Under the pieces are notes generated by a model. The model saw only the letters and a program-made list of their open reading frames with translations, had not been told where the DNA came from and did not search any database. Source: an uncultured Granulosicoccaceae bacterium (GTDB lineage: Bacteria; Pseudomonadota; Gammaproteobacteria; Granulosicoccales; Granulosicoccaceae). From it: a stretch of 32,022 bases of DNA. Each line of letters starts with the position of its first letter. Position 1 is the first letter of the stretch. Shown here piece after piece: positions 1 through 32,022 of the stretch. The stretch is from assembly GCA_937922015.1 (NCBI GenBank), contig CAKZVB010000276.1, forward strand, positions 1 to 32,022. The letters are read 5' to 3'. The translations under genes were made by a program, and so were the position numbers.

Positions 1-2
1 CA

Positions 3-701
3 CGAGTGCAGGAATTGATTGGATCTTCACGGCGTGCAAACAAGGTTACGGAGTGGGAGTTTATTAAGTCAGTGCCGTCGATGGTCGATTTAACTTTTAG
101 CGCACAAACCAGCCAGCTGGTGTTTAAATCCGTATCACAGGCAAATTTGCAATCACTGCAGACTGGCGATCTGCGTGTCCGGACTCCGGTGCTGCGTTAT
201 TTAAACGATCTTTTTCAATGGGAAAAAAGCTGGCAACAGCTTGAAATGACTTATGGCGATCAACAATCCAATGCAGTTCTCCAGTATACAAGCGCGCCGG
301 AAAAACATGCAAATCAACAGAAATCACTTCATTACTTCAGTCGAATTCTGGCATTTTCGGTTGATTTGATATTGGGCGGAATATGTCTCTACATAGCCAC
401 CGAACAACCCGGGGCTTCTTTTTTTGCCAATATAGGAATCGCCTATTTTATGTTAGCCATACCTCTTATGGAAGCATCACCATGGCAGTCTTCTTTCGGC
501 AAAAAAATGTTCCAGTTAACGGTGGTAAACAACAGCGGTTTGAGGCTACCCTGGTATCACTCATTTATCCGCAGCTATTGCACCTACCTCTGCCTTGCAG
601 GTTTTAAAATAACGGTCTGGATCAATGTTTTTACGGCCAACAAATACAACGCCCTGCTTCAGGACATTATCACAAAATCATACGTTGTTTCGCGGGAGTA
701 G
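3..701 (+). CDS. RDD family membrane protein (5' partial)
   Basis: The reading frame is open from the first bases of the window, so the true start may lie upstream; a GTG at position 6 is the first possible start inside it. The first ~95 residues are soluble and match no family I recognise. The rest has the RDD pattern: an Arg-x-x-Ala-x-x-x-Asp helix (RILAFSVDLILG), a second hydrophobic helix, then the conserved SFGKKMFQLTVVN segment and a final helix-forming stretch. RDD proteins are small inner-membrane proteins of mostly unknown role, some linked to ion or osmolyte transport. The gene converges on the oxidoreductase gene that follows, with 95 nt between the stops and no clear terminator. 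Family assignment is fairly sure; function is not. Confidence 0.75.
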   Translation, partial: RVQELIGSSRRANKVTEWEFIKSVPSMVDLTFSAQTSQLVFKSVSQANLQSLQTGDLRVRTPVLRYLNDLFQWEKSWQQLEMTYGDQQSNAVLQYTSAPEKHANQQKSLHYFSRILAFSVDLILGGICLYIATEQPGASFFANIGIAYFMLAIPLMEASPWQSSFGKKMFQLTVVNNSGLRLPWYHSFIRSYCTYLCLAGFKITVWINVFTANKYNALLQDIITKSYVVSRE

Positions 702-796
702 CGCCGGCTCGATACTAAACCAGCAGCTACACTGAATCGCTATATTTTAAATAACAGTGACTCAGCGGCTTCACCTTTTGCCGGCAGTGTTAAAAT

Positions 797-1852
797 TCAC
801 ACCGGCTCCAGCGTTTCTGATTTATTAGCAGCCAGACGAGCGTCAACTGCAGCCACAATTGCATCGATCTCCGGGTTCTTTTTACCCAGGTGCTGCCCGA
901 TAGTCTGCACAACGCGATCAACTCTTTCGATTCGGGTTGCACCACCATCAATTGCACGCGCAGCGGATGATGGTTTCAACAGCGATGTTGCAGCCGCCGC
1001 ATACTTTTCAAACGGCACGCCGTCACTGGGGTTACCACCAAGTTCCTCCACAATACCGCCAACGTAATTATATAAGGCACGTGACTTGTCGAGGTCTGTA
1101 TGAACTGCATCTTTAATTGACTGAATCCCGCCTTTCTGAACGCAGCGATAATTACCTGTGATCAGCATGGACCATTTGGCTAGCGGAACAAACAGACTTT
1201 GATGAACCTTGAGTTTAACCGGAATTTCTTTGTCATCAACCCTGACACTGTCTATGTCGGCGGCAAGCTGCTCGATAATGGCATTGTGCGATTTGGTTTT
1301 GAAAGCGGCGACCTTAAAGTTGGTAGGCAGGCCCACATGCAGCACATTTAATTCTTCTTCCGGTGGCCTGAAAGCCTGCGGATCCGGACTGCAGAGCGTT
1401 ACGTTCTCCGGATCAAAATCAGCCCAGACAGAGTCATCGGTGTAACACGCTGACAAGTCGATTTCGTTGAGAGCGGGTATGCGCTTTAAGTAAGCCAGCG
1501 GCGGCATGTTCATGATAGACATACAGGGCTTTCCGGTGGCCGCAATTCGCTGGAGAAGAGCAACTACTTCGGGCGCACTGTACTGAGGCTCCTGCATTGC
1601 CATACCAATCAGATCAAAGTCCGCCGGTTGCATTTTCGCAGGTGTTGTAGCCGTAAGTTGTCCGGGCAACTCTTGTGAATAAAACGATCGGTGAGCGTCT
1701 TCATTTCGTAGTTTGATCCGCACCTGCGTGCCGGCGGCGTTAATCAGATCCGCTTCTTTGGGCAGACACACCAGAGTGACGTTGTGACCGGCCATTAGTA
1801 GTTTGGTAGACAACAAAGATCCGTATGAGGCACCCAGAATCGCTATTTCCAT
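797..1852 (-). CDS. ketopantoate reductase/ApbA-like NAD(P)-dependent oxidoreductase
   Basis: This 351-residue cytoplasmic protein begins with a Rossmann strand and the nucleotide-binding loop GASYGS (residues 7-12), a variant of GxGxxG. Near residues 225-235 it has AKWSMLITGN, matching the Lys-Trp ... Asn signature of the ketopantoate reductase and octopine-dehydrogenase-like superfamily, and an all-helical C-terminal half follows as usual for these two-domain enzymes. They reduce a 2-oxo acid (or oxidise a 2-hydroxy acid) with NAD(P)H. True PanE is about 300 residues; the longer length and unusual loop argue for a paralogue with another substrate, so I give no gene symbol. It sits 366 nt downstream of the SDR gene and probably has its own promoter. 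Superfamily is likely, substrate unknown. Confidence 0.65.
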   Translation of the reverse strand: MEIAILGASYGSLLSTKLLMAGHNVTLVCLPKEADLINAAGTQVRIKLRNEDAHRSFYSQELPGQLTATTPAKMQPADFDLIGMAMQEPQYSAPEVVALLQRIAATGKPCMSIMNMPPLAYLKRIPALNEIDLSACYTDDSVWADFDPENVTLCSPDPQAFRPPEEELNVLHVGLPTNFKVAAFKTKSHNAIIEQLAADIDSVRVDDKEIPVKLKVHQSLFVPLAKWSMLITGNYRCVQKGGIQSIKDAVHTDLDKSRALYNYVGGIVEELGGNPSDGVPFEKYAAAATSLLKPSSAARAIDGGATRIERVDRVVQTIGQHLGKKNPEIDAIVAAVDARLAANKSETLEPV

Positions 1853-2218
1853 TATTTTCTCGCAGGTTACTGGAATGGGGATTGTAAATTAAAGCACACT
1901 ATCATCCAAGTTTATTGTAAATTTCACAGTGTCAATATCACAAGACAGTTACCCGATGCGAGTTGCTGAACGATGGCATTCAACATATCCCCTGGTAGGT
2001 TGTTCAAACAATCAAAGCCTGCTGTTTTGGAACGATTCGGCTTCTCAACGGCTTCAGCGCGGCAAGACGATTTTCGTCAGGGCCGCCATTTACGATGCTT
2101 CAATGCGAGCGCCAGAAACACATTGCACCTGTCACCGGCAAAGGCGTGGTGTGACAGTGATGCGCTGGTGAATTTGCACCATTTCTGCCCTGGCACTACT
2201 TAAAGAATAATATTCTTG
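1853..2218. other. intergenic region without a convincing gene
   Basis: Apart from the candidate promoter and its 10-bp direct repeat next to position 1852, this 366-nt stretch shows nothing I can name. Two overlapping open frames of about 76-80 codons on the plus strand have no ribosome binding site, no recognisable composition and no family resemblance. I treat them as chance. Confidence 0.5.
1881..1909 (-). promoter_or_regulatory. candidate sigma70 promoter of the oxidoreductase gene, inside a direct repeat
   Basis: Read on the minus strand, TTGGAT (1904-1909) and TACAAT (1881-1886) are separated by 17 nt and would start transcription about 20 nt before the ATG at 1852. The -10 matches consensus at 5 of 6 bases, the -35 at only 3 of 6. 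The 10-bp word ATTGTAAATT occurs twice on the plus strand (1881-1890 and 1914-1923), 33 bp apart, about three helical turns; one copy covers the -10. That could be a pair of operator half-sites. Confidence 0.35.
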
Positions 2219-2989
2219 TCACCAATGCGCACCGGCGTTTACCTGAATGTCTTCCATTGTCAATGCCGGAACCAGCCCCGAACACAGAAAAGAAACCAAT
2301 TCTGCAATTTCATCAGGCTGCACTAAGCGGTTTTGTGGATTGGCCTGTGCTATTGCCTGTTTAACTTCTGTGTTACTACGTCCGGATCGTTTGGCCATCT
2401 TTTTAATGCTGTCATGCAGCATCTGCGTCTCAACCCAGGTGGGGCTGACTGACGTACACGTGACACCTCTGTCTGCACCCTCCAATGCTACTGCGCGTGA
2501 CAAACCAAGCAAACCCGCCTTCGAGGCACAATAAGCTGCATGGGTTGACTCAGCTGCTGTTGCAGCGGTTGACGCAATATTCACTATTCGTCCCCATCGG
2601 GCAGACAACATGGCAGGCAGACAGGAACGTATCATTCTAAACGGGCCACTCAGGTTTGTGTCGATGACATTGGTCCAATCTTCATCGCTGTGTCCGCATA
2701 CCTCATGGTGCACCGATACGCCGGCAGAGTTGACCAGAACATCGGGGTTTCCGTAGGTTTTTTTTACCATCTCTATAAATTGATCGACGGACTGGGTACT
2801 GCAAACATCCAGTTGACCAATCAGGAAGTTTTCGCCTTGAAGATCAGAATATTCTTCCGGTAGTCGTCGTCCGCCTATAGCGACTTTTGCACCTCGTTTA
2901 AATAATGTGCGTGCAATCTGCAACCCTATTCCGGCCGTACCCCCCGTCACCACGGCTATTTTCCCCTTGTGCCACAACTCCGTTGTCAT
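2219..2989 (-). CDS. short-chain dehydrogenase/reductase (SDR)
   Basis: A 256-residue classical SDR, the normal length for the family. The cofactor loop TGGTAGIG is at residues 15-22 and the NNAG-type motif (NSAG) at 87-90. The catalytic tetrad is N112, S140, Y153 and K157 (YCASK). It resembles 3-hydroxybutyrate dehydrogenase and 3-oxoacyl-ACP reductase type enzymes, which interconvert a secondary alcohol and a ketone with NAD(P). Its start lies 18 nt after the stop of the dioxygenase gene on the same strand, so the two are almost certainly co-transcribed. By position, a natural role is oxidising the hydroxyl group the dioxygenase installs; that is inference. The fold is certain, the substrate unknown. 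Confidence 0.9.
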   Translation of the reverse strand: MTTELWHKGKIAVVTGGTAGIGLQIARTLFKRGAKVAIGGRRLPEEYSDLQGENFLIGQLDVCSTQSVDQFIEMVKKTYGNPDVLVNSAGVSVHHEVCGHSDEDWTNVIDTNLSGPFRMIRSCLPAMLSARWGRIVNIASTAATAAESTHAAYCASKAGLLGLSRAVALEGADRGVTCTSVSPTWVETQMLHDSIKKMAKRSGRSNTEVKQAIAQANPQNRLVQPDEIAELVSFLCSGLVPALTMEDIQVNAGAHW

Positions 2990-3007
2990 ACCATTTAACC
3001 CGCACTG

Positions 3008-4180
3008 TTAAAGTAGATTAATGTCGCCATTGATGGCGTGTCGCAACTGCCGCCAGCGACTGTAGAATTCATCAGCGCCTACGTGAGTCAATCGCACATG
3101 CCGATTTCCGTTGAAGCCGGTACGTGCATGAAGCACTCGAGCATTGTCAAACACCAAAGCCTCACCATCTTTTAGCAGATAGTGCAGGTGATATTTACTC
3201 TGGTATGATAATTCAAACATTTTTGCCAGCGCCCGGTACACCGGCTCGATCAGGTCGTGCGGCAAATCAAGTGGCGCAATTGTCCGCTCGTTCAACCTGA
3301 ATTCAATAATATCACCATCGTAGTTCAAGTTAATTACCGGTGCCTCTGCCCTCAACCCCACACCTTCGATAAAACGACGATGCGGAATTGGCACCGTGGA
3401 TAACAAGCTATACTGCGCAGGGTACAGCGACTTAAAATCAGCGGCCAATTTAAAGCCGTCTGTCATCACCGATTCACCACCGCCGTCTTCACTGGCCTTA
3501 ATCGAATGAAAGATCATTATTCCGGGTGGGGGCTCGCGGAAATTTTCATCCGTGTGCGGGCGCAACGCAACCGGAGCATTTGCGATCAATGTCGGGTTTG
3601 GAGTTGATAGTATTTCGAATATTCGCCCGTAATGGGTTTCACGGACAAAGCCAAGCAGACTGGCAATTTTCTCGGTCCCCGCCGGCTCTTTTGGCGCATT
3701 GCTTAACAGGCAAATACCATAACGTCGAACCGCATCGTGCAACTTTAACAACTCTGCCGGATCTTCGCTTGCGAGCTGATAATCGACTTCAGGCAAATAC
3801 GACTTGATTGACGCGTCCCACAGTGCCGGTGTGTGGCGACGCTCTTTCCGCTCACTTTCACTGTAGCAATGACAACGCAGCCAGGTCGGATCAAACCGTG
3901 TGGTATGACCATCTGCCGTCCAAACAATGTTGATCATGCCATCTATCAGTGTTGTTTTATTCGCGAGGCTGTCGGGGAGCATATTAAGTTCGAAAAAACG
4001 GCTGCCACCGCTGTGATTGCCACATTTTTCGCAACTGCAGTTATCACGTAACCAAATAGTGTGAAATTTTGATTGATGCCCATCCTGCCAGTCTATGGTT
4101 ACCGCATCTTTATCACTGCCAACACGCTCTATAAGATATTCGGATTCTGTGCGCCTGCGCGCTACATGTGCGGCCTCCAA
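3008..4180 (-). CDS. gamma-butyrobetaine hydroxylase-like Fe(II)/2-oxoglutarate dioxygenase
   Basis: This 390-residue protein has the two domains of gamma-butyrobetaine and trimethyllysine hydroxylases. The N-terminal DUF971-like Zn domain has C48, C50, C53 and H92, the same spacing as the zinc ligands I recall for human BBOX1 (C38, C40, C43, H82). The TauD-like catalytic domain carries the iron triad H209-x-D211 and H351, with arginines at 360 and 363 available to bind 2-oxoglutarate. All ligands are present, so an active enzyme is expected. Family members hydroxylate a carbon of trimethylammonium acids, with decarboxylation of 2-oxoglutarate. The start is TTG, supported by GAGGAG (complement of 4189-4194) 8 nt upstream. 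It leads the pair with the SDR. Exact substrate (gamma-butyrobetaine or an analogue) is inferred. Confidence 0.85.
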   Translation of the reverse strand: MEAAHVARRRTESEYLIERVGSDKDAVTIDWQDGHQSKFHTIWLRDNCSCEKCGNHSGGSRFFELNMLPDSLANKTTLIDGMINIVWTADGHTTRFDPTWLRCHCYSESERKERRHTPALWDASIKSYLPEVDYQLASEDPAELLKLHDAVRRYGICLLSNAPKEPAGTEKIASLLGFVRETHYGRIFEILSTPNPTLIANAPVALRPHTDENFREPPPGIMIFHSIKASEDGGGESVMTDGFKLAADFKSLYPAQYSLLSTVPIPHRRFIEGVGLRAEAPVINLNYDGDIIEFRLNERTIAPLDLPHDLIEPVYRALAKMFELSYQSKYHLHYLLKDGEALVFDNARVLHARTGFNGNRHVRLTHVGADEFYSRWRQLRHAINGDINLL

Positions 4181-4329
4181 TTTAGTAGCTCCTCGTTAAA
4201 AAAACTCAGTTATTGTTTTCTGATCAACCGATTTATTCACTTTTCTACTATTGAACAGTGATCGCCGGGAGAAGCAACAGCCTACCTGATAAATGCTTTT
4301 TTTCGTAGTTTTAAAGCGCACTGATCAAT

Positions 4330-6198
4330 TCAGATGGAATACATTAAATTGATCACAGAGATACTGACCACCATAAACAGCAGCGTCATCACGCTGCCGA
4401 CCCGGATAAAGTCCGATACCCGATAACCGCCGGGCCCCATAATCAAGGCATTAACCTGGTGCGTTGGAAGTAAAAAGGAGTTTGAGGTGGCCACGCCGAC
4501 GGTCAGCGCAAACATAGCCGGATCTGCACCGACCGCATTGGCCATATTGACTGCCAGCGGAACCAGTAAAACCGTTGCCCCGACGTTTGACATAAACAGT
4601 GAAAATACCGTGGCGAGTGTTGCCACCACGACCTGGACCTCCCATACCGCCACCCCGTCCAGCCAGAACAAGACCTGCGATGCAATCCATGCCGCCGCCC
4701 CGGAGTATTCAACAGCCTGCCCCAGTGGAATAAGACTGGCAAGCAGAAACACTGTTTTCCAGCTCACCGCATGGTAGGCCTCGTCCATTGTGATCGCCCC
4801 ACTGACCACCATTCCCACTGCTCCAAACAATAATGAAACAGAGATCTGGAAGTCAGTAAATAACACCAGCAGCATTGAAAGCGTAAAGAACATCAGCGCG
4901 ACACGGGTTTTTCCGTAACGAACATCTTCATTCGGATGATCAGTCACCACCGCAAAGTCTGCACTGTTGCGCAGCACTGCCAGATCCTTCCACGCAATGT
5001 GCACCACCAATGTATCTCCACCCTGCAGGGCAATCTGGCGAAAACCATCGTCCAGCACCTCACCCGCCCGATAAATTTTCAGCACACTCAGATCACCGGC
5101 TTGTTGCAGACGCATTTGATGAACTGTCTGTCCCACAAACAAAGATCCCGGTGGAATCACAATCTCTGCAATACCGGTCTGCTGCGCGTTGGTAACACTT
5201 GCAAATACGTTTTCATTTTTGACGATTCGCAGTTTGTATCTGCGTGCAAACTTGATCAATTGCCGTTTGTTGCACATCACACCCAGATAGCTGTCAATCC
5301 AGATGACGTTTTTGCCGCCGGGTACCACTGAAATTTTGTCGTCACTTTTAACAGCAAGTATCGCCGGAACACTTTCCAGTGTGCGTTCGATTTGAAGGAT
5401 AGTCATTCCCACCAGCGGGCTATCCACAGTTGCCTGCAGTTCGTACAACTCTCCCGCCATGCCGTACACACGCTGAAAATAGTCTCTGGGACGAACGCTG
5501 CTGGAGCGCGCCACGGTAGTTTTCGCTGCGGGCATTAAAAAACGTCCGAACAGAGCAAACAACAAAAGACCGGTAAGGGTAAGCGCCAAACCTACCGGCG
5601 TAACATCAAACAAATGAAACAGCTCCATCTGCTGGTCTGCAGGCAAAGACCGGTTGGAAGAGATGATCAGGTCATTCAGCAATATCAGTGAGCTTGAACC
5701 GACCATCGTCATCGAGCCACCCAACATAATGCAAAACCCCATTGGCATGAGTAATCTCGAAATAGGAATGCCACTGAGTCTTGAAATTCGATCTGCAACA
5801 GGAAGGAACAACGCCGCTGCACCAATATTTTGTACAAAGCCTGACAGCAACGCGCCACAGCCTGCAAGCAAAGCGGTAATACGCGATTCCCGGCCAGCGC
5901 CCTGTCTGGAAATCCAGGTTGCCACCTGGCTCATGGAACCTGTTTTATCAAGGCCCGTGGCAATAATCATGGTGGCGATAATCGACATCACCGCGTTACT
6001 GGAAAACCCGTTAAAAAGCTCTGTTGAGGGCAGTATTTCATCAACCCCCGGCAATGCACCGGAAAAACCTAATAACACCAATATCACAAGGGCTGCGACG
6101 TCAATTCGCACCACTTCGGTGATCAGTAACAACACGGTTAAGCTTAGAAAGGCAAGTGCTACGACAATTTCAGGCGTTAAATTAGCAACGTGTGACAA
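4330..6198 (-). CDS. SLC13/DASS-type anion transporter with central RCK_C (TrkA-C) domains
   Basis: A 622-residue inner-membrane protein. Hydrophobic halves at residues ~8-230 and ~435-622 flank a soluble segment (~250-425) with the pattern of TrkA C-terminal (RCK_C) domains, including GSLFVGQTVHQMRL and a GDTLVVHI strand. The C-terminal half has SNVGATV and a SFLLPTHQVNALIMGPGGY segment, characteristic of the divalent anion:Na+ symporter family (sulfate, dicarboxylate, taurine-like substrates). The start is TTG just downstream of an in-frame stop and has no clear Shine-Dalgarno, so the initiation site is uncertain by a few codons. It lies between the TRAP permease and the dioxygenase gene on the same strand (149 nt before the latter). 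It may be an alternative uptake route for the same pathway. Family confident; substrate unknown. Confidence 0.85.
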   Translation of the reverse strand: MSHVANLTPEIVVALAFLSLTVLLLITEVVRIDVAALVILVLLGFSGALPGVDEILPSTELFNGFSSNAVMSIIATMIIATGLDKTGSMSQVATWISRQGAGRESRITALLAGCGALLSGFVQNIGAAALFLPVADRISRLSGIPISRLLMPMGFCIMLGGSMTMVGSSSLILLNDLIISSNRSLPADQQMELFHLFDVTPVGLALTLTGLLLFALFGRFLMPAAKTTVARSSSVRPRDYFQRVYGMAGELYELQATVDSPLVGMTILQIERTLESVPAILAVKSDDKISVVPGGKNVIWIDSYLGVMCNKRQLIKFARRYKLRIVKNENVFASVTNAQQTGIAEIVIPPGSLFVGQTVHQMRLQQAGDLSVLKIYRAGEVLDDGFRQIALQGGDTLVVHIAWKDLAVLRNSADFAVVTDHPNEDVRYGKTRVALMFFTLSMLLVLFTDFQISVSLLFGAVGMVVSGAITMDEAYHAVSWKTVFLLASLIPLGQAVEYSGAAAWIASQVLFWLDGVAVWEVQVVVATLATVFSLFMSNVGATVLLVPLAVNMANAVGADPAMFALTVGVATSNSFLLPTHQVNALIMGPGGYRVSDFIRVGSVMTLLFMVVSISVINLMYSI

Positions 6199-6424
6199 TA
6201 GAGAAGAATCGGGTTAGGTGAGGCTGGCTGGAACGCACAGTCATGCAGAATCGAATAGCGAATCATACTTACCAGAATTCTCAACTTCGTAACAAATTGT
6301 GGATTTTGTGTAAGTGTAATGTTAGTTGCCCACCGTGTTCATCCCTCACTACCTGAGAAATGACTTCGGGCACTGCCGTCTCTGTCAGCGAGCGTAACGA
6401 TTTACAGCAAGAGCTGCTCCAGCT

Positions 6425-6580
6425 TTACCGCTCCCTGGATAAAATTTCCAACTCCGCAATAGTCCGCTTCACCTCATGTGCGAAGATCCGTGCAATTACG
6501 GCAGGGCTCCTCGCCCCGCCAACAATCACCAGTGACTGTGCTTTATAGATAATACAGCCAGTCGTCGCCGCATCAGCCAC
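6425..6580 (-). CDS. possible 51-codon ORF overlapping the end of the TRAP permease gene
   Basis: On the minus strand a GTG at 6578-6580 overlaps the last bases of the DctQM gene and opens a frame of 51 codons ending at 6425. The product would contain SLVIVGGARSPAVIARIFAH and then a helical, charged tail. That reads more like protein than chance sequence, but there is no Shine-Dalgarno and I recognise no family. Universal stress proteins often follow TRAP permease genes, but this one does not show their C-terminal Gly-x2-Gly-x9-Gly pattern. The rest of the 6199-6572 interval contains nothing else I can support. It may be a remnant or noise. Confidence 0.2.
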   Translation of the reverse strand: MADAATTGCIIYKAQSLVIVGGARSPAVIARIFAHEVKRTIAELEILSRER

Positions 6581-8627
6581 TCAGATAGCGAGGCAGAAAC
6601 AGAGCAAACTCCGGCAGGAACATCACAATCAATAAGCCGATAATCTGCAGGCCGATGAACGGCAACACAGCCATAAAGATCTGCTGCAAAGTGATATGCG
6701 ATGGTGCGACGGACTTCAGCCAGAAACACGCCGGTCCGAACGGTGGTGATAAAAAGTAAATTTGAATATTCATCACAAACAACACACCAAACCACACGGC
6801 AGCCCAGTCGGGCTCCAGACCAAGCTGGGGTGCAAGGTCACGAATCACAGGGGCAAACACAGGCACAGTAATAAACACGATGGCAATCCACTCCATGAAC
6901 GTTCCAAGGATCACCAGAATGCCCATCATCACAAAGATAATACCGATCGCAGGCAAGCCGAGATCAGCAAACAGCGATCGCATGAAATTTGCGCCGCCAA
7001 TTAAATTGTAAATTCCGACAAACGCCACAGCGCCGATGATCAGCCAGATGATAGTACCCACTGTTGACATGGTACCGGCCAGTGCATGCTGCATCATGTT
7101 CCAGTTAAAGCGATTGCGAATTGCCGCAACAACAATCGCGCCGAACACACCGACCCCAGCGGCCTCGGTTACCGACGCTATTCCAGCATAAATAGACCCC
7201 ATAACAAAAGCGATCAGAGCGATACACATAGCAACAGCCAGCCGCTTGTCTGTAGTCATTTCTGTCGGGCCTTTGATCGCCGCGACTTCTTCTGCAGTAG
7301 GCGCAAGATCATTATTCAGATTACAGCGAATAACCACATACAACGCATAGAAGAACGCCAGCAGCAGCCCCGGTGCGGCCCCGGCCAGAAACAAATCACC
7401 GATCGCAACGTTTGCAGACAATCCGTAGACAATCATGATAATACTTGGCGGGATCAGTGTGGCCAGGGAGCCCGCCGCACATATAACGCCGACCGCTAGT
7501 TTGGTGTCATAGCCCAAACGTAACATCTGTGGCAGCGCGACGAGACCCAGCATCACGATTTCACCGCCCATCACACCTGACATCGCCGCCAGGACGACGG
7601 CGACAGCAACGGTCTGCACAGCCACCCCGCCACGCATTTTTCCGGCAAAAATTGACATGGCATCAAATAAATCTTCTGCCACACCTGCTTTCTCGAGTAT
7701 GGAGGCCATAAGCACGAACAACGGCACCGCAACAAGTGAATAATGCTCCAACAGTCCGTAGGCATTAGTGGAAACCAGATACAAACCGTTTGGCCCGAAA
7801 AACACCAGCGCGGTCATGACCGACACAAACAGGGTGACGATGCCAAGCGGCATGCCCGTCGTCATTAACAGCAACAAACAGGCAACCATCACCAAACTTA
7901 CCGAGCTCAGTTCATAGCTGCGGGCATCAATGTAATCCTGCGGGTTAAAGACAGCGCCTATCTTGCCGTACACATCGTGAACGGCGCTGGCAACACCCCC
8001 ATCGCCCAGGTAGTGAATCGCTATGGTTAAGCCGAAGCGTAGAAAAATCAGACCACCGATTACTAAAACTATATTTTTTATCAGTGAGCTACTGAAGTGC
8101 CGCCAGCAATTCACGATCAACTGGGCCAGATATAATATCGCGCCCAGCACCAGCAGTGTCTTTAGCATCATTGGCTGGGGCGCATTAAAAGCACTGCCAG
8201 ATCTTTCAACGATCGATATCGCCTCCAGCGCACGGCCCAGACTGTCGTCAACCAGAAGAAACAGCGCGGCGATGCCTATCAGGTAGGCAAACAGATCAAG
8301 CCACCAGCGCGACGTATCAGTGCCCATGATGTAGAAAACCGTGATGCCGATGTGGCGCTTTTTAAGAGTCACGTAGCCCGCCGAGATTGTCCACGCGGCG
8401 GCACACAGGACCATTACTACCTCAAACGCCCACGAAGTCGGTGAATTGAACACATACCTCGCGACGACTTCGTACACAGTGACTGCGGCGCACAGAAAAT
8501 AGAGCTGTGCGACCGCCAACCCGCTGAATCGGCTTATGTGGTCAATGAATGAAAAAGCATCTGGCCGACCATCTTGATCGGTGCGGGACAATTCATCCGC
8601 GCGATCATCAGCAGCTAACAACGCCAT
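6573..8627 (-). CDS. fused TRAP transporter permease, DctQ-DctM type
   Basis: A 684-residue fusion of the small and large TRAP permease subunits. The DctQ part (residues ~30-178) contains RYVFNSPTSWAFE, the typical loop of that subunit. An extra hydrophobic helix (~183-205) joins it to the DctM part (~240-684), which carries the GGEIVMLGLVALPQM and ATLIPPSIIMIVYG scaffolds and the C-terminal SPPFGPACFWLKSV segment of the mannitol/chloroaromatic-type subgroup. It drives Na+-dependent uptake of an organic acid delivered by a periplasmic DctP protein. A good GGAGG lies before the ATG (complement of 8635-8639). The matching receptor is probably the DctP gene on the opposite strand at 8900, an unusual divergent layout. 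Confidence 0.93.
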   Translation of the reverse strand: MALLAADDRADELSRTDQDGRPDAFSFIDHISRFSGLAVAQLYFLCAAVTVYEVVARYVFNSPTSWAFEVVMVLCAAAWTISAGYVTLKKRHIGITVFYIMGTDTSRWWLDLFAYLIGIAALFLLVDDSLGRALEAISIVERSGSAFNAPQPMMLKTLLVLGAILYLAQLIVNCWRHFSSSLIKNIVLVIGGLIFLRFGLTIAIHYLGDGGVASAVHDVYGKIGAVFNPQDYIDARSYELSSVSLVMVACLLLLMTTGMPLGIVTLFVSVMTALVFFGPNGLYLVSTNAYGLLEHYSLVAVPLFVLMASILEKAGVAEDLFDAMSIFAGKMRGGVAVQTVAVAVVLAAMSGVMGGEIVMLGLVALPQMLRLGYDTKLAVGVICAAGSLATLIPPSIIMIVYGLSANVAIGDLFLAGAAPGLLLAFFYALYVVIRCNLNNDLAPTAEEVAAIKGPTEMTTDKRLAVAMCIALIAFVMGSIYAGIASVTEAAGVGVFGAIVVAAIRNRFNWNMMQHALAGTMSTVGTIIWLIIGAVAFVGIYNLIGGANFMRSLFADLGLPAIGIIFVMMGILVILGTFMEWIAIVFITVPVFAPVIRDLAPQLGLEPDWAAVWFGVLFVMNIQIYFLSPPFGPACFWLKSVAPSHITLQQIFMAVLPFIGLQIIGLLIVMFLPEFALFLPRYLSG

Positions 8628-8741
8628 ATAATTTCCTCCGAAATATTAAACTCTTTAGGTTGCGATATTGACAACCCGAGCCTAACAGTGTCCCATAGGT
8701 GACGTGGGGTCAATCCCTAACGGAGGAAAAGTGCAAAACTA

Positions 8742-8870
8742 ATGAACACCGATGACGACGGCGGTCGACGCGATCCTGTAAAATTCTACGGACCATGGGC
8801 CTGGGTATTCGGCCTTCTGGCTGGTGCTTTTGTCACCTGGCTGATGTTTGCACTATCAGACGGCTTCTAG
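8742..8870 (+). CDS. small single-pass membrane protein (42 aa)
   Basis: A 43-codon frame with an ATG start encodes an acidic, polar N-terminus (MNTDDDGGRRDPVKFYG) and then one clear transmembrane helix rich in Trp, Phe, Leu and Ala, ending LSDGF. The soluble tail followed by a helix of about 20 residues is not what random sequence looks like. The nearest Shine-Dalgarno is a strong GGAGG at 8722-8726, but its 15-nt spacing is longer than usual. The stop is 29 nt before the DctP start, so the two are likely co-transcribed. The position, alone between divergent TRAP permease and receptor genes, suggests a role with that transporter, possibly as an accessory or assembly subunit. No known family is recognised. 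Confidence 0.6.
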   Translation: MNTDDDGGRRDPVKFYGPWAWVFGLLAGAFVTWLMFALSDGF

Positions 8871-8899
8871 GCCGTCAACACTTAATGAGAGGAAAAAAA

Positions 8900-9922
8900 A
8901 TGATACGAATGAAGCTTACGCTTAGCGCTATTGCGCTGGTCATGTCAACGACCGTTGTTAACGCAGACACCATAAAAATACAAGCCAGCTCCCGTGCCGG
9001 TGATTGGGCCATGCAGTTTTACCAGGTCTGGGTAGAGAAGTGGAACACCATGGCCGGTCCTGACGGCACCCAAATGGAAGTGCTGCCAACCCAGGCAGTT
9101 GTACCTTACAAAGAGACCATCGATGCGGTTGCCAACGGCATACTTGCCGGTGATCTCAACGCAATCTCATACTTCACCGGTCGCGATCAGGCGTTCTCGA
9201 TACTAGGCGATCTGATCTCCGGCTACGACACCGTTGATCAGATGCAAACTTTTTGTCAGTACGGTGGCGGCAAGGAAATGCTGCAAAAAGTCTATGACAA
9301 GTACACCAACGGCAACACCGTGGTGATTGGATGCGGACCTTACACCCGTGAAGCTTTTGTATCTTCCATCCCAATCAATACTATCGACGATCTCAAGGGC
9401 GTGAAACTTCGCTCGCCGGAAGGTCTGGCATCAGAGGTATTCAAACGTGCTGGCGCGTCTCCGGTTGCTCTGCCTTTTTCGGAAGTTTATACCTCGCTAG
9501 AAAAAGGGCTGGTGCAGGCAGCAGACGCATCATCCTATGTAAATAATGATACCAGCGGCATGCACAAGGTTGCCAAGTATCCAATCTACCCGGGCATTCA
9601 CTCTATGGCTGTTCTGCAGCTCGTGATAAACAAAAGAGCCTTCGAAAAGATGAGTGCCTCTGAACAAACCATGCTGGAGGTCTGGTACACCGCGATGAAC
9701 ACGTCCATGCGCAGAATGTCTGACATGGAAGATAAGCGGCTGGTTGCAGAACACAAAGCGGGTGACGACATCACGGTAGTCGACTGGGCACAGGAAGATC
9801 GTGACAAGATGCGCGCTATTGCAGTAGAAGCATGGGAAGACGTTGCTGACAAGTCGCCGCTTGCACGCGAAGCGCTGGACGCCCATTTGAAATTCATGAA
9901 GCAAATGGGTTTACTTAAGTAA
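8900..9922 (+). CDS. TRAP transporter substrate-binding protein, DctP family
   Basis: A 340-residue periplasmic binding protein. I chose the ATG at 8900 over an upstream in-frame ATG at 8795 because AGAGG lies immediately upstream and the choice gives a clean Sec signal peptide (residues ~1-22, ending VVNADT). The DctP/TakP features are present: a GVKLRSPEGLASEVFKRAG strand-helix with the substrate-carboxylate Arg, and the LPFSEVYTSLEKGLVQAAD segment. Such receptors bind an organic anion, usually a carboxylate, and hand it to a DctQM permease. The divergent DctQM fusion at 6573-8627 belongs to the matching mannitol/chloroaromatic/2-oxo-acid type and is its probable partner. A hairpin follows the stop. 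Confidence 0.92.
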   Translation: MIRMKLTLSAIALVMSTTVVNADTIKIQASSRAGDWAMQFYQVWVEKWNTMAGPDGTQMEVLPTQAVVPYKETIDAVANGILAGDLNAISYFTGRDQAFSILGDLISGYDTVDQMQTFCQYGGGKEMLQKVYDKYTNGNTVVIGCGPYTREAFVSSIPINTIDDLKGVKLRSPEGLASEVFKRAGASPVALPFSEVYTSLEKGLVQAADASSYVNNDTSGMHKVAKYPIYPGIHSMAVLQLVINKRAFEKMSASEQTMLEVWYTAMNTSMRRMSDMEDKRLVAEHKAGDDITVVDWAQEDRDKMRAIAVEAWEDVADKSPLAREALDAHLKFMKQMGLLK

Positions 9923-9932
9923 AGTCCATCAT

Positions 9933-9959
9933 GACCCCGGTTCAGTATGAATCGGGGTC
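9933..9959 (+). terminator. hairpin after the DctP gene
   Basis: GACCCCGGTTC (9933-9943) pairs with GAATCGGGGTC (9949-9959), an 11-bp stem with one G-U pair and a 5-nt loop, 10 nt after the stop codon. The T-run behind it is weak (GATTTACT), so termination may be partial. Confidence 0.6.
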
Positions 9960-10098
9960 GATTTACTGCAGTCATCGGCACCTGTCCTGACTGACAAATA
10001 AAGCTACTTCAACAATCTATACCACCAATCATGTTATGTGGCGTCAGCCTTCAATAACAACGCACCCTGACGTGCCGCGCACAAAGACCGGAGACACC

Positions 10099-11070
10099 AT
10101 GAAACTCTTCACCCGATCAATACTGGCAGCATCTGTTTTCGCGTTAAGCAGCATGGCATTGCTAAGCACACCAGCCACCGCTGAAACCCGGGTCACCTAT
10201 AAATCAGCCAAATCCACATCATCTTATTACCAGATGGGTGTGCAGTTTTCACAAGCCATGAAAAATGGCACAGATGGCGATGTGATCGTCACGGTAGAAG
10301 AAAGTCAGGGGTCGGTACAGAATGTAATGGAAGCCGCCGTTCGCGATGGAAATTACCTGTTTACCACACCACCCGCACTTATCGGACTTGCCCGCCAGGG
10401 TAAGGCTATGTTCAAAGACAAAACCAACCCTAAGTTCGCAGACATCAGAGCATTGTTTCCTATCCCGTCTCTGACCATGCACTTTGTTGTCAGGGCAGAC
10501 AGTTCCATTAGCAGCTTTGCTGACCTTGAAGGTAAAACAATATTACTCGGCAAAGGCAGTTTTGGTGCTAAAGAAGGGGCCAAATATCTAAAGTTATTTG
10601 GCCTTGAAGGCAAGGTGAAAATTGCCGATGTAGAATTATCCAACGCCGGCCCTGCACTTAAAAACGGACAGATAGACGGCTTTGTCACCGCCGGTTCTTT
10701 TCCAGCACCCAATGTAATAGAAGCGGCGGCCGGTACCGGTGTAAAAGTGCTGTCCTTAACTGAAGACCAAATCGCACAGACCAAACGAACCCGGCTTGTT
10801 ATTCCCGCAGGCACATACAAAGGTCAGGACACTGATATCGTTACTACGTCTTTGCCCGTCGTTGCATACAGCACCACACAAATGGACGACGACACCGCCT
10901 ATACCCTGACAAAAACCTATTGGAACGAACGTGAAAAAATGTCTGGAGAAGCTGCCTGGTGGGGCGCTGTAAGCACAGATATGCTGGCTAATATATCCAC
11001 AGAAATACACCCGGGCGCACTTAAGGTTTATGAAGAAGCCGGCGCACCGCTGCAGGATCACCACCGATAG
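10099..11070 (+). CDS. TRAP transporter solute receptor, TAXI family
   Basis: A 323-residue periplasmic protein. The ATG at 10099 (GGAG at 10090-10093) gives a typical Sec signal ending STPATAE; the frame is open 21 codons further upstream, but that part is not signal-like. The mature N-terminus (VTYKSAKSTSSYYQMGVQFS), the SSISSFADLEGKTILLGKGS segment, and the GQIDGFVTAGSFPAP strand are typical of TAXI receptors. TAXI proteins deliver substrates such as glutamate or other carboxylates to fused 4TM/12TM permeases. Exactly such a permease follows 87 nt later. The two are separated by a strong inverted repeat, and the permease frame is the same as that of this gene. Confidence 0.92.
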   Translation: MKLFTRSILAASVFALSSMALLSTPATAETRVTYKSAKSTSSYYQMGVQFSQAMKNGTDGDVIVTVEESQGSVQNVMEAAVRDGNYLFTTPPALIGLARQGKAMFKDKTNPKFADIRALFPIPSLTMHFVVRADSSISSFADLEGKTILLGKGSFGAKEGAKYLKLFGLEGKVKIADVELSNAGPALKNGQIDGFVTAGSFPAPNVIEAAAGTGVKVLSLTEDQIAQTKRTRLVIPAGTYKGQDTDIVTTSLPVVAYSTTQMDDDTAYTLTKTYWNEREKMSGEAAWWGAVSTDMLANISTEIHPGALKVYEEAGAPLQDHHR

Positions 11071-11093
11071 CTTTTAACACAGAACTACAATCA

Positions 11094-11137
11094 GCTTGCT
11101 GCATCTACCTGGACATACCGTCAGAGATGCAGCAAGC
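11094..11137 (+). repeat. perfect 13-bp hairpin between receptor and permease genes
   Basis: GCTTGCTGCATCT (11094-11106) and AGATGCAGCAAGC (11125-11137) are exact reverse complements separated by 18 nt. The hairpin lies 24 nt after the TAXI stop and 20 nt before the first possible permease start. There is no T-run, so it is more like an intercistronic stem that protects the receptor mRNA or limits permease expression than a simple terminator. Receptors are generally needed in excess over permeases. Confidence 0.75.
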
Positions 11138-11157
11138 ATTGCCTTTGCCCCCTGCCC

Positions 11158-12951
11158 TTGCCCGGATCTAACACCACCATAAACAATCCACAGACCTATC
11201 GCCGCTTATGGATAGCGCTCGGGGCTGTATCAATCATATTTCATAGTGCGCTGGTGTTCAGCGGCCTGATACCAAATCTTATCAGTCGTCCGCTGCACAT
11301 GGCCCTGGCTGCACCGTGGATATTCCTGTACGCGGATGTCTGCTCAGCCAGACCTGCAGACTGGATACTTCGTGTTGTTTGTTGTGCGGTTACTATCGCC
11401 ATATGTTTATGGATTGCATTAAACCAATCGGCACTCGGTGATCAATACGGCTACCTGAATGGAAACCTGCAAACCTGCATGGCGCTGGCACTGCTTGCCG
11501 GTGTAATCGAAATGGCTCGCAGGGCGATAGGCTGGCCACTGCCATTAGTTACCGTTGTCGTCTTATGCTATGGCTTGTACGGGCAACACCTGCCCGGAGA
11601 ATTCGGCTTTGCGGCCATCCCCGTTAAAAGTTTTCTCGGCACGCTCACCATTGCTGAAGGCGGCGTATGGGGCAAACTTACCGGCATCTCAGTCAATGTT
11701 GTCGCGGTATTTGTGATATTCGGTGCAGTGTTAAACGCAGGTGAAGCGGGTCAGGGATTTATGAATCTGGCAACCGCTGTCGGCGGTCGACTACGCGGCG
11801 GGGCTGCCAAGGTATCTGTGTTGTCCAGCGCCTTGTTCGGATCAATTTCGGGCTCCGCCTCTGCCAATGTTGCATCTACCGGTGCAGTCACACTGCCCGC
11901 CATGACCAGGCTGGGTTATCCAAAATCACTTGCCGCTGCCACCGAATCAGTCGCCTCCAGCGGCGGTCAGATTATGCCACCACTGATGGGTGCAGGCGCA
12001 TTTGTGATGGTTGAGCTAACCGGCATCTCGTACACCGATATAATGACCGCTGCTCTGCTGCCGTCACTGCTGTACTTCTTTGCAGTATGGATTGGAATCG
12101 ATGCCTACAGCAGGCGCTACAATCTGGCCCGCCTGCCCGTAGACATGATGCCATCAGCGCGCACGGTGTTAATCACCACCGGTTTTTTCCTGATCCCTTT
12201 TGGTGTATTGCTGACCGGGATGTTTGTGTTTAACGTCACGCCGCAGTATGCCGCAACTGTCGCCAGCCTGGTGGCAGTTGTGCTGTTATTTTTTAGCGCC
12301 ACACCCTCGGTCTCACTCACACTGTGGTCTCAAAGAATGTCGTCTGCCTGCATACAGGGCGGCAAACAGATCGCCGTGATCGCAGCGATTATATTATGTG
12401 CATCTATAATCGTTGGTGTACTTGGCATGACCGGACTGGGTGTTAAGATAACCTCGGTCATATTGGCAGGGTCTGGCGGAAACCTGTGGCTGGCGCTGCT
12501 GCTTACCGCCGTCGCCTGTTTGATCCTGGGTATGGAGGTACCAACAACGGCTGCCTATGTTATTTGTGTATCAGTGGCAGGTCCTGCACTTATTGAACTC
12601 GGCCTGACACCATTACAGGCCCACTTGTTTGTTTTCTGGTATGCGCTTCTGTCCACAATCACCCCTCCGGTCTGTGGCGCGGTATTTATTGCCGCAGGCA
12701 TGGTGGGTGAAAACTGGTTACGTGTTGCCGGCAAGGCGATGGCCCTTGGTATCGGGCTGTACCTGATTCCACCTGCGATGATCGCGAATCCTGCGTTGCT
12801 GTCTATTGCCACCGATTCGCTACCGGCAATTATTGCGTCTATTAAAATAACTATCGCACTGGCGATGATTTCGTTTGGTGTCATTCTCAGGCAAAACCTG
12901 CCCGTACAAACCGCGTTAACCATCGGCGGACTCATACTGATCTTTGTTTGA
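11158..12951 (+). CDS. TRAP transporter fused permease, 4TM/12TM (TAXI-associated) type
   Basis: A 597-residue polytopic protein with the small subunit fused to the large. The large part has LRGGAAKVSVLSSALFGSIS, SANVASTGAVTLPAM and ASSGGQIMPPLMGAGAFVM, all signatures of the TAXI-type permease, and GMEVPTTAAYVICVSVAGPA in the second half. It works with the upstream TAXI receptor. The start is doubtful. The first in-frame candidate after the receptor stop is TTG at 11158 (CTG at 11152 is possible), no ATG or GTG exists before the first transmembrane helix, and there is no Shine-Dalgarno. The frame is open all the way back to the receptor's amber stop. Slightly shorter than most family members. 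Function class is secure. Confidence 0.92.
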   Translation: MPGSNTTINNPQTYRRLWIALGAVSIIFHSALVFSGLIPNLISRPLHMALAAPWIFLYADVCSARPADWILRVVCCAVTIAICLWIALNQSALGDQYGYLNGNLQTCMALALLAGVIEMARRAIGWPLPLVTVVVLCYGLYGQHLPGEFGFAAIPVKSFLGTLTIAEGGVWGKLTGISVNVVAVFVIFGAVLNAGEAGQGFMNLATAVGGRLRGGAAKVSVLSSALFGSISGSASANVASTGAVTLPAMTRLGYPKSLAAATESVASSGGQIMPPLMGAGAFVMVELTGISYTDIMTAALLPSLLYFFAVWIGIDAYSRRYNLARLPVDMMPSARTVLITTGFFLIPFGVLLTGMFVFNVTPQYAATVASLVAVVLLFFSATPSVSLTLWSQRMSSACIQGGKQIAVIAAIILCASIIVGVLGMTGLGVKITSVILAGSGGNLWLALLLTAVACLILGMEVPTTAAYVICVSVAGPALIELGLTPLQAHLFVFWYALLSTITPPVCGAVFIAAGMVGENWLRVAGKAMALGIGLYLIPPAMIANPALLSIATDSLPAIIASIKITIALAMISFGVILRQNLPVQTALTIGGLILIFV

Positions 12952-13147
12952 AAGAGTCACACAGCTGATGTCCCCTCTATTGCCGGGAATTTCTGTACAG
13001 CGATTCTTGCCCGAAAACCATCTCGTGGACAGAACGCCTGGCTAATTTAGGTAGCAGGTAGCAGTAAATTGAGTACTCCCCACAATAGACTCTTCTATTG
13101 GAAACCAACAACATTGTCCACGACACTTACCAGGGAGCGGGAAAGTC
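12952..13147. other. intergenic stretch with a small inverted repeat
   Basis: Between the permease stop and the next possible gene I see one perfect inverted repeat, CAATAGA (13083-13089) and TCTATTG (13094-13100) with a 4-nt loop. It has no T-run and could be a weak terminator or an operator. Nothing else is recognisable here. Confidence 0.35.
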
Positions 13148-13294
13148 ATGGACTACAAATCACTGGTCTTTAGGAGTTACACACGCGGTGTTAGACACCA
13201 GCGCCACATCCGGCAACGACGGTCATTCAATAGATTAAAGGCAAAACACGCCAGCCTGCACATTCCCCACGCCACTACGTTCACCATCTCATGA
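13148..13294 (+). CDS. possible 48-residue basic leader ORF coupled to the YczE-like gene
   Basis: An ATG at 13148, preceded by a GGGAGCGGG run, opens a 49-codon frame whose TGA overlaps the next gene's ATG (the ATGA arrangement at 13291-13294). The product is very basic, rich in Arg and His (for example RGVRHQRHIRQRRSFNRLK), with no membrane segment. The overlap would allow translational coupling, as with leader peptides or small toxin-like genes. I know no family for it, and a chance frame remains possible. Confidence 0.3.
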   Translation: MDYKSLVFRSYTRGVRHQRHIRQRRSFNRLKAKHASLHIPHATTFTIS

Positions 13295-13989
13295 GTTCCA
13301 ACGCTTCCAATGAGATTGATCAACACCTGTTAACCAGAAAGCCGAACACGCAAAAGCCCCCCGCACTCAGAGTCGCCGCAGGTTTCAGCGGACCGATACT
13401 TCTGGGGCTGGGTTCCGGTATTTCAATATCCGCAGGCTTTGGCGCTTTCGGGTTTTCGGTGTTGTTAGACGGAATATACCAACTGACTAACCTGCCCCTG
13501 TGGCTGTCTCAAATCATCATCACACTGTTGTTCTATGCAATTGCCTGGTTGTGGGCCGGAATTCCTCTCGGCGTAGGAACCCTGCCCAGCTTACTGTTGA
13601 TCGGCCCTGCTATCAGTCTGGGCGCTACGATAACACCAGACAGTGTTTCGCTTTTAGCTAATCTGGTGGCGTTTACGGTTGGACTGGTGCTCTTTGCTGT
13701 TGGAATTTCATTGGCAGCCGCAGCTGCCTTGGGCCCCGATGGCATCACCGCGGTGTCGCTGGCGGCGGAAAAGAAAAGAGCTGTCCCTGTTCCCAAATCA
13801 AACCTGATCCTAAACTTATCAGCCATTACATTGGGCATCAGCTTTGGTGGCAATTTCGGTGCGGCGACAATTGTCGGTCTTTTGGTGGTGCCGATTCTAA
13901 TCGCACAACTGCTGCCCGTTATTCGTGCAAGCTTTAAACAACCGTTACTGACCCCATCACAGCATGCCCGCATTAGCGCAAAAAAATGA
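13291..13989 (+). CDS. YczE/YitT-like integral membrane protein
   Basis: A 232-residue protein with a polar N-terminus of about 25 residues and five or six hydrophobic helices. It contains GLGSGISISAGFGAFGFSVLLDGI and ALGPDGITAVSLA, both like the YczE/YyaS/YitT membrane family, whose members have no firmly established biochemical role. The length (about 210-230) fits. The start ATG overlaps the stop of the preceding 48-codon frame; otherwise there is no obvious Shine-Dalgarno of its own. It follows the TRAP operon on the same strand and may be part of the same transport theme, but that is only proximity. Confidence 0.75.
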   Translation: MSSNASNEIDQHLLTRKPNTQKPPALRVAAGFSGPILLGLGSGISISAGFGAFGFSVLLDGIYQLTNLPLWLSQIIITLLFYAIAWLWAGIPLGVGTLPSLLLIGPAISLGATITPDSVSLLANLVAFTVGLVLFAVGISLAAAAALGPDGITAVSLAAEKKRAVPVPKSNLILNLSAITLGISFGGNFGAATIVGLLVVPILIAQLLPVIRASFKQPLLTPSQHARISAKK

Positions 13990-13999
13990 TAATCATTGA
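13984..13999. promoter_or_regulatory. Fur-box-like sequence
   Basis: ATGATAATCATT (13986-13997) matches the central 12 bases of the classical 19-bp Fur consensus exactly, and the flanks match poorly. It overlaps the stop codon of the YczE-like gene and ends 31 nt before the -35 of the peroxidase promoter. Part of the match comes from the AAA-TGA coding end, so chance is a real alternative. Confidence 0.4.
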
Positions 14000-14030
14000 A
14001 CACATGTGTATCGCATAAAAAAGTGGTGGC

Positions 14031-14059
14031 TTGACAGCCAAATGGGGAAACTCTAATAT
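14031..14059 (+). promoter_or_regulatory. strong sigma70-like promoter of the di-haem peroxidase gene
   Basis: TTGACA (14031-14036) is a perfect -35; TAATAT (14054-14059) lies exactly 17 nt further and is a good -10. Transcription would begin near 14066, leaving a leader of about 28 nt before the ATG at 14094. This is the best promoter match in the window. Confidence 0.75.
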
Positions 14060-14093
14060 GTCATGACGTTTTAATTGATCTGCCACCAGAATT

Positions 14094-15689
14094 ATGTGTA
14101 AAAAACACTCAACTTCCCTATTCATCAGTTGCTTGTTGCTAGCCGCCTGCGGCGGTTCTGACCAGCAGCCGGCATCGCATCCGACTACCGGAACTGCCCT
14201 GCAGATTCTCACCGGCATCGGCCTTCAGCCTCTGCAAAACTCCCAATCGCCAGGCAATGATCCGGTTGACAACAGCCAGAGTGGAAATACCAGTAACCTT
14301 GATCAGAGGCTAGCTGTACTGGTGCAACAACATGGCCTAACCGGCAACCCTGCCACCGGCTTAAACCTTCCCTCTGTAAATGATCCGATAACACAGCTTG
14401 GCATGAAGCTCTTTTACTCAAAAAGCCTTGGTGGTGAAAAAGACAGCGCGTGCGTAACCTGCCATCACCCTTCACTCGGTGGCGCGGATCAACTTAGCTT
14501 AGGTATCGGTGTGGAAGCGGTTGAACCGGATCTGCTGGGCCCTGGCAGACGCCATATATCCGGTAAGTTCACCGTCCCTCGCAACGCACCGACTACGTTT
14601 AACTCTGCTCTTTATCGCAAGAGTCTGTTCTGGGACTCACGGGTATCACAACTCGATGGGGGTATACGCACACCGGAAAGCTCATGGGCAGTACCTGATC
14701 AGACGGCTGGCGACTCGCTACTGGAAGCACAGGCCAGATTTCCAATAACCTCTGCCGAAGAAATGCGTACACACCGGTTTGAAGCAGACGGCACTAACAG
14801 CCACGTACGAGAACACCTTGCAGCCAGAATCGGCGGCTACGACGGCGGCTACAACGCGCAGGCAGAGCTTGCCACCAACAACTGGTTACCAGAATTCCAA
14901 CGCGCTTTCGGCTCCAGCCAAACGGCAGAGAACCTGATCAGCTATGACAATATCGCTGTCGCACTGGCAAGCTACGAGGCATCACAGCTTTTTATAGACA
15001 ACCCCTGGAACCGCTACGTCGCCGGTGATCAAGGCGCCATCACCGTACAGGCCAAACAGGGAGCACTGTTATTTTTTACCGATAAAAATAATGGTGGCGG
15101 ACACTGCTCCAGTTGCCACAGCGGCGACCTGTTCTCCGACGAACAGAATCACCTGGTGGCGTTCCCGCAAACCGGCCCCGGCAAAGGCGACGGGGTAAGC
15201 GGAGATGACGACTTCGGCCTCGAGAGGGAAACAGGCAACCGGGGTGACCGATATCGATTCAGAACACCCTCATTGCTGAATATTTCCATGACAGCCCCTT
15301 ACGGACACACTGGTGCGTACGAGACACTGGAACAAGTGATTAGCCACTATTCCGAAATAGAAGACGTGTTAACTTTTTTCGATGACAGCAATTGGTGCAA
15401 GACAATAGTCACAGACAGCTCTGCACCATGTAGCAGCCGGTTTGCAAACGCAAGAACTAATACAAGCAACGCGCTGGAAGAGATAGGCAATCAAACCATT
15501 GGCGAAGAGAACATCGAGAACATCAACCTCAATGCTGATCAGATAGCGCAGATTGCCGCCTTTCTTGAAACACTTACAGATCCCTGCACCCGTTCCCGGG
15601 AGTGCCTTGCACCGTGGATAGCAGACCCCGCAGCTGATCCGGACGGGCATCAGCTCAACGGTACTGATCAGTTCGGGAATCGGCTTTGA
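14094..15689 (+). CDS. di-haem cytochrome c peroxidase/MauG-like lipoprotein
   Basis: This 531-residue protein starts with a lipoprotein signal; the lipobox LAAC has its Cys at residue 19. A low-complexity linker follows (~20-70), then the two c-type haem sites CVTCH (120-124) and CSSCH (338-342). The RFRTPSLLNISMTAPYGHTG segment near residues 383-402 is characteristic of the bacterial CcpA/MauG superfamily. These periplasmic enzymes reduce hydrogen peroxide or oxidise protein or small-molecule substrates through high-valent haem. The haem motifs are ~218 residues apart, wider than in classical CcpA, and the protein is longer than the usual ~330, so a MauG/RoxA-like oxidase role is possible. 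It has its own strong promoter, next to a Fur-like site. Family sure; substrate unknown. Confidence 0.9.
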   Translation: MCKKHSTSLFISCLLLAACGGSDQQPASHPTTGTALQILTGIGLQPLQNSQSPGNDPVDNSQSGNTSNLDQRLAVLVQQHGLTGNPATGLNLPSVNDPITQLGMKLFYSKSLGGEKDSACVTCHHPSLGGADQLSLGIGVEAVEPDLLGPGRRHISGKFTVPRNAPTTFNSALYRKSLFWDSRVSQLDGGIRTPESSWAVPDQTAGDSLLEAQARFPITSAEEMRTHRFEADGTNSHVREHLAARIGGYDGGYNAQAELATNNWLPEFQRAFGSSQTAENLISYDNIAVALASYEASQLFIDNPWNRYVAGDQGAITVQAKQGALLFFTDKNNGGGHCSSCHSGDLFSDEQNHLVAFPQTGPGKGDGVSGDDDFGLERETGNRGDRYRFRTPSLLNISMTAPYGHTGAYETLEQVISHYSEIEDVLTFFDDSNWCKTIVTDSSAPCSSRFANARTNTSNALEEIGNQTIGEENIENINLNADQIAQIAAFLETLTDPCTRSRECLAPWIADPAADPDGHQLNGTDQFGNRL

Positions 15690-15770
15690 CGCGGGTATCG
15701 GCGTACACAGACACAACCTGGGAGTACCTCCTTAGTCACGATGACCTTTTAACGGGTGGTCACTTGATCA

Positions 15771-18032
15771 CTACTGCGCAGATACCTTTATTTCCTTTGC
15801 CTCATGGGCAATCGCATCTAAAATTGATTGCTGAAGTTCAGAGTATATTCCCACATGCTGCTGTGTTATCTCAGCGTATTCTGTAAGTTCTTTATCACTG
15901 AGTGAAGAAAACAGGAAGGCCATTGGTTGCAACATATCATCCCTGAGAATAGATTCGAGTTTTACAGACTTTTGTTTGATCACTTGCCCGTGAATCATTT
16001 CCTTCTGCATTTGCTCTACGTCTCCGGAGCTCTCCGCCTTTTGTTTGCAACCACTGACAGACCAACCGGCATAGTCAAGCTCTACAGCGATACTGGCGAT
16101 ACCTTTGCCGGTCACTGTGTTGTTGTAAATCTGCTGGATTCGCTCGACACGATCGGCAGCTACCGTGAATTCTTTCAATTCAGCTTCGTCAATCCGGAAT
16201 CTTTCAAGCTCCAGCACCTTGCGCCCGACCGGAGACTCATACCAATCCACCAGATTGCGCGCTAAGGCCTCTGGTGTTTTCTGCTGAAGATTGCCTATAA
16301 CCACATTGTGTAGTCGCCCGGCATCCGGTGTGCGAAGGTTTGCTGTGCTATCACAGCGACTGGCATGGCGGTCAGCTGCTTTTACTATGTCAGCTGGAAA
16401 CTGCCTGAGCATGGCAGAGATACCTGCCTGTTGTACAAATTTCGCGTATGTCTCTGCAGCCCCGGCTGCACTGACAGCACTGGCCGTACTGCTATCAGTA
16501 CGCGCAATGGCTACCGGTATAGACTGGCCATTTTTCAGAGGCAGGTGTTTAACTGATCGGGTCACATGATCGAATTTTGTAGTCAATCCCCTGCCTGCCA
16601 GTATTGTAAAGGCCTCTTCGGCAGTCACACCGCTCACGCGACGCTGCACAGCCGGCAGTCGGCGACTGTAGGCATCCAGCACCATGTCATTTTCGCTGAC
16701 CAGTTCATAGCCGATGTAGGCGGCGAGCTTGTTCAATGCCGTGCCGACAGATTCATTGTCGCTGAAATCCCACTCGACGATATAACTTAGCGGGTCTGTC
16801 GATGAATCGTTAGCAGCGGCATTGGAATTTTTAGGGGGCCCGAGATAGAAGCCGTTACCGGCATCAGACCGAGGGAGCTCTGCTGCGTTTGTTGTCGCAG
16901 GTTCAATCGCCGCTAACGCTGAAGCAATGTCACCCTTTGGCACTACAGCTATAACGGCAGGAGCCTCCTGCTCGACCAATTCATTGATGACCGGCCCGGG
17001 TTCAGGGTTTATTTCGGCTACAGGTTTCAGCTCAGCTTTAGGCTCAGGTACCGGCTCAGGCTCAGGTTTCGCATCAACTAGAATTTCCGGTATGAGTTCA
17101 GGCTCAGGTTTCGCATCGACTATAATTTCCGGTATGAGTTCAGGCACAGACTTCGATTGCTTATTCCTTGCCGCCACCACGGGTTCAGGGTCCGGCTCTT
17201 TGGCTGCCTCTACTACCTGCACTCCCGTTACAGCAACCGAATAAACACTGGTATCGACCAGTCCGGTCACCGCTGTGATTTCCGGCTCGCCTGCGTCCTG
17301 CAACGGAATAGTATCTGCGATAGGTATTATCTCTTGCGATTGATCCAGCCAGCGCGTATAGGTTTCCGGACTGCTGCTTTGACCAAAGGACTCGTTATTC
17401 GACACCGATTTCCCACCACGCGATGCGCGTGACGCACGCGATAAGAAATCAGCATCACCCTCAACTGCCAACCCGTCCGGCCGGTAACTAGTCAACGTCA
17501 CCACTTGATTACTGGGAAGCTCATCTTTTGCGTGTGGGCCTATCAACACCAGAGATTTTCCAAAAGGCAGTCTTGATGCATTGCGCATCATGTTTTCCTG
17601 ATGATTGAAATCCAGATCTTCACCCACAACCCTTAACTTTTCATAGCGACTCTGCGCTACGAGCAGATCTCCAACGGTCGGCAGATTTATCGTCGCACCA
17701 ATGTTTAACTGTGAACCATCATGGTTTTCCAACGCGTGGGTATTATTTTCGTAAAGTGCTGCAGCCAGGTGAAAAAAATCGAGCTCGATGAAGCGATGCT
17801 CCCTGGCTATATTCAACAAGGTATCATCGCGCGCTACTTTTACCTGATCCTGTTCGAACGGCACATCAGTCAATTGGTAACTTGCCAGGGCCTGATTGAG
17901 ATCAGCGTAGTAAACCTTCAGCGCTGCTGCACCGTGCTCCCGACTGTCCGGTGCAGCTATCGAGCCGGTGCAGATCACAAAGCCAAAAAGCACTGCGACA
18001 ATTCTGACAATCTTAATTATCAATTCATTCAC
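15771..18032 (-). CDS. multidomain envelope protein: FimV/LysM-like, Pro-Glu linker, STN/TcpQ-like, DUF2059-like
   Basis: A 753-residue protein with a Sec signal (~1-27). Residues ~65-125 resemble the FimV N-terminal LysM-like domain (DDTLLNIAREH ... LAAALYENN ... LNIGATINLP). A long acidic proline-rich spacer (~290-360) contains a duplicated 14-residue unit. Residues ~415-500 (DFSDNESVGTALNKLAAYIG and the following strands) look like the STN/TcpQ/PilL domain found in secretin-associated proteins. Residues ~555-740, with YESPVGRKVLELE, fit a DUF2059-like helical domain. The likely site is the periplasm, bridging peptidoglycan and an outer-membrane or pilus component. The combination is not one I know. 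It is 44 nt downstream of an orphan DctP receptor gene on the same strand. Domain calls are by pattern and moderately sure. Confidence 0.6.
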   Translation of the reverse strand: MNELIIKIVRIVAVLFGFVICTGSIAAPDSREHGAAALKVYYADLNQALASYQLTDVPFEQDQVKVARDDTLLNIAREHRFIELDFFHLAAALYENNTHALENHDGSQLNIGATINLPTVGDLLVAQSRYEKLRVVGEDLDFNHQENMMRNASRLPFGKSLVLIGPHAKDELPSNQVVTLTSYRPDGLAVEGDADFLSRASRASRGGKSVSNNESFGQSSSPETYTRWLDQSQEIIPIADTIPLQDAGEPEITAVTGLVDTSVYSVAVTGVQVVEAAKEPDPEPVVAARNKQSKSVPELIPEIIVDAKPEPELIPEILVDAKPEPEPVPEPKAELKPVAEINPEPGPVINELVEQEAPAVIAVVPKGDIASALAAIEPATTNAAELPRSDAGNGFYLGPPKNSNAAANDSSTDPLSYIVEWDFSDNESVGTALNKLAAYIGYELVSENDMVLDAYSRRLPAVQRRVSGVTAEEAFTILAGRGLTTKFDHVTRSVKHLPLKNGQSIPVAIARTDSSTASAVSAAGAAETYAKFVQQAGISAMLRQFPADIVKAADRHASRCDSTANLRTPDAGRLHNVVIGNLQQKTPEALARNLVDWYESPVGRKVLELERFRIDEAELKEFTVAADRVERIQQIYNNTVTGKGIASIAVELDYAGWSVSGCKQKAESSGDVEQMQKEMIHGQVIKQKSVKLESILRDDMLQPMAFLFSSLSDKELTEYAEITQQHVGIYSELQQSILDAIAHEAKEIKVSAQ
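17059..17142. repeat. two tandem 42-bp repeats in the Pro-Glu linker
   Basis: Units 17059-17100 and 17101-17142 are identical except for two bases, and each encodes 14 residues of the pattern (P)ELIPEI(I/L)VDAKPEP. The near identity implies a recent duplication by slippage or unequal exchange, so linker length may differ among relatives. Confidence 0.9.
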
Positions 18033-18076
18033 CTATTGGTTGTCAGTTCGATGTATACGGGTAGGACATGCGGCCA

Positions 18077-19099
18077 CTACTGCCGCCAACGGTTATACTG
18101 AATAAGTTCGCGGGCCTTGCCGAGAATCGCACTGCCATCAAAGCCGTGCCTGCCGGCATAGGCAAACCACCGATCATACAAAGGCTGGGCCTGAACTATC
18201 CAGCGCTGTACTTCAGGGCCCCTGAGCACCGTGACGTTGTTGTCACCTGCTACCAGCCGACCATAAGCATCTGCACCGGCCATTACTTCCGCCGCAAACG
18301 CCGATAAGCCTTTACCGCTGAAATTATCCAGCACTCTTTTGAGGTCGTCCGGCATACGCGCATACGAATCCGGATTCATCGCCATAACAAACGCTGTGGT
18401 ATATATCGCTCTTTTTTCGTCGAGCTCCAGATGATGGCCGACCATGTCTGCCAGTTTGATCGATGGGGTAACCTCCCAGGGCAGCAGTGTGCCGCTGATC
18501 TGGCCACCGCGTAAATTCTCCGGAATAGCCGGCAACGGCATGGCAACCGGCTGAGCACCAAACTCACGCAATAACTCAGTAGCCAGTCTGGTCGGCCCTC
18601 TGATCAACATTCCAGACATGTCTTCAAGCTGCCGCACAGGCTGCTTTGTATGAATGACCCCGGGACCATGAACCCAGCCAGCAAGAATTCTGGCGTCTTG
18701 GTATTCAACTTCCTGCAGCTCGCTTTCGATCAAATCCCAAAAGGCTTTAGAGGTAGCCACAGAATCTTCCATAAGAAACGGCAGCTCAAAGACTTCAGTC
18801 CTCTTGAAACGTCCCGGCGTATAGCCGGGGACCGTAAGCACAATATCAGCATCGCCACGTACCGCCTGATCAAAAAGCTCAGCCGGCTTACCGCCCAGTG
18901 ACATTGCCGGGGATAATTCAATGTCTATACGCCCATTGGAGGCATCTTCCAGCGCGGCTTCCCACTCAGCTAAAAACTGCCGGTGAAGGGGTGCTTTTGC
19001 AGAAAGAAAATGATGTAATCTGAGCGTTACTTCAGCCGCGCCTGCAGATACCTGCCACAATACGCTCAACGCACAGACCACCAACGTCGACAGTTTCAT
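18077..19099 (-). CDS. orphan TRAP receptor, DctP family
   Basis: A 340-residue periplasmic binding protein. The frame is open 33 codons upstream, but the ATG at 19099 (MKLSTLVVCALSVLW) begins a normal Sec signal ending SAGAAE. DctP features include LSPAMSLGGKPAELFDQAVRG, a GMLIRGPTRLATELLREFGA segment with the conserved Arg, and QPVAMPLPAIPENLRGGQIS. The usual Glu-Val-Tyr stretch is changed (PAIPENL), placing it in a side branch of the family. No permease gene is next to it; instead the FimV-like multidomain gene follows 44 nt later. It may feed a distant DctQM, or act as a periplasmic sensor or binding component. Family sure, partner unknown. Confidence 0.88.
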   Translation of the reverse strand: MKLSTLVVCALSVLWQVSAGAAEVTLRLHHFLSAKAPLHRQFLAEWEAALEDASNGRIDIELSPAMSLGGKPAELFDQAVRGDADIVLTVPGYTPGRFKRTEVFELPFLMEDSVATSKAFWDLIESELQEVEYQDARILAGWVHGPGVIHTKQPVRQLEDMSGMLIRGPTRLATELLREFGAQPVAMPLPAIPENLRGGQISGTLLPWEVTPSIKLADMVGHHLELDEKRAIYTTAFVMAMNPDSYARMPDDLKRVLDNFSGKGLSAFAAEVMAGADAYGRLVAGDNNVTVLRGPEVQRWIVQAQPLYDRWFAYAGRHGFDGSAILGKARELIQYNRWRQ

Positions 19100-19199
19100 C
19101 TGATGTCCAGCATTCCAGTTCCTGGTAGAGTTGCAGCAATGTGCTGTCCTCGGGCTGTGTAATACCGGCTTGCTATAGCGCCTCGGGTCAAAGTGCAAT

Positions 19200-19768
19200 C
19201 AAAGCCGGAAAGCCCGCCAGCAATCCGCGATAATACATCTGCTTTATTATGAATCTAATACGATTGATGTATGGACTGGATATCATTACAAACTTCTAAG
19301 GTGAGACGGGACTTCGCCCTTTTCCCGGCGCAAGTCAGACGCAGTCTATCGGAGCAAGGCTGCACCAGTATGGATACACGTCGGACAAACCGACGGTCAT
19401 CTGTGGCTGAACGGAAGCCTTGCCGAATACAGCCTTATATCACTGATGGGTATTGACCGATGCAGGCTCGAAAAAATGTAAGCTATCCGTGGAACGCCAC
19501 GCAAGGCTTCGTGACCTGTTATTTCCTGTCCGGCGATTAAAGAGATGGGCGCTAACTATTTCCAGCGCCATCTTCCAGTGCCATCCAGAAAGTCAGTACT
19601 ACAGCGGAACCACTCATGCGCACGATCTTCCACCGACGGTATGTCATTACCTGTGAATGACCCGCTATTCGCAATGAACGGGCTCACATGTGGCAGGCAA
19701 AATCTCACGCACCTTAGTGATCCTCGCTATGCCCTTGTTTCTGGATGGACACCGGTTACTTCTCAGTC
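19200..19768. other. gene-poor interval of about 570 nt
   Basis: Short frames of 60-75 codons occur on the plus strand (19271-19456, 19453-19656, 19545-19772). None has a Shine-Dalgarno, a convincing composition or a family resemblance, and the minus strand is similarly broken. An inverted repeat, ATACATC (19233-19239) and GATGTAT (19266-19272), lies upstream of the orphan DctP gene and could be regulatory. A decayed gene cannot be excluded; I could not identify one. Confidence 0.45.
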
Positions 19769-19960
19769 TTAAATAATAGGTTTAGCTTCGTCATCACCCA
19801 TTTTGCACATAGCTGTGTCACCGGTGTTGTCGATAGTCCCGCCAGCAGTGAAGCAATCTGTTGCACTCATCCCGTCAGGCTCATTCATCTTAGCCAATGT
19901 TCCGCATGCACTTAGCGTGAAAAGCATCAATACGGCTGCGGCTGTAGTTATGTATTTCAT
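19769..19960 (-). CDS. small lipoprotein, DUF333-like
   Basis: A 63-residue protein with a lipoprotein signal peptide; the lipobox LSAC places the acylated Cys at residue 19. The mature part of about 45 residues contains DCFTAGGTIDN and AMCKMGDDEAK, a Cys-x3-Gly-Gly ... Cys pattern like the DUF333 group of small secreted proteins, whose role is unknown. An AGGA lies before the ATG. It stands alone, with non-coding stretches on both sides, so it is probably its own transcription unit. Lipoprotein nature is clear from sequence; DUF333 membership is tentative. Confidence 0.7.
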   Translation of the reverse strand: MKYITTAAAVLMLFTLSACGTLAKMNEPDGMSATDCFTAGGTIDNTGDTAMCKMGDDEAKPII

Positions 19961-20275
19961 TTATATTATCCTGTTTATGCAAACTTTGACACGGAGCAGC
20001 CACGTTGTGGATTAGCTGCTGCTAAAGAGTAGCAAAGAATACCAGAGTCGTCACCGTCTAAGCACTTGAGGGCGCTCCAGCCTGCACAACGACTGAACCT
20101 AAACTGCCTGCAGTTTGATATTTTAATGTTGTTGCTGTTATCCCCACGCTTTACAGTCTTTGTATAATTACGGCATCACACCTTGCGATTTGCGCAGCAC
20201 CATCTATGCGGTCAGATTTTAGAATCTGACAGAGCCAGGCAAAACGAAAGCTAATATTCTCGCAGTTTTATAAGG
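19961..20275. other. intergenic region with a hairpin downstream of the PhyH gene
   Basis: No gene is visible. GTCAGATT (20211-20218) and AATCTGAC (20223-20230) form a perfect 8-bp stem with a 4-nt loop, about 45 nt after the end of the PhyH-family gene on the minus strand. It has no T-run but is the only candidate terminator for the cinA-like/PhyH pair. Confidence 0.4.
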
Positions 20276-21460
20276 TCAGGTCCGACGCAACACTACCCAT
20301 TGATCAATGGCATCGGAAAATTCCATGGCAGCACTGCCGCTGGCCAGATGATCACTCATCAACTGCTGCTGGCTAACCGGCGCCAGCCCATCAACCGGTG
20401 GTGTGAGATCAAGATTGCAGGGAAATGAATAACCTTCGGCCGTTGCCGCTATGACGTCTGTTATTTCACGATCTGAAAACGTTTGATTTTTTCTGGCGCT
20501 TAACAACACCGGGTAAATCAGGCGGCACAGCCTGGCTCTGTCGACAAGCTCAGTGGTACGACCGAATGCAGAACCGATCTGCAGCAAATTGCCGAAGCGA
20601 TCCTGTTCGGTATGGTTGTCGCCGGCCGCATGAAAGACAGCGGGGTTAAAAAACATCATATCGCCACGGTTCAGTGGTAGCTGTGCAAAATTGCCTTCGA
20701 AGTGCTCACGAAACTGCTCAAGCTGCACTGCCATATACCCCGGGGCATACCGCTGTGAAAATGGCAATACTTTGGTGGGACCGCTTTGCAGTGTCATATT
20801 GGAATGTGCTATTGCACCTTGCAAGGTAAGGTGCGGTGACAGGCGTTGTACATTGAGCGGATAGGCAGACAGTTGTTCGATACTTTGAAAGCCCAGATGA
20901 TAATCCCGATGGCAAACCTGTGCGCGTCCGCCGGGGTGAACCACATTCACTTGCGCCGTGATTTGATAACCCGGACCAAGCCAGGCATGGCTAGCCAGAT
21001 GAATAACCGGGTTGGCATAGTACGCGGCAAAGAGATCAGGATTGGCAATTGCCAGTTTTTCGTGCGAATTCCATACACGGCTGTTTGCACCGGCCGCGGC
21101 AAAGTGGTCACCGGTTTTATCATCGGCTGACTTTTCAGCGTCGATAATACCCTGCAAGACATCTGTCACCTGATCAATCAACGCGTGGTCGGCATAGGCA
21201 TTTTTTATCACGATGACACCAGCACCGGCTTCCAGCACATGGTTCCACTCAGATAACAATGCCGCCGTGTATTGCTTATCATCAACACGCTCGCGAATGA
21301 CGGCACCGCTATACAACGGGATATTTTGCAGTATCTCATCACACAGCGGATACGCTTCAGGATGTGACTCTGCACTCACAAGCTTGTCGAAATCTTCTAA
21401 CCTGCAATCGGTGTGTGTGAGCCACTTATTGTATGGAGCAGTTTGCATCAGACCGGCCAT
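20276..21460 (-). CDS. phytanoyl-CoA dioxygenase (PhyH) family Fe(II)/2-oxoglutarate enzyme
   Basis: A 394-residue cytoplasmic protein with the PhyH double-stranded beta-helix layout. The iron motif H184-x-D186 is in QVCHRDYHLGFQ and the distal H277 in FFNPAVFHAAGDN, with R288 a likely 2-oxoglutarate ligand. The intact triad predicts an active hydroxylase. PhyH relatives act on acyl-CoAs, ectoine, secondary metabolites and other small molecules, so substrate cannot be read from the family. The annotated start could equally be the Met at residue 5; neither has a strong Shine-Dalgarno. It starts 24 nt after the cinA-like gene ends, so the two are likely one transcript, an unusual pairing. Confidence 0.8.
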   Translation of the reverse strand: MAGLMQTAPYNKWLTHTDCRLEDFDKLVSAESHPEAYPLCDEILQNIPLYSGAVIRERVDDKQYTAALLSEWNHVLEAGAGVIVIKNAYADHALIDQVTDVLQGIIDAEKSADDKTGDHFAAAGANSRVWNSHEKLAIANPDLFAAYYANPVIHLASHAWLGPGYQITAQVNVVHPGGRAQVCHRDYHLGFQSIEQLSAYPLNVQRLSPHLTLQGAIAHSNMTLQSGPTKVLPFSQRYAPGYMAVQLEQFREHFEGNFAQLPLNRGDMMFFNPAVFHAAGDNHTEQDRFGNLLQIGSAFGRTTELVDRARLCRLIYPVLLSARKNQTFSDREITDVIAATAEGYSFPCNLDLTPPVDGLAPVSQQQLMSDHLASGSAAMEFSDAIDQWVVLRRT

Positions 21461-21484
21461 CTACGTTTGTTTTTGCAAATATTC

Positions 21485-22747
21485 TTACTGTTGTTCGAAA
21501 TCAGTTTTTTCATCCAGTGGCAGCTTGTGCAGCAATCGCCGCATTGCATCCAGCGCCATCTCGGTACTGCCCAGCTGTATCCATTTTCTGCCACCCATCA
21601 ACCTGGCCTGACGGCAAACGAGAGGTTGCTCACTCGCTACTGCAATTATAACGTCTGCGCCAGAGCGCAGATTTTCATCCGTCGGCTCCTGCGCGACAAC
21701 GGTAACCAATGCGTAGTCTGCACCCGATTGTTGTCGCAACTGCTGCGCCAGCTCACCGGCTGCATCAACACTAAATCGCAGATTGTCGTTCGACAGATTT
21801 ACCACTGCAGCGAGTTCAGACAAGCTTCGGCTTACTATGCCGCTTTGTACAACGGTACCATCGCGATCGGCTTCAATCAGGCGCTTGCTAATGTCACCGC
21901 CGCTGGACATTTCCATGGTCGCGATGGTCGCACCTGCAGCGCTTAGCTCATCTACAATCAGACCCTCAAGCGTCTGCGTGTCCTCGCAAAGAATAAAGTT
22001 GCCAAATCGCTGGCGGATCATCTGTTCGGCGGGTGCAAGCATTTGATCGAGCTGACTTTCGCTGCTGCCAACCGCCGCAAGCTTTGTCTCCAACTGTGGA
22101 AAGTGTGACTGGAATCCAAGCTTGATTGAATCAGGCAACAGATCGTCGATACCCTTGAGCAACTCATCTGCGCGAGATTCACCAATACCGAAGGAGTGAA
22201 ATCTTTTCAGCCGTGTGACCACTTCAAGGCCACTGAGCTTTAATAATCGTGGAACAACCTGCTCTGTGATCATTTGACGCATCTCACGTGGCACACCGGG
22301 CGTAAAGTAAAAACGCGCTTTACCAATGTTTAGCGCAAAACCACAGGCGGTACCAATTGGGTTATCGATAAACTCACTCCCCACGGGCAGCATGGCTTGT
22401 TTACGATTATTGGGCGGCATTACACGCCCGCGACTACTGTAGAATGCTTCCAGCTTTTCAAGCCAGGCTTCATGCAGTTCAAGCTCTACACCGGCAGCCA
22501 GAGCCGCAAGCTCTTGCGATAGATCATCAACGGTCGGCCCCAGACCACCATTTACAATCACCGCATCGGCGCGTGCACCGGCTTGCTGAAATGCAAGCAA
22601 CAGGCTGTCTCTGTCGTCTCCGACCGTGGTGCCCCGGTGAACCTGCAAACCGGCCTCCGTTAGCCTTTGCGCCATGTAGCTGAAGTTGGTGTTTACGGTT
22701 TTACCGGTGAGTATTTCATCTCCGGTACATAGAATTTCGATTTTCAT
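21485..22747 (-). CDS. cinA: CinA-family protein (COG1058 domain plus degenerate PncC-like domain)
   Basis: A 420-residue protein of normal CinA length. Residues 1-170 form the molybdopterin-binding-like COG1058 domain, with ILCTGDEILTGKTVNTN at the start and NGGLGPTVDDLS at 66-77; in CinA this domain acts as ADP-ribose or NAD-derivative pyrophosphatase. The C-terminal part (~260-420) aligns with the nicotinamide-nucleotide amidase PncC. There, the catalytic motif usually reading TAESCTGG is TMEMSSGG (277-284), putting Met at the nucleophile Ser position. Deamidase activity is therefore probably lost, leaving a YfaY-like pyrophosphatase or other role. Its start has no strong ribosome binding site. 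The PhyH gene follows at 24 nt. Confidence 0.85.
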   Translation of the reverse strand: MKIEILCTGDEILTGKTVNTNFSYMAQRLTEAGLQVHRGTTVGDDRDSLLLAFQQAGARADAVIVNGGLGPTVDDLSQELAALAAGVELELHEAWLEKLEAFYSSRGRVMPPNNRKQAMLPVGSEFIDNPIGTACGFALNIGKARFYFTPGVPREMRQMITEQVVPRLLKLSGLEVVTRLKRFHSFGIGESRADELLKGIDDLLPDSIKLGFQSHFPQLETKLAAVGSSESQLDQMLAPAEQMIRQRFGNFILCEDTQTLEGLIVDELSAAGATIATMEMSSGGDISKRLIEADRDGTVVQSGIVSRSLSELAAVVNLSNDNLRFSVDAAGELAQQLRQQSGADYALVTVVAQEPTDENLRSGADVIIAVASEQPLVCRQARLMGGRKWIQLGSTEMALDAMRRLLHKLPLDEKTDFEQQ

Positions 22748-23063
22748 CAGTGACGGATTGACCTTGATTCCATGGTTTTGAGCAGCGTGCCCGGCTAAAA
22801 GTCTTTATGACTAAAGCCCTGATCGTATCAGTCTGGCAGGCGAATTCATAATTTTAGCTGTAGCCGGAATTACTAAAGATCGTGTTGTTCTGCAAATGGG
22901 GTTCGCCGACGGAGTTTCCTCATCGGCGCAGCCACTTTTATAAACTACATGTTTCGTCACACCAGGCAATGGCGGGGGTCATGATGAAATTGAATGTCTG
23001 ATCGCAAAAGCAGCCTTACTCCTCCACCCCACATTGGTGGGGCAGAACGCTGTCGTTCAAGGG
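22748..23063. other. intergenic region with a GC-rich terminator hairpin
   Basis: CCCCAC (23027-23032) and GTGGGG (23037-23042) form a 6-bp GC stem with a 4-nt loop, 21 nt beyond the end of the Tat-exported SnoaL-like gene on the minus strand. It is a plausible terminator with a weak downstream T-tract. I see no gene in the remaining ~250 nt. Confidence 0.5.
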
Positions 23064-23558
23064 TTATTTACCGTGATATGCCTGACTGACTGCAAAACTA
23101 TCTTCAAACCAGTTCCAGAGCACTACTTTTCCATCACGAACTTTGGCGCGCAATGCAAATGTAAAGTCACCAATTTCCTTACCTGACTTTGTAGTGATGC
23201 CATTCATATTGCCAAATACGGCTACCGTATCACCTGATGCGAATGCATCGGTGTTTTCCCAGGCCGTCGTTTGGAAGTTTTCACCGAAAACACCCAGAAA
23301 CTTTAGTATTTCTTCCTTACCTTCCCAGGGCCCCAGCCACGGTAAGGACTTGTCACCTTCATTGTGCCACACCATGTCGTCTGCCATAAGCGCTTGCACG
23401 GTTTCCATATCGCCCTTGCCCATGGCGCCCATAAAGGTCATAACCGTATCAAAGGTAGCCTTACTTTGCGAATCCATGTCTGCGGCATTCACGTGTCGTG
23501 AAAGTGCCAGTGCCAGCACAGTGCCGACTGAGGTTTTAAGTAGGGTTCTGCGTTGCAT
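23064..23558 (-). CDS. Tat-exported SnoaL/NTF2-like protein
   Basis: A 164-residue protein. The N-terminus QRRTLLKTSVGTVLALALS has the twin arginine (3-4), the following Leu-Leu-Lys and a hydrophobic stretch of a Tat signal, cleaved near residue 25. The mature domain of about 138 residues has the cone-shaped NTF2/SnoaL pattern: a long first helix (TVMTFMGAMGKGDMETVQAL), then MADDMVWHNEG, a KEEILKFLGVFGENF helix and C-terminal strands (GKVVLWNWFEDSFAV). The fold includes ketosteroid isomerase and polyketide cyclases, but many members have no known reaction. GGAG precedes the ATG. It is the second of two exported SnoaL-like genes on this strand, separated by 131 nt and a hairpin. Tat export implies folding, or a ligand bound, in the cytoplasm. 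Confidence 0.75.
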   Translation of the reverse strand: MQRRTLLKTSVGTVLALALSRHVNAADMDSQSKATFDTVMTFMGAMGKGDMETVQALMADDMVWHNEGDKSLPWLGPWEGKEEILKFLGVFGENFQTTAWENTDAFASGDTVAVFGNMNGITTKSGKEIGDFTFALRAKVRDGKVVLWNWFEDSFAVSQAYHGK

Positions 23559-23657
23559 ATTGTTCTCCGATTAACCCGACTCTATACTGGCCGGGTTGTT
23601 GACTATTATTCAGGGTTATCGTTGCAACAGGATCTGGCCCCTGAGGCATGAACGTTT

Positions 23658-23674
23658 AAACCCGTAACGGGTTT
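23658..23674 (-). terminator. hairpin between the two SnoaL-like genes
   Basis: AAACCCG (23658-23664) and CGGGTTT (23668-23674) form a perfect 7-bp stem with a 3-nt loop, 15 nt after the stop of the upstream (higher-coordinate) SnoaL-like gene on the minus strand. It probably separates the expression of the two genes. Confidence 0.55.
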
Positions 23675-23689
23675 ATGCTTCCGTGGTAA

Positions 23690-24166
23690 TTATTTACTAC
23701 CTAACTGCTGTAATGCACCAGCCCAATCTTCAACATGGTAGGTGTTCACTATTTTTCCATCAACGACTGTATGTATGTCTATCGTTAACATATCGAATCC
23801 CTTGCCATTGCCATCCACACCGAACAACGGGCCGGTCGGAGTTCCTGTTGCACGACTGCGCACAACAATCCTGCCTCCTTCCTGAATCATCTCCTGAACT
23901 TCCCACTTCAGATCAGGTATAAGCCTGGAGAAGCCACCAAGCTGTCCGACAAACTGATCGGTTGTTTTATTAACACCGGAATAGTTACCGATACTTTCCC
24001 AGTTGTCTGCCGTTGTCGCTCTGAATGCGTCAGCATGCTCCTGAGAGGCAGGATTACTCAAAAAGTCATAGAACTTTTGCACGATAGCCTGGTCATCGGC
24101 AAATGCACTGCTGGCGACTGATCCAATCAACAACGTTGCGGCAATTACGGTTTTTAAGATTTTCAT
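23690..24166 (-). CDS. Sec-exported SnoaL-like (ester cyclase type) protein
   Basis: A 158-residue protein with a Sec signal peptide (~1-23, ending SSAFAD). The mature region has the SnoaL-like ester-cyclase layout: a first helix (IVQKFYDFLSNPASQEHADAF), then TTADNWESIGNYSG, a DQFVGQLGGFSRLIPDLKWEV segment and the strands MIQEGGRIVVRSRATGTPTG. It ends with VVDGKIVNTYHVEDWAGALQQLG, very like the SnoaL closing strands. Cytoplasmic relatives catalyse aldol cyclisation, but the many short environmental members have no known activity. AGGAG lies before the ATG. It faces a LysR gene divergently across 129 nt, so regulation by that LysR protein is likely. Confidence 0.78.
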   Translation of the reverse strand: MKILKTVIAATLLIGSVASSAFADDQAIVQKFYDFLSNPASQEHADAFRATTADNWESIGNYSGVNKTTDQFVGQLGGFSRLIPDLKWEVQEMIQEGGRIVVRSRATGTPTGPLFGVDGNGKGFDMLTIDIHTVVDGKIVNTYHVEDWAGALQQLGSK

Positions 24167-24249
24167 CGATGGTGCTCCTGATTTTTACGGAAAGGTCATG
24201 CGTTGTTACGCCGCACGATTGACCGTACTTTAAGCCAGATGCCATTGAA

Positions 24250-24268
24250 TGATAATATAGTATTATCA
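24250..24268. promoter_or_regulatory. palindromic operator between the LysR gene and the SnoaL-like gene
   Basis: TGATAATA (24250-24257) and TATTATCA (24261-24268) are a perfect 8-bp inverted repeat with a 3-nt centre, lying 27 nt upstream of the LysR start. LysR regulators bind interrupted dyads rich in A/T, often of the T-N11-A kind, in divergent promoters of just this layout. It is the best operator candidate here. Confidence 0.55.
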
Positions 24269-24295
24269 ATTTTCACTGTTCGGAATAATTGCATA

Positions 24296-25177
24296 ATGAT
24301 TAACGAGCTTCGGCAGATTTTTATCTTTGCAAAAACGGTCGACCACGGGTCATTTCGGGCCGCGGCACACGCGCTTCGCCTATCGCCATCAGTGGTGAGT
24401 CATCACGTCGGTCAGCTTGAACAGCATCTGGGCACCGCACTGCTCTATCGCTCCACGCGCAAGCTGTCTCTCACACCCGATGGCAAACGGTTGCTTGCCG
24501 CCGCACACAAAATGATCGCGGCGGCAGAAGCCGGCGTACAAGACGTTGCCAGTCAAACAGAACATGTCTCCGGGGTTCTGCGCCTGACGGTTCCCGCGCT
24601 ATTTGCCAGATCAGATCTCACCAGTCAGTTTGCAAAGTTCGCCGTTGACTACCCGCAGGTTCGGCTCGAGCTGGATTACTCAGACGCTCGCAGAGACTTA
24701 ATTGCCGATGGTTATGATGTGGCGATACGTGCGGGTGTAATGAAAGACAGCTCACTGAAAGCAAAAAAACTACTAGAGATGCCGCGGCGACTGGTCGCTG
24801 CCCCGGTCTATATCAAGTCACGACCAAAACCGGTGACTCCGAAAGATCTCAAAGAATGGGATTGGTTAGAGCTTGCTCCTGTCTGGAACACCAAACGCGT
24901 TTTTCGAAAGGCTGGTAAAAGCAGCGTGTTAACGAATCTGCCATCCCGTATCAGTGTTAACAGTGCCTACGCTTTGTCGCATTTAACAAGTGCCGGCGCC
25001 GGACTGGCGATAATACCCGAGTTCATAGCTGAGCCCTATGTACGCTCTGGTGACCTGAAGTATATTCTCAGTGATTGGGCAGTTGACCCGATTAAGATCT
25101 ATGCGGTCTGGCCTCCCAATGCGCCGAGGGGCGGACTGATCAAACACTTTGTGAATTTTCTTAGTGAAGCAAAGTAG
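24296..25177 (+). CDS. LysR-family transcriptional regulator
   Basis: A 293-residue regulator, normal for the family. The open frame extends 31 codons upstream, but the ATG at 24296 begins the canonical MINELRQIFIFAKTVDHGS helix-turn-helix, so I chose it. Residues 1-65 are the winged HTH, with SFRAAAHALRLSPSVVSHHV and LTPDGKRLL. Residues ~88-290 form the effector-binding domain (LRLTVPALFARSDL ... DVAIRAGVMKDS ... GAGLAIIPEFIA). It belongs to the common CrgA/DsdC-like side of the family that binds aromatic or small organic effectors; the effector is not known. It is divergent from the Sec-exported SnoaL-like gene and probably regulates it and itself through the intervening palindrome. Confidence 0.93.
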   Translation: MINELRQIFIFAKTVDHGSFRAAAHALRLSPSVVSHHVGQLEQHLGTALLYRSTRKLSLTPDGKRLLAAAHKMIAAAEAGVQDVASQTEHVSGVLRLTVPALFARSDLTSQFAKFAVDYPQVRLELDYSDARRDLIADGYDVAIRAGVMKDSSLKAKKLLEMPRRLVAAPVYIKSRPKPVTPKDLKEWDWLELAPVWNTKRVFRKAGKSSVLTNLPSRISVNSAYALSHLTSAGAGLAIIPEFIAEPYVRSGDLKYILSDWAVDPIKIYAVWPPNAPRGGLIKHFVNFLSEAK

Positions 25178-25260
25178 CTTCGCCGACGGTAATTAATGCC
25201 TGACGGGTCACCTGCACGTTCAGTACTTCACCAGCAGATTCCCACCCGCACTAAAGGGGC

Positions 25261-26745
25261 TTATTCTATCGATTCAGTATCGGCCAACAGCTCGATTACC
25301 GCGGGTCTCTTACTTTTAATGGCAATGTCTATCGCGGCGTGCCGGTTGTTGTTCTGAAGCGTTGTATCGACATTGTTAGCCAGGAGATATTTTACAACCT
25401 CCGGATGTTTGCCGCGCGCAGCCAGCATCAGGGGCGACCAGCCTTTATCAGTTACCTGATTAAGATCACCGCCACTTCGATGAAGCATTTTTAAAATCTC
25501 CAGATGACCGTAGCGAGCAGCCAGCGATACCGGACTCCATTGATTCGGCTGCCCTTCCCAACCGGGGTTTGATCCCTGTAACAACAAGTAATGCACGACT
25601 CGGGTTTTACCGTACGACGAAGCGCGATGCAGGGCAATGTAGCCTTTGTTATCCGTAGTATGTTTATCCAACCCTCTATTCAAATACATTTTGACGACGT
25701 CGAGATGTCCGTACCGTGCAGCGATATGGAGTCCGGTCAGGCCTTTATCGTTTGTTATATTCAGTGGCACACCTGAGTCTATCAGGGTTTCCAGAGCCTG
25801 AAGCTCGCCCTTTTCTGCGAGCAGGGATACAGCAGAATTTGCAGCTGCTTTTTGTTGGTGCAATAACTCAACGACTCTCTGACGCCCTTTGGATGCGGCC
25901 CACCAAAGCGCACTTCGACCTTTATCGTCTTCATGATTGATTCTGGCACCACCATCGAGGAGCGTCGCGACAATATCCGGGAACCCTTTTGTAGCGGCTA
26001 TATGCAGAGGCGATCGCTGTTTATTTGTTGGACTATTTACGTCTGCGTTGTGTGCCACAAGTGTGGCCACCGCATCACTGTGCCCGCCTTCAGCGGCCAG
26101 CGCCAGCGCCGTCCACCCTTTTCCGGATCTCTGGTCTATATCTATACCCTTGTCGATATAGAATTCAATAATCTCGCTATGGCCGTATTTGGCAGCGTAG
26201 TGGAGCAGTGTCCAGCGAGCCTCCGAGGACTTGATAGCGGCACCATTTTCAAGCAGAACTTTGATGGTGTCTAAATGACCACCGTATGTTGCAGCGCTCA
26301 GCGGTGTGGAACCACCTTTACCCTCGCTGTTCGGGTCTGCGCCTTTTGACAGGAGGTAGTTGACTATCTTCAACTGACCGGCTCTGGCAGCCGCCTTTAA
26401 CGGAGAATCCCGAAATGTATCTTTCAACTCAATGTCAGCACCATTCGCAAGCAGCATTTTCACTGTTGATAGTTGGCCGTTTTCGGCAGCAGATGTCAGA
26501 AGCGTTAATTCATACTTCGTATCGGGGGATACAAGCCCTTCGTGTATAGCTATTTCAATCAGTCTTGTCGCGCCCTTGCCGGACAAATATTCCATACCCG
26601 CGCGCTTTTCTACTTCGGTGGCTGACTCGAGCCTTTCCAATAGCGCAATCTCCCGCTCTGACAGCCGGCTCGCGCCACTCTGCCCGGAGAAGCTTATGGC
26701 AATTAGAACTGCAAATAAAAGATTTACGACGGCTGTTGATTTCAT
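25261..26745 (-). CDS. secreted ankyrin-repeat protein (13 repeats)
   Basis: A 494-residue protein with a Sec signal peptide (~1-25). After a short N-terminal helix region, about 13 ankyrin repeats of 33 residues fill residues ~75-490. Many show the canonical GWTALALAAEGGH or GLTGLHIAARYGH core followed by a helix and a Gly-Ala-Asp turn. One repeat (starting SLLAEKGELQALETLI) lacks its hairpin, as if partly deleted. Ankyrin arrays bind proteins; no catalytic domain is fused. Exported bacterial ankyrin proteins of this kind are thought to act in the periplasm (for example with catalase in AnkB-type cases) or outside the cell. The gene stands alone on the minus strand, with convergent LysR gene on one side and a long gap on the other. 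Confidence 0.9.
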   Translation of the reverse strand: MKSTAVVNLLFAVLIAISFSGQSGASRLSEREIALLERLESATEVEKRAGMEYLSGKGATRLIEIAIHEGLVSPDTKYELTLLTSAAENGQLSTVKMLLANGADIELKDTFRDSPLKAAARAGQLKIVNYLLSKGADPNSEGKGGSTPLSAATYGGHLDTIKVLLENGAAIKSSEARWTLLHYAAKYGHSEIIEFYIDKGIDIDQRSGKGWTALALAAEGGHSDAVATLVAHNADVNSPTNKQRSPLHIAATKGFPDIVATLLDGGARINHEDDKGRSALWWAASKGRQRVVELLHQQKAAANSAVSLLAEKGELQALETLIDSGVPLNITNDKGLTGLHIAARYGHLDVVKMYLNRGLDKHTTDNKGYIALHRASSYGKTRVVHYLLLQGSNPGWEGQPNQWSPVSLAARYGHLEILKMLHRSGGDLNQVTDKGWSPLMLAARGKHPEVVKYLLANNVDTTLQNNNRHAAIDIAIKSKRPAVIELLADTESIE

Positions 26746-27578
26746 TTCTCGGCCCTATCTACGGATTTTAACCACACAACCATTGTCGGTCGTACTACAC
26801 AAGGAGTTACTACGACGTTCGGCAGCACGTTTGACCAGAAACTTTCAACCATTGAAAAATGTAATTCTTTCGCAAACGAGTGTTTCGGTCGTCTAATAGA
26901 CTGATATCAGCTGATGCCATACTTCATTATGCGGGCCCCTGATTATTTCCAATTTCCGCTCTATACACCTGCCGGAAAACTGAATCACCCATTAACTACA
27001 TTCGACAGTAAATTTCATTTCTTTACAGAAATCGTTGTATTCTTTACCTCTTCAGAGATGGTGGTCGCACTCTGCCGGTCGAGACAGAGTGCCGGGCTGT
27101 TTAAACCGTTAAAATGGCAGGCTGCAACTACACGGTATGTCACCAGATGTTCTACAGCTTTTTCTGATCGACTGATCCGCACTGCACTCTCCAGAATGGA
27201 TTATGTGGTTATTCACCCGTCACTCGACGATTCTCGCCTGCGTCGTCCCCGGCATTGCACCGCGCGCCCGATCATCTGTGATTTCTGTTGATCTCTCAGC
27301 CAGCTTCGACGCTAACCGAATAATGCTTTACGAAAACAGCTCAGCCACCCGGGCTGGTAATAGCGTTCTACCGCGTAGCCCTTTCTGACGTATCGGGTTA
27401 CCCGAACCACATAGATCCGAAGACACAAGATCTCACATTGTAGCGCTGGTGAAATCGGCTGGTTGTAGCAACAATACTTGCAAATGACACAATTCAAAGT
27501 AACCTTGTGCGTTAAGCCAGCAGCAAACACGCAAAAGAGTTGCAGGCGCATAAGTGATCGGTAAGAGGTAAATAGTAG
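26746..27578. other. long interval (833 nt) without a convincing gene
   Basis: Open frames of 125 codons (26914-27291) and 61 codons (27203-27388) occur on the plus strand and 79 codons (27312-27551) on the minus strand. The first has odd composition and no Shine-Dalgarno; the second has somewhat more natural codon use but also no clear start signal. None resembles a known protein. I found no tRNA, rRNA or mobile element. Regulatory sequence for the divergent genes at either end, or a decayed gene, are both possible. Confidence 0.45.
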
Positions 27579-29339
27579 ATGCGAAACGCCATTTTTTTAC
27601 TAGCAGGCTTAATTGGTGGTTATTTAATCGCGAGTATGTGGCAACAATCCAGCCACACACCAACAAATGTTGCGGCAAACCCCGAAACCGAACCCACCCC
27701 GCCCCTGACAAAGCTGACATCGCCTTTTGCACCGGTGACACCAACTAAAACTGCGACACCGACAAGCGAACCATCACCTGCAATCCCGTCCCTTGCAGAC
27801 GACAGTAATACATACAACACCACCACCACACCAATCGAAACCACCGATCTTGGCAACCTGAAGCATTATGGGCAATTGGCAGGCTTCTTTGCACAACTCG
27901 AAACAGCCGACGCCGGCCAGGTACAACAACTGGCGCAACAAATCCGATCTCAATTTCAACATAACTACAGCAACCAGTACTACAACATCATCAGCGCTGC
28001 TGTTTATCAACGCTGGGCAGATATCGATTTCGATGCGGCGCTCAACTCACTGGCGAACGTTCAAACCGCAATGCATGGACCGGACATGGGAATAACAATG
28101 AACATGCTACAGGTACTGGCAAAAGAGCAACCGCAACGAATGCAAACCTGGATGCAGTCCCAGAACCGAGCGATAAAAGACATGGTGCAGTACACCGTCT
28201 ACGCCGGCATGGCTGAAAACGATCCGCAGGCAATGGTGCAGCAAGCGCTGGAGATGAATACAGCTGACAGTGAAGATATGCTGCAGATGGCGTTAAGTCA
28301 GTGGGCACAGAAAGATCCCGAAGCAGCGTGGCATTATATGCAAAGCACAGCAAGTGCAGAACAGCACCCCGCGGCCTTACACTCCATACTGCACACCTGG
28401 ATCGATATCGACACTGAAGGAGCATTGCCGATACTGGAGCAGCTTATGAATGATAACGCCTCAGACAATACATCCCGCAATAGCTATACAGGCTTGTACT
28501 ACAGAGCACTGGCACGCACTGATCCACAATCAGTCCTCAATCATCTATCGGCGCACAGCAGCCCCGAGCAGTTCTATTCCATGGATCAGGGTGCGTTGTA
28601 CGAACTAGCCAATCACCACCCCGCCATCCTTGAGAACTGGATACGACAACTGCCTGATGATCAACTGACTCAATTAGGACCAATGGTAATAATGCCTTTA
28701 ATTGAAACACAAGCCATGAGTGATCCACGAGCAGCAATGAATATGATTGAAAAATTTCCTCATGGCCGGGACATGGGCATACAATCAATGATACTGGATC
28801 AATGGCTGACAACTGACAGCCCTGGTGCCATTGAGTGGCTAACAAATCAACCTGACACTGAAACAAACCAACAACTGCTGCAAGAATCAGCGTTTATGCT
28901 TATACACAGCGGAGAAGATCGAGCTACTGCAATGACACTTCTCAATCAGCTTAACAAACCAATCGATCAGCAAACCGCCATTCAACTCGCCGCTGCATTT
29001 GCCAGTCAAGACCTGCAGGAGGCACGTCACTGGTTAAGTCAGAATACCGATCCGGCTACCTACGCCATTGCAAGCATCGCCATAGATGTCAACGACTACA
29101 GCATACCCACTGAACAACTCCTCCAACAGCTGGACTCAACCGGTGCAACTCTGCAACCTCATATATTCATGGACATTCTGAGCCCGAGGCTTCAAGACCG
29201 TGATGCAATCGAACAATGGCTTGAAACCACATCGACAATGCCGCAGGACGACCGTGCCGAATTGAAAATGATGCTGGGTTTCGGTGATGATGGCTGGTAC
29301 AGTCGACCGGGTGCTGTGCCGCCATACTATGGTCAGTAG
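27579..29339 (+). CDS. membrane-anchored helical-repeat protein of unknown function
   Basis: A 586-residue protein. One N-terminal helix (residues 4-20, IFLLAGLIGGYLIASMW) anchors it to the inner membrane, and a Pro/Thr-rich linker follows (~22-85). The rest is all-helical and built on a motif of the form h-x3-W-x3-D-P-x2-A-x2-W-h. Examples are ALSQWAQKDPEAAWHYM, ILDQWLTTDSPGAIEWL, AAAFASQDLQEARHWL and ETQAMSDPRAAMNMI, at least seven units, so the periplasmic part is likely a solenoid similar in spirit to TPR or Sel1 repeats. It is rich in Gln and Met and low in Lys. AAGAGG lies before the ATG. Solenoids of this kind usually organise protein complexes. I recognise no named family, so function is open. 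Confidence 0.75.
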   Translation: MRNAIFLLAGLIGGYLIASMWQQSSHTPTNVAANPETEPTPPLTKLTSPFAPVTPTKTATPTSEPSPAIPSLADDSNTYNTTTTPIETTDLGNLKHYGQLAGFFAQLETADAGQVQQLAQQIRSQFQHNYSNQYYNIISAAVYQRWADIDFDAALNSLANVQTAMHGPDMGITMNMLQVLAKEQPQRMQTWMQSQNRAIKDMVQYTVYAGMAENDPQAMVQQALEMNTADSEDMLQMALSQWAQKDPEAAWHYMQSTASAEQHPAALHSILHTWIDIDTEGALPILEQLMNDNASDNTSRNSYTGLYYRALARTDPQSVLNHLSAHSSPEQFYSMDQGALYELANHHPAILENWIRQLPDDQLTQLGPMVIMPLIETQAMSDPRAAMNMIEKFPHGRDMGIQSMILDQWLTTDSPGAIEWLTNQPDTETNQQLLQESAFMLIHSGEDRATAMTLLNQLNKPIDQQTAIQLAAAFASQDLQEARHWLSQNTDPATYAIASIAIDVNDYSIPTEQLLQQLDSTGATLQPHIFMDILSPRLQDRDAIEQWLETTSTMPQDDRAELKMMLGFGDDGWYSRPGAVPPYYGQ

Positions 29340-29765
29340 TCGAATGGTCATTTGGCCCTGCATTGAAAGAATGGCTGCTGAATTTGTACGAGGGACTGCG
29401 AGTAAAGGAATCGCCAATGGCAAGACCGCTAAGATAACGGCAAGACTGATGCGCTGAGCCTGCATGCTCCCTGTCACCTCCGATCTGACATCAGCTTTAC
29501 CTGGCGCTACTATGAGCACAGCATACTCTATTGATTTTTAACTTCACCATTTCCTAAAACGGCTGTTCTGATTGTTTCTACTGTTTGGTTTATCTTTTAC
29601 TATTCAGGACATACGACTCCTGATTTAATAATAGAAAATAAATTCAAGCTGAAAACTCTAAGCATGTTTTTCACGAATGGTTCAGTTACTCCCCGCACAG
29701 CCGTTGTGATCCTTGTAGCCCGAAGTAAAGAAGAAATAACTAAACTAAAAGGATTTTTGTCAGGC
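29340..29765. other. intergenic region with two doubtful small ORFs
   Basis: On the plus strand an ATG at 29344, four bases after the previous stop, opens a 37-residue frame to 29457 ending ANGKTAKITARLMR. On the minus strand an ATG at 29465, with a good GGAGG 9 nt upstream, opens a frame running to 29136 that begins MQAQRISLAVILAVLPLAIP and could be a membrane segment. However, its 3' part overlaps the end of the repeat-protein gene. The two cannot both be real, and neither resembles anything I know. The rest (29520-29765) is AT-rich and probably contains the promoter for the next gene. Confidence 0.3.
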
Positions 29766-31121
29766 ATGGATATAAACTTTCGAAAGCTCAATGTAGCACT
29801 GGCCAGTGCGGTGGTATTTACAATTTCGCCTGTCAGTACAGCCTTAGCGGCACTAACGGTTAAGGTCGATGACAACAACGTTTTTACCGTTGTTCTTGGT
29901 GATGGTAATGACAACGTGTCAATTGTGGGCAATGATAATGACTCGTCACTACAAATAGATGATATCAATAACGGTCTTCGTATGCATCTGGAGAATGTAG
30001 AAGGTCTGAATATTGTCGCGAAAGGCGGTGACAACGAAATCACCGTTGATGGCATTCAATTAATTGGTGATGCAGCCGGTTTATCTATAAAAACCGGCAT
30101 TGGTGTGGACGTTGTCACCGTCACTAACAGCATCATACCGGGTGCTCTGAATATTGGTTCCGGCGCCGAAAACGACGACATATTTATTGAATCTGTAACC
30201 GTTGCGGGCCAGACTATAGTGAAAAGCGGCAAGGGTAACGATACCGTCTATATTGAGGAGTTATCCAGCGCAGGCCTGGTTGCCAGCCTTGCTGACGGGG
30301 ACGATTTTTTGCAGATTTCATCTGCTCAAACTGACGATCCGGGTGTTGTAACGCTTGCCACCAGCATAACGACTGGTACGGGTGTCGATACGGTGGACCT
30401 GCAGGGTATGTTGTTCGAAGGCGCTGTTAGCGTGAAGACAGCCGCGGACGGTGATGTTGTAAAGCTTACTGAAAACACTTTTCAATCAACGTTAAATGTA
30501 AAGACCGGCAAGGACGATGATACCGTGGTGGTCAGTGGTAACGTATGGAGCGATACCACCGAGTTTCATGGTGGTGCCGGCGAAGCGGATCGCTTTCTTG
30601 ATGCTTTTGATAGCAGTGGAATATTTACGACGCAGGCGTTTGAACAACCGGAAAGAGTCTATCCCTTCGGTTCAACCGGTCCGAACGGCGGCACCGTTTT
30701 TCACGTTACAGATTATGGACGGCACGGACTGGAGGTTACACCGGTTGATCAGGGGCAAACCTATTGGGGAGCGTATCCCAACGAGAACGGATGTACGCGG
30801 GTAGAGTCAGGTACTCAAACAGGGCTCGGAACCGGTGCGGCCAATACAGCTTCGCTATTGGTCAATTGCGGACAAGGTGGCGCTGCGGTTGCCGCCACTT
30901 CATATGGACCGGGGTGGTTTTTACCGTCCTCCGCCGAGATGGTATTGTTGGCGCAGTCGAATATTGTGAACAATGGTCAGCCTTACTGGACATCGTCCGA
31001 GAGAAAACCCACTCAACCGGAGAACTATGCATATTTCGTCGATATGGGATCTCAGCGATTATTCACCAGCTATAAAAATCGCACAACAAAATTCTATGTG
31101 CGGGCGATTGCCGAGTTTTAG
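29766..31121 (+). CDS. secreted beta-repeat protein with C-terminal Lcl/DUF1566-like domain
   Basis: A 451-residue protein. The ATG at 29766, rather than one 34 codons upstream, gives a clean Sec signal (~1-30, ending STALAA). Residues ~35-300 form tandem units of about 22 residues rich in Gly, Asp and Asn with the pattern TGxGxDxVxh, for example NIGSGAENDDIFI, KSGKGNDTVYI and NVKTGKDDDTVVV. This resembles a calcium-binding parallel beta-roll or beta-helix, though not the exact RTX nonapeptide. From ~305 the sequence switches to a domain starting YPFGSTGPNGGTVFHVTDYG, with GPGWFLPSSAEM, QPYWTSSE and a C-terminal FYVRAIAEF. That is the Lcl/DUF1566/Fib_succ_major type, often found on surface adhesins. 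It is likely secreted or surface-displayed. A strong hairpin follows the stop. Confidence 0.8.
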   Translation: MDINFRKLNVALASAVVFTISPVSTALAALTVKVDDNNVFTVVLGDGNDNVSIVGNDNDSSLQIDDINNGLRMHLENVEGLNIVAKGGDNEITVDGIQLIGDAAGLSIKTGIGVDVVTVTNSIIPGALNIGSGAENDDIFIESVTVAGQTIVKSGKGNDTVYIEELSSAGLVASLADGDDFLQISSAQTDDPGVVTLATSITTGTGVDTVDLQGMLFEGAVSVKTAADGDVVKLTENTFQSTLNVKTGKDDDTVVVSGNVWSDTTEFHGGAGEADRFLDAFDSSGIFTTQAFEQPERVYPFGSTGPNGGTVFHVTDYGRHGLEVTPVDQGQTYWGAYPNENGCTRVESGTQTGLGTGAANTASLLVNCGQGGAAVAATSYGPGWFLPSSAEMVLLAQSNIVNNGQPYWTSSERKPTQPENYAYFVDMGSQRLFTSYKNRTTKFYVRAIAEF

Positions 31122-31146
31122 TCCTGGTACCGGATCAGTTCCACGT

Positions 31147-31182
31147 AACCCGTGAGCAGGATATCTATTGCGCTCACGGGTT
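31147..31182 (+). terminator. 11-bp hairpin downstream of the secreted protein gene
   Basis: AACCCGTGAGC (31147-31157) and GCTCACGGGTT (31172-31182) are exact reverse complements with a 14-nt loop, beginning 25 nt after the stop codon. There is no T-tract, so termination may be factor-assisted or the stem may serve to stabilise the mRNA. Confidence 0.55.
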
Positions 31183-31319
31183 CTGCCATTGACCAGAAAA
31201 GCTACAGGGTTTTTACATACAACTCCCGCATCAATAAGCAAAGTAGCCGAGGGCACAGGATGAAAACAGTTGAAGTAAATCCGGGTGTCCGATAGCGGCT
31301 CAAAAAGTCGCCAGCCCAA

Positions 31320-32022
31320 CTAGCCCAGTTGCTTTCGTCGGGTCTCCAGAAACTTCCGGCTGGAAGAACTTTGAGCAAGTTCTATCGCTTTGTCATAGCT
31401 TTGCCTGGCGTCATCTGTACGCCCCTTCTTCTCCAGCAAACTGGCATAGGCTGCGTGAAAGGGTTGAAACGCTTTTAACTCGGGTTGCAGCGCCTCTATC
31501 TTCTTCAAGGCCAGGTCAGTTTCACCAAGCTCGGCCATAACAACCGCCCAGTTAAGCGCCACAACCGGCGTTGGCTCGTGCGCCCACAGCGACCCGAATA
31601 GCAGCGAAATTTGAGGCCAGTCCGGTTTGGGCTTTGCCATATGACAATCTGCGATCGCCGCCTTGATCTGGAACGGTCCGGGCCGACCACGCATCATCGC
31701 GTGCGATAACAGCTCTTGTCCCTCGCGTGCGATTCGCATGTCCCAAAGCTGCCGGTCTTGCTCTGCGGGTGGCACGCTTGCACCATCCGGCCCTATCCGC
31801 GCTTGCTTGCGAGCTTCAGTCAACAGAACAAGCGCCAGCGCACCTTCGATCTCAGGGTCGTCCGGACGAAGCCGGTCAAGTAATCGCAACAAGAATATCG
31901 CCTCGGCGCAAAGATCCCTGTCGGTTTCATCTTCCTGTACATAGCCGGTGGTGAAGATCAGATAGATCGCAGACAGAACCGCATCCAGCCGCGCAGGCCA
32001 AACTTCCTGATCGGGGATTTCG
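31320..32022 (-). CDS. ECF sigma factor with C-terminal TPR-like domain (5' partial)
   Basis: The frame is open to the window edge. The internal TTG at 31892 is not the real start, because the preceding 43 codons also encode family sequence (RLDAVLSAIYLIFTTGY and DLCAEAIFLLRLLDRLRP). This is the C-terminal part of ECF sigma factors of the DUF6596 type (ECF42-like): an alpha-helical region with LVLLTEARKQARIGPDG, RPGPFQIKAAIADCHM and TPVVALNWAVVMAEL, ending in a TPR-like hairpin (HAAYASLLEKKGRTDDARQS). The sigma-2 and sigma-4 DNA- and polymerase-binding regions lie outside the window. ECF42 genes usually sit next to a YciI/DGPF-domain gene instead of an anti-sigma factor; that neighbour would be beyond the edge. 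Confident as to family. Confidence 0.88.
   Translation of the reverse strand, partial: EIPDQEVWPARLDAVLSAIYLIFTTGYVQEDETDRDLCAEAIFLLRLLDRLRPDDPEIEGALALVLLTEARKQARIGPDGASVPPAEQDRQLWDMRIAREGQELLSHAMMRGRPGPFQIKAAIADCHMAKPKPDWPQISLLFGSLWAHEPTPVVALNWAVVMAELGETDLALKKIEALQPELKAFQPFHAAYASLLEKKGRTDDARQSYDKAIELAQSSSSRKFLETRRKQLG

Follow-up and report, generated by a model that had tools for sequence, protein, structure and literature searches.

TRAP receptors are regarded as the delivery arm of a transporter, and the locus described here raises the question of what such a receptor serves when the gene that follows it encodes a multidomain envelope protein rather than a permease. The window, i.e. the whole stretch of DNA that was analysed, comprises 32,022 nucleotides from an uncultured Granulosicoccaceae bacterium. 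On its minus strand, the gene of a DctP-family receptor lies upstream of the gene of a second secreted protein (hereafter FPD), and the coordinates, sizes and 44-nt spacing given in an earlier note on this DNA proved exact. The features are as follows.

19250..19273, minus strand: 24-bp upstream element, common to 4/5 pair promoters (G000, G001, G008, G009)
18077..19099, minus strand: DctP-family TRAP solute receptor, 340 aa, with signal peptide and Arg167 (IRGP motif) kept (PF03480, NF037995, alignment)
18033..18076, minus strand: gap of 44 nt from DctP stop to FPD start
15771..18032, minus strand: FPD, a 753-aa secreted protein composed of FimV-LysM, linker, PilL-N0 and DUF2059 parts
17952..18032, minus strand: FPD signal peptide, residues ~1-27, with an AxA-type cleavage site in most homologs (alignment and inspection)
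17610..17936, minus strand: FPD N-terminal domain, residues 33-141, with FimV-type LysM core at 70-121 (TIGR03505; model pLDDT ~90)
16851..17495, minus strand: Pro/Glu/Ala-rich linker, residues 180-394 (~215), unconserved in sequence and length
16548..16817, minus strand: PilL/TcpQ-type N0/STN domain, residues 406-495 (TIGR03748, 6e-9; fold matches)
15774..16484, minus strand: DUF2059-type all-helical domain, residues 517-753 (PF09832; model pLDDT ~95)

The receptor and its downstream partner

The upstream gene product, previously called DctP-like, is unambiguously so: it matches PF03480 with E=2.5e-34 (Pfam) and NF037995 with 1.5e-19, and it combines the PF03480 domain with a signal peptide and the conserved arginine of the family. 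Arg167 is invariant in 9/9 aligned DctPs and, from its motif position, presumably equals the SiaP arginine; TRAP receptors use this position for carboxylates. Between genomes, dN is ~0.09-0.15 for DctP, 0.2-0.4 for the three folded parts of FPD and 0.7-0.95 for the linker, dN/dS being a rough guide only because most comparisons have a saturated or undefined dS. Judged by sequence, DctP is strongly conserved and the folded parts of FPD are conserved, whereas the linker is not.

In the window copy of FPD, the matches to TIGR03748 (PilL, 6e-9), TIGR03505 (FimV_core, 0.006) and PF09832 (DUF2059, 8.8e-5) each lie below the curated cut-off, the last by only 0.7 bits relative to its gathering threshold. 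All three domains are nevertheless matched in 6/6 full-length homologs (best values 6e-9 for PilL, 1.5e-8 for FimV_core and 1.4e-9 for DUF2059), and the FPD profile independently matches FimV-length frames (732-1535 aa) at LysM positions in genomes of the family. The structure model has an overall pLDDT of 64, with the LysM-type part (33-141) and the helical DUF2059 part (517-753) confident and residues 159-419 predicted to be disordered; linker length among homologs ranges from 96 to 324 aa. Profile searches thus support the domains read earlier from the letters alone (FimV-LysM, STN/TcpQ and DUF2059), and the Pro-Glu spacer is predicted to be disordered.

Two cysteines of the DUF2059 domain are invariant across the aligned family. 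The top PDB matches of its profile are the DUF2059 structures 2x3o and 3oao, with E-values of 0.06-0.07 that are not significant alone; searches with the whole of FPD (Foldseek and VIA) gave mostly helical matches and nothing usable for this domain, and the profile of the FimV N-domain found no significant PDB relative. No function of DUF2059 was found stated in abstracts on the family.

FPD resembles FimV/HubP in its LysM core (TIGR03505, found in 6/6 homologs) followed by a long acidic linker, but it differs in lacking the transmembrane helix and the cytoplasmic TPR C-terminus (Pfam, inspection) and in ending with PilL and DUF2059 domains. The Pfam scan gave no TPR match anywhere in the protein, the alignment of homologs no conserved lipobox Cys in the signal peptide, and inspection of alignment and model no further candidate membrane helix.

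The PilL domain and a second receptor joined to it

Modelled alone with 21 sequences, the PilL segment adopts a predicted N0/STN fold (pLDDT 82), and 21/21 PilL members match TIGR03748, with the window copy below the curated cut-off. Fold comparison of this model gave DotD at Z 8.9, BfpG at 7.7, secretin N0 domains at ~5-8 and signalling domains of TonB receptors at ~6-7, while Foldseek returned weak E-values (0.03 and up) with probabilities to 0.98; in sequence search, the PilL profile had no significant PDB relative. A Z near 8 is not decisive alone, and the predicted fold is assigned from a match list that consists consistently of N0/STN proteins and phage-hub folds. A published DALI comparison also groups phage-hub folds with N0, a domain that is contained in outer-membrane transport complexes (PMC3093366).

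The domain thus shares the N0 fold with PilL2/TcpQ/BfpG and conjugative PilL, and TIGR03748 with the PilL members among them. Theirs, however, belong to pilus or conjugation clusters, whereas the copies studied here are linked to receptors and have no such cluster alongside; near the pair, neither inspection of the ORFs nor selected Pfam/NCBIfam scans detected pilus or conjugation genes. Elsewhere in the family and genus, conjugative-element clusters combine PilL with a TIGR03759 protein and TraD/TraC. PFGI-1-type clusters with PilL genes are seen at four loci of relatives (L098, L099, L100 and L102), and one genome, G011, has two.

A second arrangement of the same domain was found in three genomes, namely fusions of 608-615 aa with an N-terminal DctP and a C-terminal PilL (G000:C253, G003:C234 and G009:C149; 69-71% identical to the G000 copy). 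Within the family (48 genomes), every genome with the fusion also carries the DctP-FPD pair. The fusion receptor has an arginine, R164, invariant in 3/3 copies at an apparently corresponding motif. In the tree, the pair and fusion receptors fall in separate, distant DctP subfamilies, each group supported at 100/100. The PilL domains of FPD and fusion group with three same-genus conjugative copies (86/86), finer branching being weakly supported; a Y-[LF]-G-x-P-[RK]-type lead-in is common to the fusion and FPD copies and missing from those three. By sequence, the PilL domain of both proteins therefore resembles the conjugative PilL found within their own genus.

Joint occurrence with type IV pilus genes, one of the checks proposed in the earlier note, is uninformative because PilQ-family secretins are present in 48/48 family genomes, with or without FPD. 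An R64-type PilN, sought as the cognate secretin, gave no match above cut-off in these 48 genomes.

Distribution, permeases and possible roles

The intact DctP-FPD pair is present in four Granulosicoccaceae MAGs (G000, G003, G008 and G009), at 77-79% identity to the window for DctP and 49-53% for FPD, and the gap between the genes is 24-51 nt in other genomes, so the linkage seen in the window recurs elsewhere. Neither of the grounds named in the earlier note for refuting it, domains without HMM support or genes never linked elsewhere, thus applies. G000, G003 and the G008/G009 couple have different flanks around the pair; an HMG-CoA-lyase/CoA-transferase pair lies nearby in both G008 and G009. 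In a fifth genome (G001, L064:652-1260), the upstream element precedes a DctP reduced to its last 69 codons and an FPD cut by the contig end, for which reason a linkage of five in five would be an overstatement. An apparent DctP-FPD fusion in G008, an open frame of 1141 aa when stops are ignored, was rejected, as in-frame stops separate the genes.

Across 48 family, 369 class and 398 phylum genomes, the FPD architecture was detected in one genus only, one pattern-limited scan of genome contigs did not find it elsewhere either, and within the genomes searched its earlier description as unfamiliar holds. In the 369 class genomes, nothing comparable was detected with the PilL profile; in the 398 phylum genomes the profile matched only G000 proteins and, weakly, frames of 185, 461 and 418 residues, the last two of which (L140 and L141) belong to other Gammaproteobacteria.

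In the proposed reading, the two genes encode a periplasmic receptor-adaptor module, made up of DctP and FPD and tied to peptidoglycan, that would couple carboxylate binding to an N0-binding envelope complex; we judge the case for it to be about evenly balanced. Counting against it, FPD also occurs without DctP, as the solo paralogs G000:C104 and G009:C74, as the partial copy G008:C318 and in G001. The solo FPD gene of the window's own genome (L065:12974-17265) is divergent from an OmpA-family protein gene ~1 kb away.

Such solo copies, together with DUF2059-only proteins, would also be expected if FPD were a structural envelope protein, either a tether from peptidoglycan to outer membrane or a pilotin-like protein, that was composed of a FimV-type N-terminus, a conjugative PilL and the DUF2059 of the genus, with DctP a late and dispensable addition. 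The likeness of its PilL domain to that of conjugative elements in the genus fits this alternative, as does the finding that the pilus protein TcpQ is required for the outer-membrane localisation of a secretin (PMC4971541). It sits poorly with the fusion of the same domain to DctP in three genomes and with the strong conservation of DctP, and we consider it unlikely.

The earlier remark that the receptor has no permease is true for its operon, although the window holds two other TRAP permeases (6576-8627 and 11158-12951), each adjoining a receptor of its own. The region 4333-12951 is TRAP-rich: the fused DctQM (6576-8627) and a DctP (8795-9922) are divergently oriented, and a 597-aa TRAP permease-like protein (11158-12951) follows a TAXI-type receptor (10036-11070). 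The fusion loci and the pair loci of three genomes (G003, G008 and G009) gave no DctQ or DctM match. Classical DctPQM transporters share with these loci the receptor family and the position of the conserved arginine, and the examined relatives of both receptors adjoin DctQ and/or DctM, whereas at the pair and fusion loci the receptor is adjacent or fused to an N0 domain without a permease gene. The relatives whose neighbours were checked are a subset of the tree: for the fusion receptor, DctQ and DctM are adjacent in 6/7 free-standing relatives, the remaining one (L128, G017) having a DctQ-like gene and then the contig end; for the pair receptor, L077 and L078 lie beside DctQ and DctM, and L076 beside DctQ, again followed by the contig end.

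With the DctM of the fusion's relative as query, the matches were 96% in G035 and 63% in G011, and at best 36-38% in the fusion-bearing genomes G000, G003 and G009, which thus hold no close orthologue. With the pair's sister DctM, the best matches were 44% in G009 and 45% in G003. In G003 the sister DctP-DctQ lies at a contig end, and its DctM may simply be unassembled. Close copies of this sister DctM are present in G000 and G008, which speaks against the module. As the genomes are MAGs of 81-94% completeness, absence of the permease from fusion- and pair-bearing genomes is likely on this sequence evidence, not proven. The fusion receptor belongs to a distant subfamily, its free-standing relatives are linked to permeases and no orthologous permease was found; TRAP receptors therefore appear, from sequence, to have become linked with one and the same PilL domain twice, after permease loss. 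Gene phylogeny separates the two couplings, but the organisms do not: every case comes from a single genus, and fusion and pair are found in shared genomes.

Alternatively, DctP might be a conventional TRAP receptor served by a DctQM from another locus, and FPD a neighbour that has nothing to do with it and is co-transcribed only by accident. TRAP permeases are plentiful (G000 gave 15 DctM-like matches, and the window contains two permeases) and FPD exists without DctP, but the linkage in four genomes, the independent DctP-PilL fusion and the lack of a close orthologue of the sister DctM in G009 all argue otherwise. In addition, P-to-QM interactions of TRAP systems are described as system-specific rather than promiscuous (review, PMC5812351). 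On balance this explanation seems quite improbable.

Receptors of this type are already known to use other partners. In TPAT (TatT/TatP of Treponema), a DctP homolog is complexed with an accessory periplasmic protein (PMC5812351), as may be the case here. However, TatT is a TPR trimer and QM is included in the system, whereas FPD has LysM, N0 and DUF2059 domains, with no TPR match (Pfam) and no accompanying permease gene at the pair loci. Likewise, in TAXI-GltS (BP0403; PMC12344293) a multidomain TRAP-type receptor occurs without a TRAP permease, but BP0403 is coupled to the membrane symporter GltS, whereas the DctP-FPD pair has no membrane gene. The general idea is therefore not new; the unusual features here are the link to N0, the lack of a membrane gene and the double origin. 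In the openly licensed literature that was searched, no report was found of a PilL or TcpQ domain in a TRAP receptor, and the arrangement suggests that a receptor can be connected to the cell envelope in a manner not described before.

By analogy with TPAT, FPD could hold DctP at an entry point on the outer-membrane side, from which the loaded receptor would later meet a shared permease. The retained binding-site arginine accords with such a hand-off, as does the sister TRAP operon, which adjoins a MarR regulator and an acyl-CoA ligase, a weak hint of carboxylate catabolism and of a carboxylate, perhaps aromatic, as ligand. The lack of a TPR domain in FPD, the failure to find a cognate permease with the pair and the solo FPDs without DctP weigh against it, and we regard this route as doubtful.

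In the receptor-adaptor module favoured here, LysM homology suggests that FPD is tied to peptidoglycan, and DctP would dock on it non-covalently, probably at the PilL/N0 domain by analogy with the fusion. Through the linker, the part that comprises N0 and DUF2059 may come within reach of a partner that forms a ring or lies in the outer membrane, putatively of the secretin, T4SS-core or TonB-receptor sort, at which the ligand (a carboxylate, perhaps an aromatic acid) would be captured or reported instead of being delivered to an inner-membrane DctQM. The sensing or secretion device suggested in the earlier note is a candidate reading only: FPD has no evident membrane or cytoplasmic part, and no pilus or secretion gene is adjacent. 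As the function of the module, sensing is plausible without reaching even chances and is slightly preferred; solute hand-off is somewhat less so, and pure scaffolding is rather unlikely. The broader proposal, that TRAP receptors were rewired twice from inner-membrane permeases to a conjugation-related N0/STN adaptor, giving a new class of permease-free device by which carboxylates are reported or delivered to a complex of the outer-membrane or secretion type, is speculative and probably too bold. If true, it would mean that TRAP receptors can be reassigned to envelope machines and that a conjugation-type part has been reused for another job. The pair also offers a route to a role for DUF2059.

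Upstream regions

The 24-bp element is absent from the G003 pair promoter, and none was found upstream of the solo-FPD or fusion genes; its site scores are not independent, since the matrix was derived from these very sites. The idea that one regulator serves the pair, the fusion and the solo genes was rejected, as the pair motif was not found at the other two. On the upstream side of the window pair (19200-20275), ~1.1 kb without a long ORF is followed by a PhyH-family gene. Upstream of the fusion genes (L068, L071 and L072), a shared segment TTTAC(A/G)TTTGTCCATCAAA...CAAATGTTTA(G/A)AAT is seen, and 2/3 fusion promoters carry a CATTTG/CAAATG inverted repeat.
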